Positions 1 through 64,000 of a stretch of 64,000 bases of DNA are shown here, piece after piece. The notes beneath the pieces are model-generated. The model saw only the letters and a list, made by a program, of their open reading frames with translations, was not told the origin of the DNA and searched no databases. The position numbers were made by a program, and so were the translations under genes. The stretch is taken from the NCBI RefSeq assembly GCF_021728415.1, contig NZ_JAKKDV010000002.1:682001-746000 (forward strand). The letters are read 5' to 3'. The stretch comes from Flaviramulus multivorans. Its GTDB lineage: Bacteria; Bacteroidota; Bacteroidia; Flavobacteriales; Flavobacteriaceae. The first letter of the stretch is position 1. Each line of letters begins with the position of its first letter.

Positions 1-955
1 TTATCGAAAGTGTTTCTAATTCATTTTTTTCATTTTCAAAAATCAAAAAAACTTTTAATTCCGGGTGCTCATTTAAAAACCTCTTTACCTTTTCGATACC
101 CATAGCCTTAAAAGCTGTGGCATAAGCATCCGCAATCATACAGTTTTCAGCAATTACCGATATACTCAACAAGTTAGTTTTACTCGGATATCCAGTTTTG
201 GTGTCAATTATATGTGCATAGCGATTACCATTTTCATCCACTTTAAACTTTCTGTAAGTACCCGATGTTGCCATCGATTCATCTTTTAAATGAATAGCCC
301 TTAAAATAGATTGTTCACCATCAAAATTAGGGTTTTCAACGCCTACTTTCCACAGACTTTGCTTTTCTTCATTTATCCCTTTTGCTCTTATCTCACCACC
401 AATTTCAACTAAATAATTTTTAATATTTTGAGATTCAAGAAACTCTCCAATTACATCAACACCATATCCTTTTGCAATGGCATTAAAATCAATAAACAAC
501 TCTTTAGGTTTTATAATTTTATTATTTACTCGAGATACTTTGTTAAAACCAACAAACTGCATTAAACTATCAATTTTAAGGCTATCTAGGTTAACTATTT
601 TTCCTTCGGGACCAAAATCCCATGCATTCACTAAAACACCAATGGAAGGATCAAAAACACCATCGGTTTCCTTATAAATATAATTTGAAGCTTGAAAAAC
701 TTCAATAAAATGTTCATCAACTTCATTACTTTCATTTCTATTTAATTTTGAAATAATAGAATTAGTTTGATAGGTTGATAATGATTTATTGATAACATAA
801 AATAAGCTATCGAATTGCTTTTCAAAATTGGTTTCAGAACCATAAATAATAGAATAACTAGTTCCAAAAACTTGCCCTGAAACCTTAGTGTTTTTGAATT
901 CCTTTTTGCACGAAACCAGTAACAAAAAAAGAAAAACCAAGTAATATCTTTTCAT
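1..955 (-). CDS. apbE: FAD:protein FMN transferase ApbE, lipoprotein (3' end outside window)
   Basis: I translated this from the minus strand. It starts at the ATG at 955 and stays open to the left edge, giving 318 residues without a stop, so the C-terminus is missing. The N-terminus is a lipoprotein signal (hydrophobic run then LLLVSCKK). ApbE hallmarks are visible: DGVFDPSIGVLVNAW, DFNAIAKGYGVDV, EIGGEIRAKG, the ATSGTYRKF region and HIIDTKTGYPS followed by AENCMIADAYATAFKAMG. The family uses FAD to attach FMN to Thr in NqrB and NqrC, and the nqr operon lies about 7.5 kb away. The upstream gene stops immediately before this ATG (TAGATG), so the two are probably cotranscribed. Confident call. 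Confidence 0.93.
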   Translation of the reverse strand, partial: MKRYYLVFLFLLLVSCKKEFKNTKVSGQVFGTSYSIIYGSETNFEKQFDSLFYVINKSLSTYQTNSIISKLNRNESNEVDEHFIEVFQASNYIYKETDGVFDPSIGVLVNAWDFGPEGKIVNLDSLKIDSLMQFVGFNKVSRVNNKIIKPKELFIDFNAIAKGYGVDVIGEFLESQNIKNYLVEIGGEIRAKGINEEKQSLWKVGVENPNFDGEQSILRAIHLKDESMATSGTYRKFKVDENGNRYAHIIDTKTGYPSKTNLLSISVIAENCMIADAYATAFKAMGIEKVKRFLNEHPELKVFLIFENEKNELETLSI

Positions 956-1333
956 CTAGTTTAAATTAGTTTCAAGCACTTGAATACCGTTGTACTCAAT
1001 TAAATACTCTTCGTTAAGATATATGGGTAATTCTTCACCATTAGGATTGCCAAGTCCTACACCTGCATATAATACTTTGGCATCTTTTTCCCGCGCATGT
1101 TTTTTAAAACTTTCCATCCAAATTACATCATAATTATTAGGGTTTTCTGGTAATATTACGGCTCTTACAATCACAAAAAAATATTGGTTTGTTTTATCAA
1201 TACATACAAACTGCGGGTGTTTTTTAAGTTTACTATTAATGGCTATAAACTCAAATCCACGCTTTTCTAAATCATTACCCACATGATTCATGGCTAGGTT
1301 ATGTAGTTCTTGTTCTGTAAGTGGTTTGCTCAT
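956..1333 (-). CDS. Small conserved flavobacterial protein upstream of apbE
   Basis: This gene encodes 125 residues when started at the ATG at 1333 (MSKPLTEQELHNLAM...). A 13-codon longer reading from 1372 is possible. The shorter start is preferred because a promoter-like TATTTTTG lies just upstream of it on the minus strand. No signal peptide or membrane segment is visible; it looks like a small soluble alpha/beta protein. From memory, relatives in flavobacteria sit beside apbE and are sometimes labelled subunit F of Na+-NQR. It has no 2Fe-2S cysteines and no FAD/NAD motifs, so that label would be wrong. Its stop codon abuts the apbE start. Function unknown; a link to Nqr maturation is only inferred from position. 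Confidence 0.8.
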   Translation of the reverse strand: MSKPLTEQELHNLAMNHVGNDLEKRGFEFIAINSKLKKHPQFVCIDKTNQYFFVIVRAVILPENPNNYDVIWMESFKKHAREKDAKVLYAGVGLGNPNGEELPIYLNEEYLIEYNGIQVLETNLN

Positions 1334-1424
1334 GCTACAAAAATAATATAAAAGTTGAAGACGTGATGACATTTTTAATCTCTTACGATGTAAAATAAAA
1401 GTCTAACTTAAAAAACTGAATATT

Positions 1425-1937
1425 ATGAAAACACATTTCTCATTGCTAGTTATTTTCTTGCTTATACTAACATCCTGCACTTCCGATGATTCAGGTTCAC
1501 AAGAAACTCAAGAACCTATCACATTTACAATTGATAATTTTACTTACCGAAGTTATCCTATACCACAAACCGTAGAGGGTTGGGAAGGTTCGGCATCGTA
1601 TGCACTAGCGGTTTTTGATGTTGAACCAAAAGCTAAAAAGTATACTGCCAAATTTTATGGTACTGATTTCTCAAACTTACATTATACAATAAGTTGGCTA
1701 CCTGGAGATCCTATTCCCGACCCAGCTTTTATGCACGAAACTACTGATGGGTATAACAATGGGGTAATTGATGGAAAATACAATATTGCCGCACTTAAAA
1801 ATGGTTGTCAAGGTATAATAATGCCTCCTTTTGACGTTGGACCTTGCAACTTTATTTCTGGAACGACGAGACAAGCTAATATAGACGGATTAATATCTAT
1901 CGGAGGTAAAATGGATATCACTATTGAATTTGAATAA
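1425..1937 (+). CDS. Putative lipoprotein, unknown function
   Basis: The 170-residue product has a lipoprotein signal: a hydrophobic N-terminus ending LLILTSCTSDDSGS, with the lipidated Cys around residue 18 and an acidic/Ser linker after it. The mature part is beta-rich in appearance and contains an LPGDPIPDPAF stretch and two cysteines (NGCQG, VGPCN). I do not recognise a family. It is divergent from the apbE pair and followed by another lipoprotein gene about 210 bases downstream. Confidence 0.75.
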   Translation: MKTHFSLLVIFLLILTSCTSDDSGSQETQEPITFTIDNFTYRSYPIPQTVEGWEGSASYALAVFDVEPKAKKYTAKFYGTDFSNLHYTISWLPGDPIPDPAFMHETTDGYNNGVIDGKYNIAALKNGCQGIIMPPFDVGPCNFISGTTRQANIDGLISIGGKMDITIEFE

Positions 1938-2151
1938 TAAGTCTTTCTAAAACTAGATCATTTAGTTTTTTGTAAAAAAATAAAAAGCTTTACGGTCAAT
2001 TGAAGACTCGAAAGATAATTTACTAATAAGTTCATTCCTAATGTTCATTTCACTCCAAATATTGCCCAAGGAAATTTGAAAGAGAGAATCAACGAGAATT
2101 AAAATGTTTTTAATGACTTCGAATGTATAAAAAACAATAAAAATCAAAATT

Positions 2152-2916
2152 ATGAAAGCAATAAAATTATACTTTCTTTTGGCTATAATAATATTACTTG
2201 CAGCATGTAGCCCTGATAATTCGGTTGCTAATAATAATAATCTTGAAAATGCCATATCAAAACAAGGTTGCCAGAATGTATCCGGTCCAACAGCTATTTA
2301 TTGGGATTATGCTAATGGTATTCCTGCTCCTTTATCACAAATACCAGTTCTAGCAAATCCAGGGCCCCAATTTATTCATAGCCAACATCCATATTTAGGA
2401 TTAATATTGCCACAAGGGTATACAGCTTTTGAAGACCAAGATTTACAAACCGCATCTTTAGGTGTAAACATTATACGTAATGATAATGCAGTTATTTGGA
2501 GGTACGTCCCATTATCTACGTTTGCCGAAAACACATCAGTAACTAGTATTATTAGTAGAGAGATAAATACCATGTTAAATTTTTATGGTATTCAAAACAT
2601 TGATGATGTATTGTGCTCAGTTACAAAACCTCTAGACAGTCCACTAAATATGACATATAGTGGTCGATTACTAAGATTTGGCAATTTCACAGCGTTAGTG
2701 TATGTAATTGTAACGCAAGTACAAGGGTTACCTGCATCAGCTGTATTATCTATTTCAGCAGGTCCATCAACTGAATATAACAACTTAGTCATGGACATAT
2801 TCTTACCACTTAGTTTTCAATTATTGGTAAGTGACAGAGATAGCCTCTCAGATAGAGATGGGGATGGGACTCCAGATATATTTGATAGTGAACCTGACAA
2901 TCCAAATGTTCAATAA
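2152..2916 (+). CDS. Putative lipoprotein with C-terminal calcium-binding-like acidic repeat
   Basis: The 254-residue product has a lipoprotein signal (hydrophobic segment then LAACSPDNS). An Asn-rich linker precedes a mature region of no family I recognise. The last 25 residues contain SDRDGDGTPDIFDSEPDNP, which matches the DxDxDG type of Ca2+-binding loop seen in thrombospondin type-3-like repeats of Bacteroidota surface proteins. No type IX sorting domain follows, so lipid anchoring is the likely attachment. Expected to be exposed on the outer membrane or in the periplasm. Confidence 0.75.
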   Translation: MKAIKLYFLLAIIILLAACSPDNSVANNNNLENAISKQGCQNVSGPTAIYWDYANGIPAPLSQIPVLANPGPQFIHSQHPYLGLILPQGYTAFEDQDLQTASLGVNIIRNDNAVIWRYVPLSTFAENTSVTSIISREINTMLNFYGIQNIDDVLCSVTKPLDSPLNMTYSGRLLRFGNFTALVYVIVTQVQGLPASAVLSISAGPSTEYNNLVMDIFLPLSFQLLVSDRDSLSDRDGDGTPDIFDSEPDNPNVQ

Positions 2917-3148
2917 AAAGCAATATCAAACTGATAGTTTCGAAAGGGCTTATTTTGCATTTATTAACGTTCTGCTTCTAATCCACTTGTTGTAAAAAAT
3001 AATGGTATTTAAATTGAATAAAAAACACAAATTCAGTTTATACAATATAGGAGCAGAAAGTTATAAACAAAAAAATAGCTTATGAAAAAAAAGAAAGAAT
3101 CAATTTAACGTAGATAACCGAAATATTAAATCATTTAATAGTCAGGTG

Positions 3149-3179
3149 TTTGAGATAAATTGAAATAATTGTATATTTC
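3149..3179 (+). promoter_or_regulatory. Predicted primary-sigma promoter of the sigma/TPR/CHAT cassette
   Basis: TTTG at 3149-3152, then exactly 19 bases, then TATATTTC at 3172-3179. The Bacteroidota consensus is TTTG, 19-21 bases, TAnnTTTG; only the last base of the -7 box differs. Transcription would start about 10 bases before the sigma gene ATG at 3196. This suggests basal transcription by the housekeeping sigma. Confidence 0.6.
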
Positions 3180-3195
3180 TCCTAGCTATTAATTC

Positions 3196-3774
3196 ATGGG
3201 GAAATCATTAAAATTATTAAATCAATCAGAACTCGTTTATGCCATCAAATCGAACGATTCTAATATTTTAAAACATTTTTACACAACTAATTACAAAAAA
3301 ATTGAAACACTCATATTAAAAAACAGTGGTTCAATTGATTATGCTAAAGATATTTATCAAGATGCTTTTATTGCCGTTTGGACTCATGTAAAGAACGATA
3401 AATTTGTGCCAAAAAATGATACCGCTTTACAAGCCTATTTATATACCATTGCAAAAAACAAATGGATGGATTATTTACGCTCTAATGATTTTAAGAAAAT
3501 ATCAAGTGCCTCTAAACTTAGGCACTTTGAGCCAGCTGATGATTTTTCGGAAAAAACTAATGATGACAAATTGAAAACCGAGCGATTACATAAAATCATG
3601 CATACTTTCAAAAATCTTGGTGAACCTTGTAAATCACTTCTAACTAAGTTTTATTTCGAAAAAAAATCTATGAAGGATATTGCAGACGAGTTTCTGTTAG
3701 ATGCTGCATCTACGAGAAATAAAAAATATAGATGCATGCAAAAATTAAGAGAGTTAGCCCTAAAAATCGAATAA
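3196..3774 (+). CDS. Sigma-70 family (ECF-like) RNA polymerase sigma factor
   Basis: The product has 192 residues, the normal ECF length. Region 2 is clear: the DIYQDAFIAVWTHV stretch (around residue 56), then LQAYLYTIAKNKWMDYLRSND, matching core binding and the -10 recognition helix. An acidic linker follows, then region 4: CKSLLTKFYFEKKSMKDIADEF, a helix-turn-helix (AASTRNKKYRC) and the tail MQKLRELA. No signal or membrane segment. The next gene starts 4 bases after this stop, so the two are translationally close, as sigma and anti-sigma genes usually are. Regulon unknown. Confident on family, inferred on role. Confidence 0.92.
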   Translation: MGKSLKLLNQSELVYAIKSNDSNILKHFYTTNYKKIETLILKNSGSIDYAKDIYQDAFIAVWTHVKNDKFVPKNDTALQAYLYTIAKNKWMDYLRSNDFKKISSASKLRHFEPADDFSEKTNDDKLKTERLHKIMHTFKNLGEPCKSLLTKFYFEKKSMKDIADEFLLDAASTRNKKYRCMQKLRELALKIE

Positions 3775-3778
3775 TAGC

Positions 3779-4498
3779 ATGAACCCAAATAATAATATAT
3801 CACAAGAATTATTAGAAACTATTGAACGTTACTACAACGATTCAATGAGTACGGATGAACGACATCTTTTTGTAGAAAAACTAGAAAGTAATCCAGAATT
3901 CAAAACCCAAGTTGAAGACATTAAAATACTGTTTCTTGGCATTGAAACTCAATCATTAAAAGAACAATTGGATGAGTTTCATAAAGATATCCCTAAAGCA
4001 ACATCGAAAATTAGATTTTTACAATTTACAAAATATGCTGTAGCAGCTGTAGTTGTTATTAGTTTGGGCAGTTATTGGTTTTTCGGAAAACCATCCAATC
4101 AAAAACTATATGCAAAATATTTTACACCAGATCCTGGATTACCAACCACTATGAGTTCTAGTCTTAATTTTGAGTTTTATGATGCTATGGTAAACTACAA
4201 ACATGGTGATTATGAATTGGCCATTTCTAAATGGGAAAAACTACAAATAAACAAACCTAATAACGATACAATAAATTACTTTTTGGGTGTTGCCCAATTA
4301 GCCAATAAAAATGAACTTAAAGCGATTCCATACCTTAAAAGCACCATTCAAAAACCAGAAAGTGTTTTTTTGAACGATGCTCATTATTATTTGGGCTTAG
4401 CCTATTTGAAGGAAGGTAATATAGAACGTGCCAGAAAACATCTTGATTTAAGCAATACGGATGTTGGACAAGAACTTATTTCAAAACTGACCGATTAA
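3779..4498 (+). CDS. Single-pass membrane protein with C-terminal TPRs, candidate anti-sigma factor
   Basis: The 239-residue product has three parts. Residues 1-80 are soluble and helical, with an acidic ETIERYYNDSMSTDERHLF stretch resembling the N-terminal sigma-binding part of Bacteroidota anti-sigma factors; no zinc HxxxCxxC motif is present. Residues about 86-102 form one membrane helix (AVAAVVVISLGSYWFF). Residues about 130-230 form two to three TPR-like hairpins (NYKHGDYELAISKWEKL; AHYYLGLAYLKEGNIERARKHL). The likely topology is N-terminus in the cytoplasm and TPRs in the periplasm. It lies 4 bases after the sigma gene and 14 bases before the CHAT gene. Anti-sigma function is inferred from architecture and position. 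Confidence 0.8.
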   Translation: MNPNNNISQELLETIERYYNDSMSTDERHLFVEKLESNPEFKTQVEDIKILFLGIETQSLKEQLDEFHKDIPKATSKIRFLQFTKYAVAAVVVISLGSYWFFGKPSNQKLYAKYFTPDPGLPTTMSSSLNFEFYDAMVNYKHGDYELAISKWEKLQINKPNNDTINYFLGVAQLANKNELKAIPYLKSTIQKPESVFLNDAHYYLGLAYLKEGNIERARKHLDLSNTDVGQELISKLTD

Positions 4499-4512
4499 AT
4501 TCTCTGATCAAA

Positions 4513-7500
4513 ATGACTCGGATAAAATACTATAAAGTATGTTTTGTAATTCTGCTTCTAGGAATTATTTCGCTAAAATCACAAGCGCAAAACAATACAA
4601 CTGATGGTATTTCATACATTGAAGAATTGATAAAAAATGACTCATTACAGCTTGCTGAAAAAGAATTAAAAGCACAAATCGAGTATCTTAGATTACAAAA
4701 AAATTATGATTCCTTAACCTATTACATCCCTTTAGTTGGGAGCTATAATTTAGCTCAAGGAAATTACCAAGAAGCTATAAAAAAGGCTACATTATTTGTA
4801 AATGAATTAAAGAGTTTAAATGATAATAACATCACAACCGACGCACTAATTCAATTATCAAATATCTATTTTAACGCAAGACAACACGATAAAGTGTATG
4901 AGGTTAATAACGAGGCTTTAGAATATGCAAAATTTATAAAAAAAGATAAAAGCTCTAAAATATCCCAATTACACTATAATTTGGGAACCGCTTCTCTTAA
5001 TTTGGGAAGAGTTATGGAAGGTAAAAATCATCTTTATGAATCAAAACGAATATTAGAAGATTCCCCTAATCAAAATCTAATAAATTTATACAACACTTAT
5101 AATTCTATTGGTCGATTACAATCGAGCTTAACCCAAATAGACAGCTCAATTCATTATTATCAAAAAGCTCTAAAAACATTAACCGCAATGGATAGTACTG
5201 AGGTTAATAGAGATTATTGGAAAGCAATAGTTAATAATAATATCTCGCTTAATTATCAAAATATAGGTAAAACAGATAAAGCTATAGAATTTATTACAGA
5301 TGCAATTTATGATTTTCAAAAATTTATAAATGTTTCAAATGATGAGTCGAAAAAATTAAGAGCTAAAAGGTACCGTCTTGCAACAATTGACAATTTAAGT
5401 ACCTTTTATGAGGGTATAGGTGAATATAACCGAGCTCTTGAATTGGTCTTATATTCATACGAAGAGAAATTAAAATTTTTAAAAACTGATGATCCTAATG
5501 TTGTGTTTTCATTAGTAATTCTTGCCCACATGCATTTAAAAGTAAAAGATTTTAAAAAAGCTGCGGTATATGCTGATAAAGCGCTCGATGTTATTAATAA
5601 ATCACCAAGCAATTTTAGTCTCGTACATAGTTTTACTCTTTCCATACGCGCTTCAATTTATAGAGCTTTAAACAATTTTAATGAAGCAAAAAAAATGTAT
5701 GAAGAAAGTGAGCTACTGTACAATAAAACTTTTGACGGAAGTTATTCAATAGATCGCTTAGATGCAATTATCGAAATGTCTAAATTTTATGCCAAAATTA
5801 ATGATTCTAAAAAAGCCTTACAGCTAGCTACTTCTGCTTATAATTACACTAAACAAAATGAATTTGAAAACACTTTAATGCAGTTTCATCATACTGTAAA
5901 TATGGCTGAAGTTTATTTTGAATTGAAAAAATACAATGATGCCTTGAGTTACAGTAATAAGGCACTTGAATTTTTTTCTGAAAATAAACTACAGTCTCAG
6001 ACACTTTCAGATTCAATTCAACAAGAATTTAAAAAACCAAAAGCTATTTTAGTTAATGTGAAGTCTAAATACTATTTAGCTACCGAGCATTCAGAAAGCT
6101 TTTTAATTGATTTATTAAAGCAAATAAACAATAGTATTAAAATTCTTGAACAACGCAAATCTATTACTAAATCCTATGACGATCTAAGCTTGCTAATTGT
6201 TGAAAACAACGAACTTTTTAATTTTTCAAAACAGTTACTATTAGATTTATTTCATCTTACAAATAAAGAAGATTATCTAATTAAGCTCTTAACTATTCAT
6301 GAGTCAAGTATTTATAATAGAATAAGAACACGATTAAACTTAAAAAATAATATAACTTTTGCAAATATTCCAAAAGCTATATTGGACCGTGAAAACCTAT
6401 TAAAACATGAGCTTAGTACATCTATTAAAAATGATGACGGCAGTTTTAAATCTTTTTTCGAAAAAAATAATAATTGGAAAATATTTTTAGATTCACTAAA
6501 ACAAACGTATCCTAAATATTATAAAATGCGTTATGCAACAATTGAAGAACCGTTAAATGATATTCACAAAAAAATTCAGCAAAACACTACAGTAATACGA
6601 TATTTATTTGCAAACGAAAATTTATACGTAGTCGTCCTTTCTGCTAATAGTAATGACATCTTTAAAGTAGATACTGAAAATATAAGTAATTATATTTCAG
6701 AATTATCTGAAAATCAATCAAGTATTAAATCTATAAGTATAATACTGCACGAGCTATACCAAAAATTATGGAAGCCAATTGAACATAAAATAAAAACCGA
6801 AAATATTATCATTATTCCAGATGGTGCTTTATTCAACTTAAGTTTTGAAACCTTAACTCCAAAAAAAATAAGCTCATTTAAAGAATTAGGAACTATGAGT
6901 TTATTATCTAAACATAGCATTTCTTATAATTACAGTTTGTTGTTATTAGACAAGAATAAAAAAACGATAAATTATCAAAATGATTTTATCGCCTTTGCTC
7001 CAGAGTTCACTGATAAAATGAAAAAAGATTATAGGGTTGCCATTACCGATTCTGTTTCTGTTGATAAGACTTACTTAAGTTTATTACCCCAACCATTTAG
7101 TGTTGATTTGGCCAAAAAATATTCTCGCTTATTTAACGGATCTTTCTTTATAAATGAAAATGCTTCGAAAAAAATATTTAAAAATGAAGCTAATGAGCAT
7201 AAAATAATTCATATAGGAACACATGCAGAATCTAACAATATAACTCCAGAATTGTCACGTTTAATTTTTGCAAAAAACAATCCCAACGATAATAATTCTC
7301 TTTACACATATGAAATTTATAACGAAAGTTTAAATTCTAATTTAGCCATTTTAACTGCTTGCGAAACAGGAAAACCATCATACCAAGCTGGAGAAGGTAT
7401 GATTTCATTAGCACACGCTTTTAATTATGCTGGTAGCGAAAGTATATTAACTAGTTTGTGGAAAATTGATGAACAGTCCAGTGCTAAGATAATTGAATTA

Positions 7501-7737
7501 TTTTACGACAATATTAAAAACGGATTACCAAAAGATCAAGCTTTACAAAAAGCAAAAATTGATTATATCGTCAATGCTGAAGGCAGAACCGTTGCTCCTC
7601 AATATTGGGCTGGTTTAGTTTTAATAGGGGATACTGCTCCAATAGATTTACAAATAACTTCATATTTAATATGGTACATACTTGTTACAGTATTTATAAT
7701 TCTTGCTTTAGTATTTTTTCTTAAAAGAAGAAAATAA
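4513..7737 (+). CDS. TPR-CHAT caspase-like protease, exported and membrane-anchored
   Basis: The product has 1074 residues. Residues 1-25 are a signal peptide ending KSQAQ. Roughly 35-560 is a long array of TPR-type helical hairpins. A helical linker leads to a CHAT domain at about 690-1042. The catalytic pair is visible: His904 in HIGTHAES and Cys950 in ILTACETG. The following conserved features are present too: GEGMISLAHAFNYAGS, SLWKIDEQSSA, a long helix FYDNIKNGLPKDQALQKAK and APQYWAGLVLIGD. Residues about 1050-1070 form a C-terminal membrane helix followed by KRRK, which suggests the CHAT domain sits on the periplasmic side. CHAT domains are clan CD cysteine proteases related to caspases and separase. 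It is the last gene of the sigma cassette. The substrate is unknown; the preceding TPR protein is the obvious candidate. Confidence 0.92.
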   Translation: MTRIKYYKVCFVILLLGIISLKSQAQNNTTDGISYIEELIKNDSLQLAEKELKAQIEYLRLQKNYDSLTYYIPLVGSYNLAQGNYQEAIKKATLFVNELKSLNDNNITTDALIQLSNIYFNARQHDKVYEVNNEALEYAKFIKKDKSSKISQLHYNLGTASLNLGRVMEGKNHLYESKRILEDSPNQNLINLYNTYNSIGRLQSSLTQIDSSIHYYQKALKTLTAMDSTEVNRDYWKAIVNNNISLNYQNIGKTDKAIEFITDAIYDFQKFINVSNDESKKLRAKRYRLATIDNLSTFYEGIGEYNRALELVLYSYEEKLKFLKTDDPNVVFSLVILAHMHLKVKDFKKAAVYADKALDVINKSPSNFSLVHSFTLSIRASIYRALNNFNEAKKMYEESELLYNKTFDGSYSIDRLDAIIEMSKFYAKINDSKKALQLATSAYNYTKQNEFENTLMQFHHTVNMAEVYFELKKYNDALSYSNKALEFFSENKLQSQTLSDSIQQEFKKPKAILVNVKSKYYLATEHSESFLIDLLKQINNSIKILEQRKSITKSYDDLSLLIVENNELFNFSKQLLLDLFHLTNKEDYLIKLLTIHESSIYNRIRTRLNLKNNITFANIPKAILDRENLLKHELSTSIKNDDGSFKSFFEKNNNWKIFLDSLKQTYPKYYKMRYATIEEPLNDIHKKIQQNTTVIRYLFANENLYVVVLSANSNDIFKVDTENISNYISELSENQSSIKSISIILHELYQKLWKPIEHKIKTENIIIIPDGALFNLSFETLTPKKISSFKELGTMSLLSKHSISYNYSLLLLDKNKKTINYQNDFIAFAPEFTDKMKKDYRVAITDSVSVDKTYLSLLPQPFSVDLAKKYSRLFNGSFFINENASKKIFKNEANEHKIIHIGTHAESNNITPELSRLIFAKNNPNDNNSLYTYEIYNESLNSNLAILTACETGKPSYQAGEGMISLAHAFNYAGSESILTSLWKIDEQSSAKIIELFYDNIKNGLPKDQALQKAKIDYIVNAEGRTVAPQYWAGLVLIGDTAPIDLQITSYLIWYILVTVFIILALVFFLKRRK

Positions 7738-7845
7738 GAAGTTTTAAGGTTTATCTTAATAGCTAAATCAATTAATAATTATACATATAGGAAATTGATC
7801 TTTTTTAGGGAATTGATTTTTTTGGTACATTAGTAATAAAAAAAC

Positions 7846-8298
7846 ATGAAAACCTCATCGCGTTTAGAGAAAGCTATAAAAAAACTATATGTTGCCTTTC
7901 ATGCTAACGAATTAAACCCCGAATGTTGTAAACACTGTGCTGTTGGAAATATTTTAAATAATACGGACAGTTGGAAACATCTTTCAAACGATCACGGTTC
8001 TCTTGAACTAAATTATGTTGGAAAAGTACATCAAACACTCGGTAGAAAATTTAATGGCTACTCTCCCCTAGAATTATTACAAATTGAAGCAACTTTTTTA
8101 AAAGCTTGTGGTTACCAGCTGCCACTTCACCACAAAAACAAAAAACCAAAAAGTTCAGCTGATAAAGAAGCTTTGTTTAATGGTCTTACAGCAGTGATGG
8201 AGTATTTATGCAAACTGGATAATATTAATAATATCATGGACTACTCGAAACTTTTTGAGTTTGAAAATGAAAAACCTAAATATCAGCTACCTTATTAA
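7846..8298 (+). CDS. Conserved flavobacterial protein next to nqr, unknown function
   Basis: The 150-residue product is soluble, with no signal peptide. Near the N-terminus is a cluster NPECCKHCAVGN (CCxxC) followed by several His residues (SWKHLSNDHGSLELN), which could bind a metal or cluster. Other recognisable conserved-looking segments are GYSPLELLQIEATFLKACGY and NIMDYSKLFEFENEKPKY. From memory this type is common in flavobacteria beside nqrF, but its role is not established. It is convergent with nqrF, with a strong terminator between them. Confidence 0.85.
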   Translation: MKTSSRLEKAIKKLYVAFHANELNPECCKHCAVGNILNNTDSWKHLSNDHGSLELNYVGKVHQTLGRKFNGYSPLELLQIEATFLKACGYQLPLHHKNKKPKSSADKEALFNGLTAVMEYLCKLDNINNIMDYSKLFEFENEKPKYQLPY

Positions 8299-8313
8299 AA
8301 CTTTCCATAAACT

Positions 8314-8344
8314 AAAAAACCCAACATATCTGTTGGGTTTTTTT
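8314..8344. terminator. Bidirectional Rho-independent terminator between the 150-residue gene and nqrF
   Basis: AAAAAACCCAACA, a 4-base loop TATC, then TGTTGGGTTTTTTT. It is a perfect stem with A and T tracts on either side, so it can end both converging transcripts. Confidence 0.9.
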
Positions 8345-8352
8345 ATAATGAG

Positions 8353-8373
8353 ATACTGAAACAAGTTCAGTAT
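8353..8373. repeat. Short dispersed palindrome (copy 1)
   Basis: ATACTGAA, ACAAG, TTCAGTAT: an 8-base perfect inverted repeat with a 5-base loop. The same ACAAG or its complement centres related palindromes at 16451-16471 and 23468-23486. A variant lies at 42746-42766. Confidence 0.65.
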
Positions 8374-8385
8374 GACGCTTCACAC

Positions 8386-9702
8386 CTATCCTCCAAAGTC
8401 ATCAAATCTGATATGCTCATCTGGAATACCAAAATCTTCTCCCATTTTCTGAACTGCTTTGTTCATTAACGGTGGTCCACAGAAATATAATTCTATGTCT
8501 TCTGGTGATTCGTGGTGATTTAAGTAATTATCAATTACACAGTTGTGAATAAATCCAACAAATCCATCTCCTGGAGCATCAATATTTTCTTTTACCTTCC
8601 AGTTATCCTCCGGCAATGGTTCAGACAATGCCATATAGAATTTAAAGTTAGGAAAATCCTTCTCTAAAGATTTAAAGTGATCGATATAGAATAATTCACG
8701 TTTAGAACGTCCTCCATACCAATAGGTAACTTTACGTCCTGTTTTTAAAGTTTTAAATAAGTGATATAAATGAGAACGCATTGGTGCCATTCCTGCTCCA
8801 CCACCTACATAAAGCATTTCTGAATTTGATTCATTAATAAAGAATTCACCATAAGGACCAGAAATAGTAACTTTATCACCTGGCTTTTGGGCAAAAATAT
8901 ATGATGATGCAACACCAGGATTTACATCCATCCAACCATTTTTAGCACGATCCCATGGCGGCGTAGCAATACGAACGTTTAACATAATTTCACGCCCTTC
9001 TGCCGGATAAGAAGCCATAGAGTAAGCTCTTTCTACTGTTTCATCATTTTTCATTACCAATGGCCATAAACCAAATTTATCCCACTCTGCTTGAAACTTA
9101 TCTGGTGTTTCATGCTCCTCTGGGTGAGCAGTAATGTCTATATCCGCATATTTAATTGAGCATGGTGGTATTTCAATTTGAATGTAGCCACCAGCTTTAT
9201 AACCCATATCTTCAGGAATTTCAACAACAAACTCCTTAATAAATGAGGCAACATTATAATTACGAACTACAGTTGCTTCCCACTTTTTTATACCAAATAC
9301 CTCTTCAGGAATGGTAATATTCATGTCTTGTTTTACTTTTACCTGACATGCTAAACGAGCTCCATGTTGCAATTCTTTACGTGTAAAATGTGGTGTTTCA
9401 GTAGGCAAAGCTTCTCCTCCACCTTCTAATACATGACATTCACATTGTATACAAGTTCCACCACCACCACAGGCAGATGGTAAAAATATTTTTTGATTCC
9501 CTAAAGTAGATAATAATGTTCCTCCAGAGGCTACCTCAATTTCCTTTTCCCCATTGATAGTGATTTTTACTGGACCCGATGGAGATAACTTTTGTTTTAC
9601 AAACAATAGTAAAGCTACTAACAACAATGTAATGATTAAAAAAGCTGTTACTGTTGCTATAATTGTTCCTAATGTACCTGCTGCTAAAATCATACTATTC
9701 AT
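8386..9702 (-). CDS. nqrF: Na+-translocating NADH:quinone reductase subunit F (NADH-oxidising, 2Fe-2S and FAD)
   Basis: The 438-residue product has an N-terminal membrane helix (about 8-35). A 2Fe-2S ferredoxin domain has Cys78, Cys84, Cys87 and Cys119 (C-x5-C-x2-C). An FAD-binding domain follows with RAYSMASYP, then an NADH-binding domain with [15 protein letters not shown] and the C-terminal FCGPPLM segment. This is the entry point for electrons in the Nqr complex on the cytoplasmic face. It is the last gene of nqrABCDEF and its start overlaps the end of nqrE by 8 bases. Confidence 0.97.
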
Positions 9703-10438
9703 TTTCTTTTATGTTGTTAGCTATTTCTTTATCCTCAGAAGCTTCAGATGAATTCAATGCAATATTTTCATTTGTTTCTTCTTGTACTGAAGCTGTTTTT
9801 TCTTCCTTTGGCGCCTCATCACCTCCTGTTAGCATACCTCCAAAACTCATAAATCCTATAGCCATTAAACCAGTAATGATAAATGTTATTCCTAAACCTC
9901 TTAGCGCAGGCGGTACACTTGAATATCTGATTTTTTCACGAATAGCGGCAATAGCTAAAATGGCTAAAAACCATCCAATTCCTGAAGCTACTCCATAATT
10001 AAATGCCAACCCTAAAGTTGGTATTTCTCTAGACTGCATAAATAATGAGCCTCCTAAAATAGCACAGTTTACCGCAATAAGTGGTAAGAATATACCAAGT
10101 GAATTGTATAATGAAGGTGAAAACTTCTCAACGACAATTTCTACCAATTGTACCATGGTTGCAATAGTTGCAATAAACATGATAAATGATAAGAAACTTA
10201 AATCGTAATCTGCATATTCAGCACCTAACCATGATAATGCTCCTGGTTGTAACAAATACTGGTCTAGTAACCAGTTTAAAGGTACTGTAATAGCCAATAC
10301 GAAAATTACCGCAGCTCCTAAACCAACAGCAGTACTTACTTTTTTAGATACAGCAAGGTAAGAACACATTCCTAAGAATGTTGCAAACACCATGTTATCT
10401 ATAAATATTGATTTGAAAAATAATTCTATATGTTCCAT
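9695..10438 (-). CDS. nqrE: Na+-translocating NADH:quinone reductase subunit E, with acidic C-terminal extension
   Basis: The 247-residue product is longer than the usual about 200. Six hydrophobic segments fill residues 1-205, including the [18 protein letters not shown] and [15 protein letters not shown] regions; the Cys residues in these two half-repeats are those known to hold the membrane Fe centre together with NqrD. The last about 40 residues are hydrophilic and strongly acidic ([20 protein letters not shown]...). The extension looks genuine because the reading frame overlaps nqrF by 8 bases. Confidence 0.96.
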
Positions 10439-10472
10439 TTATTCTTTATTATAAATTCAGAAATCTGAATTA

Positions 10473-11120
10473 TTAATGATCTTCAATTAATGCTTTGTTT
10501 CTACTACGTTGTACCCAAATAATAATACCTACTACTATAAGTGCCATTGGCGATAGTAACATAAACCCGTTATTTTCGTAACCTATAGCATACAATCCTG
10601 TTTTTTCAATAGGATCTCCTAAAACTTTAAATCCTAGTAAAGTTCCCGAACCTAATAACTCTCTAAAGAAACCAACAACAATAAGTATTGCGCCATACCC
10701 TGCTGCATTACCAATACCATCTAAAAATGAACGCCAAGGACCATTTCCTAAAGCAAACGCCTCAAAACGTCCCATGATGATACAGTTAGTAATAATTAAA
10801 CCAACAAAAACGGATAAGGTTTTACTTAACTCGTATGCAAAAGCCTTTAATACAAGGTCTACAATAATTACTAGAGCAGCCACAACAACTAGCTGTACAA
10901 TAATTCTAATTTTTGATGGAATAATGTTTCTCATTAAAGAAATAACCACGTTTCCTATGCCTAAAACAAATAATACTGAAACAGCCATTACAATAGAAGC
11001 TTTTAACTCTGCTGTAATTGCCAATGCAGAACAAATACCTAATACCTGAATAGTAATTGGGTTATTATCCGCTAATGGGTCTAATATTAATTTGCTGTCT
11101 TTTTTTGAAAGTAAGCCCAT
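10473..11120 (-). CDS. nqrD: Na+-translocating NADH:quinone reductase subunit D
   Basis: The 215-residue polytopic protein is the pseudo-symmetric partner of NqrE. The two half-repeats are visible, each with one Cys: TIQVLGICSALAITAELK near the N-terminus and GLIITNCIIMGRFEAFA in the middle. It has six hydrophobic segments and the usual length. It is placed between nqrC (3-base gap) and nqrE (34-base gap) in the standard order. Confidence 0.96.
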   Translation of the reverse strand: MGLLSKKDSKLILDPLADNNPITIQVLGICSALAITAELKASIVMAVSVLFVLGIGNVVISLMRNIIPSKIRIIVQLVVVAALVIIVDLVLKAFAYELSKTLSVFVGLIITNCIIMGRFEAFALGNGPWRSFLDGIGNAAGYGAILIVVGFFRELLGSGTLLGFKVLGDPIEKTGLYAIGYENNGFMLLSPMALIVVGIIIWVQRSRNKALIEDH

Positions 11121-11123
11121 AAA

Positions 11124-11870
11124 TTAATTGTTTTTTAATTTTTCAAAATAAGGTACATAAAGCTTTAAATCGCTTTTTATCATAGCTGTTACTCCATCAC
11201 CTGTAATGGTTGCTCCCGCTATAGCATCTACCTCATTATCTGTTTTATTTGTATTCTTTGGATCTGCATTTCCTTTAGCCACCGTAACTCCTTTAAAAGT
11301 CCCGTTATCTTTTAAATGCTCACCAATAAAATCATCCATAAAGAAACGTTGCTTAATGTTAGCACCTAAACCTGGAGTTTCTCCTTTGTGGTCAAAATAT
11401 GCGCCTTGTATTACCATATCTTCGTCCAAAGCAACATAAGCCCAAATGGCATCCCAAAGGCCTTTACCGTATATTGGTGCGATGTAATAGGTTTTACCAT
11501 CTTTTTCTCCAACAAACAATGGTAATTTTCTAACCTTACCAGCTTTAGCATTTGCTTGTTCCTTCTTTACATCTATTAAATAGGCTTGATCATTTTCAGT
11601 AACATTATCTCCTTCAATCACTAATTGTTTTGTAATGTATTTATTAAACAATTCTGGGGCATCAGTTGTAGAAACAAAATTAGCGCTACTTTCATCATTT
11701 TCATTTACGCCCATAGCATAAAGAATATTCTGTTGCTTTTCTAATCTTTTATTCTCATCGATATTTGGTTTTAATGATGACGCCGCAAATGCTAATAAAG
11801 CACCAACAACTAACACCATCCCAACAGCAAATAATATAGTATATGAATTTTTATCTGTTCTATTTTCCAT
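11124..11870 (-). CDS. nqrC: Na+-translocating NADH:quinone reductase subunit C (covalent FMN)
   Basis: The 248-residue product has one N-terminal membrane helix (about 10-32) and a periplasmic FMN-binding domain. The flavinylation site is DAIAGATIT with acceptor Thr223, matching the position known in Vibrio NqrC. ApbE, encoded at the left end of this window, is the expected transferase. The GETPGLGA segment typical of the family is present. It is 2 bases from nqrB. Confidence 0.96.
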   Translation of the reverse strand: MENRTDKNSYTILFAVGMVLVVGALLAFAASSLKPNIDENKRLEKQQNILYAMGVNENDESSANFVSTTDAPELFNKYITKQLVIEGDNVTENDQAYLIDVKKEQANAKAGKVRKLPLFVGEKDGKTYYIAPIYGKGLWDAIWAYVALDEDMVIQGAYFDHKGETPGLGANIKQRFFMDDFIGEHLKDNGTFKGVTVAKGNADPKNTNKTDNEVDAIAGATITGDGVTAMIKSDLKLYVPYFEKLKNN

Positions 11871-11872
11871 CG

Positions 11873-13099
11873 TTATGCAACTTTAGCTTTTAAACGTTTC
11901 ATTCTTTTCTTCACGTTGGCTTGAACAACGTAATGATCGATAGTTGGTGCAAACACATTCATTAATAGAATTGCCAACATAACACCTTCTGGGTAGGCTG
12001 GATTAAACACACGAATTAATATTGATATAAAACCAACTAAAAACCCATAAATCCATTTTCCTTTATTGGTTTGCGATGCTGTTACAGGGTCTGTTGCCAT
12101 AAACACAGTACCAAACGCAAAACCACCAATGATTAAATGTTCCCAATAAGGCGCACTCATTAATCCATAAAATTTGCTAGTATCTGTTATCCAACCTGAG
12201 GCCGTTACTTGATTAAAAATTAATCCCATAACAATAGCTCCTAAAACTGAGGACAACATGATTCTCCAACTTCCAATTTTAGTGAAGATTAAAAACAACC
12301 CTCCTAATAAAATTAATAAGGTAGATGTTTCACCAACCGAACCTGGTATAAACCCTAAGAACATTTCGGCAGTAGAATAAGCCATTTCTTTACCTTGTGC
12401 TAAACTTCCTAAAATAGTTTCTCCTGAAATCGCATCTAAATTTTGACCTGCTGCAATGGCCTGATCTCTATCAACGGCTCCATGAACCCAAACTTTATCA
12501 CCACTCATCCATGTTGGATATGCAAAGAATAAAAAGGCTCTAATGGTTAATGCTGGATTTAAAATATTCATTCCTGTACCACCAAATACTTCCTTACCAA
12601 TTACAACACCAAAAGCAACTGCTACAGCCAACATCCATAATGGAATATCAACAGGAACAATAAGTGGCACTAGCATACCAGTTACCAAGTAACCTTCTTC
12701 TACTTCATGTTTTTTAATTACGGCAAATAAAAACTCAATAGCTAAACCAACACCATAAGACACAATAACTAATGGTAATATTTTCCAAAAACCAACCATA
12801 AAGTTATCTAAGGTCCAAAATTCAGCGCTCAAAAATCCGCCTGAAACTGCCTGAATATTACCTACTGCTAAGTAATGTTGATACCCCGCATTGAACATTC
12901 CAAAAATCAAACATGGTACCATGGCCATAATAACGGTGTTCATGGTACGCTTTAAATCGTCCGCCGCTTTTATATGAGTACCGCCACGAGTTGTTTCATT
13001 TGGTAAATACAGAAAAGTATGAATCGCATTAAATGCTGGAGCCATTTTGGAACCTCTATACTTCCTTTTTAAGATATTTAATCTAGTCTTTAAATTCAT
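11873..13099 (-). CDS. nqrB: Na+-translocating NADH:quinone reductase subunit B (covalent FMN, riboflavin)
   Basis: The 408-residue polytopic membrane subunit has the usual Nqr/Rnf D-family segments (GGTGMNILNPALTIRAFLFFAYP, FGTVFMATDPVTAS). The expected flavinylation site is DAISGETIL with Thr228. The usual GAT is GET here (Glu227), a change worth checking. Its start codon shares one base with the nqrA stop (TAATG), so translation is coupled. Confidence 0.96.
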   Translation of the reverse strand: MNLKTRLNILKRKYRGSKMAPAFNAIHTFLYLPNETTRGGTHIKAADDLKRTMNTVIMAMVPCLIFGMFNAGYQHYLAVGNIQAVSGGFLSAEFWTLDNFMVGFWKILPLVIVSYGVGLAIEFLFAVIKKHEVEEGYLVTGMLVPLIVPVDIPLWMLAVAVAFGVVIGKEVFGGTGMNILNPALTIRAFLFFAYPTWMSGDKVWVHGAVDRDQAIAAGQNLDAISGETILGSLAQGKEMAYSTAEMFLGFIPGSVGETSTLLILLGGLFLIFTKIGSWRIMLSSVLGAIVMGLIFNQVTASGWITDTSKFYGLMSAPYWEHLIIGGFAFGTVFMATDPVTASQTNKGKWIYGFLVGFISILIRVFNPAYPEGVMLAILLMNVFAPTIDHYVVQANVKKRMKRLKAKVA

Positions 13100-14457
13100 T
13101 ATCCTATCTCTTTAAGCATTAAATCTAAACCTTGTCTTATAATTTTTTGATGCGGTTGTTTAGACACACAAACAAATTCTGTTAGTGCAAAATCTTCGGG
13201 TGCCACTTCGTACATCCCTAAAGCTTCCATTTCATCAAGATCTTGATACATACAAGCTTTTAATATTTGCATTGGAAAGATATCTAAAGGAAATACTTCC
13301 TCGTAATTACCTGTTAACACAAAGGCTCTATGCTCACCGTTTGTGTTAGTATTTAATTCATATTTTTTGTTTGGGGTTAACCACGAAAAGGTTAAAGCTC
13401 TACTTGTAGAAATCTTATTAAAAACAGGTTTATTCCATCCAAATAACTCATAATCATCACCTTCTGGAATCACGGAAATTACATTACTGTAATAATCTAA
13501 TGCACCATCTGGTTCAATTTCTTTTCCAGATAAAACATTCCCAGAAATAACACGGTCATGTAAACTATCTTTCTTAATGCCCTTATCATAAATTATGGTT
13601 GAAACTTCACTCCCAATTTTAGTTTTAAAATACCGTGGTTTATCAACCGAAGAGCCAACTAAAGCCACAATACGTTGTGCATTAAACTTCCCCGTTAAAA
13701 GCAACTCTCCAATAATAACTAAGTCTTGAGGATTAACAGTCCAAACTACTTCACCCTTATTTACAGGATCAATTTTATTAATTTGAGTACCTACATTCCC
13801 TGATGGATGTGGTCCAGAAACCTTATGAAGTGTAATTCCAGATAAACCAGCAAGTGGCGAATTAGAATTTTTACCTACAGATACATGTACTTTACCTGAA
13901 GTAAGCATACCAAGTACTGTTACAGCCGCTTGTAATTCTGCCTCTTTTCCTTGCAATGTAAAATCTAAATCTGCAGCCAATGGCGCCGTTGCATAAGCTG
14001 ATATAAAAATCGCTTTTGGAGATTTATCAGGGTTTGCTATAACATCATATGGGCGCTGTTTTATAAACGGCCAACAACCTGATGCTAATAAATGTGCTTT
14101 TAAACTTTCCGCATCAGCTTTATCTAAATTAAAAGCTCCAAAATCTTCATAAGATTGTGTTTTATCAGCTTCAATTTTAATGGCATCTATGCGTCTTTTT
14201 GGTCCACGTAATACCTCAATCACTTTGCCTGAAACAGGTGAAGCAAATTTAACTGCTTCATGAGATTTATTGTAAAACAATGTACTTCCTGCTTTAACAG
14301 TAGTGCCTTCTTTTGCAACAAGTTTTGGTATGATACTATGGAAATCTTCTGGTCTTACGGTGCAGTAGTTACTAATAACTGCTTCTTCAACAGTTTTTTC
14401 AGCTTCACCTTTAAGTTTAATGTCCAGACCTTTTTTAATACGAATGTCGTTTGACAT
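13099..14457 (-). CDS. nqrA: Na+-translocating NADH:quinone reductase subunit A
   Basis: The 452-residue cytoplasmic subunit of the Na+ pump is the first gene of nqrABCDEF. Recognisable segments: the N-terminal IRIKKGLDIKLKG, a biotinyl-lipoyl-like part (VKFASPVSGKVIEVLRGPKR), PFIKQRPYD, LSGITLHKVSGPHPSGNVGTQI and the C-terminal CVSKQPHQKIIRQGLDLM. All six nqr genes are complete and in canonical order. The promoter box lies about 40 bases upstream. Confidence 0.96.
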   Translation of the reverse strand: MSNDIRIKKGLDIKLKGEAEKTVEEAVISNYCTVRPEDFHSIIPKLVAKEGTTVKAGSTLFYNKSHEAVKFASPVSGKVIEVLRGPKRRIDAIKIEADKTQSYEDFGAFNLDKADAESLKAHLLASGCWPFIKQRPYDVIANPDKSPKAIFISAYATAPLAADLDFTLQGKEAELQAAVTVLGMLTSGKVHVSVGKNSNSPLAGLSGITLHKVSGPHPSGNVGTQINKIDPVNKGEVVWTVNPQDLVIIGELLLTGKFNAQRIVALVGSSVDKPRYFKTKIGSEVSTIIYDKGIKKDSLHDRVISGNVLSGKEIEPDGALDYYSNVISVIPEGDDYELFGWNKPVFNKISTSRALTFSWLTPNKKYELNTNTNGEHRAFVLTGNYEEVFPLDIFPMQILKACMYQDLDEMEALGMYEVAPEDFALTEFVCVSKQPHQKIIRQGLDLMLKEIG

Positions 14458-14494
14458 ATTATTTTTATTGAAATTAGTTGTCTAAAAATCGTGG

Positions 14495-14502
14495 CAAAAA
14501 TA
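14495..14502 (-). promoter_or_regulatory. Predicted -7 box of the nqr operon promoter
   Basis: On the minus strand this reads TATTTTTG, an exact match to TAnnTTTG, 37 bases before the nqrA ATG. No clear TTTG -33 box is visible, so the call rests on one element and position. Confidence 0.4.
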
Positions 14503-14608
14503 CAAATTAATACCTATATTATTCCTTTAATGCACGTTCAAATTTTTGCTTCTTATTTTATTTATATTTATTCTAAATAACTAAAAAAGTTTAGGCACAG
14601 ATTTTGTT

Positions 14609-14616
14609 TATCTTTA
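14609..14616 (+). promoter_or_regulatory. Predicted -7 box for the T9SS plug gene
   Basis: TATCTTTA, one mismatch to TAnnTTTG, lies 19 bases before the ATG at 14636. A TTTA about 17 bases upstream could serve as a weak -33 box. Confidence 0.35.
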
Positions 14617-14635
14617 CATCTTAAAAGTAGTAAAA

Positions 14636-15895
14636 ATGCCAATAAAGCTTAAACAAATTTTCCTTTTTGTTTTAACACCTTTTATTTGTTTTTCGCAAGT
14701 TGAAGAAGTTAATCCACCTGATTATATAAAAACAATTAACTTTAAAGGTAATACCCCAGAAACCCAATTACCTATTTTAAAATTAGGCGAATATTTGGTT
14801 TTAGAATTTGATGCTCTAAATGGCAAAGAGGAAGACTATTATTATAAAATTGATTATTTTAATTACGATTGGACGCCTTCAATTTTAATAAAATCGGAGT
14901 TTTTGGATGGTTTTGATAACCAACGCATCAGAAATTATGAGAACTCTTATAACACCTATCAAATTTACTCGAATTATAAATTAACCATCCCTAATCAATT
15001 CACAAAAGGATTGCGTGTTTCGGGCAATTATTTACTATCCGTTTATAATAATGATGACCAACTCGTTTTTTCAAGAAAATTCATGATTTATGAAGATAAT
15101 GTTAGCGTTGGTGTTAATATCAAACGAGCTCGAGATATTCAGTTTATTGAAGAAAAACAACGCGTTGAAATAGTTATTGCCTCAAACAGTTTACAGCTTA
15201 ACAATCCCAACCAAACGGTAAAAGCTGTAATTGTACAGAACAATAATTTAAAAACAGCCCTTACCAACATAAAACCACAATACACAGTTGGCAATCAGCT
15301 TATTTATAAATACGATAACGAAACCAGTTTTTATGGCGGAAACGAGTATTTCTACTTCGAAAATAAGGACATTCGAGCCGCCAATACGGGAATTCAATAT
15401 ATCGATTTACAAGACCTATATCATAATTATTTATATACCAATATTACAAGAGCCAATCGACCGTACACATACAACCCCGATATTAATGGCAACTATGTTA
15501 TTTTAAATATTGATGCAGACGACCCGAGTATAGAAGCCGATTATGTATGGATGCATTTTTCGCTAGAAGTTACCGAAGCTACCGAAGCTATAAAAGGCAA
15601 AAATATTCACGTTTATGGCAACTTTAATAATTACACGATTGACGAAAGCACCAAAATGGATTATGATGAGCAAAACCAAGTGTATCGAAACAGCATGCTA
15701 TTAAAACAAGGGTTTTATAATTACAAATATGTGCTTGTTAACAACGATAACACCATAAACGAAGGCGCCATAAGCGGCAATTTTTGGCAAACCGAAAACA
15801 ATTACAAAGTGCTTGTGTATTATAGAGATTTAGGTGCACGTTATGACAAAATAATTGGTGTTGGCGAAGGTTCTTCGGTTAATATCTCGAATTAA
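14636..15895 (+). CDS. Type IX secretion system plug protein (DUF5103)
   Basis: The 419-residue product has a signal peptide ending FICFSQ. The mature part opens with PPDYIKTINFKGNTPETQLPILKLGE, typical of the DUF5103 family. It continues through a series of immunoglobulin-like beta domains (DYFNYDWTPSILIKSEFLDGFD; VYGNFNNYTIDESTKMDYD; LLKQGFYNYKYV). The family corresponds to the protein reported to plug the SprA translocon of the Bacteroidota type IX secretion system. It is a single-gene unit, divergent from nqr. Confidence 0.9.
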   Translation: MPIKLKQIFLFVLTPFICFSQVEEVNPPDYIKTINFKGNTPETQLPILKLGEYLVLEFDALNGKEEDYYYKIDYFNYDWTPSILIKSEFLDGFDNQRIRNYENSYNTYQIYSNYKLTIPNQFTKGLRVSGNYLLSVYNNDDQLVFSRKFMIYEDNVSVGVNIKRARDIQFIEEKQRVEIVIASNSLQLNNPNQTVKAVIVQNNNLKTALTNIKPQYTVGNQLIYKYDNETSFYGGNEYFYFENKDIRAANTGIQYIDLQDLYHNYLYTNITRANRPYTYNPDINGNYVILNIDADDPSIEADYVWMHFSLEVTEATEAIKGKNIHVYGNFNNYTIDESTKMDYDEQNQVYRNSMLLKQGFYNYKYVLVNNDNTINEGAISGNFWQTENNYKVLVYYRDLGARYDKIIGVGEGSSVNISN

Positions 15896-16001
15896 TAGCA
15901 CCGTTTAACTAATTTTTCTTACTAAGACGTTAAAATTTAACCTCAACTGTTTTATATTTCTTATTTTAGCACCCGTAAACACATGGTTTATAATAGTTAA
16001 C

Positions 16002-16388
16002 ATGGTACAACAAGTTACAAGAGGCATAAAAATTTCGGTTGAAACTACTTACGAAGGTTCGTTTTATAAAAATTATAAAATACAATACGCCTTTGGTTAT
16101 ACGGTAACTATCGAAAATCAAAGCAAAGACTCCGTACAACTTAATGCGCGTCATTGGGAAATTTTAGATGCCTTAAATAATGTTGAAACTGTTTCGGGCG
16201 AAGGTGTTATTGGCAAAAAGCCTGTGTTAAAACCAGGCGAGTCTCACACTTATACATCGGGTTGTTTACTAACCTCACCTTTTGGCGCTATGCAAGGTCA
16301 TTATAGTATGGTAAACTTTACTACTACCAAAAAGTTTAAAGTAACCATCCCTACGTTTAAGTTAAGCGCACCTTTTGCAATAAACTAG
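16002..16388 (+). CDS. apaG: ApaG domain protein
   Basis: The 128-residue product is the full length of the family. It matches ApaG: TRGIKISVETTYEGSF, YTVTIENQSKDSVQLNARHWEI, VSGEGVIGKKPVLKPGESHTYTSGC, PFGAMQGHYSMV. The fold is a single fibronectin-III-like domain. It is genetically linked in enterobacteria to Co2+/Mg2+ resistance, with unclear biochemical function. It stands alone between the T9SS plug gene and an intergenic repeat. Confidence 0.93.
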   Translation: MVQQVTRGIKISVETTYEGSFYKNYKIQYAFGYTVTIENQSKDSVQLNARHWEILDALNNVETVSGEGVIGKKPVLKPGESHTYTSGCLLTSPFGAMQGHYSMVNFTTTKKFKVTIPTFKLSAPFAIN

Positions 16389-16687
16389 TTGTCACTTCAA
16401 GCGATTTTATTTTTTTATAAAAATTGTATCGGGAAGTGGGCGTTCCCTGTTTCCTGAAACAAGTTCAGGAAAAACAGGTCGGGCTTTCTGTTTTACACGG
16501 TAACTTGCTTCAATCCCTAACGTAAAATTTAAGTGTTTTTTGAAAGTTCGCTTATCAATTCTTAAATGGAAAGTTGCGAGTTTGTGCACAAAGATTTTCC
16601 GAATGAAAATCAGAAACTAGCAAATGAGCAACAAAATAGGTTAAACTAAATCTAGCGATTTTTTATACACTTTGATAGCGGTAATTT
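16389..16687. other. Intergenic region carrying a dispersed repeat, no gene seen
   Basis: These 299 bases between apaG and a minus-strand hypothetical gene hold the repeat at 16438-16522. A short open frame on the minus strand simply translates the repeat. I see no RNA gene. Confidence 0.6.
16438..16522 (+). repeat. Dispersed intergenic repeat, copy A
   Basis: The element starts GGGCGTTCC and carries an internal palindrome (TTCCTGAA/TTCAGGAA at 16451-16471). It then has GGTCGGGCTTTC, a CACGGTAACTTGCTT segment, and ends CAATCCCTAACG. The same ordered modules occur at 28298-28367 and, inverted, at 23417-23500. All three copies are outside genes. Confidence 0.75.
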
Positions 16688-17407
16688 TTATTTTCCTACC
16701 ATTCCTAATTCGCTTTTTATGTCAGTTCGCTCAGTTAGTTTTGTTGGGTTTATACTCCAATTTTCCGCAATTTTCATAACAAGTTCTTCATCCGCATAGT
16801 CCAAATCTTCCCTTTCCCAATATTCATCCATTTTAGCCTCTTCTGAAAGTGAATTGAACAGGTTTAGTTCTTTTTCAGGTATAGTCGGTGTTCCGTATAC
16901 TTTTATGTTTTCCATACTTTCGCCAACGTATGAATAAATTCTTTCCATTTTTCCGTTCACTGATTTCATCCAGTTATGATATTCAACAACCCTGTGTGTT
17001 CCGTAAAAATGAGCTTCTCCGAATTCAGAACTTAATTTATTGAGGAGTTTCTCAAGTTTTGCAATACTTTCTTGACTATCTCCAAGAGGCAATCCCATTC
17101 CAACTGCTAAAGTCCAATCACCAACTTGTGGTGTTATAAACACACTATTGTTATACGCATTTTCAATTCCGCTTTTCCAATTAGAAGGTCTTAAATTCTT
17201 AAGCTCAAGTATTTTTGATAGTTTTGATTTATTATCTGTTTTTACAGCAATCCAAACAATTTTATACCCAAAGTCAATTGCTTTGTCTTGTTCGGTCAGA
17301 ACTTTTTTCGGTTCAGATTTGTATTGCGTTGTTGCTCCATTTCTTTTTGCAGACCAAACAGAAAATGCAATAAATGCTACAATTCCAGATAATATCAATA
17401 TTTTCAT
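16688..17407 (-). CDS. Hypothetical membrane-anchored protein
   Basis: The 239-residue product has an N-terminal membrane helix or uncleaved signal (about 2-19) followed by a soluble domain. Segments that look conserved: GDWTLAVGMGLPLGD, FYGTHRVVEYHNWMK, YSYVGESMENIKVYG and VMKIAENWSINPTKL. The overall feel is of a small SMI1-like or immunity-type fold, but I do not recognise the family. It is a single gene with about 135 bases upstream of its start before the next gene. Confidence 0.75.
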   Translation of the reverse strand: MKILILSGIVAFIAFSVWSAKRNGATTQYKSEPKKVLTEQDKAIDFGYKIVWIAVKTDNKSKLSKILELKNLRPSNWKSGIENAYNNSVFITPQVGDWTLAVGMGLPLGDSQESIAKLEKLLNKLSSEFGEAHFYGTHRVVEYHNWMKSVNGKMERIYSYVGESMENIKVYGTPTIPEKELNLFNSLSEEAKMDEYWEREDLDYADEELVMKIAENWSINPTKLTERTDIKSELGMVGK

Positions 17408-17543
17408 ATAGTTCGTTTTTATCAGATTACCGCCAATAGTTAAAGATATGAATCGGTTTCAATCAGCTATATCGATATATAAACGAAGTTAGCCGAAATT
17501 ATTTATAAATCAAACACAAAAGCTTCAATTTGTTTACTAAAAC

Positions 17544-18536
17544 TCACTCTATTCTTTTAAACTTAAACACCTTTTCGTTTTGCTTTACATGGAAAAATTT
17601 GCAGTTGGAGTAATGTATAAATTCAAATTCTAAATCGTAGTTAAACGAGTCATCTTCAACAGTAAACACATCATGAATATCAATATTTCCATAAGGTGAT
17701 ACTCGCCTAAAATGATACTCTACATCATGTCCGATTTTGTGCAATTCAAACCACGCACCAGCAGCAATTCCAGACAGCCATTGTGCTTTGTCATGCAACC
17801 CTTCAACAGGCTTAGGGTGTTGTGTACCAACTAAATTAACCTCGTGATCTTTCAGTTTATCTAAAAAACAACGTACATTTTCACTTTTTTGTGAGCCTTC
17901 AAACTTTGAAATAACACCAGTTTCTGACACTTCATACACATGGTTTTCAGTATCAGACAACAACACATTACCAACAGTACTGGGTGTAAACCATTTTGAT
18001 TTAATCAACTTCTTTTTAATCTTTAAATCAGTTACGGAAGCAATCAAACTATCGGTTACAAAACGTGCGCAATTACAAGCATCTTTTATAAAGGCTGCGT
18101 AACGTATAAAGTGTTTTTCTTGCATTTGGGTAATGTGAGTTCTGGCTTTTTTATAAACCACCGCGTTACATACTGATGCTATCAATTTACCATCACCATG
18201 TGTTAATTTGGGATGTGTTCCCAAAAACATTAAAATCTCTTCAAGGTTGATGATTTTATCGTTTTCAATATTGGCTTTTAATGGAAATCGTAATTCGTTG
18301 TCTGTATCAGCACCACGAACTCTCCCAGTTGGTTCCGGTGTAATGTAGCGTCCAAAATCATGATATTCTAGAATACCAGTTTCTTTATTTATTAAAACCA
18401 ACGCAGCATGTCCTGCGCGCAAATAATTCTTTTTACCAACACCAATAAATCTTAAAAATGGTGAAAACCATTCTTTAGAAACCATAACAATAGTATCTGG
18501 ATAAGCCAGCGTTAAAATAATACCTGTACTACTCAT
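17544..18536 (-). CDS. DUF6695-like protein, possible permuted papain-fold (NlpC/P60-like) enzyme
   Basis: The 330-residue product has no signal peptide. An early His motif (AGHAALVLINKETG, then EYHDFGRYITP) is followed about 120 residues later by a Cys motif (DACNCARFVTDSLI). His before Cys with this spacing and the HxxLxL strand resembles circularly permuted NlpC/P60 or LRAT enzymes; that fold assignment is my inference. A DUF6695-like name is from memory. The gene overlaps the stop of the NRDE gene by 8 bases, so the two form one transcription unit. Confidence 0.8.
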   Translation of the reverse strand: MSSTGIILTLAYPDTIVMVSKEWFSPFLRFIGVGKKNYLRAGHAALVLINKETGILEYHDFGRYITPEPTGRVRGADTDNELRFPLKANIENDKIINLEEILMFLGTHPKLTHGDGKLIASVCNAVVYKKARTHITQMQEKHFIRYAAFIKDACNCARFVTDSLIASVTDLKIKKKLIKSKWFTPSTVGNVLLSDTENHVYEVSETGVISKFEGSQKSENVRCFLDKLKDHEVNLVGTQHPKPVEGLHDKAQWLSGIAAGAWFELHKIGHDVEYHFRRVSPYGNIDIHDVFTVEDDSFNYDLEFEFIHYSNCKFFHVKQNEKVFKFKRIE

Positions 18537-19254
18537 TTATTGTTTGAGGAAGGTTGAATGTTTCAGTTGAAACAAGGTTATTTCGAAGATTTTCGTAGCA
18601 CATTTCAATGGCATCTTTTGTTTTTTCCACTTGGGTAATGCTTGTGGTTTTTACAAAACCCCGATTCATAATCACTCCATAATCATCATTTCCTTTCCCT
18701 GCAGTTTTATGAAAGCGTAAGATCGTATTGGCGCTTAGTTGATGCTCCTTTTTAAAATCTTTGAACCAGATTTGGCGTTCTTCTTTCATTGCTTTTGAAA
18801 ACAATGTGGTAGACGACCATAACTTTGGTTCTAAAGGCAATTGGTTAACATGTTTACATTGCCCGTCCCAAACGAGTTCAAATAATTTAAGATTGGCATT
18901 CCAATCCGTTATCACCATGGTAAAGGGTTCAATATCTTCAAAATCATAAGTATCAACCAAAATCGAGATATCATCAGCCACTAAAAAATCTTTAGCAACA
19001 ACACCCCTACTTTTCCTATAAATCGGTTTTCGTTCATGACGTTCAAAACCACCATTTAGCACACAAACAAGTCTATTTTTTTCACTTATACCAATCCAAG
19101 TTCCACCCGACAACTCATCTTTCGGAAAAAGTAATCTAGCACCATCAACATCATAAAATTCAGGAGGTAAAGAAATTCTATTAGGTGCTTCATCTCTATT
19201 TGAGGTCAAAATAAAATCGTTATTCCCTTTTGGAACAAAAGTTACTGTACACAT
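18529..19254 (-). CDS. NRDE (TANGO2-like) family protein
   Basis: I start it at the ATG at 19254, giving MCTVTFVPKG..., because the family begins MCxxxF with a conserved Cys2; an upstream in-frame ATG at 19284 adds ten unlikely residues. The product is 241 residues. Motifs: TSNRDEAPNR (the NRDE signature), GGTWIGISEKNRLVCVLNGG, and a C-terminal KTTSITQVE. The family has an Ntn-hydrolase-like fold; its eukaryotic member TANGO2 is linked to lipid and haem handling, but the bacterial role is unclear. It overlaps the following DUF6695-like gene by 8 bases. Confidence 0.9.
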   Translation of the reverse strand: MCTVTFVPKGNNDFILTSNRDEAPNRISLPPEFYDVDGARLLFPKDELSGGTWIGISEKNRLVCVLNGGFERHERKPIYRKSRGVVAKDFLVADDISILVDTYDFEDIEPFTMVITDWNANLKLFELVWDGQCKHVNQLPLEPKLWSSTTLFSKAMKEERQIWFKDFKKEHQLSANTILRFHKTAGKGNDDYGVIMNRGFVKTTSITQVEKTKDAIEMCYENLRNNLVSTETFNLPQTINE

Positions 19255-19355
19255 AGATTTTCTAGTCTTAAAACTAGGATGCAACTTACAAAAATTAAAT
19301 AAAATTTAACGTGCTTTTAAGTAATGTTCATCCTGATAAATCATTTAAAAATTCT

Positions 19356-19363
19356 TAAATTTG
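19356..19363 (+). promoter_or_regulatory. Predicted -7 box for pruA
   Basis: TAAATTTG matches TAnnTTTG exactly, 42 bases before the pruA ATG. No convincing -33 TTTG at the right distance. Confidence 0.4.
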
Positions 19364-19405
19364 CGACCTATTTACTGAAAATTCAATAATAAAAAACAAA
19401 AAATC

Positions 19406-21031
19406 ATGGGAAAAGGCTTTTTTAATGTACCAATTGCCGTAAACGAACCAGTAAAATCTTATGCTCCTGGAACACCAGAAAGAACCGCTGTGTTAGAAGC
19501 ATACAAAGCAATGTTTAATAGCACTATTGATGTGCCTTTATATATTAATGGAAAAGACGTTACAACTGGAAATACCAGAACCATGTCGCCACCACATGAT
19601 CATAAACATGTTGTTGGAACGTATCACTTAGCAGAAAAAAAACATGTTGAAGAAGCTATTGACACAGCTTTGGAAGCTAGAAAAAACTGGTCTCAAATGC
19701 CTTGGGAACAACGTGCTGGCATCTTTTTAAAAGCTGCTGAATTAATTGCTGGTCCGTACAGAGCTAAGATAAATGCTGCTACCATGATAGCGCAGTCTAA
19801 AACCATTCATCAAGCAGAGATTGACGCTGCGTGTGAATTGATAGATTTCTTGCGTTTTAATGTTCAGTTTATGACTGATATTTATATGGAACAACCAGAA
19901 AGCACAAGCGATGCTTGGAACCGTATTGAATACCGTCCGCTTGAAGGTTTCACTTATGCCGTAACCCCGTTTAACTTTACCGCTATAGCTGGAAATTTAC
20001 CAGCTTGTATGGCATTAATGGGGAATGTTGTAGTATGGAAACCAAGTGACAGTCAGGTGTATTCTGCTAAAGTAATTATGGATGTATTTAAGGAAGCTGG
20101 AGTTCCTGATGGCGTAATTAATGTTGTTTTTGGTGACCCTGTGATGATTACAGAAACCGTATTAGCAAGTCCTGATTTTTCAGGTTTACACTTTACAGGT
20201 TCTACTCATATTTTTAAAGAACTTTGGAAACAAATTGGAAATAATATTCATAAGTATAAAACCTATCCAAGAATTGTAGGTGAAACTGGGGGAAAAGATT
20301 TTATCGTTGCTCATAAATCAGCAAATGCAAAACAAGTATCAACTGCTATTGTTCGTGGTGCTTTTGAATTTCAAGGACAAAAATGTAGTGCCGCATCTAG
20401 GGCTTACATTCCTAAAAGTTTGTGGGCAGATGTAAAAAAATATGTTGTTGAAGACGTAAAGTCCTTTAAAATGGGATCACCTGAGGATATGAGCAATTTT
20501 ATAACGGCGGTAATTCATGAAGGTTCGTTTGATAAGTTGGCTAAATATATAGACCAAGCGAAAGCCGATAAAGACGCAGATATTATTGTTGGTGGCGGAT
20601 ATGATAAAAGTAAAGGCTATTTTATTGAGCCTACTGTTATTGTGGCAAAAGACCCAAAATACACGACTATGTGTACGGAGTTATTTGGACCTGTAATTAC
20701 TATTTACGTTTATGAAGATGACGCTTATACAGAAACTTTAAAACTGGTTGATGAAACGAGCGAATATGCTTTAACGGGTGCTATTCTTTCAGCAGACAGA
20801 TATGCTATTATACAAGCTACTGAGGCTTTACAAAATGCGGCTGGAAACTTCTATATTAATGATAAGCCAACTGGTGCTGTTGTGGGTCAACAACCATTTG
20901 GAGGTGCCAGAGCATCAGGGACTAACGACAAAGCTGGTAGTGCACAAAACTTATTGCGATGGGTATCTCCAAGAATGATAAAAGAGACTTTCGTAACTCC
21001 AACTGATTATCGTTATCCGTTTTTAGGTTAA
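19406..21031 (+). CDS. pruA: L-glutamate gamma-semialdehyde (1-pyrroline-5-carboxylate) dehydrogenase
   Basis: The 541-residue product is the single-domain form. It oxidises glutamate semialdehyde to glutamate with NAD+ in proline degradation. Catalytic residues: Glu293 in VGETGGKDF and the nucleophile Cys327 in GQKCSAASR. The family-specific stretches AVTPFNFTAIAGNLP, FTGSTHIFKELWKQIG and QQPFGGARASGTNDKAGS are present. It is monocistronic, with its own terminator. Confidence 0.96.
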   Translation: MGKGFFNVPIAVNEPVKSYAPGTPERTAVLEAYKAMFNSTIDVPLYINGKDVTTGNTRTMSPPHDHKHVVGTYHLAEKKHVEEAIDTALEARKNWSQMPWEQRAGIFLKAAELIAGPYRAKINAATMIAQSKTIHQAEIDAACELIDFLRFNVQFMTDIYMEQPESTSDAWNRIEYRPLEGFTYAVTPFNFTAIAGNLPACMALMGNVVVWKPSDSQVYSAKVIMDVFKEAGVPDGVINVVFGDPVMITETVLASPDFSGLHFTGSTHIFKELWKQIGNNIHKYKTYPRIVGETGGKDFIVAHKSANAKQVSTAIVRGAFEFQGQKCSAASRAYIPKSLWADVKKYVVEDVKSFKMGSPEDMSNFITAVIHEGSFDKLAKYIDQAKADKDADIIVGGGYDKSKGYFIEPTVIVAKDPKYTTMCTELFGPVITIYVYEDDAYTETLKLVDETSEYALTGAILSADRYAIIQATEALQNAAGNFYINDKPTGAVVGQQPFGGARASGTNDKAGSAQNLLRWVSPRMIKETFVTPTDYRYPFLG

Positions 21032-21053
21032 GAGTTTTTAAATTATATATTTT

Positions 21054-21086
21054 AAAAAGCTATTTCAAATAAGAAATAGCTTTTTT
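21054..21086 (+). terminator. Rho-independent terminator after pruA
   Basis: AAAAAGCTATTTC, loop AAATAA, GAAATAGCTTTTTT. It has a perfect stem and a T tract, and can also serve the convergent minus-strand gene that ends at 21112. Confidence 0.88.
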
Positions 21087-21111
21087 GTTTTTGGTATTTA
21101 CTAGAAGTAAG

Positions 21112-21615
21112 CTAAACTTCATCATCTCGATGTCCTTTAATATCATCAATACTATCTTTCCGAGATTGGTTTTTATTCTTTTTAATGTCCAGATATAAAT
21201 ACCTCTGTTCAATAATTAAACACAATCCAATTAATAAAAAAATGAGACAAAAAGCGTAAATAACTAAAGTTGCATTAGATATAGCTTCTTCATTAATTTT
21301 GTAAAAAGAATAACCCGTACTAATTGAGAAATAAATTAATAACAGTGAAAAAATAACATTTGATACCCAAATCGGTAAATCTATTGAATGTTGTTTTTCT
21401 TGCTCCTTGTTATAAAATTTCAAAGTCTTAAAATGATAAATAATGCTTAAAACTCCAGCAAAGCAATACGTAAGACTTACGTAAAACGCATAACTTAAGG
21501 TTGAATTCCTAATAGAAAGCGAAGTGTAAAGTCCTAAAATCATCAAACCTGTTATTACAATACTAGAAACTGAAAGCACTATTTTAAAAACCTTCTTTAA
21601 CTTCCTGTGTTTCAT
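21112..21615 (-). CDS. Hypothetical integral membrane protein, four predicted helices
   Basis: The 167-residue product has a basic N-terminus (MKHRKLKKVFK) and four hydrophobic segments at roughly 10-30, 40-60, 83-103 and 115-137. The tail is hydrophilic and charged (LDIKKNKNQSRKDSIDDIKGH). No family recognised. The start overlaps the lipB stop by 4 bases (ATGA type), so it is translationally coupled to lipB. Confidence 0.8.
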   Translation of the reverse strand: MKHRKLKKVFKIVLSVSSIVITGLMILGLYTSLSIRNSTLSYAFYVSLTYCFAGVLSIIYHFKTLKFYNKEQEKQHSIDLPIWVSNVIFSLLLIYFSISTGYSFYKINEEAISNATLVIYAFCLIFLLIGLCLIIEQRYLYLDIKKNKNQSRKDSIDDIKGHRDDEV

Positions 21616-22310
21616 GCAAATTTAGCATCAAATAGGTTAGAAAAATGCTTTAATAGTTTTTCTTTCACTTCGTTCTCATTAACCTCTTTTTTAGCCAACT
21701 CGACATTTAATGATGTTACGGCTTTACCACGAATACCACAGGGTATAATATTATCAAAATACCCCAAATTAGCATTCACATTAAGGGCAAAACCATGCAT
21801 GGTTACCCAACGACTTGCACGAACACCCATTGCACAAATTTTTCGTGCAAACGGTGTACCAACATCCAACCAGACACCTGTTTCGCCCGGGCTTCTTGCC
21901 GCTTTTAAACCATATTCTGCTAAAGTGAGAATAATCATTTCTTCCAATAAGCGTAAATACTTATGAATGTCAGTAAAAAAATTTTCTAAATCTAAAATAG
22001 GATAGCCCACAATTTGTCCAGGACCATGATAGGTAATATCACCTCCACGATTTATCTTATAAAAGGTTGCACCTTTTTCGGTAAGTTGTTGCTCGTTTAA
22101 AAGTAGGTTCGATACATCGCCACTTTTACCCAAAGTATATACATGAGGATGCTCGACAAACAAAAAATAATTATGGGTTTTTAATCCAGCCTCTTCACGT
22201 CTATTTTTAATTTTAGTATCTACAATGCCTTTAAACAATTGTTCTTGGTAATCCCAAGTTTGTTTATAGTCTTTATAACCTAAATCTTGTATTTCAATGT
22301 TTTTATTCAT
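21612..22310 (-). CDS. lipB: Octanoyltransferase (lipoyl(octanoyl) transferase)
   Basis: The product has 232 residues from the ATG at 22310; a TTG two codons earlier is possible but less likely. LipB transfers octanoyl from ACP to lipoyl domains. Motifs: VYTLGKSGDVSNLL, RGGDITYHGPGQIVGYPILDL, RKICAMGVRASRWVTMHGFALN with the catalytic Lys, and FDNIIPCGIRGKAVTSL with the catalytic Cys. It overlaps the end of the upstream lipoprotein gene by 8 bases. Confidence 0.96.
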   Translation of the reverse strand: MNKNIEIQDLGYKDYKQTWDYQEQLFKGIVDTKIKNRREEAGLKTHNYFLFVEHPHVYTLGKSGDVSNLLLNEQQLTEKGATFYKINRGGDITYHGPGQIVGYPILDLENFFTDIHKYLRLLEEMIILTLAEYGLKAARSPGETGVWLDVGTPFARKICAMGVRASRWVTMHGFALNVNANLGYFDNIIPCGIRGKAVTSLNVELAKKEVNENEVKEKLLKHFSNLFDAKFA

Positions 22311-23091
22311 TGACAAATTTTACGTCGAAATCCAAAATTTTTGGTTTTTTAATAAAATCTAACCACCTTACTTTATACGTTATTGTTTTCTTATCGCCCG
22401 AAAGCTCTGCTCCTTCAACGGAAAACGATTTTATCTTCTTTGGGAATGTATATTCTACAATATAATAAGCACTATTAAAATATTCGATAAACTCGTTGTC
22501 TGATTCTTCAAATGTGATTTCTTCTTCAGCGTCACTTACTGAGGTTTTTCTTGAAAAACTAGAATCAGTAAAAACATACTCTACATCGTTTTTTTCATCA
22601 AGCATAAACTTACCAAGTGGAGAGCCCGTTTTCATAGCACTTACTTGATCATTTTGTGCATTCAAACTTTTTGCTTTTTCAATTTTCTCCTGAATTCCTT
22701 TTAAATCACTAATTGATTTAAAATTAAGCCCAATACCAAAATCAAAAACACCTGTGCCTTCATCCATTTTCATTTTCATATACATATCCTTTACTGCCTC
22801 TAATGCAAGACGTTTATCTTCTGGAAGTGCAGCAACACTATCCTTAAAAGTTTCCATGATTTCACTAAAAACCATCATAGTATCAATTACCTTACTCTTT
22901 TTTTCTTCTGTAGAGTCAGTTGAATCTTCACCACCCATTGCTACTTTCATTTGTTCCATTGCACTTGCCATATCATAAGTCAACAAAAAATTACCGGAAC
23001 CGTCTTCATTAAATACAATACTTTCTTTTACGGTACAACTTGTTAAGCTTAATACAAATAGTACCAAAATCCGTAACAGAATTTTGTTCAT
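22303..23091 (-). CDS. Putative lipoprotein, unknown function
   Basis: The 262-residue product has a signal ending LSLTSCTVKES, with lipidation at about Cys19. The mature protein begins SIVFNEDGSGNFLLTYDMAS, a pattern seen in small beta-sheet lipoproteins of Bacteroidota. It has a Ser/Thr/Glu-rich loop (GGEDSTDSTEEKKSK), long helical parts, and ends in a strand-rich part. No named family recognised. It is the first gene of a unit with lipB and the membrane protein. Confidence 0.8.
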   Translation of the reverse strand: MNKILLRILVLFVLSLTSCTVKESIVFNEDGSGNFLLTYDMASAMEQMKVAMGGEDSTDSTEEKKSKVIDTMMVFSEIMETFKDSVAALPEDKRLALEAVKDMYMKMKMDEGTGVFDFGIGLNFKSISDLKGIQEKIEKAKSLNAQNDQVSAMKTGSPLGKFMLDEKNDVEYVFTDSSFSRKTSVSDAEEEITFEESDNEFIEYFNSAYYIVEYTFPKKIKSFSVEGAELSGDKKTITYKVRWLDFIKKPKILDFDVKFVNE

Positions 23092-23170
23092 TTTTTTTAA
23101 TTTAATATTACAGGGTAAAGATACGTTTTATGATAAAAAAATCCTGATAACTTTTAATGTTTTAGTGAAA

Positions 23171-23329
23171 TTAGTTCTTAGGGTTATTCAGTATTACTAA
23201 GGCTGCGATAACACCAGGAACCCAGCCACATAGCCATAATAAGAAAACAATAAAAATGGAGCCGCAACCTTTATCGATAACAGCTAAAGGCGGGCAAATG
23301 ATGGATAATAGAACTCTCCAGAAACTCAT
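23171..23329 (-). CDS. Pmp3/YqaE family small membrane protein
   Basis: This is a 52-residue gene that size filters miss. The translation from the ATG at 23329 begins MSFWRVLLSIICPPLAVIDK. Two hydrophobic helices follow around a Gly-Cys turn (GCGSIFIVFLLWLCGWVPG), with an NNPKN end. This is the complete UPF0057/Pmp3 pattern (CPPLAV, then GWVPGVIAALVI). Relatives are stress-induced plasma-membrane proteolipids. It is a separate unit between the lipB cluster and lysS. Confidence 0.88.
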   Translation of the reverse strand: MSFWRVLLSIICPPLAVIDKGCGSIFIVFLLWLCGWVPGVIAALVILNNPKN

Positions 23330-23416
23330 GTTTTGATTTTTTAATTGATGATTTACATATTTGACGTAAAAGCAGGTTGTTTGTTACACACCTACTGCGC
23401 TAAGCGCAGGCTTTTT

Positions 23417-23500
23417 GCGTTAGCGATTGAAGCAAACTACCATGTAGTGCGTAAAGCGCGACCTGATTCCTGAACTTGTTTCAGGACAAAGGTTACGCCC
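23417..23500 (-). repeat. Dispersed intergenic repeat, copy C (inverted, diverged)
   Basis: Read on the minus strand it starts GGGCGTAACC, then has the TCCTGAA/TTCAGGA palindrome (23468-23486). A GGTCGCGCTTTACGCACTAC module follows, then TTGCTTCAATCGCTAACGC. The order of modules is the same as in copies at 16438 and 28298. A short heptad tandem (CGTAAAT repeated) follows at about 23522-23538. Confidence 0.65.
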
Positions 23501-23544
23501 AAAAAAATCATAAATCTAAAATCGTAAATCGTAAATCAAATGTT

Positions 23545-23552
23545 TATCTTTG
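23545..23552 (+). promoter_or_regulatory. Predicted -7 box for lysS
   Basis: TATCTTTG matches TAnnTTTG exactly, 30 bases before the lysS ATG. The -33 region is not distinct. Confidence 0.5.
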
Positions 23553-23582
23553 TGCCTTTAAAATTTACACAGTATTTAGACT

Positions 23583-25277
23583 ATGTCGCAATTATCAGAA
23601 CAAGAACTTGTTAGAAGAGAGAAGTTAGCAAAATTACGGGAGTTAGGAATTAATCCGTATCCCGCAGATTTATACCCAGTTAAAGACACATCAAAATCTA
23701 TAAAGAATGACTTTAAAGAGGATAAAAAGGTGATTATAGCTGGTCGTTTAATGTCGCGACGCATACAAGGGAATGCTAGTTTTGCAGAATTACAAGATGC
23801 CGATGGACGCATACAAGTGTATTTTAATAGAGATGAAATTTGCAGTGGAGAAGATAAAAGTAAATACAACGATGTTTATAAAAAATTACTGGATATAGGT
23901 GATTTTATTGGTATAGAAGGGCATTTGTTTACAACGAAAGTTGGTGAAAAAACCGTAATGGTAAAAGATTTTACCCTATTAAGTAAAGCTTTAAGACCGC
24001 TGCCTTTACCAAAACTAGATGCTGAAGGTAATATACATGATAAGTTTGACGACCCCGAAGCGCGCTATCGCCAACGATATGCTGATTTAGTTGTCAACCC
24101 ACACGTTAAAGAAGTGTTTGTAAAGCGTACCAAATTATTTAACGCCATGCGCCAGTTTTTTAATGATGCTGGTTATTTTGAGGTTGAAACACCTGTTTTA
24201 CAGCCTATTCCTGGTGGTGCCGCAGCGCGTCCTTTTGTAACGCACCACAATGCTTTGGATATTCCGTTATACATGAGAATTGCAAACGAATTGTATTTAA
24301 AGCGACTAATTGTTGGTGGTTTTGATGGGGTTTATGAGTTTTCAAAAAACTTCCGTAACGAAGGTATGGATAGAACCCATAACCCTGAGTTTACAGCTAT
24401 GGAAATTTATGTGGCTTACAAAGATTACAACTGGATGATGGATTTTTGCGAGCGTTTACTTGAGCACTGTGCTATAGCCGTTAATGGAAGTACTAAAGCA
24501 ACATTTGGTAAACACGAGATAGATTTTAAAGCGCCTTATGCCAGAGTAACTATGGCAGATTCAATAAAACAATTTACTGGATTTGATATCACAGGAAAAA
24601 CCGAAGAGGAGATTAGAGCTGCTGCCAAAGGTATGGGTATTGAAGTTGATGATACTATGGGCAAAGGCAAGCTTATTGATGAGATTTTTGGTGAAAAATG
24701 CGAAGGGAACTACATACAACCTACATTTATTACGGACTATCCAAAAGAGATGAGCCCTTTGTGTAAAGAGCATCGAACGAATCCTGAATTAACAGAGCGT
24801 TTTGAGTTGATGGTTTGTGGTAAAGAAATAGCTAATGCATATTCTGAGTTAAACGACCCAATAGACCAACGTGCTCGTTTTGAACATCAATTAAAACTGG
24901 CTGCTAAAGGCGATGATGAAGCTACTGGAACTATTGACTACGATTTTTTACGTGCTTTAGAATATGGTATGCCGCCAACATCTGGAATGGGTATAGGCAT
25001 GGACCGGTTGATTATGTTTTTAACCAACAACCAATCTATACAAGAGGTATTGTTCTTTCCGCAAATGCGTCCAGAAAAGAAACCTTTAGCCATTAGTGAT
25101 GATGCCAAAGCAGTTTTAGAAATTCTTAAAAAAGCAGAAAAATTAACGTTGAATGATTTAAAAGCGCAATCTGGTTTATCTAATAAAAAGTGGGACAAAA
25201 CCATCAAGGAATTAACAAAAAATAATTTGGCCAAAGTTGAAAAAACGGATGATGGTTTATTTGTTGAAGTGGTATAA
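23583..25277 (+). CDS. lysS: Lysine--tRNA ligase, class II
   Basis: The product has 564 residues. The N-terminal OB-fold anticodon domain (GRLMSRRIQGNASFAELQDADGRIQVY) is followed by the class II catalytic core. Motif 2 reads FRNEGMDRTHNPEFT and motif 3 GMGIGMDRLIM. The last about 65 residues (after LFFPQMRPE) are a Lys-rich extension absent from the 505-residue E. coli enzyme; it looks like a small winged-helix-type tail (LNDLKAQSGLSNKKWDKTIK). From memory such tails are common in Bacteroidota. Confidence 0.97.
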   Translation: MSQLSEQELVRREKLAKLRELGINPYPADLYPVKDTSKSIKNDFKEDKKVIIAGRLMSRRIQGNASFAELQDADGRIQVYFNRDEICSGEDKSKYNDVYKKLLDIGDFIGIEGHLFTTKVGEKTVMVKDFTLLSKALRPLPLPKLDAEGNIHDKFDDPEARYRQRYADLVVNPHVKEVFVKRTKLFNAMRQFFNDAGYFEVETPVLQPIPGGAAARPFVTHHNALDIPLYMRIANELYLKRLIVGGFDGVYEFSKNFRNEGMDRTHNPEFTAMEIYVAYKDYNWMMDFCERLLEHCAIAVNGSTKATFGKHEIDFKAPYARVTMADSIKQFTGFDITGKTEEEIRAAAKGMGIEVDDTMGKGKLIDEIFGEKCEGNYIQPTFITDYPKEMSPLCKEHRTNPELTERFELMVCGKEIANAYSELNDPIDQRARFEHQLKLAAKGDDEATGTIDYDFLRALEYGMPPTSGMGIGMDRLIMFLTNNQSIQEVLFFPQMRPEKKPLAISDDAKAVLEILKKAEKLTLNDLKAQSGLSNKKWDKTIKELTKNNLAKVEKTDDGLFVEVV

Positions 25278-25299
25278 AAAGATTATAGTATTAATTTAT

Positions 25300-25331
25300 A
25301 AAAGGAATTGCATAAGGCAGTTCCTTTTTTT
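25300..25331 (+). terminator. Rho-independent terminator after lysS
   Basis: AAAAGGAATTGC, loop ATAAG, GCAGTTCCTTTTTTT, with one G-T wobble in the stem. It lies between the convergent lysS and hydrolase genes and overlaps the hydrolase stop codon at its edge. Confidence 0.8.
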
Positions 25332-26154
25332 AGTTTAAAATGTTATCAATTTCATCATGATAAGTTTCATAACTAATCAAATTATTATGACCACCGCCTT
25401 CAATAATTATAAAATTTGTTGAAGATTTTGGTGATACTTCAAATAGTTTTTTTGCAGAATCATAAGGTACAATCTGGTCGTTTGTACCATGAAGCATGGT
25501 TATTGGGCAACTTACTTTACCAATAAATTGATAAGTTGGAAATTTATATTTCAATAATAATTTTACAGGAACAATAGGGAATCTAGATTTTCCAACATTC
25601 ACCATACTATAATAAGGCGTTTCTAAAACGAGTTGTTTGGGCTTGTTTTTTGATGCTAAATAAGTAGCCATACAAGTGCCTAAAGAACGTCCATAAAGCG
25701 TAATATCCTTTTCATTATAGTTTTGTAACAAATAGCTGTAAAAAAGATCTGCATCTGAATAAAACACAGCTTCACTCAATGCGCCTGTACTTTTTCCGTA
25801 GGTTCGATAATCCATAATCAGTACATCATATTGTTTTTCAACAAAATATTCAGCAATGGTTCCCCAACGAGATAAATTACCGGCGTTTCCATGAAAGTAT
25901 AGAATAACACCTTTGGGGTTTTCACTTTTAAAATGAAGCGCATTTAGTTTGGCTCCATCTTCTGCCTTTAAATTAATTTCTTCAAAATTCTGCTTAAAGT
26001 TAAAGGCGTAATCTTGTTCTAAAACCGTAGGTAAAAACAATATTTTTTCCTGTAAAAAGTATAGCGATGCAGTAATCATAAGACAAATACTTAATAAAAT
26101 TAAAACTAATTTTTTAAGCGTTGGTTTTAGTAGGTTTAGAGGTGTGTTTGACAT
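25330..26154 (-). CDS. Alpha/beta hydrolase, membrane-anchored (second of a tandem pair)
   Basis: The 274-residue product has one N-terminal membrane helix (about 15-33). The alpha/beta hydrolase fold follows: oxyanion segment GVILYFHGNAGNLSRW, nucleophile elbow LYGRSLGTCMA, Asp in MLHGTNDQIVPYDSAKKL and His in EGGGHNNLI. The closest familiar relatives are the YqkD/BAAT-type serine hydrolases. The substrate cannot be told. It overlaps the upstream paralogue by 41 bases, so the two are coupled. Confidence 0.9.
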   Translation of the reverse strand: MSNTPLNLLKPTLKKLVLILLSICLMITASLYFLQEKILFLPTVLEQDYAFNFKQNFEEINLKAEDGAKLNALHFKSENPKGVILYFHGNAGNLSRWGTIAEYFVEKQYDVLIMDYRTYGKSTGALSEAVFYSDADLFYSYLLQNYNEKDITLYGRSLGTCMATYLASKNKPKQLVLETPYYSMVNVGKSRFPIVPVKLLLKYKFPTYQFIGKVSCPITMLHGTNDQIVPYDSAKKLFEVSPKSSTNFIIIEGGGHNNLISYETYHDEIDNILN

Positions 26155-26992
26155 GAATACTTGTGGTTGATAAATCGATATCTTGTGGCGTTGAATTAAG
26201 TATGTCGTGAATCATTTTATGATACGATTCAAAATTATTTAGGTTTTTATGTCCTCCGCCAATAACGGTATGTAATTTGGTGCGTTTAGGATTAATCTTA
26301 GATAATTTCACACTGGTTTTATAAGGTATGAGTGTATCATTAGTTCCATGAATTATATGAATAGGACATTGCACATACCTCAGCCACTTATAAGTTGGTA
26401 AAGGGTATTTAATTAACAACGACAATGGCATAAAAGGTGCGTAACGCGCCGTAACTTTTGTAAGGCTATAATAGGGAGCATCTAGAATCAGCATTCTAGG
26501 ATTATTCATAGATGCCAATTTTGCTGCAAACCCGGAGCCTAAAGAACGCCCATAAAGTATAATTCTATCTTCAGTAGTGAGTTCTTTTATCTTATTATAA
26601 ACTTCTTGCAAATCTCTTTTTATCGCTTTTTGTGAGCGTCTGCCAGTACTTTTCCCAAAGCCTCGGTAATCTACCATAAGCACGTTATAACCATGCCTAC
26701 TAAAATCCACCGCAAACTTCCCCCAACCTTTTATACTTTTCGAGTTTCCTTTTAAATATAAAACAACGCCTTTGCTTTCTCCCTTAGGAAAAAAGCGAAT
26801 GCCATTAATTACTGCACCGTCTCTAGTTTCTAAATTGTATTCCTTAAATTCCTGGTTTTCGTAATTAAATTGAAAATCTTTGGGAAGTTTTTCTGGTTTA
26901 AACAGCATATAATCTTGTAAATAGTATAAAGCTATGCTGATAACTATGTATACGACTAAAACTATAATAAGTGTATGTAACCAATATGGCAT
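26114..26992 (-). CDS. Alpha/beta hydrolase, membrane-anchored (first of a tandem pair)
   Basis: The 292-residue product has an N-terminal membrane helix (about 6-25). The fold matches its downstream neighbour: GVVLYLKGNSKSIKGWG, nucleophile elbow ILYGRSLGSGFAAKL, Asp in IIHGTNDTLIPYKTSVKL and His in IGGGHKNLN. The oxyanion HGN of the partner is replaced by KGN here. The C-terminal tail overlaps the start of the next gene. Tandem duplication is clear from the residue-level similarity. Confidence 0.9.
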   Translation of the reverse strand: MPYWLHTLIIVLVVYIVISIALYYLQDYMLFKPEKLPKDFQFNYENQEFKEYNLETRDGAVINGIRFFPKGESKGVVLYLKGNSKSIKGWGKFAVDFSRHGYNVLMVDYRGFGKSTGRRSQKAIKRDLQEVYNKIKELTTEDRIILYGRSLGSGFAAKLASMNNPRMLILDAPYYSLTKVTARYAPFMPLSLLIKYPLPTYKWLRYVQCPIHIIHGTNDTLIPYKTSVKLSKINPKRTKLHTVIGGGHKNLNNFESYHKMIHDILNSTPQDIDLSTTSIHVKHTSKPTKTNA

Positions 26993-27061
26993 TGTAAAAA
27001 CCTTGTTTGAATACTAATATACAACAAATAAAAAATTATTATATTGAATTTAAACTTTGCC

Positions 27062-27069
27062 TATTTTTG
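27062..27069 (+). promoter_or_regulatory. Predicted -7 box, nearly leaderless transcript
   Basis: TATTTTTG matches TAnnTTTG, ending 4 bases before the ATG at 27074. This supports ATG 27074 as the start rather than the in-frame TTG at 27044. Confidence 0.45.
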
Positions 27070-27073
27070 CTCA

Positions 27074-28291
27074 ATGCTAAAAAAGTTATTCTGCATTCTT
27101 GCCTTTATTTGCGGGCCAATTATACTAGCACAGCAAAAAGACAGCTTGTCTTTTAAAAATGGTGTTGATAATCCAAGTCTTCTCTCAACTCATCATTTTG
27201 GTATTTTCAGTTCTAGAATTAACTCAAATTTTAAATTTCTTCCTCACAAAAAAACTGTTCTAACCATATCAACTGCTAGTGGCAATAATTTTCACCCCTT
27301 TGTTGAAGCCTATTTCCCTAAAGACCCAGAAGTAAGGCAACAATTAAGTCAAATTATTTGGCATGACCGTCCTTTTACTTTTATAAATCAAGAAACTACC
27401 CCGGCCGATTATATGAATATTGTAATTGATGCAGTGATAAAAGAGTTTAGAATAGGTGTAAACATCCCGATAAGCAAAAAACATGAGTTAGGTATTACAC
27501 TTCGTAATTATTTAATTACAAAAGGAAAATACCCATTTTCGTTCTTTACAAGCGACGAAAGCTTAGAATGGTTTCATAGTCATGTAGCGGGTGGCGAAGA
27601 CCCTTATGGGAGAAGATACTACGGACTTAATCAGGTTAATTTTGAATATTTAGACCGAAACGGGAATACCCTTAAACTAAACCAAAATGACTTTTTTATT
27701 GGCGGTTTAGAAATTAATCACTTTTATTATCCATCACTTCCTATCAATCAAACCAAAAATATTTATTTCAATTTTGGTAGCCATTTAGGAATTAATACTT
27801 CAAAATTTAATTCATCTATTGATGTTGGAGTTTCTACAAATGCTATCAAAAAAATAACTTTTAAAAACAATTATGAGTTCAGTTTCGCGGTTGGGGCCAA
27901 TATACTTCGCAAAAACCTAATAAATTTTAAAGAGGTAATAGATTTAGGCAACAACAAGTTTTTAGCAACACTAGAATCTAATCTCGAAATAGTCAAATAC
28001 ACAAAAAAAGGAAACTTCAATGCCATTGGGCTTAACTACCAAATACAATCACGTTACAATAAAAAAGAAGAAGCTGATTATTATAAATTGCTTGGTAAAT
28101 GGCGTGAAATAAATGGCGGTTGGCAACACGGGGTTTCTACGCTCTACAAAGCCCAATCCAATTGGAGCCTAATTTACACTTACGGCACACCAAACTGGCA
28201 GTTGTCAATTTACCTTAAAGAAGACTTCTTAGTTAACAATGCTCCCGACTTTCAAACTGGTATAGGTTTAAAAGTTCCTTTCTCACCATAA
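27074..28291 (+). CDS. Predicted outer-membrane beta-barrel protein, unknown function
   Basis: The product has 405 residues from the ATG at 27074, with a signal peptide ending GPIILAQQ. The mature protein has alternating strands and ends in an aromatic/hydrophobic strand (FQTGIGLKVPFSP), typical of outer-membrane barrels. Recurrent strand patterns: KKHELGITLRNYL, KNIYFNFGSHLGI, NYEFSFAVGANIL, NFNAIGLNYQIQSRY. No named family recognised. It is monocistronic, followed by a dispersed repeat. Confidence 0.75.
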   Translation: MLKKLFCILAFICGPIILAQQKDSLSFKNGVDNPSLLSTHHFGIFSSRINSNFKFLPHKKTVLTISTASGNNFHPFVEAYFPKDPEVRQQLSQIIWHDRPFTFINQETTPADYMNIVIDAVIKEFRIGVNIPISKKHELGITLRNYLITKGKYPFSFFTSDESLEWFHSHVAGGEDPYGRRYYGLNQVNFEYLDRNGNTLKLNQNDFFIGGLEINHFYYPSLPINQTKNIYFNFGSHLGINTSKFNSSIDVGVSTNAIKKITFKNNYEFSFAVGANILRKNLINFKEVIDLGNNKFLATLESNLEIVKYTKKGNFNAIGLNYQIQSRYNKKEEADYYKLLGKWREINGGWQHGVSTLYKAQSNWSLIYTYGTPNWQLSIYLKEDFLVNNAPDFQTGIGLKVPFSP

Positions 28292-28297
28292 TTTTTT

Positions 28298-28367
28298 GGG
28301 CGTTCCTTAAAACAATTTAAGGTCGGGCTTTCCATGCTACGCGGTAGCTTACTTCAATCCCTAACGC
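28298..28367 (+). repeat. Dispersed intergenic repeat, copy B
   Basis: GGGCGTTCC, a short AT palindrome (CCTTAAAACAATTTAAGG), then GGTCGGGCTTTCC, CTACGCGGTAGCTTACTT and CAATCCCTAACGC. The outer modules are nearly identical to the copy at 16438-16522, while the internal palindrome has a different sequence, so the structure rather than the bases is kept there. Confidence 0.75.
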
Positions 28368-28477
28368 AACAACTCTCTTCTATTAATGTTAATATGTAGT
28401 TAAAATACTTACCTGCATTAAACCATTTAAAAGTTATCAAGTCAAAAGAGAAATTAAAACAACAAATCCCTAATAAA

Positions 28478-28954
28478 ATGAAAAAACTTATAGTGATTGC
28501 AATCGCCTTAATATCAATTAAAGGTATTGCTCAAGATGAAAAAAAGAAAGCACCAAATCAGCATGAAAGAAGTCAAAAAATGGCAAACCTTACTGCTGAG
28601 GAAATAGCAACACTTCAAACAAAAAAAATGACATTGCATTTAGATTTAAACGAATCTCAGCAAGCAAAAATTCAGAAAATAAATTTAGACAATGCAACCA
28701 AAAGAAAAGCGATGATGGAAGAGCGCAAAGCTAAAAAGGAAAGTGGCGAGTTTAAAAAGCCAACGACTGAAGAGCGTTATAAAATGGAAAATGCAAAACT
28801 AGACCATCAAATTGCTATGAAAGCTAAAATGAAAGAGATACTAAATGAGGAGCAATATGCTAAATGGGAAAAGTCTCAAATGCGTATGGCAAAAAAAGGT
28901 AAAGAGAAAAAAGAAGGCATGAAAAAACGCATGCACGAAAAAAAACAAAATTAG
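28478..28954 (+). CDS. Small periplasmic Spy/CpxP-like helical protein
   Basis: The 158-residue product has a signal peptide ending KGIAQ. The mature protein is highly charged and helical (Lys, Glu, Met-rich). It carries two copies of a Spy/CpxP-like pattern: LHLDLNESQQAKIQKINL and MKEILNEEQYAKWEKSQ, matching the LTxxQ idea of L-x-E-x-Q. A chaperone or envelope stress role is only inferred. It is a single gene with a strong terminator. Confidence 0.82.
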   Translation: MKKLIVIAIALISIKGIAQDEKKKAPNQHERSQKMANLTAEEIATLQTKKMTLHLDLNESQQAKIQKINLDNATKRKAMMEERKAKKESGEFKKPTTEERYKMENAKLDHQIAMKAKMKEILNEEQYAKWEKSQMRMAKKGKEKKEGMKKRMHEKKQN

Positions 28955-28991
28955 ATTGTTAGTTAGTTGATTGATTATAGTTAGTTAGTTT

Positions 28992-29026
28992 AAAACGCAT
29001 CACGACATATAGTGATGCGTTTTTTT
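28992..29026. terminator. Bidirectional terminator between the Spy-like gene and hemL
   Basis: AAAACGCATCAC, an 8-base loop, GTGATGCGTTTTTTT. Perfect stem, placed between convergent genes. Confidence 0.9.
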
Positions 29027-29030
29027 AGTT

Positions 29031-30317
29031 TTATAGTGTTTTAGCAACTACATTTACTGCTTGAATAGTAAAATCTAAATCCGCATAGGTTAAAGCATCT
29101 GTTATAAACCAAGTTTCAAAAGCACTTGGCGCAATGTAAACACCTTGGTTTAACATTCCATGAAAGAATTTTTTAAAAGTATCATTATTACCCTTTGTCG
29201 CAGTTTCAAAATCTACAACTTCACTTTCATCAAAATGCACCGAAATCATAGAACCCACTCTATTTATTGTATGCACAATGTTGTTTTCGTTTAAAACTCT
29301 GGCTATACCTTCGTGCAAATATTTGGTTTTATCCGCTAGTCTATTGAAAATTTCAACATCATTATTCAATTCATTTAACATGGCTAAACCTGCAGCCATT
29401 GCTAAGGGGTTTCCACTTAAAGTTCCCGCTTGATAAACAGGCCCTATGGGCGCTAAATAATTCATAATTTCATTTCTCGCTGCAAAAGCACCAACAGGCA
29501 AACCTCCACCAATTACTTTTCCAAAACAAACAATATCTGCTTTTATATTGTATAATTCTTGAGCACCGCCTTTTGCTAGACGGAAACCCGTCATAACCTC
29601 ATCAAACACCAATAAAATATCATGAGCATCACATAAATCTCGTAACTCTTTTAAAAAGTCATTTTTAGGAGGAACACATCCCATATTACCTGCAACAGGC
29701 TCAATAATAATACTAGCTATGGCGCCTTTATTCGCTTCAATTAATTGCTTTACATTTTCAATATCATTATAATTAGCCAATAAGGTATCCTTTGCTGTAC
29801 CCTGGGTAACACCAGGACTATTGGGTGTTCCAAAAGTACTTGCTCCACTACCCGCCTGTATTAAAAACGAATCAGAATGCCCATGATAACAACCTGCAAA
29901 TTTTATAATTTTATCTTTTCCAGTAAAACCACGAGCTAATCTTACAGCACTCATACAAGCTTCGGTACCTGAATTTACAAACCTAATTTTATCAATATTT
30001 GGCACCATTGATACTGCTAACTCTGCAATTTGAGTTTCAATCTCTGTTGGCATTCCAAACGAAGTTCCTTTTTTAGCTTTTTCAATGACAGCATTAACAA
30101 CGGGTTTGTAAGCATGACCCAAAATCATGGGCCCCCAAGAGTTTATATAATCAATTAATCGATTTCCATCTTCATCATATAAGTATGCTCCTTTAGCTTC
30201 TTTAACAAAAACAGGCATTCCGCCTACACCTTTGAACGCCCTAACAGGTGAGTTTACACCTCCTGGAATAACTTTTTCTGCTTGTGCAAACAATGCACTA
30301 CTTCTTTTATAAATCAT
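29031..30317 (-). CDS. hemL: Glutamate-1-semialdehyde 2,1-aminomutase
   Basis: The 428-residue class III PLP aminotransferase makes 5-aminolevulinate in the C5 haem pathway. Signature segments: [54 protein letters not shown] and the PLP Lys in [15 protein letters not shown]. It is the last gene of a minus-strand unit, 8 bases after the glucosaminidase gene. Confidence 0.97.
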
Positions 30318-30325
30318 TAATTCAA

Positions 30326-31120
30326 TTAATTTTCTGATGGTTTTACCACTAATATTTGCCCAATACTAAGGGTGGTATTGCTTAACCCATTTAAGTTTTG
30401 AAGTTCTTTTACTGTTATATTATAACGCCTAGAAATGGAATATAAAGTATCACCTTTAGAAACCGTGTAGGTTACAACATCTTCCGTTGGTTGTTCATAA
30501 GTAGTATAAGTATCCCCTAGCACTTCCTTATCAAATTCATGCAGATTGTAACGCTCAATTAAACTAATTAGCTTATCTGGATACTTTCTATCGGTAGCAT
30601 AACCTGCAGCTCTCAATCCTTTTGCCCAACCTTTATAATCTTCTTTTTTTAAATCGAATAAATTGGAATAACGCTTTCTTTCAGTTAAAAATAAGGAGTG
30701 ATCTCTAAACGAATATTTAGCATCAATATATTTTCTAAAACATTCTTGTTTAGCATCATCATCATGGTAAATTTTTGCTCCAGTCCATTCATGGCATTTA
30801 ATTCCAAAATGATTATTAGCCTCCACAGAAAGACGACCATTTCCTGAACCGGATTCTAAAATACCTTGCGCTAACGTAATGCTCGCAGGAATACCATATA
30901 ATTTCATCTCCTGTTTAGCTATTTCTTTAAACTCATCAATATACTGCTCAGTTTTACTTGCGTAAGTTTTTGGATTTTCAGGATTAGATTTGGTAGTTTC
31001 CTCGGTCTTAATTTCAACTTGTTCCACATTTTTACTCGGTTTTCTTTCAACAATAGCTTTTTTGGAGCGACAGCTAAAAAACAAACATCCAAAACATATT
31101 ATTAATAGTATTCTCTTCAT
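30326..31120 (-). CDS. Lipoprotein peptidoglycan glucosaminidase (GH73-type) with LysM domain
   Basis: The 264-residue product has a lipoprotein signal ending [10 protein letters not shown] glucosaminidase domain spans about 60-200 ([22 protein letters not shown] with the catalytic Glu; [34 protein letters not shown]). A single LysM module at about 217-261 ([24 protein letters not shown]) binds peptidoglycan. It likely cuts the glycan strand at the outer membrane. It lies between the deaminase-like gene (4-base gap) and hemL. Confidence 0.93.
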
Positions 31121-31124
31121 TAAA

Positions 31125-32036
31125 TTACTTTATTAATGGTAAATTTTTCTTTTTTAAACTTACATTCATCCCTTCTATTCCTTGCAATCCTCCTGTGTGA
31201 ATAGCAAGAATTTTAGAGTCTTTTGGAAAATAATTTTTATCAATTAAATTCATTATTCCAAACATCATTTTGCTGGTATAAATAGGATCTAATGGAATGC
31301 TATAATCATTTTTAAATTCGTTTATAAAACTGATTAAGTCTTCATTTATTTTAGCGTATCCTCCAAAATGATAATCAGTTATTAATTTCCAATTGGTTTT
31401 GGATACAAATTTACTAATATCTTCATTTAAAAAATCGCCTTTTAATGCAGGAAAACCCAAAACTTGTTGACTAGGTTTTGAACAATTGATAAGGCCCGAA
31501 ATAGTACCACCCGTACCAACAGAGCAACAAATATAATCGAAGGTTTTATCTTGGTCGTTCAATATCTCCCCGCACCCTTTAATTGCCAACTCGTTCGTTC
31601 CGCCTTCTGGAATTAAATAAAATGCCCCAAATTCGGTTTTCAACATACTTAAAAAATCATTGGAATTTTTATCTTGATAAATTTCTCTTGAAATAAACTT
31701 AAACTGCATCCCGCATTGCTTTGCAAAGTTTAAGGTGGGGTTGTGTTCCATTTTATCAAACAACTCCTCTCCTCTTATAATACCAATCGTTTTAAAGCCT
31801 AAGTTTTGACCTGCAGATGCTACCGCAGCGATATGATTTGAATAGGCACCACCAAAGGTAAGCAAGGTTTCAATCCCTAATTTTTTAGCTTCAATCAGGT
31901 TGTATTTAAGCTTCCTGTATTTGTTCCCAGAAACAAATGGATGAATTTCATCCTCACGTTTTACAAATAACTCAACGCGCTTTTCTTTAGGTAAACTGAT
32001 GTATTGGTTAATGCTATTTTGAGGCCTAAATATCAT
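31125..32036 (-). CDS. PLP-dependent 1-aminocyclopropane-1-carboxylate deaminase / D-cysteine desulfhydrase family protein
   Basis: The 303-residue fold type II PLP enzyme has the PLP Lys in VSGNKYRKLKYNL and the phosphate-binding GTGGTISGL. Other family stretches: LTFGGAYSNHIAAVASAG and GFPALKGDFL. Substrate choice between ACC and D-Cys cannot be settled by eye. The start overlaps the end of the upstream HExxH gene by 11 bases. Confidence 0.92.
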   Translation of the reverse strand: MIFRPQNSINQYISLPKEKRVELFVKREDEIHPFVSGNKYRKLKYNLIEAKKLGIETLLTFGGAYSNHIAAVASAGQNLGFKTIGIIRGEELFDKMEHNPTLNFAKQCGMQFKFISREIYQDKNSNDFLSMLKTEFGAFYLIPEGGTNELAIKGCGEILNDQDKTFDYICCSVGTGGTISGLINCSKPSQQVLGFPALKGDFLNEDISKFVSKTNWKLITDYHFGGYAKINEDLISFINEFKNDYSIPLDPIYTSKMMFGIMNLIDKNYFPKDSKILAIHTGGLQGIEGMNVSLKKKNLPLIK

Positions 32037-32364
32037 GGTTGCAAAGATACTTTAAAAAACTCCAAAATTTCCGCGTGGTTAAATAATCTAGGTTGGCTTC
32101 GTTTATGTATGCTTCGCGTTCAAACGAAATGTTTCTATAGGCTTTATTCCAATCTTTATATTGAAATAACCTTATTACAAATTCTGTTATATAAACCATG
32201 TAAAAAGGTAGAATAATCATCTCCAACTGTTGTTTTAGATGTATTTTTTCATGGTTTAGTAAAACCTTGTTTTTTTTCAATTGCTTTGATTTTAAAAATA
32301 CAAACGGAAAAAAAGTAAAGCCATAGTAACCATTAGGAACTAAGTATTTCGATATAAAAATCAT
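32026..32364 (-). CDS. Small conserved protein with HExxH motif, membrane-associated
   Basis: The 112-residue product has the motif LNHEKIHLKQQLEM, a zinc-peptidase-type HExxH, followed by a hydrophobic helix (MIILPFYMVYITEFVIRLF) and FEREAY, whose Glu could be a third ligand. It looks like the catalytic kernel of M56-like membrane proteases without the rest. Function unproven. It is the first gene of the unit running to hemL; it is divergent from the DUF5522 gene. Confidence 0.8.
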   Translation of the reverse strand: MIFISKYLVPNGYYGFTFFPFVFLKSKQLKKNKVLLNHEKIHLKQQLEMIILPFYMVYITEFVIRLFQYKDWNKAYRNISFEREAYINEANLDYLTTRKFWSFLKYLCNHDI

Positions 32365-32399
32365 GATTATAGCAATTCAAAAATCAATCCAAATTACAT

Positions 32400-32407
32400 T
32401 ATCTTTG
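32400..32407 (+). promoter_or_regulatory. Predicted -7 box of the DUF5522 gene, leaderless
   Basis: TATCTTTG matches TAnnTTTG and ends 6 bases before the ATG at 32414, so the transcript would have almost no leader. Confidence 0.5.
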
Positions 32408-32413
32408 TGAAAG

Positions 32414-32578
32414 ATGAAAAAAATTATCCCCATTGAAGAAGGAGACTTTTACCTTACTCCCGAAGGTTACCGATGTTTCACAGAACGGTATCACCTAAAA
32501 AGAGGGTATTGTTGTGAAAGTGGATGCAGACATTGCCCTTATGGGTATAATTTAAAAACTAATACCCAGAAAAAATAG
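32414..32578 (+). CDS. DUF5522 small Cys-rich protein
   Basis: This 54-residue gene is below common size cut-offs. The translation is full of the family pattern: LTPEGYRCFTERYHLKRG, then YCCESGCRHCPYGY. The five Cys and one His (C-x17-CC-x3-C-x-H-C) suggest a bound metal, but this is inference. It is divergent from the HExxH gene. Confidence 0.9.
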   Translation: MKKIIPIEEGDFYLTPEGYRCFTERYHLKRGYCCESGCRHCPYGYNLKTNTQKK

Positions 32579-32706
32579 AATCGTTATAATCAAAAAATTG
32601 CCATTTGTTGGTATGATTATTGATGCTTTAATAAAGAATTAAGATTGATTGGATGTTTTAAATTTCCAAACAGTCATTTTAATAATTAACTTTAAAAAAT
32701 ACAGCT

Positions 32707-33264
32707 ATGAAAAAATTATTAAAAGTATTTCCTCTTCTAGCTTTGCTAATTATTGTATCGTCTTGTAGTTCTGTTAAAGTCGCAACAGACTATGACAAAA
32801 ATGCGAAATTTAGTGAATACAAAACCTTTGCGTTTTTTAAAACAGGTATTGATAAAGCTGAAATTAGCGATTTAGATAAACGCCGAATTTTACGTGCTAT
32901 CGAATCAGAACTTTTAGCAAAAGGCTTTACAAAATCTGAAAACCCTGATTTATTAGTTAGTCTTTTTACAAAATCTCAACAACGTGTTGACGTTTACAAC
33001 AACTCTTGGGGTTATGGTGCCTGGGGTTGGGGCGGTTGGGGTGGCTTCGGACCCGGTTGGGGCTGGGGTTGGAATCAACCTAACGTTTCAACGAGTACAC
33101 AAGGTTATTTGTATATAGACCTTATAGATGCCAAGAAAAAAGAGTTGGTTTGGCAAGGTATGGGTACTGGTTACCTAAGTAGAAATATGGAAAAGAAAGA
33201 AGCTCGCATTAAAGAATTTGTCTTTAAAATCATGGAAAAATATCCCCCGGGAGCCCAACAATAA
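32707..33264 (+). CDS. DUF4136 lipoprotein
   Basis: The 185-residue product has a signal ending IVSSCSSVKVATDYD. The mature start, DYDKNAKFSEYKTFAFF, is characteristic of DUF4136. A glycine/tryptophan-rich insert (WGYGAWGWGGWGGFGPGWG) sits in the middle, followed by STQGYLYIDLIDAKKKELVWQGMG and a helical end. Expected in the envelope. A terminator follows directly. Confidence 0.9.
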   Translation: MKKLLKVFPLLALLIIVSSCSSVKVATDYDKNAKFSEYKTFAFFKTGIDKAEISDLDKRRILRAIESELLAKGFTKSENPDLLVSLFTKSQQRVDVYNNSWGYGAWGWGGWGGFGPGWGWGWNQPNVSTSTQGYLYIDLIDAKKKELVWQGMGTGYLSRNMEKKEARIKEFVFKIMEKYPPGAQQ

Positions 33265-33270
33265 ATTTCT

Positions 33271-33297
33271 AAAAGCAACTCGGTGAGTTGCTTTTTT
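33271..33297 (+). terminator. Rho-independent terminator after the DUF4136 gene
   Basis: AAAAGCAACTC, GGT, GAGTTGCTTTTTT: perfect 11-base stem with tri-loop and T tract. Confidence 0.9.
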
Positions 33298-33311
33298 ATT
33301 TAACAACAGTT

Positions 33312-33327
33312 TATAAAACGTTTTATA
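33312..33327. promoter_or_regulatory. 16-base perfect palindrome at the aromatic hydroxylase promoter
   Basis: TATAAAACGTTTTATA is fully self-complementary and centred on CG. It ends 9 bases before a -7-like TATTTTTA at 33337-33344, so it covers the expected -33 position. It is a candidate operator for an unknown regulator. Confidence 0.5.
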
Positions 33328-33369
33328 CAGAATTCGTATTTTTACCTTAGAATACTTTAAAGGATAGTA

Positions 33370-35130
33370 ATGCTCGACAATATTGAATCTAACGACATAT
33401 TAAACCGTTTACCTAAACACTTAAAGCAATTTATAAAGCCGCAAAACTATGAAGATTATTCTGCCATAGATCAAGCGGTATGGCGCTATGTAATGCGTAA
33501 AAATGTCGATTTTTTAACTACCGTAGCGCATAAGTCGTATTTAGAAGGTTTGAAACTTACTGGAATTTCTATTGATAGTATCCCTAATATGTATGGGATG
33601 AATCGTATTTTAAAAGAAATTGGTTGGGCAGCAGTAGCAGTTGATGGTTTTATTCCACCCAATGCCTTTATGGAGTTTCAAGCCTATAATATTTTAGTTA
33701 TTGCCAGTGATATCCGTCAGTTAGAACACATTGAGTACACACCAGCACCAGATATTATTCACGAAGGTGCAGGACATGCTCCTATTATTGCCAACCCTGA
33801 ATATGCAGAGTATTTAAGACGCTTTGGTGAAATTGGTTGCAAAGCCATTTCATCTGCAAAAGATTATGAATTGTACGAAGCAGTAAGGCACTTATCTATT
33901 ATAAAAGAGGCTCCTAATTCGTCTGAAGAAGACATTGCTTCTGCTGAGAAAAAAGTGGAAGAACTGCAGCAAAACATGGGAGAACCTAGTGAAATGGCTC
34001 TTATAAGAAATTTACACTGGTGGACCGTTGAGTATGGTTTAATTGGCACTCTTGAAAATCCTAAAATTTATGGTGCCGGATTGTTATCCTCTATTGGGGA
34101 GAGTGCTTGGTGTATGACAGATGCTGTTAAGAAATTACCTTATGATATTAACGCAACATACAAAGACTTTGATATTACAAAACCTCAACCACAACTATTT
34201 GTTACGCAAGATTTTGCTCGTTTAAGTTTGGTTTTAGAGGAATTTGCAAACACTATGGCATTGCGAAATGGTGGATTATCAGGTGTTAACAAACTTATAA
34301 ATTCTAATGCTTTAGGGACTGTAGAGTTGAGTACAGGTATTCAAATTTCTGGAGTTTTTACTCAGGTTATTGAAGCCAATGGAAAACCCATTTATATTCA
34401 AGCAACTGGCGAATCAGCCTTGTCATATAGAGAAAAAGAGCTTGTTGGTCATGGTGTTAAAACACATCCAAAAGGGTTTGGATCACCCATTGGAAAACTA
34501 AAAGGCATCAATATTGCGATTGAAGATATGAGTCCTAGAGACTTAAGTGCTTATAATATTTATGAAGAAAAAACAATAACGCTTGAGTTTGAAGGTGGTA
34601 TAAAAGTTTCTGGTGAAATTATTACTGGAAAACGAAATCTTCAAGGAAAAATAATCCTTATTAGTTTTAAAGATTGCACCGTTACGCATGGTAATACCAC
34701 CTTGTTTAAACCCGAATGGGGTATTTATGATATGGCTGTTGGAAAAGAAATTGTTTCCGCTTTTTCAGGACCTGCTGATTTGAATAGTTTTGATTTAATA
34801 ACCCACAAACCATCATCAGAGACCATTCATGTGAAAAAATCAAAAGAACGTTTAGAATTAGAAAGTTTTTACCAGCAAGTAAGAGATTATAGGGAAGGTA
34901 AAAACCGAACCATTTCAAGAACCAAAGTCTTGGAACAACTTATTGAAAAACATCCCAACGATTGGTTATTACCTATTGAACTTTATGAATTGGCTTTTAA
35001 AGGCCATGAGAAAACACTCTGTAATAGTATTTTACAACATTTAGAAACCATAAAACAAAACCGTCCCGAAGTTGGTAAGTTAATTGATGATGGGTTAGGA
35101 ATTATAAAGCAAGAAGTAATCACGAAATAA
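33370..35130 (+). CDS. Aromatic amino acid hydroxylase (phenylalanine 4-monooxygenase-like), long Bacteroidota form
   Basis: The product has 586 residues, about twice the size of bacterial PhhA. The iron site is His131 and His136 in IHEGAGHAP, with a probable third ligand Glu221 in WWTVEYGLIG. About 85 residues separate it from His136, longer than in the classic enzymes, because of an acidic helical insert (SSEEDIASAEKKVEELQ). Conserved GESAWCMTDAVKKLPY and TQDFARLSLVLEEFA follow. Residues about 300-586 form an extra region with no family I recognise. Probable substrate Phe with pterin cofactor, by family. Confidence 0.9.
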   Translation: MLDNIESNDILNRLPKHLKQFIKPQNYEDYSAIDQAVWRYVMRKNVDFLTTVAHKSYLEGLKLTGISIDSIPNMYGMNRILKEIGWAAVAVDGFIPPNAFMEFQAYNILVIASDIRQLEHIEYTPAPDIIHEGAGHAPIIANPEYAEYLRRFGEIGCKAISSAKDYELYEAVRHLSIIKEAPNSSEEDIASAEKKVEELQQNMGEPSEMALIRNLHWWTVEYGLIGTLENPKIYGAGLLSSIGESAWCMTDAVKKLPYDINATYKDFDITKPQPQLFVTQDFARLSLVLEEFANTMALRNGGLSGVNKLINSNALGTVELSTGIQISGVFTQVIEANGKPIYIQATGESALSYREKELVGHGVKTHPKGFGSPIGKLKGINIAIEDMSPRDLSAYNIYEEKTITLEFEGGIKVSGEIITGKRNLQGKIILISFKDCTVTHGNTTLFKPEWGIYDMAVGKEIVSAFSGPADLNSFDLITHKPSSETIHVKKSKERLELESFYQQVRDYREGKNRTISRTKVLEQLIEKHPNDWLLPIELYELAFKGHEKTLCNSILQHLETIKQNRPEVGKLIDDGLGIIKQEVITK

Positions 35131-35203
35131 GCTTTAGCAATTCTAAAGTTTCGATTATTATGAAAAATTTCAATTGTGCTCAGAAAAGTTTAAACAAAGG
35201 TTT

Positions 35204-35956
35204 TTAGCCGAACCTTTTTAGTGTCTTTTTAGTAAACTTACTTAACACTAATTTTCCGCTAATTTCGGCACGCTGTTCGAGTAATGTGTCCCAATGTTCC
35301 GTGTTTTCCCAAAAAACAGATTTCATTGCTTTTAAAGCTTCAGGATTATAACTGCTTAGTTTTTCAGCCAAAGTTTTAACTGCTTCATCTAACTCCTCAA
35401 CGGAATTAAAAACATCACCATATAAACCTTTTTCCTTTGCATAACCTGGAGAATAAAATTCTTCAGCATTAATAGTCATTTGTGCCATTGCCGTTTTTCC
35501 TATTTTTCTTGAAACTGCAGGCTCAATAACAAATGGTCCAATACCAATACTTAACTCACTTAGTTTTATAGAAGCATATTTAGTTGCCAAACAATAATCA
35601 GTAGCTGCAGCTAAACCAACACCACCGCCAACGGCTTTTCCTTGGATACGACCAATAATAAGTTTTGGGCATTTACGCATGGCGTTAATCACATTGGCGA
35701 ATCCTGAAAAAAACATCTTACCCTCATCTTCGTTTTCAATAGCTATCAACTCATTAAAACTTGCGCCTGCGCAAAAGGTTCGCTCACCTCCACTTTTAAG
35801 AACTATTACTTTAACAGCATCGCTATTTCCTGCTTCATAAATAATTTGGCTTAACTGCGATAAAACATCACTAGGCATTGAGTTTCTATTGGGATGAAAA
35901 AACTCAATATATCCAACTTTATTTTCAATTTTTAAGGTAACGTACGGATGTTCCAT
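35204..35956 (-). CDS. Enoyl-CoA hydratase/isomerase family protein
   Basis: The 250-residue crotonase-fold protein has the oxyanion segments FCAGASFNELIAIE and GRIQGKAVGGGVGLAAATDYCLA. The residues at the two usual catalytic Glu positions look like LSELSIGIGPFVIEP, so at least one Glu is kept. The sequence resembles methylglutaconyl-CoA hydratase-type members, but the exact acyl-CoA substrate cannot be decided. Monocistronic. Confidence 0.9.
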   Translation of the reverse strand: MEHPYVTLKIENKVGYIEFFHPNRNSMPSDVLSQLSQIIYEAGNSDAVKVIVLKSGGERTFCAGASFNELIAIENEDEGKMFFSGFANVINAMRKCPKLIIGRIQGKAVGGGVGLAAATDYCLATKYASIKLSELSIGIGPFVIEPAVSRKIGKTAMAQMTINAEEFYSPGYAKEKGLYGDVFNSVEELDEAVKTLAEKLSSYNPEALKAMKSVFWENTEHWDTLLEQRAEISGKLVLSKFTKKTLKRFG

Positions 35957-36002
35957 AGATTCTAAAAAAGTCTTTTACTTTATGATATGAAGATACGCAA
36001 AA

Positions 36003-36617
36003 CTACAACTTTATATATTGTAATTCTTCGTTTTTTAAAATGGGGGTTTCGTTATACTTTAAAGTCCATCCTAACGAATTTGTTAGAATATAAAACTTTG
36101 AAAGCTCGCTAATCAATCTGTTTTTAGCATTCGTTTTTAAATCGGAAGCTTCAATCTTTCTAGTTAAAGAAGCCTTTACTATGTTTTTAATATCGTTATA
36201 ATCTTTGGCCTCAAAAGGGTTTAAAAAATCTGCCTGAACATCATAATACTCCAAATCTGGATTAATTTTAATTTCTTCTTCTGGAATACTTAAAATAGTA
36301 AGTGTTTTGTTTGCTTGGTCTATTTCAAATTCAATTTTACTTAAATCGTAGGCAATAGTAACGTCTGCATTAACAACAACTAATGCTTTTTTTTCAGAAG
36401 TAAAAAAATCTCCAAAAATATCTTTTGAGTTTTTATAGTTGAAAACTTCACTAAAATGCCCTTCGGTTACAATAAGTTTTCCAACATTATTTATTTGTTC
36501 TTGAATAAGCGCTGAACTTTCTTGAAGTACAATTTTATCTTCTCTCTTTTCTCCACAATATTTAAAAGTGAATAAAACAATTAAAGTAACAATAACACCA
36601 AATAGAATTTTTCGCAT
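36003..36617 (-). CDS. DUF4230 protein, membrane-anchored
   Basis: The 204-residue product starts from the ATG at 36617 (MRKILFGVIVTLIVLF), chosen over an upstream ATG because it puts the signal/anchor helix at the N-terminus. The rest matches DUF4230: SSALIQEQINNVGKLIVTEGHF, ALVVVNADVTIAYDLSKIEFE, TLTILSIPEEEIKINPDLEYYD, and a C-terminal NSLGWTLKYNETP. Function not established. Confidence 0.88.
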   Translation of the reverse strand: MRKILFGVIVTLIVLFTFKYCGEKREDKIVLQESSALIQEQINNVGKLIVTEGHFSEVFNYKNSKDIFGDFFTSEKKALVVVNADVTIAYDLSKIEFEIDQANKTLTILSIPEEEIKINPDLEYYDVQADFLNPFEAKDYNDIKNIVKASLTRKIEASDLKTNAKNRLISELSKFYILTNSLGWTLKYNETPILKNEELQYIKL

Positions 36618-36686
36618 ATACGAATTTAAACAAAAAAACATTAGTTCCCTGCAATATGAAATCAATCGAAAAAATCAAAACGACAA

Positions 36687-37337
36687 TTAAATTAAATTAT
36701 TTCTCTGAGCTTTTTGCACAGCCTCTAACTTGTTGTGTACTTGTAGCTTTTTGTAGATGTTTTCAATATGTTTCCTAACGGTTCCCGACGACAAAATAAG
36801 GTTATCAGCAATTTTATTATAGTTCAACCCTTTACTTAATTGCTCTAAGACATCAATTTCTCTTGAAGTTAATTGAATGTCTTCTTTATCTTCTTTGTTC
36901 TGAATTGTTATTGGGTTTCGAAGTAACTTTAAAGTCTTTAAAGCGATGGAAGGATTCATAGCAGCACCGCCATTTATAGTGTCAATAATACCATCGTGTA
37001 AATCTTTTGCATTTATTTCTTTCAACAAATACCCATCAGCACCAGCTTTTATGGCATTAAAAATGTTTTCATCGTTATCAAAAACAGTAAGCATTATAAT
37101 TTTAATATGTGGATACTTTTGTTTTACAACTTCTGTTGCTTCAATACCATTTAATATAGGCATTTCAATATCCATCAATATTAAATCGAGATTATGATTA
37201 TCTTCCAACTTCCTTAATAAGTCTGAACCATTCGCTGCTGAAAATTTGAAACTTAAGCTTTTAAAAAAAGAAAGCTTTTCTTTTACGGCATTAATTAAAA
37301 AACTGTTGTCATCAGCTATAGCTATTTTAATATTCAT
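36687..37337 (-). CDS. NarL/LuxR-type response regulator
   Basis: The 216-residue product has a receiver domain with the acidic pair DD at 9-10, phospho-acceptor Asp56 in LILMDIEMPILNG and Lys in YLLKEINAKD. The C-terminal LuxR helix-turn-helix reads LTSREIDVLEQLSKGLNYNKIADNL...TVRKHIENIYKKLQVHNK. It overlaps the stop of the kinase by 4 bases, so it is the cognate regulator. Confidence 0.95.
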   Translation of the reverse strand: MNIKIAIADDNSFLINAVKEKLSFFKSLSFKFSAANGSDLLRKLEDNHNLDLILMDIEMPILNGIEATEVVKQKYPHIKIIMLTVFDNDENIFNAIKAGADGYLLKEINAKDLHDGIIDTINGGAAMNPSIALKTLKLLRNPITIQNKEDKEDIQLTSREIDVLEQLSKGLNYNKIADNLILSSGTVRKHIENIYKKLQVHNKLEAVQKAQRNNLI

Positions 37338-39280
37338 ACAATTAAACTTACTTTTGTACCACTATTAATATCACTTTCTAAATTAAACTTAGCGTTCATA
37401 TCATTTGATCTTTTTTTCATATTATTCAATCCATTTCCATACGCAATTGAATCTTTATCAAACCCTTTACCATCATCATAAATTGAAAATTCGATATACT
37501 CATTTTTAGTTTTAATATCTATATTAATGGTTGAAGCCTCTGAATATTTAATAGCATTGTTAACAGCTTCTTGAATAATTCTATAAATATTCATGCCTTT
37601 TACAGATGCAAATTCTAAATCCTTAGAGAGTGCTTTATCAATATTAAAATTAAATTTAGCAGAGTTTGAGGAAATATTGGCTTTCTCAATAAAGTTTGAA
37701 ATTCTAACCTGCAAATCTTCTAAAGTAATACTGTTTTTATTCATCGCCCAAATGGTGTCTCGCAATTCATAAATTGTATCTTTTGCAAAAGCACTAATAT
37801 CTTGCAACTTATTGTTAAGCTTCTTGTTTGATATTTTAAAACCGAACTGTAAATTTTCAATTGAAGAAATAATAAAAGTCAATTGTGCTCCAATGTTATC
37901 ATGTAAATCCCTCGAAATCCTAAGGCGTTGTTCGTGCAATCTATTTTGTGTTTCTATCTTAGTTAATGCTACTTTCAGCTCATTTTCCTTTTGTAATTGT
38001 GCGTTTTTCAATTTTTGTTGATTAAATAACAAATATCCTAAAATTGCTAGTACTGCGGCTAAAACACCCAGTCCAATAATTTGTGTGTTTTTATGATTAA
38101 TGTGAAGTTCTTTTTCAGCTAAATTAGCTCTTTGAGAAAGAATTTCTTTCTCTTTTTTTTCGGTTTGATATCTTGTTTCCAACTCACTTGTAATATTTTG
38201 CATATTCTCTTGAGCCATTGTTTCTTGAGTTTTTACATATAAGTTTGTATAATAAGAAACACTGTCTGCTTTAGACTCGTAGGCATAAATTGGTATAAGT
38301 TGTAAATAAACCAACAAAAGCTTATCCGTAATCCCCTCTTTTTTAAACACTTTCAAGTTATCTAATAAAATAGGTTTCGATTTTTTAAATTCTCCCAGTT
38401 GATTATAAATACCTGCCAACGTTAGCTTAGAACTTTCTAATTCAGTTTTCAAATTTGTCTTTTCTCTAATTTGAATCGATTTAAGTATATATTTTTTTGC
38501 CTGCTGAAACTCTTTTTTATCATTATAAATTGTTCCTAAGTTATTGTAAGCTGAACCTAGAGTTGGAAACGCATTTACTTTTTCAGAAGCCTCAATGCCT
38601 TTTTTTAAATTATAAATTGCTTTAGTCGTGTCTTTTAAAAACAAATAAACACTAGCCTTATTTACTAATGCATTACCCAAAAACTCATGTTGGTTATTTT
38701 TTTCGAAAAACGCAATATTCGAATTAAAATATTCCAACGCCTTTGAGTAATTTTTCAAACTCATATAAATGGCTCCAATGTTACTTTTTAATGAGTTAGC
38801 AACAACTTCTACATTCTTTTTTTCATAAAAGTCAAGGGCTTTTAAATAGTAAACCATAGAAGTATCTAAAAGTGTTTTTTTATAAAAAATATTTCCTAAT
38901 TTAAAATTTAGCGAAGCCATACCCGCAGAATCCTTTTGAAAAGTTCTGATTTTTAAAGATTCTCTAAAAAGCTTTTCAGAAGTAGTATAATCTCCTTTTA
39001 AATAGTAAACAACTCCGTTGTCGCTTATAGTTTGCGACAAAAACGAAGAATCTTTAAGTTTGTGTGCTAGTTTAAGTGCCTTTTTTCCATAAACTAAGGC
39101 TGAGTCTGTTGAGATAGAGCTGTAATACCATGTTAAATCACCAAATATTTTTGCTTTTAACTTATCATTTGTTGGTTTAGTTAGTTCTAATTTTAGACTG
39201 TCTATAATTTTAGTAGTATTTTGAGAATAACAACAAAAACTAGTTAGTAAAGCAATAAAATAGAGAATACTTTTTTTCAT
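37334..39280 (-). CDS. TPR-containing sensor histidine kinase
   Basis: The 648-residue product has a signal peptide (ends CCYSQ), about seven TPR-like hairpins in the periplasmic part (to about residue 350), a coiled segment, one membrane helix (IIGLGVLAAVLAILGYLLF) and a second coiled segment. The HisKA_3 box RISRDLHDNIGAQLT has the phospho-acceptor His460. The HATPase domain has N-box NAIKYSEAS, G1 DDGKGFD and G2 GNGLNNM. It likely senses an envelope signal via the TPRs and phosphorylates the adjacent regulator. Confidence 0.94.
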   Translation of the reverse strand: MKKSILYFIALLTSFCCYSQNTTKIIDSLKLELTKPTNDKLKAKIFGDLTWYYSSISTDSALVYGKKALKLAHKLKDSSFLSQTISDNGVVYYLKGDYTTSEKLFRESLKIRTFQKDSAGMASLNFKLGNIFYKKTLLDTSMVYYLKALDFYEKKNVEVVANSLKSNIGAIYMSLKNYSKALEYFNSNIAFFEKNNQHEFLGNALVNKASVYLFLKDTTKAIYNLKKGIEASEKVNAFPTLGSAYNNLGTIYNDKKEFQQAKKYILKSIQIREKTNLKTELESSKLTLAGIYNQLGEFKKSKPILLDNLKVFKKEGITDKLLLVYLQLIPIYAYESKADSVSYYTNLYVKTQETMAQENMQNITSELETRYQTEKKEKEILSQRANLAEKELHINHKNTQIIGLGVLAAVLAILGYLLFNQQKLKNAQLQKENELKVALTKIETQNRLHEQRLRISRDLHDNIGAQLTFIISSIENLQFGFKISNKKLNNKLQDISAFAKDTIYELRDTIWAMNKNSITLEDLQVRISNFIEKANISSNSAKFNFNIDKALSKDLEFASVKGMNIYRIIQEAVNNAIKYSEASTINIDIKTKNEYIEFSIYDDGKGFDKDSIAYGNGLNNMKKRSNDMNAKFNLESDINSGTKVSLIV

Positions 39281-39285
39281 TTAAA

Positions 39286-39570
39286 TCATGATTCCTTATT
39301 AAATATAAGTTTTTGTAATAATAGTATCTCTTCAGTAATTTTCAAAATACGATTAAATAGTATTTTATTAAATTCATCAATAAATAAATCTGTCTGAATA
39401 TTTTTTACTTGCTTATTGTTTTCATTTACCAAGCTTTCTTTTAATAATGATAATTTATTTTTAGATAACTTTTTAACAATCTCAGTTTCAAAAACAACCT
39501 TAAAACAAAAACTTAACAATAGAAAAACTAGTAAAAAAATTAAGCAAGCTAATAGATTATCGAATATCAT
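39286..39570 (-). CDS. Small membrane-anchored hypothetical protein
   Basis: The 94-residue product has a hydrophobic N-terminal helix (about 5-28) and a helical, charged rest with two coiled segments. It is 5 bases upstream of the TPR kinase and in the same direction, so it may be cotranscribed and could be an accessory to the kinase. No family recognised; a real gene is likely but not certain. Confidence 0.5.
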   Translation of the reverse strand: MIFDNLLACLIFLLVFLLLSFCFKVVFETEIVKKLSKNKLSLLKESLVNENNKQVKNIQTDLFIDEFNKILFNRILKITEEILLLQKLIFNKES

Positions 39571-39740
39571 ATTGTAAAGTATAAGTTACAAACTCTATAA
39601 AAATGGTCCACAAAAAAACACCAAATGCATTCCAAATTTATTGGTCTGACAATTGGTGTTTAAAATATGAACTGATTAATAGCATTTTAAAATTAATTTA
39701 AACTTTTTATCCTCAATTAATTTTTCGATTAAGTGTTATT

Positions 39741-39781
39741 AAAAAAGATTAAGCGCAATAATTCGGTTATTACGCCTAATC
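39741..39781 (-). terminator. Rho-independent terminator after the PQQ-like gene
   Basis: Read on the minus strand: GATTAGGCGTAATAA, loop, TTATTGCGCTTAATC, then TTTTTT. The 15-base stem has two G-T wobbles. It lies 23 bases after the stop of the beta-propeller gene. Confidence 0.75.
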
Positions 39782-39803
39782 AAACAAACCTCAACAACAA
39801 GAT

Positions 39804-41711
39804 TTAGTTTTGCAAATTGTAAGCGTAAATCGTTTTATCGTTAGCTTTGTAATATAAAACTCCTGAAATTTCATCTACCTGATATTCAGGTTTTTTATCT
39901 TTAAGTACTATTTCTTTTTCTATCTTCCCTGTATCTTTATTTACTTTAACTAATCCTGTACCTTCATCTAAACTAGTTAAAATAAATTGTGCATTCTCAG
40001 TAGCTGCTGTAGATTTAAAACGGGTAGCCAAATAAGCAAAAGATGCAGTGGCAATACCAGAAAACATATCTGCAGCTCTTTTGGCTTCTTTACCATAATC
40101 GTTATAGCTACTTAAATCGTTCATACTACCATAACCCGTACGATTTGCTCCTGCTCTAGCACTCATACCAACTGCCATTGCTGTTGATGCAACTGCCAAG
40201 GCTCCGCCAACTATTTTACCAAAAGTACTTCTTCCTGGTGATTTATGATACGCATGATAAACTTCATCTCCATCAAAATTTACCAAAGTCATATTTTGAT
40301 CCGAAGATAAAAACACACCATCATTTCTAATTTCCATGCTACTTGGGTCTTCTTTTTCATCAAAATCACATTTTGCAAAATCGCTTACATTACCAGAATT
40401 AGCATCAATAGCCATAATTTTTCCATCGGCTGCAATTAAATATCGGTTATTAGAGCTATCAAAAGTAGAAGCTACCGAAGTTGCCCTTTTATACTTTAGC
40501 GGTTTGCTCCAAACCTGATCGCCGGTTTTTAAATCTACAATATTGGCATCTTCACTAGTTATGTAAATTAATCCTTGAGGAGATTCTGCCATTAACATAA
40601 TATTTTCACCGGTTTTTAACGGTTTTTTGAACAGTGTTTTTCCGTCAAAAGAAATCTTATTAATTCCTCCTTGTTGAATACCAAACAGAATGCCATCATC
40701 TTGAACATAAAAATGCTGTACATAACCTTTTGTTTTTGGAGCTTTTTCCCATAAATCCTCGCCTGTTGAAGCGCTTAAAAATCCAATTTCCGATTCATCG
40801 CTAGCAGCAAATACACTAATACTTCCGCCAGAGCTTTTATCACTAACTACAGCTAAGCCTTGCGGTAAAATTTGAAAGTTTGATATGTTTCCTTGTACTT
40901 TTCTGTCATCTTTCCAAAGTTCAACACCATTGCTTCCAATCTTATGAATACGCGTGTTTTTTCCATTAGTTGTTGTTTCAAAACCGTAAATTTCTTTTTC
41001 AGTTTTATCGGCAACCATCCAATTGATGCCTTTTATTTTACATTCCCATAAATCTTCACCATTATGTTTTTTTGCAATTAGACCTTGTGCAGTTGGGATG
41101 ATTAAAAAATCTTTCAACAGTAATGGTGTTCCCGTTACACTAAAATCTTTGCCTATTCCTACCCTACCGGGTTTATCTAAAAAGAAACTATAATCTAGCT
41201 TTTGAGTTTCTAGATCGTACACCGCTAATTTAGGAGTCATTTTTTCAAATTTATCACCTTCTTTTTGGATACCACTTACTATAAGTTTGTTTTGGGGTAA
41301 TACCACGTTACAAGTAAAAATTTGATTCCAGTTATCAGTTTCAGAATTAAAAATAACTTTCCCATTAATATAATTTATAACCGCTCGCTTTGTTTTTGCC
41401 AATCCTGCAAATTTAGAATTTGCCCCTTGAGAAACTACAATATATGGGGAGTCTGGAATAAAGTCTGTTTCCTCGGGTTCTAGTTTTCCAAAATTGTTAA
41501 AAGTAAATATCGGTGCACTGTTTTTAGGATCAATTCCTACCAAGCCTTCATTAGTAGCGGCCACCAATATTCCGCCAACTGTTAAGGTCATCTCATTAAT
41601 TTTTGCTCCTAATTCATACGTATTTTCTGGGGTTTGTGCTTTCTGTGCCGTACTATAATTAATTATTAAAACCCCTAATATTAATAGTATGGATTGATTA
41701 AATTTTCTCAT
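39804..41711 (-). CDS. Exported PQQ-like beta-propeller protein
   Basis: The 635-residue product has a signal peptide ending NYSTAQ. Repeated propeller blades show PQQ-like strands: GKVIFNSETDNWNQIF, GLIAKKHNGEDLWECK, GEDLWEKAPKT, KTLFKKPLKTG, TGDQVWSKPLKYK, NGKIMAIDANSGNV. About residues 500-560 form an Ala/Gly-rich, partly hydrophobic insert (GGALAVASTAMAVGMSARAG) interrupting the propeller. It is probably a periplasmic binding or scaffold protein; no enzymatic residues stand out. Confidence 0.85.
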   Translation of the reverse strand: MRKFNQSILLILGVLIINYSTAQKAQTPENTYELGAKINEMTLTVGGILVAATNEGLVGIDPKNSAPIFTFNNFGKLEPEETDFIPDSPYIVVSQGANSKFAGLAKTKRAVINYINGKVIFNSETDNWNQIFTCNVVLPQNKLIVSGIQKEGDKFEKMTPKLAVYDLETQKLDYSFFLDKPGRVGIGKDFSVTGTPLLLKDFLIIPTAQGLIAKKHNGEDLWECKIKGINWMVADKTEKEIYGFETTTNGKNTRIHKIGSNGVELWKDDRKVQGNISNFQILPQGLAVVSDKSSGGSISVFAASDESEIGFLSASTGEDLWEKAPKTKGYVQHFYVQDDGILFGIQQGGINKISFDGKTLFKKPLKTGENIMLMAESPQGLIYITSEDANIVDLKTGDQVWSKPLKYKRATSVASTFDSSNNRYLIAADGKIMAIDANSGNVSDFAKCDFDEKEDPSSMEIRNDGVFLSSDQNMTLVNFDGDEVYHAYHKSPGRSTFGKIVGGALAVASTAMAVGMSARAGANRTGYGSMNDLSSYNDYGKEAKRAADMFSGIATASFAYLATRFKSTAATENAQFILTSLDEGTGLVKVNKDTGKIEKEIVLKDKKPEYQVDEISGVLYYKANDKTIYAYNLQN

Positions 41712-41789
41712 TGTTGAATTTTTAGTGTTAATAACTGTTCAAAATTGCAATAGAATTGAAAAACAATCAATACGATGAATTACGTATAT

Positions 41790-42740
41790 TTAAAATACAA
41801 TATGAGGGAACTGAGTTTGAAGGGTTTTTACTTTAACTTGTAATTTTTGAAGAAATTCTCTTTGAGCATCAGAATTTGGATTGAAAGGTTTATGTTGAAG
41901 CCCTTTTTGAATGCAATCCACCTCATCCATAATTTTATTTACTGACTTTGAAATCCAAACATCTTTAAATTTCTCCCAAATATACTGTATGGCAGTTTCA
42001 TTGGGATGAATCATATCTTCTTTATAAAAGCGATAATCACGAAGTTCATCCATCATAATTTCATACGACGGAAAATAGTAAATAGACTTGTTTGTGTTAA
42101 CAACTTGATGAACTGCTGTAATTAGATGTGCTTTACTTTGTGTGTTTTCAATAAAGCCATCTTTTAGATGACGAACAGGAGACACGGTAAATAGTATAGA
42201 TGCTTTCTTGTTAACGCTTCTGACTAACGTAATAATTGATTGTAATGATTCTACAACCTCATCAACAGACATCAATTCTTTTAAAAATTGCTTTTGTGGT
42301 ACTTTATGGCAATTGGCCACAATTGTATTCGTTTCAAGATGTTTGTAAACCCAAGCAGTTCCTAACGTAATGATGATGTGAGATGAATTGTGAAGTTGTT
42401 TAGCTGTTAAACTGATTTGCTCTTTTAAGACATGTAACAATTCATTTTCTGAAGCATTACTTAGTTTAGAATGTGCATCATAACAATGCCATTGCTCATT
42501 AAGAAAAAATATACTGTCCTTAGTAAATTCCTTTTCATTTAAGGCATTGGTGATAAGCTTTTCAATTGCAAAAGTTTGAAATAAAATACCAAACGGATTT
42601 TGAAGATTCTGAAACTTAAAATAGTTTAATTTGCTACCAATATTTTCTACAAAACACGAACCCAATAACAAAACACTAGAGTTATAATCTATTTGATTAT
42701 GCTGTTGCGGTTGAAGTGGTATTTTTGTTTGTAGTTTCAT
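41790..42740 (-). CDS. GSCFA domain protein
   Basis: The product has 316 residues. The family name motif is visible as LLGSCFVENIGSKL near residue 30. An SGNH-like pattern continues: the HIIITLGTAWVYKH segment, CHKVPQK, FTVSPVRHLKDGF and the catalytic-type DMIHPNETAIQYIWEKF. The family is related to GDSL/SGNH lipases and esterases; the substrate is unknown. It is 32 bases downstream of alaS, with a short palindrome between them. Confidence 0.92.
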   Translation of the reverse strand: MKLQTKIPLQPQQHNQIDYNSSVLLLGSCFVENIGSKLNYFKFQNLQNPFGILFQTFAIEKLITNALNEKEFTKDSIFFLNEQWHCYDAHSKLSNASENELLHVLKEQISLTAKQLHNSSHIIITLGTAWVYKHLETNTIVANCHKVPQKQFLKELMSVDEVVESLQSIITLVRSVNKKASILFTVSPVRHLKDGFIENTQSKAHLITAVHQVVNTNKSIYYFPSYEIMMDELRDYRFYKEDMIHPNETAIQYIWEKFKDVWISKSVNKIMDEVDCIQKGLQHKPFNPNSDAQREFLQKLQVKVKTLQTQFPHIVF

Positions 42741-42745
42741 GGTGG

Positions 42746-42766
42746 ATTCCGCATCAAGTGCAGAAT
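42746..42766. repeat. Short dispersed palindrome (variant copy)
   Basis: ATTCCGCA, TCAAG, TGCAGAAT: 7 of 8 stem bases pair. It is like the palindromes at 8353, 16451 and 23468, and as at 8353 it is followed by GAC-type bases. It lies between alaS and the GSCFA gene. Confidence 0.5.
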
Positions 42767-42772
42767 GACAAG

Positions 42773-45385
42773 TTATTGAATGTATTTTTGAGCCTCAGCT
42801 AGAGCTTCACTAATTCCATCTGGATTTTTTCCTCCTGCTGTAGCAAAAAATGGTTGTCCGCCACCACCTCCATGAATGTATTTACCTAATTCGCGAACTA
42901 CCTGACCAGCATTTAAGCCTTTCTCAGCTACTAACTCTTTAGAAATATAACAAGTCAACAACGCTTTACCGTCTGCCTCGGTAGCAAACAACAAGAATAG
43001 ATTATTAAACTGACTTCCTAAATCAAAAGCAACATCCTTTAAACCAGTTGCATCTAAATCTAGCTTTTTAGCTAAAAACTGAACACCATTAACTTCGGTA
43101 AATTCATTAATTAAATCACCTTTTATGTTTTTAGCTTTATCTTTTAAAAGTTGTTCAATTTGCTTTTTTAAATTGGAATTTTCTTCTTGTAAGTTTTGCA
43201 ATGCTTTTACTGGCTCTTTGGCATTGTTAAGCAAGTCCTTCATTTCAAAATAAGCTCTGTTATTTTCAAAATAAAAATCTTTAACCGCATCATTCGTTAT
43301 AGCTTCAATTCTTCTTATTCCTGCAGCCACAGCTCCTTCGGAAACAATTTTAAAATGCCAAATATCAGCAGTGTTTTTAACGTGAGTACCACCACAAAGT
43401 TCAATAGACTGACCAAAACGGATAGAACGCACAGTATCTCCATATTTTTCACCAAACAAACTCATGGCGCCTTCGGCAAGCGCTTCCTCTTTCGGAATAT
43501 TTCTTTTTTCTATTAAAGGTAATTTACCTTCAATTCTTGCATTTACAAAATTTTCGACATCTCTCAATTCTTCAACAGTAAGTTTAGCAAAATGAGAAAA
43601 ATCAAAACGCAAGTATTTAGAATGTACGGCACTACCTTTTTGCTCAACATGATCACCTAAAACCTCTCGCAATGCTTGGTGTAACAAATGTGTAGCCGTA
43701 TGATTAGACTCTGTTCTTCGGCGTTGCTTTTCATCTACAACCGCTTTAAACGTTTCATTTAAATGCTCAGGTAAGTTTTTGGCAAAATGAATAATCACAT
43801 TATTCTCTTTCTTGGTATCTAAAATATAAACTACATCACCATGTATATCTTCCAGATAACCTTTATCACCCACTTGCCCGCCACCTTCAGGATAAAATGG
43901 GGTTAAATTAAATACTAATTGATACATTTCACCCTCTTTTTTTGTGGTTACTTTTCGGTATCTGGTAATTTTCACATTAGCTTCTAGAGTGTCATAACCT
44001 ATAAATTCTTGCTCGGTATCTTCAACTAGTATCACCCAATCGTCAGTACTCATTTCACTTGCCGCTCGAGAACGATTTTTTTGCTTTTGAAGGGCTTCAT
44101 TAAAACCTTTTTCATCCAGTTTCAATCCCTTTTCTGAAAGAATTAAAGCTGTTAAATCGATAGGAAAGCCATATGTGTCATATAATTCAAATGCTTTTTC
44201 ACCTGAAACAGTTTCGCCCTTGGTTTCGCTAACGATGGTATCTAATAATATTAATCCTTTTTCTAAAGTGCGTAAAAAAGAGGCTTCTTCTTCTTTTATT
44301 ACATTTTCAATAAGTTGTTTTTGTAATTTTAATTCTGGAAAAGCGGTTCCCATTTTCTTACTTAAAACCTCAACCAACCTATAAATAAATGGTTCTTTTT
44401 GGTCTAAAAACGTAAAACTATATCGAATAGCTCTTCGTAAAATTCTACGGATTACATAACCCGCACCCGTATTGCTTGGTAATTGTCCATCAGCAATAGA
44501 AAAAGCTACAGCACGAACATGGTCAGAAATCACACGAATAGCAACATCAACCTTTCCGTCTTTACCATAATCCTTATTAGCGATAGTTTCAATTTCTCGA
44601 ATTATAGGTGTAAATACATCGGTATCATAATTACTTTGAACTCCTTGCAACACCATACACAAGCGCTCAAACCCCATACCCGTATCAATGTGCTTATTGG
44701 GTAAAGCTTCCAAGCTACCATTGGCTTTGCGATTGTATTGCATAAATACCAAATTCCAAATCTCAACAACTTGAGGGTGGTCAGCATTAACTAAAGTTTT
44801 TCCATCAGTTTTTGCTTTTTCTTCAGCCGAACGTATATCTACATGAATTTCGCTACATGGTCCACAAGGACCTTGGTCGCCCATTTCCCAAAAGTTATCT
44901 TTTTTGTTTCCTTTTAAAATCCGGTCTTCATTAATGTATTGTTTCCAAATATCAAAAGCTTCCACATCCATAGGAAGGTTATCACTTTTGTCGCCTTCAA
45001 AAACCGTTACATATAAAATATCTTTATTAATACCATAAACCTCAGTAAGCAATTCCCAAGCCCAAGCAATGGCTTCTTTTTTAAAGTAGTCACCAAAACT
45101 CCAATTCCCCAACATTTCAAAAAGTGTATGGTGGTATGTGTCGTAGCCAACCTCTTCCAAATCGTTATGCTTTCCTGAAACACGTAAGCATTTTTGGGTA
45201 TCTGCAATCCTATTATTTTTAGGTTGAGCATTTCCTAAAAAATACTCTTTAAAAGGCGCCATACCAGAATTTACAAACATTAAAGTAGGATCGTCTTTTA
45301 ACACCATTGGTGCAGATGGTACAATACTGTGCTTTTTATCTTCAAAAAAACTTAAAAATTTAGATCGAATATCTTGTGACTTCAT
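42773..45385 (-). CDS. alaS: Alanine--tRNA ligase
   Basis: The 870-residue product is complete. The class II catalytic core is at the N-terminus ([31 protein letters not shown]). The editing domain has [13 protein letters not shown] and the zinc-site [12 protein letters not shown]. The C-terminal DHHA1-type domain has [19 protein letters not shown]. It is divergent from the M23 peptidase gene. Confidence 0.97.
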
Positions 45386-45522
45386 TAAGGTATATAGTTA
45401 CAGTGTTGTTAAATTATATTAATTGCAAAACAATTTTTATATTTACTCGTTTATTTAAAGTTTATTATAAGTTTTATTTGAATTGGTTTAATATAAAGTG
45501 CAAAAATAGTATAAATTAAGAA

Positions 45523-46494
45523 ATGAGTAAGGTAAAATATTATTACGATGCAGAGTCGCTTTCTTATAAAAAAATAGAGCGTAAAAAACGTACGGCGTTT
45601 AAGTATGCTACTCTGTTCTTACTAGCTTCTGCGTTTTTTGCCATTATATTCGTTTTTATTGCCAGTCAATATGTTGAATCGCCTAAAGAACGTGCTTTAA
45701 AAAGAGAATTACAGAACGTACAATTGCAATTTGAATTGCTTAATAAAAAAATGGAACAAGCCGAAGCAGTTCTAGCTAATATTGCCGATAGAGATAACAA
45801 CATTTACCGTGTTTATTTTGAAGCAAACCCAATACCTGAAGAACAGCGAAAAGCTGGATTTGGTGGTATTAACAGATATAAAAATTTAGAAGGCTTTGAT
45901 AATTCTAAGTTAATTATTGAGAGCAATAAACGTTTAGACATACTTCAGAAGCAAATTGTTGTTCAGTCAAGGTCTTTAGATGAAATTGCAAAACTTGCCG
46001 AAGAAAAAGAAAAACTACTGGCTGCAATTCCTGCTATTCAACCAGTAAGCAATGAGGATTTAACAAGAATGGCATCTGGTTATGGTATGCGTTCCGACCC
46101 ATTTACTAAAGTTAGAAAAATGCATTGGGGAATGGATTTTACTGCTCCAAGAGGCACACCAATTTACGCTTCAGGAGATGGCGTTGTAGAGCGCGCCGAT
46201 AGTAATTCATCAGGATATGGAAAACACATAAGGATAGACCATGGTTATGGTTATACTAGCTTATACGCACATTTATACAAGTACAATGTTAGGAAAAACC
46301 AAAAAGTAAAACGTGGTGATTTAATAGGTTTTGTTGGTAGTACGGGGCGCTCTGAAGCACCGCATTTGCATTATGAAATCTTTAAAGACGGAGAGCGCAT
46401 TAACCCAATAAACTTCTATTATGGAAGTTTAACGGCTGAAGAGTTTAGCAAAATGCTGGAGCATGCTTCATTAGAAAACCAATCATTAGATTAA
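45523..46494 (+). CDS. M23 (LytM) family metallopeptidase, membrane-anchored
   Basis: The 323-residue product has a short cytoplasmic N-terminus, a membrane helix (about 27-46), a coiled coil (about 55-85) and a C-terminal LytM domain. Zinc ligands: His and Asp in MHWGMDFTAPRG and the HxH in APHLHYEI; HGYGYTSLYAHLYKY is also present. The domain order resembles MepM/NlpD-like peptidoglycan hydrolases. It shares one base with the following merR gene start. Confidence 0.95.
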   Translation: MSKVKYYYDAESLSYKKIERKKRTAFKYATLFLLASAFFAIIFVFIASQYVESPKERALKRELQNVQLQFELLNKKMEQAEAVLANIADRDNNIYRVYFEANPIPEEQRKAGFGGINRYKNLEGFDNSKLIIESNKRLDILQKQIVVQSRSLDEIAKLAEEKEKLLAAIPAIQPVSNEDLTRMASGYGMRSDPFTKVRKMHWGMDFTAPRGTPIYASGDGVVERADSNSSGYGKHIRIDHGYGYTSLYAHLYKYNVRKNQKVKRGDLIGFVGSTGRSEAPHLHYEIFKDGERINPINFYYGSLTAEEFSKMLEHASLENQSLD

Positions 46495-46823
46495 TGCATA
46501 TAGATTTACCAGAAAAACGATATTATGGTATTGGCGAAGTAGCCAAGGCATTTGGTGTTAATACCTCTTTAATTCGTTTTTGGGAAAAAGAATTTGATGT
46601 ACTTAAGCCTAAAAAAAATGCTAAAGGCAATCGCAAGTTTACTCCTGAAGATATTAAAAACCTTAAGTTTATTTATCATTTAGTTAAAGAACGTGGTTTT
46701 ACACTCGAAGGCGCTAAAATTCATTTAAAAGAAGAAAAAAAGCAGGCTCTTAGCAATTTTGAGATTGTAAGTAAACTTGAGGATATTAAAACTCAGCTTA
46801 TCAAAATAAAGCAACACCTTTAA
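46494..46823 (+). CDS. MerR-type transcriptional regulator
   Basis: The 109-residue product is short for the family. The winged helix reads YYGIGEVAKAFGVNTSLIRFWEKEF...NRKFTPEDIKNLKFIYHLVKERGFTLEGAKIHL. There is only a short helical tail and no effector domain. It is coupled to the M23 gene by a one-base overlap. In many Bacteroidota this pairing is seen, from memory. Target promoters unknown. Confidence 0.93.
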   Translation: MHIDLPEKRYYGIGEVAKAFGVNTSLIRFWEKEFDVLKPKKNAKGNRKFTPEDIKNLKFIYHLVKERGFTLEGAKIHLKEEKKQALSNFEIVSKLEDIKTQLIKIKQHL

Positions 46824-46953
46824 AAGTATCATTCTATTTAACCATTACATTTATACTTAAGATTATTATAAAAAGACCTAAATCATGTAACTTTTTTACA
46901 AGTTTTGTGTCATATAAATAACTTTAAAAATCACTAACTAAACAATTTTAATT

Positions 46954-47541
46954 ATGAAGAAATTTTTACCATGGATTATCGTTGCTATCGTAGTTATCGG
47001 AATCTATTCTTGGGCAAAAGGATTTAATAATACAGCTGTTGAATATGAAGCCGATGCAAAAACGGCATGGTCAAATGTTGAAAGTGCTTATCAGCGTCGT
47101 GCAGATTTAATACCTAATCTTGTTGCAACTGTAAAAGGCTACGCTGAACATGAAAAAGAAACCTTAGAAGGTGTTATAAAGGCACGTTCTGAAGCCACAA
47201 AAACTACTATTGATGTTAATGATTTAACACCGGAAAAAATGGCGCAATTTCAACAGGCACAACAAGGTTTAAGTGGCGCTTTGTCTAGACTTTTAGTAAC
47301 TGTTGAGCGCTATCCAGATTTGAAGGCTGATAAAAGCTTTTTAGAATTACAATCTCAACTAGAAGGAACTGAAAACAGAATAAATGTAGAGCGCAATAGG
47401 TATAACGAAGCCGTAAATGTTTATGATAAATACACCACCAAGTTTCCTGGAAAATTATTAGCTGGGTTATTTGGTTTTGAAGAAATGCCTAGATACAAAA
47501 GTGCACCGGGTAGTGAAAACGCTCCTAAAGTAGAATTTTAA
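46954..47541 (+). CDS. lemA: LemA family protein
   Basis: The 195-residue product has an N-terminal membrane helix (about 4-20). LemA core: YEADAKTAWSNVESAYQRRADLIPNLVATVKGYAEHEKETLE, LSGALSRLLVTVERYPDLKADKSF, RINVERNRYNEAVNVYN-type end and FPGKLLAGLFGFEE. Helical membrane-associated protein of unclear role. Its stop shares one base with the next gene's ATG. The lemA-TPM-TPM order is a recurrent module. Confidence 0.95.
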   Translation: MKKFLPWIIVAIVVIGIYSWAKGFNNTAVEYEADAKTAWSNVESAYQRRADLIPNLVATVKGYAEHEKETLEGVIKARSEATKTTIDVNDLTPEKMAQFQQAQQGLSGALSRLLVTVERYPDLKADKSFLELQSQLEGTENRINVERNRYNEAVNVYDKYTTKFPGKLLAGLFGFEEMPRYKSAPGSENAPKVEF

Positions 47542-47978
47542 TGTCAAAAATTGAAGATTTTCTTACTACTAAAGAAGAACAGGAAATTGTTGATGCTATT
47601 CGAGTTGCAGAGTTAAATACTTCTGGAGAAATTCGGGTCCATCTTGAAAAAACTTCTAATGGCGATGCTACAAATCGTGCTTTGGAGGTTTTTCATTTAT
47701 TGAAAATGGACAATACCAAGCTTCAAAATGCTGTATTAATTTATGTAGCAGTAGAAGATAAAACCTTTGTTATTTATGGTGATGAAGGCATAAATAGGGT
47801 TGTTTCCAAAGATTTCTGGGATAGTACCAAAAACGTGATGCAATCCCATTTTAAATTAGGGCAATACAAGCAAGGCTTGGTAGAAGGTATTTTAAAATCA
47901 GGCGAACAGCTTAAAAAATATTTCCCTTATTCTGATTTAGACACTAACGAGCTTACCAACGAAATTTCTAAAGGCTAA
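47541..47978 (+). CDS. TPM domain protein, short form
   Basis: The 145-residue product has no signal peptide. It corresponds to a TPM domain alone (TPM_phosphatase-type): VAELNTSGEIRVHLEKTS, LQNAVLIYVAVEDKTFVIYGDEGINRVVSKDFWD, GLVEGILKSGEQLKKYFP. It lies between lemA and the longer TPM gene with overlapping start and stop codons on both sides, so the three are translated together. Confidence 0.9.
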   Translation: MSKIEDFLTTKEEQEIVDAIRVAELNTSGEIRVHLEKTSNGDATNRALEVFHLLKMDNTKLQNAVLIYVAVEDKTFVIYGDEGINRVVSKDFWDSTKNVMQSHFKLGQYKQGLVEGILKSGEQLKKYFPYSDLDTNELTNEISKG

Positions 47979-48808
47979 TGTTTAAATTCAAACACATTAT
48001 TTTTTTATTTTTATTAAGCTTTGGTGTCAATCATATAGCGACCGCTCAATTTGAGATTCCTGAAAAGCCTACTAATCCGAATATAATTAAGAAAGATTAT
48101 GTCGTTTATGATAAAGATGATTTCCTTCAGCCTTATGAAAAAGAACAATTAAGATTAAAACTAATTAGATATGCTGATACTACCTCAACTCAAATTGTTA
48201 TAGCAATTATTCCTTCCACGAAAGGAGAAGAAATAAAATATTTAGGCGCAAAATGGGGTCATGCTTGGGGTATTGGAGGTAGCAAAGAAAATGATAATGG
48301 TATTTTTATATTATTAGCTCACAAAGACAGAAAAATAGCTATAAATACAGGTTATGGTGTAGAGCATTTGTTAACCGATGCCATGTCTAAACGCATTATA
48401 GAACGTGATATTATTCCTTATTTTAAACAAGGTGATTATTATGGTGGACTAAATAATGGAACGGATTCTATTTTTGAAGTTTTAAAAGGCGAATATCAAG
48501 GAACTCGAAAATCAAATGATGAATTCCCTATTGGAATTATATTCATACTTATCATCATATTTATTATCATACTAATATCCATTTCAAAAAGTAAGCGAGG
48601 TGGTGGCAATAGAGGTCACAGAAGTACAGGTTCAGATATTCTAGAAGCCATTATATTAAGCAATATGGGACGCGGTAATTACCGAAGAAGCTCCGGTGGC
48701 AGTTGGGGAGGAAGCTCTGGCGGTGGATGGTCGTCAGGAGGTGGTGGCTTTGGTGGTGGCTTTGGTGGTGGCGGCTTTGGTGGTGGTGGTGCTTCTGGTA
48801 GCTGGTAA
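47978..48808 (+). CDS. TPM domain membrane protein with Gly/Ser-rich tail
   Basis: The 276-residue product has a signal peptide (ends HIATAQ), then a TPM domain at about 30-175 (VYDKDDFLQPYEKEQLR, QIVIAIIPSTKGEEIKYLGAKWGHAWGIG, IFILLAHKDRKIAINTGYGVEHLLTD). One membrane helix (about 187-206) follows, then a basic stretch and an extreme Gly/Ser-rich tail (about 230-276). The tail is typical of this family (YgcG-like). Last gene of the lemA unit. Confidence 0.93.
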   Translation: MFKFKHIIFLFLLSFGVNHIATAQFEIPEKPTNPNIIKKDYVVYDKDDFLQPYEKEQLRLKLIRYADTTSTQIVIAIIPSTKGEEIKYLGAKWGHAWGIGGSKENDNGIFILLAHKDRKIAINTGYGVEHLLTDAMSKRIIERDIIPYFKQGDYYGGLNNGTDSIFEVLKGEYQGTRKSNDEFPIGIIFILIIIFIIILISISKSKRGGGNRGHRSTGSDILEAIILSNMGRGNYRRSSGGSWGGSSGGGWSSGGGGFGGGFGGGGFGGGGASGSW

Positions 48809-48812
48809 AAAA

Positions 48813-49817
48813 CTATCTATTAAAACGCCCTGTTACGTTGCCATCTACTATACGTAAAACCTCATCAACGGTTGTATAATTTACATCCCCAACATAAGTG
48901 TGTTTTAAGGCACATGCTGCACTTGCAAACTCCATAGATTTAGTGTCATCATAATGTTGTAACCCATAAATTAATCCTGCTGCAAAAGCATCTCCTGTTC
49001 CTATACGATCTACGATATGAGTTATATCAAAATCTGGAGTTTCTTTAAACTCTTTACCATTCCACATTCTAGCATGAATTTTATGCCATGACGAATTAAT
49101 AGAGGTTCTAATTTTATCAAAAACCTTCTCAATTGAGGGGAACTTTTCAATAAGTTGTTTACTGGCTTCAATAAATTCGTCATTACTATATCCGAAATTA
49201 GCGTCTAAAACTTCATTCATTTCGTTAATTCCTCCAATAAATATTGTTGAGCAATGGAGTAACTCGGTTAAAGCTTCTTTAGCATCTACTCCGTATTTCC
49301 AAAGTCCGCTTCTATACGTTGGGTCTGCCGAAACTTGCATTCCTTTTTTCTTCGCCAATTTTAAGCCCTCTTTTAAAGTATCAAAGCTTCCTTGTGTTAA
49401 TGCAGGAGTAATTCCAGTCCAGTGAAACCAACTACCATTTTCTAATGATTTTTCCCAATTAACCATACTGGGTTTAATTTCTGAAAAAGCAGAATGGGAT
49501 CGATTATAAGAAATTGAACTAGGGCGCATTACTGCTCCCACCTCTAAAAAATAAACACCTAATGGTCTGTTAGACCGCACAATGGCTGTTGTATCTAAAT
49601 CGAATTTATTAAGGTAAGCTAATGCAGTATTTCCAATAAAATCGCTAGAAAGACAAGTGATATGTTTTACATTTCCACCAAAGTTAGCAATAGAAATCCC
49701 TACGTTTAGTTCGGTGCCTCCAAAGAAAAATTCGACGGTATTCGACTGTATAAATTTTCGGTATCCACGAGGTGAAATTCGCATAAGAACCTCTCCAAAG
49801 GTTATTATCTGACTCAT
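48813..49817 (-). CDS. PfkB-family sugar kinase, probable 2-keto-3-deoxygluconate kinase (paralogue outside the main locus)
   Basis: The product has 334 residues from the ATG at 49817 (MSQIITFGEVLMRISPRG), matching the start of its paralogue at 55763-56809; an ATG at 49838 lies inside an inverted repeat and is unlikely. Motifs: FFGGTELNVGISIANFGG, WFHWTGITPALTQGS, and the catalytic VDRIGTGDAFAAGLIYGL. It stands alone, facing the lemA unit. Confidence 0.85.
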   Translation of the reverse strand: MSQIITFGEVLMRISPRGYRKFIQSNTVEFFFGGTELNVGISIANFGGNVKHITCLSSDFIGNTALAYLNKFDLDTTAIVRSNRPLGVYFLEVGAVMRPSSISYNRSHSAFSEIKPSMVNWEKSLENGSWFHWTGITPALTQGSFDTLKEGLKLAKKKGMQVSADPTYRSGLWKYGVDAKEALTELLHCSTIFIGGINEMNEVLDANFGYSNDEFIEASKQLIEKFPSIEKVFDKIRTSINSSWHKIHARMWNGKEFKETPDFDITHIVDRIGTGDAFAAGLIYGLQHYDDTKSMEFASAACALKHTYVGDVNYTTVDEVLRIVDGNVTGRFNR

Positions 49818-49820
49818 ATT

Positions 49821-49853
49821 ATTGATTATTTTAACCATTTAAAAATAATCAAT
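49821..49853. promoter_or_regulatory. Perfect 12-base inverted repeat just upstream of the solo sugar kinase
   Basis: ATTGATTATTTT, 9-base spacer, AAAATAATCAAT. On the kinase strand the repeat ends 3 bases before the ATG at 49817, so it could be an operator or an mRNA stem covering the start region. Confidence 0.5.
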
Positions 49854-49900
49854 AAATGTAATAATCAAGCTATGTTTTTAAAATGATTTCCTTTTTGGGA

Positions 49901-51205
49901 TCATTTTTTTCGCATATAAACACTTACAGGAACACCAGTAAAGTCAAAATGTTCACGTAACTTATTCTCTAAAAACCTTTTATAAGGGTCTTTTACATAT
50001 TGAGGTAAGTTACAGAAAAAAGCAAACTGCGGTTGTGGCGTTGGTAACTGCATAATGTATTTAATTTTCACAAATTTTGCTTTGTATGCTGGAGGTGGAT
50101 AGTTTTCTATTATTGGTAATAAAACCTCATTAAGTTTACTCGTTTTTATTTTCTTAGTTCGGTTTTTGTAAACCTCAACTGCCGTTTCTATAGCTTTAAA
50201 AATTCGTTGTTTTGTTAGAACCGAAATAAATATAATTGGTACATCAGTAAATGGTTCCATTTCCTGGCGAATACTTTTTTCATATTCTTTAACTGATTTA
50301 TGGTCCTTCTCCACTAAATCCCATTTATTAACCAAAACAACAATACCTTTTCTATTACGTTCGGCTAACCAGAATATATTTTGAACTTGTCCGTCAAATC
50401 CTCTAGTGGCATCCAATACCAATAAACAAACATCACAATGCTCTATGGCTCGAACACTACGCATTACAGAGTAAAATTCTAAATCTTCTTTTACTTTAGC
50501 TTTTCTTCTAATACCCGCTGTATCAACTAAATTAAATTCAAATCCAAAACGATTATATTTTGTATCAATGGCATCACGTGTTGTTCCCGCAATATCAGTA
50601 ACTATATATCTATCCTCTCCTATAAGAGCATTTATAAATGATGACTTTCCTGCATTTGGGCGACCAACTACAGCAAAACGAGGTAATTCTTCTTCTACAA
50701 CTCTTTCTTTTTCTGGAAGGGCTTCAACAAGCGCATCTAGTAATTCACCTGTACCACTCCCATTAATACTAGCAATGGTAAAATATTCTCCTAAACCTAA
50801 CGAATAAAACTCAACAGCATCTTCAGAGCGTTTTGCATTATCAACCTTATTTACAACCAAAAAAACCGGCTTATTTACTTTTCGTAACAACTTAGCAACA
50901 TCTTCATCCATTCCTGTTACCCCTGTTTCTACGTCAACCATAAAAATAATAGCGTCAGCTTCATCAATAGCTAACTCAACTTGTTTGTCAATTTCCGCTT
51001 CAAAAACATCATCACTTCCTAAAACATAACCACCAGTATCAATAAGTGAAAACTTTTTGCCATTCCAATCGCTTTTTCCATAATGACGATCTCTAGTAAC
51101 GCCACTTACCGCATCAACAATAGCTTCTCGTCGTTGAATTAAACGATTAAAGAATGTTGATTTCCCTACATTTGGTCTTCCTACTATAGCTACTATATTG
51201 CCCAT
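49901..51205 (-). CDS. der: Ribosome biogenesis GTPase Der (EngA)
   Basis: The 434-residue product has two GTPase domains in tandem. First: P-loop [17 protein letters not shown]. Second: [17 protein letters not shown]. The C-terminal KH-like domain ([27 protein letters not shown]) is present. Normal length and architecture. Confidence 0.97.
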
Positions 51206-51372
51206 AAATAATTATTGTAAACAGCTTTTAACTGATAAAATATATTTCTACCCTGAAATATTTTGCAAAAATAGGAAATCTAGTTGACGCAAGGTTCTTT
51301 TTTGTAAAAGATTGAAACTATTTATTCTTTAGATAAAAATTAGTAATTTACTCTGCTTAAACCGAATATTTG

Positions 51373-51876
51373 ATGCCACTAAGTAATGACATTGTTTTAC
51401 GACCCCGTTTTAAAATTGAAGTACCTCGATATAATGAAGCGGTTTTGAGCGACTTTCAAAACGCTAAAGCTACCCAATCAGAGTTTGTTGTTATTAGGGT
51501 TGAAGAACATGTTTTTATAAGATTACCGAAAGACAAACAAAAGTTTTGGTCACCGCAACTACATCTTGAAATTAATGCAGTTGATGAAAATTCATGTGTG
51601 GTACGAGGTTTATTTGGTCCTAAACCCACCGTTTGGACACTTTTTATGTTTCTTCATTTTTTAGTCGCTGGTTTGTTTATCGCCTTTGGAATATGGACTT
51701 ACAGCAATTGGACATTAGAACAAAATTTTACGATCCAAGCCAGTGTAACTATTTTAATGGTTTTACTATGGGTAACTTTATATTTTGTTGGAAGTTTTGG
51801 TAAAGCCTCGAGTATTAATGAAATGCGTGCTTTAAATAATTTTATGTATGAGGTTTTAAATCTAAAAACTAGCTAA
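51373..51876 (+). CDS. Hypothetical protein with two membrane helices
   Basis: The product has 167 residues from the ATG at 51373, which directly follows an in-frame TTG. The N-terminal half is a soluble beta-rich domain (LRPRFKIEVPRYNEAVLSDFQ). Two hydrophobic helices follow at about 90-112 and 120-142. I do not recognise a family. It is convergent with era and divergent from der. Confidence 0.78.
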   Translation: MPLSNDIVLRPRFKIEVPRYNEAVLSDFQNAKATQSEFVVIRVEEHVFIRLPKDKQKFWSPQLHLEINAVDENSCVVRGLFGPKPTVWTLFMFLHFLVAGLFIAFGIWTYSNWTLEQNFTIQASVTILMVLLWVTLYFVGSFGKASSINEMRALNNFMYEVLNLKTS

Positions 51877-51889
51877 ACATTTCAATTAA

Positions 51890-52771
51890 CTAATTATTGT
51901 AACCAAAACGTCTTAACTGGTTTTGATTACTGCGCCAGTTTTTGTTTACCTTAACATATAATTCTAAATGAATTTGTTTTCCAAAAAAGGTTTCTAAATC
52001 TTTTCTAGCCTCTACTCCAACTCGTTTTAAAGCACTGCCTTTATGACCAATTATAATGCCTTTTTGAGTTTCTCGTTCAACCATAATAACCGAACGTACT
52101 CTTATTATAGTTTCTTCTTCAAAAAATTCTTCGGTATCAACCTCAACAGCATAAGGGATTTCCTTTTTGTAATGAAACAATATTTTTTCTCTGATGGTTT
52201 CATTTATAAAAAAGCGTTCTGGCTTATCAGTTAACTGATCTTTAGGGTAAAATGGTGGTGATTCTGGGAGCAATTCAATAATCCGATTAAAAACTTCTTT
52301 AACATTGAAACCTTCTAAAGCAGAAATTGGAAAAATCTCTGCATTAGGAACTTTTTCTGCCCAATTTTGAACTTGTTCTTCCAATTGTTGTTGGTTAGAC
52401 TTATCGATTTTATTCAACAATAATAAAACTGGTATTTGAGAATTGGTTATTTTATTAAAAAAAGCTTCGTCTTTCAATTCTTGCTCACCAATTTCTACCA
52501 TATAAAGTAACACATCGGCATCTTCAAAGGCAGATTTTACAAAACCCATCATAGATTCTTGAAGCTCATATGCTGGCTTTATAATTCCAGGTGTGTCGCT
52601 TAAAACAACCTGAAAATCTTCGCCATTTACAATACCTAAAATCCGATGTCTCGTAGTTTGCGCTTTTGAGGTAATTATCGATAGTTTTTCACCTACAAAA
52701 GCATTCATCAAAGTAGACTTACCTACGTTTGGATTTCCAATTATATTTACAAAACCTGCTTTATGGTTCAT
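51890..52771 (-). CDS. era: GTPase Era
   Basis: The 293-residue product has an N-terminal GTPase domain (GNPNVGKST, DTPGI, NKID) and a C-terminal KH domain (RETQKGIIIGHKGSALKRVGVEARKDLETFFGKQIHLELYVKV). It assists 30S maturation by binding 16S rRNA. Normal length. Confidence 0.97.
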   Translation of the reverse strand: MNHKAGFVNIIGNPNVGKSTLMNAFVGEKLSIITSKAQTTRHRILGIVNGEDFQVVLSDTPGIIKPAYELQESMMGFVKSAFEDADVLLYMVEIGEQELKDEAFFNKITNSQIPVLLLLNKIDKSNQQQLEEQVQNWAEKVPNAEIFPISALEGFNVKEVFNRIIELLPESPPFYPKDQLTDKPERFFINETIREKILFHYKKEIPYAVEVDTEEFFEEETIIRVRSVIMVERETQKGIIIGHKGSALKRVGVEARKDLETFFGKQIHLELYVKVNKNWRSNQNQLRRFGYNN

Positions 52772-52837
52772 TTTTATTTATCTAATAGAATGCAAAGTTA
52801 CAACCTTGATTCGTTAATTCAATTATAATACATAATA

Positions 52838-52876
52838 AACAAAAAAACAGGAAGTAAAGCTTCCTGTTTTTTTGTT
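52838..52876 (-). terminator. Rho-independent terminator after the FKBP gene
   Basis: AACAAAAAAACAGGAAG, a short loop TAAAG, then CTTCCTGTTTTTTTGTT. The stem is perfect and T-rich on either strand; here it ends the minus-strand FKBP gene. Confidence 0.9.
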
Positions 52877-52897
52877 TATTTAAAAAGTTGAAATTAA

Positions 52898-53602
52898 TTA
52901 TTCAACTATTTCCAATAATTCTACATCAAAGATTAATGCTGAATTAGCTTTAATAGCACCTCCTGGTCTTGGGTTAGCTCCATATCCTAATTCGCTAGGA
53001 ATAAATAATCTGTATTTAGATCCAACTGGCATTAATAATAAAGCTTCTGAAAAACCTCTTACAAACTGATTAGCTCCATGTACAATAGGCTCTCCTTTAT
53101 CAACTGAACTATCAAATACAGTCCCATCAATTAAAGTACCGTGATAATGTAATTTAACTTTATTCGTTCCAACTGGCTTTGGTCCTGTTCCTTCTTTTAA
53201 AACAAGATATTGTAAACCGCTTTCAGTGGTTTGAACACCATCTTTAGATTTATTTTCTTCTAAAAACTTATCCCCATCCTCTTTATTTTTTCTGGCTTCT
53301 TCTTGTCTTTTAGCTAATTCTTCCTGTTGCTTTTTTTGGAAATAACCTCTAACTAACTCTTGCGCTTTTGTCGCATCCATTTTCAAATCAGTTGAATCTG
53401 TACCATTAACGAAGCCTTGAATAAATAATTCGTTATCAAAATCTTCGAAACTAAGCTTTACATTTTTAGCCACATCCATTCCAACGGCATAACTAACCGA
53501 ATCTAATTCAGTTTTTAATGGTTTATTTGAAACACCATTTTTATTACAAGATACTACTAGTAAAACCATACTTACTAGACTTAAAAATTTCATTATTTTC
53601 AT
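52898..53602 (-). CDS. FKBP-type peptidyl-prolyl isomerase, lipoprotein (FkpA/Mip-like)
   Basis: The 234-residue product has a lipoprotein signal ending LVVSCNKNG. The N-terminal helical dimerisation part follows (LKTELDSVSYAVGMDVAKN; charged helix with KKQQEELAKRQEEARKNKE). The FKBP domain at about 125-234 has LQYLVLKEGTGPKP, FDSSVDKGEP, GFSEALLLMPVGSKYRLFIPSELGYG and LIFDVELLEI. Acts on proteins outside the cytoplasm. Confidence 0.95.
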   Translation of the reverse strand: MKIMKFLSLVSMVLLVVSCNKNGVSNKPLKTELDSVSYAVGMDVAKNVKLSFEDFDNELFIQGFVNGTDSTDLKMDATKAQELVRGYFQKKQQEELAKRQEEARKNKEDGDKFLEENKSKDGVQTTESGLQYLVLKEGTGPKPVGTNKVKLHYHGTLIDGTVFDSSVDKGEPIVHGANQFVRGFSEALLLMPVGSKYRLFIPSELGYGANPRPGGAIKANSALIFDVELLEIVE

Positions 53603-53661
53603 TTTAATTTTTATTTATTGGTTTTTAATGCGTTGCCAAAAGTAACAAATTTATAGTCAGT

Positions 53662-53696
53662 AAAAAAAGAAAACCCCAACTTAAACGTTGAGGTTT
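53662..53696 (-). terminator. Rho-independent terminator after eda
   Basis: On the minus strand: AAACCTCAAC, loop GTTTAA, GTTGGGGTTT, then a T-rich run interrupted by one C. One G-T wobble in the stem. It closes the kdgK-pfk-eda unit. Confidence 0.78.
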
Positions 53697-53723
53697 CTAT
53701 TATAAACTAAGTACAAAATTTAT

Positions 53724-54392
53724 TTATTTTCTAACCGATTTAATTATAGCAAGTGCATTTTTAACATCCTGCTCTAATTTAGCGTAATCTTTGTTTGCAA
53801 TAATATCTTTTGAAATTAATTGAGATCCCATTCCAACACAAGTTACGCCAGCATCAAACCATCCTTTTAAGTTCTCTTCTGTTGGCGACACTCCACCTGT
53901 TGGCATTATACTCGTCCATGGTTGTGGACCTTTTATTCCTTTTACAAACTTAGGTCCGTATAAATCACCAGGGAATAATTTTACGATTTCACATCCTAAC
54001 TCTTCAGCTCTTGCTATTTCAGTTAAGGAACCACAACCAGGAGACCAAAGTACTTTTTTACGGTTGCATGCAATTGCAATATCTTCCCTAAATACTGGAG
54101 TTACTACAAAATTAGCACCAATAGACATGTACAAAGAAGCTTGTCCTGCATCAGTAACCGAACCAACACCCATAATCATTCCTGGTAATTCCTTAATGGC
54201 GTATTTTGTTAATTCGCCAAAAACTTCATGAGCAAAATCACCACGTGCCGTAAACTCCATTAAACGCGCACCACCATCGTAGCAGGCTTTTAGTACTTTT
54301 TTACTTAATTCTATATCGCTGTGAAAAAATAAAGGAATCATTCCAGTTTCTTTCATTGCTTGTGCCACTTCTAATCTTGAAAATTGTGCCAT
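53724..54392 (-). CDS. eda: KDPG aldolase (2-dehydro-3-deoxy-phosphogluconate aldolase)
   Basis: The 222-residue Eda/KDPG-KHG aldolase fold protein has the Schiff-base Lys in CEIVKLFPGDLYGPKFVK. Other stretches: PLFFHSDIELSKKVLKACYDGG, IMGVGSVTDAGQASLYM, WSPGCGSLTEIARA, IMPTGGVSPTEENL. It splits KDPG to pyruvate and glyceraldehyde-3-phosphate, the final step of the alginate/uronate branch here. It is 18 bases after the phosphofructokinase gene. Confidence 0.95.
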   Translation of the reverse strand: MAQFSRLEVAQAMKETGMIPLFFHSDIELSKKVLKACYDGGARLMEFTARGDFAHEVFGELTKYAIKELPGMIMGVGSVTDAGQASLYMSIGANFVVTPVFREDIAIACNRKKVLWSPGCGSLTEIARAEELGCEIVKLFPGDLYGPKFVKGIKGPQPWTSIMPTGGVSPTEENLKGWFDAGVTCVGMGSQLISKDIIANKDYAKLEQDVKNALAIIKSVRK

Positions 54393-54410
54393 TTTAATAT
54401 TTTTTAATTT

Positions 54411-55628
54411 TTAGTTCCAATTTAATATTTTTTTAAAATCATATGCCTCAGGGTTTGACACATATTTTTTAGCTTGCTCATAATCTTTCTCTTGAATGTA
54501 GAAAAGATTATTAATAAATAACTGAGCCATATCCGAATTAATATCTACTAATCTTGGAGGAATTTTTCCGTTTTCGTCTTCAAAATCCTTAAGGAATAAA
54601 GGCGTGATATCTCCTCTAGAATTCGCACTTACTATACAACCTGAAATACCTTGATCGTAAAGTTTTTTAACACCTATTCCTAATAATGTACATAAGGTTA
54701 AATCGAATGCAATTGGGTTACAACATCTTAATTCGTAACCAAGTTCTACAGGTCTTGTTTTAACTGTCAGTCCTATTTCTTTCAATTTAACTTGTAAAAG
54801 ATAATTAAAAATATGCGATTTACTTACATTTCCTAATTCTGGATGCCCATGATCATCATAAGTAAAATTAATACCAGAGTTTATAATTTCTTCTTCTTCC
54901 ATAAAATGAAATACACCTTCACTAACTAAAGCAACACCATATTCAACACCTTTAATTTTACATTTCACAATAGAAGACACAATCATGTTGATTAACTTCT
55001 CGAAAGTAATAGTAGTTTTGTTGAACATTTCTGGAATTATCATCATTTGAAAATGACACGCAGAAGCAATACCAAATGCCAAATGACCCGCAGAACGACC
55101 CATTGCAGACATGACAAACCAATTTTCACTGGTTCTAGCATCTTCATAAACTGTATTTCCTATACGAACACCTTCGTCCTTAGCTGTATGAAAACCAAAG
55201 GTTGGATTTCGGTCTGGTAAAGGTAAGTCGTTATCGATTGTTTTTGGAACGTGAACGTGGGAAACCTTTAGATTTTGGGTTTGAAGATATTTGGTTAATC
55301 TATTGGCGGTAGAAGCTGTATCATCACCACCAATAGTTACCAATAATTTTACATTATGTTTTTTAAAAAAATCTGCTTTAAAATCACTGTCTTTTGGTTT
55401 AAATCTACTCATAATTAAAGTAGAGCCACCTCGACTAAAAATTCGATCAGCATGATGAAAATCAAAAATTTTTAATTCTGGATTTTCCGATAGCAATCCT
55501 TGATATCCATGATGAACACCGATTACCTCGTACCCGTCTTTCAAAAAGGTTTTAGCCACTGTACTAATAACAGTATTTATACCAGGGGCTGGACCGCCTC
55601 CACAAATAATTGCAATCGATTTTTTCAT
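54411..55628 (-). CDS. 6-phosphofructokinase with PPi-type active-site residues
   Basis: The product has 405 residues. It shows the PFK fold: CGGGPAPGINTVISTV, SRGGSTLIMSRF, VTIGGDDTAST and VPKTIDNDLPLPD. ATP-dependent enzymes usually have Gly at the residue after GGD and Gly between P and T of P-x-TIDND; here they are Asp103 and Lys129, the pair known for pyrophosphate-dependent PFKs. So it may use PPi/Pi reversibly. It lies between kdgK and eda, in the same direction, suggesting it belongs to alginate catabolism. Confidence 0.88.
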   Translation of the reverse strand: MKKSIAIICGGGPAPGINTVISTVAKTFLKDGYEVIGVHHGYQGLLSENPELKIFDFHHADRIFSRGGSTLIMSRFKPKDSDFKADFFKKHNVKLLVTIGGDDTASTANRLTKYLQTQNLKVSHVHVPKTIDNDLPLPDRNPTFGFHTAKDEGVRIGNTVYEDARTSENWFVMSAMGRSAGHLAFGIASACHFQMMIIPEMFNKTTITFEKLINMIVSSIVKCKIKGVEYGVALVSEGVFHFMEEEEIINSGINFTYDDHGHPELGNVSKSHIFNYLLQVKLKEIGLTVKTRPVELGYELRCCNPIAFDLTLCTLLGIGVKKLYDQGISGCIVSANSRGDITPLFLKDFEDENGKIPPRLVDINSDMAQLFINNLFYIQEKDYEQAKKYVSNPEAYDFKKILNWN

Positions 55629-55638
55629 CTGTTAAAAT

Positions 55639-55713
55639 TTAATTGATTTTGTCGGTCAGATGTAATTCGCCAATAATCATTTCGGTTGGTATAAACTTCT
55701 TGTTATGGCTCAT
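55639..55713 (-). CDS. Possible 24-codon open frame between kdgK and pfk
   Basis: On the minus strand an ATG at 55713 opens a 24-residue frame (MSHNKKFIPTEM...), ending 10 bases before the PFK start. It has no match I recognise, and its composition is neutral. It could be a leader peptide, a remnant, or chance. Confidence 0.15.
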   Translation of the reverse strand: MSHNKKFIPTEMIIGELHLTDKIN

Positions 55714-55762
55714 TTCATATGACTTTAAAGGTTTATATATTAAATGCTTTTCAATGTAACTA

Positions 55763-56809
55763 TTATCTAGCAACACGTCCAGAAGCATCACCACCCATAA
55801 GTTTATTTACCTCATCGACAGTTACTAAGTTAGCATCACCTTTAATTGTGTGCTTTAAACAAGAAGCAGCTACTGCAAAATCTAAGGCATTTTGGTCGTT
55901 ATCTGGGTACGTTAACAATCCATAAATTAAACCTCCCATAAATGAATCGCCACCACCTACACGGTCAACAATATCAGTTATTTGATATTGACGTGTTTCA
56001 AACATTTTTTTACCATCATATAATACGCCAGCCCATGTGTTATGAGATGCAGAAATTGAACCTCTTAAAGTAGTAATTACTTTTTTAGCTCTAGGGAATT
56101 TTTCCATCATTTGTTTACAAACAGATAAGAAAGCTTCAGCTTTTACATCATGTCCTTGAGTTTGCACAGTAATACCTTCTGGTTTAATACCAAAGTGCAT
56201 TTCGGCATCTTCTTCATTTCCTAAAACAACATCACAGTAAGATGTTAATTCAGTCATGATTTCTTCTCTTTTAGCATCATCACAGAATTTCCATAATTTA
56301 GCGCGATAATTCAAATCTGTAGAGATTGTAATACCTAATTTACTTGCTGCTTTTACGGCTTCTAAACAGGCATCCGCAGAACTTTGAGAAATCGCTGGTG
56401 TAATACCTGTCCAGTGAAACCACTCTACGCCTTCAAAAACTTCTTCCCAATTAATCATTCCTGGCTTAATAGTAGACATTGAAGAATATGCTCTATCATA
56501 AACCACTTTACTACCTCTTGATACTGCTCCTGTTTCAAGGAAATAAATTCCTAAACGCTCACCACCCCAAACAATTTTATCAACACCTACACCTCTTTTA
56601 CGCATTTCCATCATAGCACATTCACCAATATCATTTTTTGGCAAACGTGTTACGAAATCACAAGAGATGCCATAATTTGCTAAAGATACAGCTACGTTAG
56701 ACTCGCCACCACCATAAACAACGTCAAAATTGTTTGCTTGTGAAAATCTTAAAAATCCTTGTGGAGCTAATCTTAACATGATTTCTCCGAATGTTACTAC
56801 TCTACTCAT
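55763..56809 (-). CDS. kdgK: 2-keto-3-deoxygluconate (KDG) kinase, PfkB family
   Basis: The 348-residue product reads MSRVVTFGEIMLRLAPQG, then VYGGGESNVAVSLANYG, EWFHWTGITPAISQSS, DLNYRAKLWKF and the catalytic VDRVGGGDSFMGGLIYGL (catalytic Asp kept, first GTG/GAG residue changed to GGG). It phosphorylates KDG to KDPG. It is the first gene of the kdgK-pfk-eda unit and divergent from the LacI gene, with a palindromic operator between them. Confidence 0.92.
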   Translation of the reverse strand: MSRVVTFGEIMLRLAPQGFLRFSQANNFDVVYGGGESNVAVSLANYGISCDFVTRLPKNDIGECAMMEMRKRGVGVDKIVWGGERLGIYFLETGAVSRGSKVVYDRAYSSMSTIKPGMINWEEVFEGVEWFHWTGITPAISQSSADACLEAVKAASKLGITISTDLNYRAKLWKFCDDAKREEIMTELTSYCDVVLGNEEDAEMHFGIKPEGITVQTQGHDVKAEAFLSVCKQMMEKFPRAKKVITTLRGSISASHNTWAGVLYDGKKMFETRQYQITDIVDRVGGGDSFMGGLIYGLLTYPDNDQNALDFAVAASCLKHTIKGDANLVTVDEVNKLMGGDASGRVAR

Positions 56810-56837
56810 TTCTTATTAATTTAGTTATGTTTAAATT

Positions 56838-56857
56838 TTGGTTAATCGTTTAACCAA
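56838..56857. promoter_or_regulatory. LacI-type operator O1, between kdgK and the LacI gene
   Basis: TTGGTTAATCGTTTAACCAA is a 20-base inverted repeat centred on CG, with only the base pair next to the centre unpaired. CG-centred even palindromes are the classic LacI-family site. It is 29 bases upstream of the kdgK ATG, where it would block kdgK transcription. Confidence 0.75.
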
Positions 56858-56897
56858 AAAATTAAAAATAAAATCAAAACCTTTATTTATATATGAT

Positions 56898-56928
56898 TTT
56901 GATTAAAATAATTAATACACTACATTTG
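56898..56928 (+). promoter_or_regulatory. Canonical promoter of the LacI gene
   Basis: TTTG at 56898-56901, exactly 19 bases, then TACATTTG at 56921-56928. Both boxes match the Bacteroidota primary-sigma consensus in full. The start of transcription would be near 56934, inside operator O2. This excludes the ATG at 56893 as a start codon. Confidence 0.75.
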
Positions 56929-56946
56929 CTTAAACGATTAAGCAAA
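56925..56946. promoter_or_regulatory. LacI-type operator O2, overlapping the LacI gene promoter
   Basis: A 22-base inverted repeat: TTTGCTTAAA, then CG, then ATTAAGCAAA would be the split; only the pair next to the centre fails. It resembles O1 in its core (GTTAAnCGnTTAAC versus GCTTAAACGATTAAGC). It covers the -7 box end and the predicted transcription start, so the regulator should repress itself. Confidence 0.75.
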
Positions 56947-56958
56947 TATATAAAAAAA

Positions 56959-57987
56959 TTGAATACCAAAAAGAAAACTACCATAAAAGATATTGCCAAT
57001 GTGTTAAATATTTCTACAGCGGCAGTGTCTAAAGCATTACATGACGACTCTCGAATCAGTAAAAAAACTAAAAAAGCAGTAAAACAAGTTGCTAAAAACT
57101 TAAACTACCAGCCTAATCATCTTGCTAGTGCTTTACGAAAAGGAAAAAGTAATTTAGTAGGTGTAATTGTGCCACGAACAAATAGCAACTTCTTTTCTTC
57201 AGTTATCGAAAATATTGAGGAGGTTTTAAATAAAAAAGGTTACAACATCATTATAACACAATCCAACGAATCCTATAAAAAAGAATGCAGTAATATTGAC
57301 ACATTATTATTTACTCAAGTTGATGGGATAATTGCTTCAATGGCTAACGAAACTATAGACTTAGAATATTATGAAAAAATAAAGGCTAAAGGGATACCTT
57401 TGATATTGTTTGACCGAGGTGAAAATGATTTAAATGTAGATTATATTGGTATTAATGATTATGAAAGTAGCCACGTAATTGTTGAGCATCTTGTTAGCCA
57501 AGGTCGAAAGCGAATTGCTCACATAGGAGGTTATAAACACACCCGAATTTTTAACAATAGAATTCGTGGATATGTTGATGCCTTAAAAAAGCACGGACTT
57601 CCTTTAGATAATGAATTACTCCTTGAAAGTAGCTTAACTACTGCGGATGGAAGAGCAAAAATGGCTGAATTATTAAAACTTAAAAACAGACCAGATGCTG
57701 TTTATATTGCTGGTGATTATGCTGCTTTAGGAGCATTGCAATTATTAAATGAATTGCACATAAAAGTTCCTGAAGATATTGCTTTAGTTGGCTTTGGTAA
57801 CGAGCCATTTACCGCCATGGTTACCCCTACTATTACAAGCATCAATCAGCATAGCGCAGAAATTGGCAAACAGGCTGCACTAACTTTCTTAGAACACGCG
57901 AAAAAAGAAGTCATTAATCAGTCATTAAATAAAATAATTTTAGATGCTGAACTGATAGTAAGAGATTCTTCTAATTTGAAAGTTTAA
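56959..57987 (+). CDS. LacI-family transcriptional regulator of the uronate genes
   Basis: I place the start at the TTG at 56959 (M/L-NTKKKTTIKDIA), giving 342 residues, the usual LacI length. An ATG at 56893 is in frame but lies before the promoter and operator. The helix-turn-helix reads TTIKDIANVLNISTAAVSKALHDDSRISKKT, with hinge helix NHLASALRKGKSN. A periplasmic-binding-protein-like sensor domain follows (VGVIVPRTNSNFF; LILFDRG; RRIAHIGG-type KRIAHIGGYK; DAVYIAGDYAALGALQ; TITSINQHSAEIGKQAA). The ligand is probably KDG or a related metabolite, by inference. Confidence 0.88.
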   Translation: MNTKKKTTIKDIANVLNISTAAVSKALHDDSRISKKTKKAVKQVAKNLNYQPNHLASALRKGKSNLVGVIVPRTNSNFFSSVIENIEEVLNKKGYNIIITQSNESYKKECSNIDTLLFTQVDGIIASMANETIDLEYYEKIKAKGIPLILFDRGENDLNVDYIGINDYESSHVIVEHLVSQGRKRIAHIGGYKHTRIFNNRIRGYVDALKKHGLPLDNELLLESSLTTADGRAKMAELLKLKNRPDAVYIAGDYAALGALQLLNELHIKVPEDIALVGFGNEPFTAMVTPTITSINQHSAEIGKQAALTFLEHAKKEVINQSLNKIILDAELIVRDSSNLKV

Positions 57988-58001
57988 TTTTTATAGGTAC
58001 T

Positions 58002-58044
58002 AAAAACCCTCTTAACTGCAAATTTATAGTTAAGAGGGTTTTTT
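58002..58044 (+). terminator. Rho-independent terminator after the LacI gene
   Basis: AAAAACCCTCTTAACT, a 10-base loop, AGTTAAGAGGGTTTTTT. It has a long perfect stem with a T tract and also separates the LacI gene from the convergent SDR gene. Confidence 0.92.
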
Positions 58045-58087
58045 ATTTCCAAACTAATAGTCAAAAAATTCTAACTAAGGCTTTACA

Positions 58088-58852
58088 TTAAATTCCTAAT
58101 CCCTGTCCAGCACCAATCTGGATAGTTTCAGCTGTTATGAAAGAAGCGTCTTTACTCGCTAAAAATGAAACTACCGAAGCTACTTCTTCAGGTTGTCCTA
58201 ATCTTCCTAACATAATGTTATTCTTCCAAGAAGCAAAAACCTCTGGTTTTGTTGATTTAATTTGCGTGTGAAATGGTGTATCAATAGTTCCTGGAGACAC
58301 AGCATTTACTCTAATACCATATTCTGCTAAATCTTTAGCTAAAGCTCTCGTAATAGCATGAACTCCAGCCTTTGATGTGCCGTAAATTCCAGCTCCTGGT
58401 CCACCAGCATTCCACCCAGCGTTAGATGTATAGTTGATTATTGAAGGATAATCACTCTTTTTAAGAAACGGAATAGCAGCTCTTGACGCAAAGAATGTAG
58501 AATCAAGATTTAACGCCATTACAAATCGGTAAAATTCAGTTGTCATATCTTCAAATCTAGATCTTCCACCTAAACCTCCTGCATTATTCACAAGAACATC
58601 TATTTTACCATATTTATTTCCTATCTTATTTATGTTTGACGTTACAGCCTCTTCGTTTGTAACATCAAATCCATAGTATTCAGCAGTGATACCTTCATCG
58701 GTTAGTTCTTTAACTCTTTTAGCTCCAGCCTCATCCTCAATACCGTTTAAGATTACAGTAAATCCATCTTTTCCTAATCTTTTGGCAACTTCAAAACCAA
58801 TACCTCCTGTAGCTCCTGTAATTACTGCAATTTTATTTTCTAACTTACTCAT
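58088..58852 (-). CDS. SDR-family oxidoreductase, probable DEH (4-deoxy-erythro-hexoseulose uronate) reductase
   Basis: The 254-residue product has the cofactor motif TGATGGIG near residue 13, NNAGG, catalytic Ser in YTSNAGWN, and Tyr-x3-Lys in IYGTSKAGVH; PG and VNAVSPGTIDTPF follow. In alginate loci this SDR reduces the ketouronate DEH to KDG with NAD(P)H. It fits between the transporter and kdgK in the pathway. The exact substrate is inferred from context; the sequence alone would also fit KduD-type dehydrogenases. Confidence 0.85.
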   Translation of the reverse strand: MSKLENKIAVITGATGGIGFEVAKRLGKDGFTVILNGIEDEAGAKRVKELTDEGITAEYYGFDVTNEEAVTSNINKIGNKYGKIDVLVNNAGGLGGRSRFEDMTTEFYRFVMALNLDSTFFASRAAIPFLKKSDYPSIINYTSNAGWNAGGPGAGIYGTSKAGVHAITRALAKDLAEYGIRVNAVSPGTIDTPFHTQIKSTKPEVFASWKNNIMLGRLGQPEEVASVVSFLASKDASFITAETIQIGAGQGLGI

Positions 58853-58879
58853 TTTATTAATATTTAAATTTATTTATAC

Positions 58880-60169
58880 TTATTTTTCTACAGATTGAAT
58901 ATTTCTAGCAAAGTAATAAATTGCTCCAACACCTAGAGGAACAAATATTGCAATTGCTATAAAAATTGGGGTATATGAAAATTTATCAACGATTATTGGA
59001 ACTAAAAAGTTCATAATAATTACTGAAAAGACACCCACCATACCTCCTAACCCTGCTAATGAGCCTACAGATTTTCCAGCAAAGAAATCGCTTGGTAGTG
59101 TTTGTACATTTCCAATAGCAAATTGAAAACCAAATAGTACTACAAATACAATGGCAACGAATTTCTCAGCGGTATCACCAAACAATATGGTTGCTATAAG
59201 ACCTGCTACCATTAAAATACCACCTATTAATATTGTAGTTTTTCTTCCTTTATCAGTAGAACCCGTTTTTGAAATAATGATACCTGAAACATATCCTCCA
59301 GCTATACTTCCTAAAGCAGCTCCAACATAAGGTACCCATGCAAACATACCTACCTCTTTGACATTAAAACCATAAACGTCAAATAAATATATAGGCATCC
59401 AACCTACAAAAAGCCACCATATAGGTTCTAAGAAAAACCTACACACTACAATAGACCAAGATTCTTTAAATGAAAGGATTTCTTTTAAACTTTTTCCTTT
59501 TGTTTCTTCAGTAGCATTTTGATCAGCTTCACTCTGACCTGATAAAATATATTTTTGTTCTTCCGTTGTAATCCAAGGGTGTTTTTTTGGTCCTACTTTA
59601 TTAATTATAACCCAGGGAATAACCCATAATAGTCCCATCGAACCAACAATAATAAATGTGATTTCCCATCCATAAGCAACAAATAATGTTGCTATTAAAA
59701 GTGGTGCAATTACCGACCCGATTGAAGCTCCTGCATTAAATAACCCTTGCGCTATGGCGCGTTCTTTAATTGGAAACCATTCGGCATTACTCTTTACTGC
59801 ACCTGGCCAGTTTCCTGCCTCCGATAAACCAAGCGTAGTTCTAAAGAATGCTAAAGAATAAAAACCGCGAACGGTTGCATGTAATATGGTAGATAAACTC
59901 CAAATTCCAATACTTAATACATATCCTATTTTAGTACCAACTTTATCAAATATTTTACCAGAAAATAATTGACCTAAAGCATAGGCTACCATAAAAATAT
60001 TCAGTATTAAGCCATAATCGTTTTTATCCATGCCTAATGAATTGGAAATGGACCCTTCAAGGTCTTCATTACCCCACATAATAGACAAAGCACTTCTATC
60101 AATATAATTAATAACTGTTGCTAAAAATATCAATCCTATAATCCACCAACGCAGTCCTTTTAATTTCAT
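58880..60169 (-). CDS. MFS transporter of the ACS (hexuronate) type
   Basis: The 429-residue product starts from the ATG at 60169; a TTG at 60187 would add six residues. Twelve hydrophobic segments are visible. ACS-family features: INYIDRSALSIMW, RTTLGLSEAGNWPGAVKSNAEWFP, FNAGASIGSVIAPLL, and the loop sequence KKHPWITTEEQKYIL. These are typical of hexuronate transporters such as ExuT. It probably imports unsaturated uronate or DEH across the inner membrane. 27 bases separate it from the SDR gene. Confidence 0.9.
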   Translation of the reverse strand: MKLKGLRWWIIGLIFLATVINYIDRSALSIMWGNEDLEGSISNSLGMDKNDYGLILNIFMVAYALGQLFSGKIFDKVGTKIGYVLSIGIWSLSTILHATVRGFYSLAFFRTTLGLSEAGNWPGAVKSNAEWFPIKERAIAQGLFNAGASIGSVIAPLLIATLFVAYGWEITFIIVGSMGLLWVIPWVIINKVGPKKHPWITTEEQKYILSGQSEADQNATEETKGKSLKEILSFKESWSIVVCRFFLEPIWWLFVGWMPIYLFDVYGFNVKEVGMFAWVPYVGAALGSIAGGYVSGIIISKTGSTDKGRKTTILIGGILMVAGLIATILFGDTAEKFVAIVFVVLFGFQFAIGNVQTLPSDFFAGKSVGSLAGLGGMVGVFSVIIMNFLVPIIVDKFSYTPIFIAIAIFVPLGVGAIYYFARNIQSVEK

Positions 60170-60226
60170 ATTTTTTAATTTTAACAATTAATATTAGTCA
60201 CGATTTAAAGCATCATGATTTACGCC

Positions 60227-60236
60227 TGTATTTACA
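60227..60236. promoter_or_regulatory. Weak inverted repeat upstream of the MFS gene
   Basis: TGTATTTACA, a 10-base palindrome-like site, resembles the TTGTA/TACAA repeat at 61084-61098 before the GntR gene. It could be a GntR-family half-site pair, but it is short and AT-rich. Confidence 0.25.
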
Positions 60237-60310
60237 AGTATGATTTATAAAGTTTTTAAATGAAGAAATAATACAAATAGAATTTCTCCCCTCCTAATAT
60301 TCTTTTAAAA

Positions 60311-60340
60311 GAAGTTAAAAAGCGTGCATTTTTTAACTTC
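60311..60340 (-). terminator. Hairpin after the GntR gene
   Basis: GAAGTTAAAAA, an 8-base loop, TTTTTAACTTC, followed on the minus strand by TTTTAAAAG. It lies 12 bases past the GntR stop. A weak AT-rich terminator is the likely reading. Confidence 0.5.
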
Positions 60341-60351
60341 AGTAAACTATT

Positions 60352-61050
60352 TTATTTACTGTAACAGTATTGATATAAGACACTAAAATGGTCTTTCATT
60401 TTTTGCTTTGCCAATATGGGGTCTTGTTTTTTTATGGCTTCGTATATCTCTGTATGTTCATTTATTCCTAACACCGATAGCCTTTTATCGCAAACATGAT
60501 ATTTTTCGAAATTCATGATTATTTCTGGTGTTATGGTTAACATAAAAGTATTCATAGTACTATTCTTACTTGCTTTAGCTATAGCTAAATGAAATAACAA
60601 GTCTTCTTGAACTGCATCTTCTCCTGATAGTGCCTTTTCTTTGTAAGCATCTAAAGCATGTTTTATATTTTTTAAATCCTCTTCAGATCTTCTCAGAGCA
60701 GCTAACCTTACTGTTTTTAATTCAAATAAAATTCTGGTTTCAACTAATGATTTGAAATCAGGTTCTTCCAAACTCAAAATATCATCGATCATTCCGTTCA
60801 TAGCAACAACGCCAATATTAGCTACAAAAGTTCCACTTTGAGGAATAGATTTCAGAATACCATAAAACTCTAATTTTTGAATAGCTTCTCGCACAACACT
60901 GCGACTTACATCAAACTTATCAGATAGCATTCTTTCAGAAGGTAATTTATCTCCAGGCTCTAAGTTTTTATAATTAATTAACTCTCTTATTTTATCAATT
61001 ATAACACTTTTAGTGTCTTGATTATTTACTGTTAATGCTTCTAATTTCAT
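60352..61050 (-). CDS. GntR/FadR-subfamily (FCD) transcriptional regulator
   Basis: The 232-residue product has an N-terminal winged helix (INYKNLEPGDKLPSERMLSDKFDVSRSVVREAIQKLEFYGILKSIPQSGTFVAN) and a C-terminal FCD helical domain (VETRILFELKTVRLAA; LLFHLAIAKASKNS; ILAKQKMKDHF) with metal-type residues in FHLA and HTEIYEAI. FCD regulators usually bind uronate-type acids. It lies between the MFS gene and the PL7 lyase and probably controls this locus. Confidence 0.93.
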   Translation of the reverse strand: MKLEALTVNNQDTKSVIIDKIRELINYKNLEPGDKLPSERMLSDKFDVSRSVVREAIQKLEFYGILKSIPQSGTFVANIGVVAMNGMIDDILSLEEPDFKSLVETRILFELKTVRLAALRRSEEDLKNIKHALDAYKEKALSGEDAVQEDLLFHLAIAKASKNSTMNTFMLTITPEIIMNFEKYHVCDKRLSVLGINEHTEIYEAIKKQDPILAKQKMKDHFSVLYQYCYSK

Positions 61051-61083
61051 TTGCTATAATTTAATGTTGGAAATTAAAATTTA

Positions 61084-61098
61084 TTGTAAGTTATACAA
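61084..61098. promoter_or_regulatory. Inverted repeat upstream of the GntR gene
   Basis: TTGTAAGTTATACAA: arms TTGTA and TACAA with a 5-base spacer, 34 bases before the GntR start. The arm length and spacing fit a GntR-family operator, so autoregulation is possible. Confidence 0.4.
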
Positions 61099-61305
61099 GG
61101 ATTCCTCTAACTATTGCCTTATTACATTTAAATTTTAATCTCATAAATTTTGAGTAATTATTATGCTAAAATTAAAAAAAACATTTAAGCTTTTAGATGC
61201 TTTTTTTACTTCTTCTATTTGCAGCTTATAAATTACCAAAATTTAATTAAATAAACTACAAATCTATTATTTCAAATACTATTTACCTATTAAGTAAATA
61301 TAACA

Positions 61306-62226
61306 TTAATGGCTAACCTCTAATTCGTAAAATCGAACTTTGGAAAAAGAGCCTTCATCCCTAGATTGAAAATAATTTCCAGCTTTGAAATAATTTTCAA
61401 AAACACCCCATCTTCTCATATGAATATTTTCATAAACTTTATATTCATTGCCGTTTAATATAACAACCATTTTGCCTTCAGATACTTTTACTTCAAGTGT
61501 AAACTTTCTAAAACCTACTTCTTGTTCAAAATTAAAGCCATCGTCATCACCCCATGCATCTTCATGGAGTATTTCGGTATCCGAAGCATTTAAATTTTTA
61601 AGAACTTTTGTTTTAACACGAACTTTACCTTTATCCCAATATATTTTTAATATGGGCGGCGCATTATTATCATCTTCACCAATTAAGTCGCGTTGTTCAT
61701 TAGTTAACCTGCCGTGAATTTGCATAATAATAGTTCTATGATATTTACCATCGGAGTCCTTTGTTGTTTCATCCATGGCAAGTTTTGCCTTAAGATTACC
61801 ACCTTGTGCAAAGGTCCAATTGACATTATTGTTTCCTGGTACCATTTGTTCTCTTAATTCCGATCTTGTATATTTTGTATTTCTAGTTTTTGATTCAGTA
61901 GGCATAGCATAAAACACAATGGCTCCTGCTGTTGAATCTATATACATATATGGCTTAGCAACTTCGTTAGATGCGAAATCTAGAATCTCGGGTGGATCAA
62001 TTTCAATAGGCTTTCCATTTTCATCTGCAACTGGCAACGTTACTTTCCAGTGACTTAAATCGATATCAGGAAGCTTAAACTTCTTCTTTTTTTTCTTCTT
62101 TTTAGATTTTTTTTCGATTTTAGAATCCGATTCTGTAACGCTACTTTTCTTATTTTGAGAAGTAGCGTTAACAGATAGAAATATTGTTAAAACAATTAAT
62201 AATAGTTCTTTTCGGAAATTTTTCAT
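61306..62226 (-). CDS. Alginate lyase, polysaccharide lyase family 7, exported
   Basis: The 306-residue product has a signal peptide (about 1-23, ends ATSQ). A run of eight lysines (42-49) in a basic linker precedes a single PL7 domain (about 50-306). All three PL7 signatures are present: YTRSELREQ (119-127), QIH at 169-171 and YFKAGNYFQ (279-287). Catalytic residues by family: Gln169, His171, Tyr279 (the latter in YFKAGNY), Arg121. QIH, rather than QVH, has been linked to activity on G-containing blocks. It cuts alginate by beta-elimination at the cell surface or periplasm. Confidence 0.95.
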   Translation of the reverse strand: MKNFRKELLLIVLTIFLSVNATSQNKKSSVTESDSKIEKKSKKKKKKKKFKLPDIDLSHWKVTLPVADENGKPIEIDPPEILDFASNEVAKPYMYIDSTAGAIVFYAMPTESKTRNTKYTRSELREQMVPGNNNVNWTFAQGGNLKAKLAMDETTKDSDGKYHRTIIMQIHGRLTNEQRDLIGEDDNNAPPILKIYWDKGKVRVKTKVLKNLNASDTEILHEDAWGDDDGFNFEQEVGFRKFTLEVKVSEGKMVVILNGNEYKVYENIHMRRWGVFENYFKAGNYFQSRDEGSFSKVRFYELEVSH

Positions 62227-62240
62227 TTGTATTGAATTAA

Positions 62241-63182
62241 TTATAATCTAGGATATACCTTAACATTATCAACATATAAGTCTACAGGAGTAACCGCCCA
62301 TAACCAAATAGATACTAATCCAGAATCATTAGACGTAAAATCAACTTTAACTTGAGTAAATGTTGTTTTACCTTTTACTTCAGTTCCTACATGAGTTACA
62401 AGAGCTCCTCCAGCAATAGATTGATTATAAGCATCAACCCCATCGGTAAAATGACCATCAAGAATTTCGGCAACCATTCTTCTACCTCCAATTGGATCTG
62501 TAGCAATATCATCTTTAATAGCATATTCGAACTCTAAAGTATATTCCCAATTAGGAGATACCACAATAGCTTGATATGCATGTCTAGTATCAGGATTTGC
62601 CCACTCCGCAGCAGATCTTCTCATGTTCCATTTTGCACCTCTAGTTTTAGCTCCATTATCTGTTCCATCATATAATAACCAAGAACCATCACTACTAGAT
62701 TCAAAACCAAAACGTGACCATCCATTTGAAAAATCAATTCTCCAATTATTACTACTATCTTCCATATCACCATTTAATACTTCAGGATTAATAGGTACAA
62801 ATCTATCTACTACTTCTACTACAATAGTAGTAGTTGCCGACATCCCATTGTTATCACTTGCTGTTAACGTAACATTGTAGTCACCTTCTCCTCCAGCAAA
62901 CTTATAAACAGGGTCTTTCTCTGTAGAGGTATCCCCTGTTCCAAAATCCCAAAGAAAGGTTGTAGATTCGGTTGCTAGATTAGTAAATTGAATAGTGTTA
63001 AAATCTCTCTCTCCAGGAGTATATGAAAAGTCTGCGGTAGGTAAAAAATTATCTACTTGTGACCCTGCATCTGGTAAATCATCTCTAAAAAGGCTGTCAT
63101 CACAGCTAAAAATAAAACTAACTGCTACAATACTTAAAAGCAACAATGTTGTTTTACGGAAAAAAATTACTTTATTTTTCAT
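62241..63182 (-). CDS. PKD-domain surface lipoprotein, probable glycan-binding protein of the alginate PUL
   Basis: The 313-residue product has a lipoprotein signal ending FIFSCDDSLF. A PKD domain is at about 47-127 (ADFSYTPGERDFNTIQFTNLATES..TFLWDFGTGDTSTEKDPVYKF). The C-terminal part (about 135-313) is a beta-sandwich carbohydrate-binding-like module (EVLNGDMEDSSNNWRID; EYTLEFEYAIKD; VDLYVDNVKVYPRL). The position directly after susD fits a surface glycan-binding protein. 14 bases separate it from the PL7 gene. Confidence 0.9.
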   Translation of the reverse strand: MKNKVIFFRKTTLLLLSIVAVSFIFSCDDSLFRDDLPDAGSQVDNFLPTADFSYTPGERDFNTIQFTNLATESTTFLWDFGTGDTSTEKDPVYKFAGGEGDYNVTLTASDNNGMSATTTIVVEVVDRFVPINPEVLNGDMEDSSNNWRIDFSNGWSRFGFESSSDGSWLLYDGTDNGAKTRGAKWNMRRSAAEWANPDTRHAYQAIVVSPNWEYTLEFEYAIKDDIATDPIGGRRMVAEILDGHFTDGVDAYNQSIAGGALVTHVGTEVKGKTTFTQVKVDFTSNDSGLVSIWLWAVTPVDLYVDNVKVYPRL

Positions 63183-63200
63183 AGTTAAATTATTTAAATA

Positions 63201-64000
63201 TTAATATCCAGGATTTTGTGTTAAAAGTCCCCCGCTTAAATTAATTTCTCTTGCCGGAATAGGTAAGAGTAAGGCTCTTGAATTAAAAACATATCCCATT
63301 TCAACAGCATGGGCACTTAATACTGCATCAGCAACACCAAATCTAAGTAAATCAAACCAGCGTTGGTTTTCAAATGCTAATTCTACACGTCTTTCAAGTA
63401 ATAGATCATCTTTAGTTACACTTGCTATAGCGTTAGGCGCTGTAGCAGGAAACGCTCGGTCTCTTATCCTTTGAAAAGAAGCTAAAGCACCGGCATCAAC
63501 AGTTGCTGCACCACCAGCTAAAACTGCTTCTACATGCATTAGTAATACATCAGCAAATCGTATAGCAATATAATCATTTCCTGCATTACGTGCATTTGGA
63601 CCATAATTGTCATTCACATCAAATCCATCAGGGAAAAACTTCGCTACTTCGTTTTCATCGTCATCAAGGTTTCCTCCTATGTTAGTAATAGAAACTGCTG
63701 TTCTGTCTCCACCAAAAGCATCTAAATCTGCTTTAAGATTTGCATTAACTATATTTTGACCATCTTCTCTTCCAGCACGGACAAAAGAAGTGAATTCAGA
63801 TGAAAAACTTTGGCTTTCTTGAGAATTTCCAGATTGATATTGAATTGCAAAAATAATTTCATCATTCAACTCTGAATAAAACACATCATGAAAGTTAGGC
63901 TCTAAATCAAAGTCACCACTATTAATTATGGCTTCACATAATTGTTGTGCCCCTGAATAATTACGGTTAGACTGTGTTAAATAAACTTTAGCCAATACTG
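63201..64000 (-). CDS. susD: SusD/RagB family starch-binding-like protein (5' end outside window)
   Basis: The gene is open to the right edge, so only the C-terminal about 266 residues are seen. SusD features: AKVYLTQSNRNYSGAQQLCEAIINSGDFDLEPNFHDVF (TPR-like helices of the core), YIAIRFADVLLMHVEAV, and the end LLLERRVELAFENQRWFDLLRFG, LLPIPAREINLSGGLLTQNPGY. The matching susC should lie just beyond the window. Binds alginate oligosaccharides at the cell surface, by context. Confidence 0.93.
   Translation of the reverse strand, partial: VLAKVYLTQSNRNYSGAQQLCEAIINSGDFDLEPNFHDVFYSELNDEIIFAIQYQSGNSQESQSFSSEFTSFVRAGREDGQNIVNANLKADLDAFGGDRTAVSITNIGGNLDDDENEVAKFFPDGFDVNDNYGPNARNAGNDYIAIRFADVLLMHVEAVLAGGAATVDAGALASFQRIRDRAFPATAPNAIASVTKDDLLLERRVELAFENQRWFDLLRFGVADAVLSAHAVEMGYVFNSRALLLPIPAREINLSGGLLTQNPGY

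Follow-up and report, generated by a model that had tools for sequence, protein, structure and literature searches.

Three adjacent genes in the window – the 64,000-nucleotide stretch of Flaviramulus multivorans DNA analysed here – raise the question of whether a sigma factor, a membrane protein and a protease encoded side by side form a pathway in which proteolysis frees the sigma factor. In type III-E CRISPR systems, the TPR-CHAT protease Csx29 cuts a sigma factor inhibitor in a flexible loop and so lifts inhibition of an ECF sigma factor; the cut in Csx30 was mapped between residues 427 and 429, and deletion of Met427 stops it (PMC10028731, in the part of the paper available). A sequence-only reading of the window had proposed a pathway of this kind. 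We consider it likely that the trio works by itself as a transmembrane signalling module, in which the CHAT protease cuts the inhibitor and the sigma factor is set free.

The three genes and their products

The three ORFs share the + strand with intergenic gaps of 4 and 14 bp, in agreement with their placement in one transcription unit by the sequence-only reading. The first (3196..3774, + strand) encodes an ECF-type sigma factor of 192 aa, an identity claimed earlier and supported here by two profiles: NCBIfam sigma70-ECF TIGR02937 (70.5 bits, cut-off 42.9; residues 25-186, covering regions 2 to 4) and Pfam Sigma70_r2 (42.2 bits, cut-off 24). The score against the CASP-sigma model NF041236, 41.1 of 100 bits, is below cut-off. 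Sigma70_r2 matches number 21 in the 3.28 Mb genome, and chance adjacency to a sigma gene should therefore be rare. Just 5' of the operon, we read from the sequence a promoter-like site, TTTG-N19-TATATTTC (3149..3179, + strand), which we take to resemble a Bacteroidota primary-sigma promoter. A promoter motif search 5' of window-lineage sigma genes found the dyad TTTG N18 GTAT over-represented (27 of 73 genes) and no clear sigma-specific motif; the motif looks like an ordinary promoter.

The second gene (3779..4498, + strand) encodes a single-pass TPR protein of 239 aa with the architecture of an anti-sigma factor: one transmembrane helix lies behind a short N-terminal domain, and the gene is directly 3' of the sigma gene, from which it is separated by at most 10 bp in 124 of 165 linked sets. 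The helix (residues 83-102; 4025..4084, + strand) was placed by hydropathy and an AF2 helix, and the TPRs score 34.1 bits against TPR_2 (cut-off 27), in agreement with the earlier description. N-terminal to the membrane, the AF2 model has a three-helix domain, predicted to be cytoplasmic and sigma-binding (residues 9-69; 3803..3985, + strand), with pLDDT values of 85-96 by ten-residue block across residues 11-70. In a PDB sequence search with this domain alone, no match had an E-value below 0.024. On the other side lies a linker, presumed periplasmic and predicted to be the cleavage loop (residues 115-130; 4121..4168, + strand), which the model leaves unstructured (pLDDT 66 across residues 121-130). 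It is followed by a predicted periplasmic TPR domain (residues 131-237; 4169..4489, + strand) that Foldseek matched to the designed TPR 1na0_A (E 2e-4); the 50 matches listed in the structure search with the whole inhibitor were mainly TPR proteins. Among 41 members of the inhibitor family, the NCBIfam anti-sigma profile NF052375 matched 19 at E ≤ 0.1 (best E 2.8e-6) and the LIMLP_03685 anti-sigma profile matched 11 (best E 9.4e-6). The window inhibitor scored 14.9 of 200 bits against LIMLP_03685, and none of its anti-sigma profile matches reached cut-off.

The third gene (4513..7737, + strand) encodes a putatively exported TPR-CHAT protease of 1074 aa, which combines TPRs with a CHAT domain (PF12770, 139.5 bits; cut-off 24) with the His-Cys dyad of clan CD. 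The dyad residues named earlier, His904 (7222..7224, + strand) and Cys950 (7360..7362, + strand), are indeed present, and 104 of 104 aligned CHAT domains keep both. Hydrophobic segments occur at the N- and C-terminus, the latter a predicted membrane anchor (7666..7731, + strand; hydropathy, AF2 helix 1052-1073) followed by KRRK; 148 of the 156 CHATs in the non-redundant linked sets have such a C-terminal anchor. Judged by these terminal segments, the CHAT protein looks exported, and by hydropathy and AF2 helices both the protease and the inhibitor TPRs are predicted to be periplasmic. With the inhibitor TPRs beyond the transmembrane helix and an apparently exported CHAT protein, the cut would fall in the periplasm, and a further cut within the membrane would have to follow. 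The genome encodes one M50 site-2 protease; an M50 protease is also present in all 14 control genomes, so its presence here says little.

Because TPR chains dominated the PDB matches of the full CHAT alignment, the CHAT domain alone was used. Its profile matched DdvA best (E 6e-10) and Csx29 chains at about E 1e-8; these are the solved relatives found by sequence, to which separase is added by fold. The CHAT model, whose active-site loops are of low confidence in AF2, aligns to separase ctSPD 5fc2_B with Z 20.9 and rmsd 3.0 over 278 residues.

Linkage and co-inheritance

A contig scan with a single CHAT protein as query found no relative; an alignment-based scan found them. The regions fetched were hand-picked, with window-like length one of the grounds for choosing the first batch; the sample behind the linkage fractions below is therefore not random. 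Loci of less than 8 kb (L001-L031, L110, L111, L170 and L212-L241) were left out, and early alignments left out L105 and L127. In the hand-picked sample of class Bacteroidia, genes for a sigma factor and a TM-TPR inhibitor adjoin 54 of 65 C-terminally anchored CHATs, 11 being without them, versus 0 of 15 unanchored CHATs. The conserved co-occurrence on which the sequence-only reading depended was thus found, as was linkage in several gene orders. Window-type CHATs stand beside both genes in 66 of 79 named loci; 11 of the 13 exceptions are from Aequorivita. From 165 linked sets, seven with an identical CHAT C-terminus were removed, together with L317, which has a FecR-type inhibitor and a CHAT gene five genes away, and L156, in which none of the pocket residues aligned. 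The resulting 156 non-redundant sets comprise 80 colinear, 37 divergent and 31 convergent arrangements and 8 with the CHAT gene upstream on the same strand.

Co-inheritance was also seen between genomes: counted by hand, a strong inhibitor match occurs in 17 of 22 class genomes with a CHAT versus 2 of 26 without (p 8e-7). Linkage is weaker when viewed from the inhibitor side than from the CHAT side. Sixty strong-inhibitor loci gave 53 sigma-inhibitor pairs, 38 of them with a CHAT within 5 genes, and 20 weak-inhibitor loci gave 13 pairs, 5 with a CHAT within that distance. An RG site is retained in the CHAT-less pairs L243, L244, L266, L274 and L286, and L267 has an RG site though its genome has no CHAT match.

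Within genomes, the three genes co-evolve among paralogues. We performed a paralogue-swap test on a hand-made list of 53 systems from 20 genomes, 19 of which have two or more. The nearest CHAT agreed with the nearest sigma factor in 29 of the 53 (null mean 6.7, maximum 22 in 1000 shuffles) and with the nearest inhibitor in 25 (null mean 5.5, maximum 14).

Matched residues in the linker and the predicted S1 pocket

About 26 residues past the inhibitor membrane helix, one lineage of 76 systems has a linker Arg in 75; at this place 4 systems have Lys, 74 (the window among them) have Met, and 2 have none of these clearly. The Arg lineage was selected by CHAT residue 866; a loose linker pattern gives an equal number, 76. 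Among these 76 systems, the linker Arg is the most conserved inhibitor column. Met125 of the window inhibitor (4151..4153, + strand) aligns with it and is the predicted P1 residue; the motif GLxxM[SG] occurs in 74 of 74 window-lineage inhibitors.

On the protease side, 23 CHAT columns are at least 90% conserved in the Arg lineage, and the only ones among them to change in two or more of the three non-Arg groups are 866, 948 and 987. These three columns coincide with positions known to form the S1 pocket in separase and other clan CD proteases. Leu866 of the window (7108..7110, + strand) is Glu in Arg-paired relatives and corresponds by position to separase Glu917. Thr948 (7354..7356, + strand), two residues before the catalytic Cys, corresponds to separase Met1038 and metacaspase Asp211. 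Glu987 (7471..7473, + strand) is Asp in Arg-paired relatives and corresponds to separase Asp1082, which lies near the start of helix alpha4; the helix in the CHAT model starts at 987. The three non-Arg groups form separate clades in the CHAT tree, for which the Met clade was thinned to 10. Aligned in this way, the linker residue and the predicted S1-pocket residues are switched together in three separate clades. The switches number three only, with the 74 Met systems forming a single clade, and the third group (L276, L291) has a weakly supported tree placement (0.063); its Met is displaced by one column from the Arg, which leaves its P1 uncertain. One of the four Lys systems retains an acid (Asp) at 866, and at 987 the Asp is replaced in the Lys and Met groups by Glu rather than by anything neutral. 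From these alignments, the CHAT protein is likely a site-1 protease, with a predicted cut after Met125, in the linker between the transmembrane helix and the TPRs rather than in the TPRs.

The CHAT protein could instead act as a sensor or scaffold: bound to the inhibitor TPRs, it would prevent or allow cleavage by a different site-1 enzyme, for instance one like DegS. TPR domains in both the CHAT protein and the inhibitor suggest contact, and 15 of the 53 strong sigma-inhibitor pairs, some with an RG site, have no CHAT within 5 genes. A scaffold, however, would not need S1-pocket residues that switch with the linker residue in three clades, and the retention of the catalytic His and Cys in all 104 aligned domains also argues against one; we regard this role as unlikely. 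It is rather improbable, too, that the CHAT gene is a member of the sigma regulon with other periplasmic substrates, the linker Arg or Met being conserved for a different reason. In several divergent and convergent loci the CHAT gene does lie behind a variable secreted or lipoprotein-like gene, as a sigma target operon might. Yet in the window it is the third gene behind sigma, at 14 bp spacing, P1 and S1 covary between inhibitor and CHAT, and the inhibitors L087 and L093, though shortened, still have the linker site. That the three genes are held together by inherited synteny without a common function is scarcely credible: 76 of the 80 colinear sets belong to the window's Met-type clade or the third group, as shared descent would have it, but divergent and convergent orders occur too, the unanchored CHATs of the class sample are unlinked, and the paralogue-swap test counts against this reading.

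Proposed pathway and known systems

A dedicated site-1 protease thus remains our preferred role for the CHAT protein, and for sigma binding, cut, site-2 step, trigger and regulon we infer the following. The single-pass anti-sigma protein would use its N-terminal domain to keep the sigma factor at the inner membrane. The TPR-CHAT protein, which would be anchored in the inner membrane and face the periplasm with its catalytic domain, would probably sense an activating signal through its long TPR domain and then cut the anti-sigma protein after Met125, in the flexible linker just outside the membrane. Once the periplasmic TPR domain is gone, the cytoplasmic part would be released by the general M50 site-2 protease, leaving the sigma factor free to act on its putative regulon.

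Could the trio be left over from type III-E CRISPR signalling (Csx29, Csx30 and CASP-sigma), or related to it, after the loss of Cas7-11? Both share a three-part logic in which a TPR-CHAT protease relieves ECF sigma inhibition by cutting the inhibitor (PMC10028731, as far as the available part of the paper describes it). The CHAT profile does match Csx29 chains, though its match to DdvA is slightly better, the CASP-sigma model reaches 41 of 100 bits, and the inhibitor is a short TM-TPR protein versus the 565-residue Csx30. Craspase is cytoplasmic and RNA-triggered through Cas7-11, whereas the trio is predicted to be periplasmic. No direct repeats of at least 22 bp within 120 bp were found in window positions 1-12000, as claimed earlier, and Cas1, the Cas gene searched for, was not found in the genome; in these searches the locus showed no sign of the array or Cas genes of a type III-E CRISPR accessory module. 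Such an origin or kinship is very unlikely. Of the Csx29/Csx30-like pathway in the sequence-only reading, the CRISPR-free set of sigma factor, anti-sigma factor and CHAT protease is supported, while the predicted compartment is the periplasm, as for DegS and RseA, and not the cytoplasm. PADLOC gave no match at E ≤ 0.1 for the sigma factor or the CHAT protein and a single weak one, JukA (E 0.006), for the membrane-TPR protein.

With its predicted periplasmic protease and membrane anti-sigma factor, the trio would resemble DegS and RseA of the sigmaE response (RpoE, RseA, DegS and RseP). DegS is a PDZ serine protease, whereas the protease of the trio is a cysteine protease of the CHAT type, and its gene adjoins that of the presumed substrate. 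RseA is a membrane anti-sigma factor whose cleavage by DegS is followed by further steps before sigma release (PMC10028731, available part). In Myxococcus xanthus, the ECF sigma factor DdvS has the anti-sigma factor DdvA (PMC4374960, available part). The PDB entries 8rot and 8rw5 label a DdvA chain as a CHAT domain-containing protein and the entry as a transmembrane anti-sigma factor; CHAT and anti-sigma would by these labels be one polypeptide, whereas the trio has separate ORFs with a matched predicted cut site. In the CalpL/CalpT/CalpS system, a protease cuts an anti-sigma factor to free the sigma factor (PMC11229360, accessible portion), but CalpL is Lon-family, cyclic tetra-adenylate-activated and CRISPR-linked. 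Proteolytic control has been proposed for ECF54, whose gene context includes CHAT, subtilase and carboxypeptidase proteins; the proposal, in the portion of that paper available, concerns sigma factors without an anti-sigma factor (PMC8999054), whereas the trio has an anti-sigma-like protein. Among the matches listed in a full-text literature search, the trio was not found described; subscription papers and bioRxiv lay outside its scope, and absence from print is not claimed.

We judge the evidence evenly balanced on whether the trio represents a Bacteroidota signalling class in which separase-like CHATs replace DegS as site-1 proteases, are each reserved for their own anti-sigma factor, partly through a P1 residue (Arg, Lys or Met) that fits the S1 pocket, run as several parallel copies in some genomes, and have cut sites and specificities that can be read from sequence. 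If so, the protease-releases-sigma logic of type III-E CRISPR would also be one of CRISPR-free envelope signalling, which occurs across more than one Bacteroidota order and in several paralogous copies in some genomes, and would supply naturally occurring protease/substrate pairs whose specificity has been switched. To our knowledge, substrates are known for few CHAT proteases; here substrate, probable cut site and specificity pocket are all predicted, and one point mutation on either side would test them.

ORFs that join parts of these proteins were also seen. L277 and L280, which join sigma and inhibitor parts, were considered as natural fusions and rejected; they have no anti-sigma domain, their genomes have no CHAT match, and we read them as probable decay. 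Two ORFs among 258 loci, L292 (945 aa) and L298 (938 aa), match both the CHAT profile and the TPR-containing inhibitor profile.

The trio locus and its occurrence in relatives

Three genes on a single strand span 3196-7737 of the window, with intergenic gaps of 4 and 14 bp. The first encodes a sigma factor of the ECF type (192 aa), the second a protein that crosses the membrane once and carries a TPR domain (239 aa; here called the inhibitor) and the third a TPR-CHAT protein (1074 aa). This confirms the cassette described by the sequence-only reading, and the His904 and Cys950 that it reported as intact were both found in the CHAT protein. No short direct repeats were found around the locus, as that reading had also claimed, and a genome search gave no Cas1; the sigma factor fell short of the CASP-sigma model (41.1 of 100 bits). 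The locus shows none of these type III-E features that were looked for. Two small lipoprotein-like genes lie upstream on the same strand (1425-1937 and 2152-2916), for which Pfam gave nothing convincing (best E 0.22). Sigma region 2 has 21 matches in the genome.

To follow the trio in relatives, CHAT places were hand-picked from search lists and the surrounding DNA was read, covering 40 regions from the family and the own genome and 60 from a phylum-wide draw (two of them 10-base fillers). In this hand-picked sample, 54 of 65 CHATs of class Bacteroidia with a C-terminal membrane segment adjoined a sigma gene and then a membrane protein of the window family, versus 0 of 15 without the segment (Fisher 1e-9), which bears out a conserved co-occurrence of the three genes. 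Beyond the class, linkage was seen in 0/7 CHATs with the segment and 3/17 without it. An alignment of window-type CHATs was also used as query, and 80 named loci were fetched, mostly with flavobacterial names or Bacteroidia/Bacteroidota labels (one was labelled Chlorobiota). The trio was present in 66 of the 79 sufficiently long loci; 11 of the 13 loci lacking it are from Aequorivita, and one (L163) is cut off at a contig end. Searches with the inhibitor gave a sigma-inhibitor pair in 53 of 60 loci with strong matches, with a CHAT at most five genes away in 38 of the 53, and a pair in 13 of 20 loci with weak matches, with a CHAT that close in 5. For two of the 15 strong pairs without a near CHAT (L261, L265), one lies on the same contig, just or some way past the stretch read. 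Counted by reading search lists, genomes of the class had a strong inhibitor match (E about 1e-30 or better) in 17/22 cases with a CHAT versus 2/26 without (p 8e-7).

Gene order was colinear in 80 of 156 non-redundant sets, divergent in 37, convergent in 31, and in 8 the CHAT gene lay upstream on the same strand; of the colinear sets, 76 fall in the window clade or in a small third group (L276, L291). Co-inheritance was assessed in 53 systems by shuffling partners among the copies of one genome and comparing nearest relatives in other genomes. The nearest CHAT agreed with the nearest sigma factor in 29 systems (null mean 6.7, maximum 22) and with the nearest inhibitor in 25 (null mean 5.5, maximum 14). 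Since the genes of a copy share nearest relatives far more often than shuffled partners do, the three genes tend to be passed on together. Five loci (L053, L137, L149, L186, L194) carry a second window-type CHAT directly behind the first, a tandem duplication of the protease gene with one shared sigma-inhibitor pair.

The predicted anti-sigma factor and its linker

Members of the inhibitor family have a short helical N-terminus, one transmembrane (TM) helix and mostly a TPR domain. The NCBIfam general anti-sigma profile matched 19 of 41 members (best E 2.8e-6), another anti-sigma family 11 and the zf-HC2 zinc finger 6; the window protein's own anti-sigma match was weak (14.9 of 200 bits). The inhibitor gene directly follows the sigma gene, with a gap of at most 10 bp in 124/165 linked sets. 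Because of this position and the family's build and profile matches, we read the middle protein as a predicted anti-sigma factor. In its AlphaFold2 model (mean pLDDT 87), residues 9-69 form helices, the TM helix spans 83-102, the stretch 115-130 has no secondary structure and the TPR domain begins at 131. One relative (L283) has an N-terminus of the zinc-binding type (HxxxCxxC) on the same TM-linker architecture, which hints at where the zinc-free domain may have originated. Two single ORFs, L292 (945 aa) and L298 (938 aa), match both the CHAT profile and the TPR-containing inhibitor profile, possibly through shared TPRs alone.

The window CHAT has a hydrophobic export-type segment at its N-terminus and a C-terminal membrane helix followed by KRRK; the C-terminal segment is shared by 148 of 156 linked CHATs and the N-terminal one by 135. 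From these features, and judging by hydropathy and model helices, the CHAT protein and the inhibitor TPRs should both be periplasmic.

In the 76 systems of the Arg lineage, the most conserved position of the entire inhibitor is a linker Arg 26.3 +/- 3.8 residues past the TM helix, outside both the anti-sigma and TPR domains. It is present in 75 (in L285 it is shifted by one residue) and persists in L087 and L093, whose inhibitors are shortened; the next residue is G (42), S (24), N (5), A (3), T (1) or D (1). Lys replaces it in four systems, the window lineage has Met (GLxxM[SG] in 74/74), and L276 and L291 have a non-Arg residue with Met adjoining.

Covariation of the predicted protease pocket with the linker

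Of 311 window CHAT positions scanned, 23 reached 90% conservation or more across the Arg lineage, and exactly three of these, 866, 948 and 987, departed in at least two non-Arg groups. Position 866, by which the Arg lineage was set for the scan (a loose linker pattern also yields 76 systems; 948 and 987 were unused), is Glu in 76/76 Arg systems; it is Leu (61), Val (5), Ile (5), Ala (2) or Thr (1) in Met systems, Ile, Met, Val and Asp in the four Lys systems and Ser in both third-group systems. Position 948, two residues before the catalytic Cys, is Ser (75) or Ala (1) in Arg systems, Asp in 4/4 Lys systems, Thr (73) or Ser (1) in Met systems and Ser in the third group (n=2). Position 987 is Asp in 76/76 Arg, Glu in 4/4 Lys and 73/74 Met systems (one gap), and Asp and Asn in the third group.

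By their placement with respect to the catalytic residues and the helices of the model, these positions appear to match the three parts of the clan CD S1 pocket, as given in two sources (PMC4357240, PMC4626109): an acidic residue located at helix alpha1 or before it (gingipain Asp163, MALT1 Asp365, separase Glu917), the residue at Cys minus 2 (metacaspase Asp211, with Cys213; separase Met1038, with Cys1040) and an acid past the next strand (MALT1 Glu500, separase Asp1082), the separase residues deriving from a homology model. The window CHAT model aligned to the separase catalytic region over 278 residues (Z 20.9, rmsd 3.0). The apparent loss of the alpha1 acid with Arg to Met, and gain of an acid at Cys minus 2 with Arg to Lys, is as would be expected of a protease and its substrate. 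In a tree of CHAT domains, each of the Lys, Met and third groups forms its own clade amid the Arg systems (support 0.967, 0.999 and 0.985, respectively), the place of the third group being weakly supported (0.063); we therefore count three independent switches.

Two genomes that gave no CHAT match (G171, G264), and a third whose sole CHAT is distant (G463), have inhibitor linkers that, compared by eye with the window motif, lack Arg, Lys or Met at the site and have Arg-Pro a few residues past it. In two further genomes without a CHAT match (G411, G319), what is left of the sigma-inhibitor pair is broken. Other loci run contrary to this pattern. G346 has no CHAT match, yet its linker reads SIRGQ; L243, L244, L266, L274 and L286 have the linker site and no CHAT in the stretch read, with CHATs elsewhere in their genomes; and L278 has a Lys-type linker (SITKG) and no CHAT nearby, and the one CHAT read from its genome (L095) has an Arg-type pocket. 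Such carriers may represent pairs that act in trans, systems that have lost their partner, or exceptions.

Single ORFs at L277:6819-7790 and L280:6805-7776 join sigma region 2 to the inhibitor TM, linker and TPRs without an anti-sigma domain; these, in genomes without a CHAT match, are read as decayed modules. Window-type CHATs with a Met-type pocket occur in stretches without sigma or inhibitor genes (L146, L150-L153, L155, L157, L160, L161, L167, L171, L211; mostly Aequorivita) and in loci that also hold a full trio (L156, L158, L164). The own genome's second CHAT (L052, 1058 aa), downstream of a 657-aa gene, lacks a C-terminal anchor and an adjoining sigma gene and has Arg-type pocket residues. 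Outside the class, loci of family f22 (L118, L125, L304, L305, L307, L321) have a sigma gene and a related TPR anti-sigma gene, and an unanchored CHAT with an Arg-type pocket lies only a few genes away.

A model for sigma release and related systems

In the proposed mechanism, a signal would activate the CHAT protease, which would cut the inhibitor after Met125, the predicted P1 residue; an M50 protease, of which the genome has one, would then make a site-2 cut and the sigma factor would be set free. The active-site loops of the CHAT model are of low confidence, which is suggestive, if only that, of a switchable enzyme.

The proposed mechanism would resemble those of DegS/RseA, Csx29/Csx30/CASP-sigma (PMC10028731) and CalpL/CalpT/CalpS (PMC11229360). 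The sequence-only reading had proposed the logic of Csx29 and Csx30, and its outline, a protease freeing a sigma factor, is supported; the compartment, predicted here to be periplasmic, and the cut site, predicted in the linker at Met125, differ. Csx29 also lacks the acids at 866 (a gap) and 987 in the profile alignment. Among PDB sequence matches of the CHAT protein, DdvA was closest (E 6e-10), followed by Csx29 (about E 1e-8); by its PDB labels, DdvA combines CHAT and anti-sigma within one protein. A review reports CHAT proteins in the neighbourhood of ECF54 sigma factors and proposes that these are controlled by proteolysis with no anti-sigma factor involved (PMC8999054). We place the trio, as a predicted further form, among systems that release a sigma factor through regulated proteolysis.

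In eight divergent or convergent loci (L035, L036, L038, L039, L044, L070, L081, L088), a variable secreted or lipoprotein-like gene lies just ahead of the CHAT gene, encoding a subtilase in L081 and a PKD-domain protein in L088; its product could act as a signal partner or else be a target.
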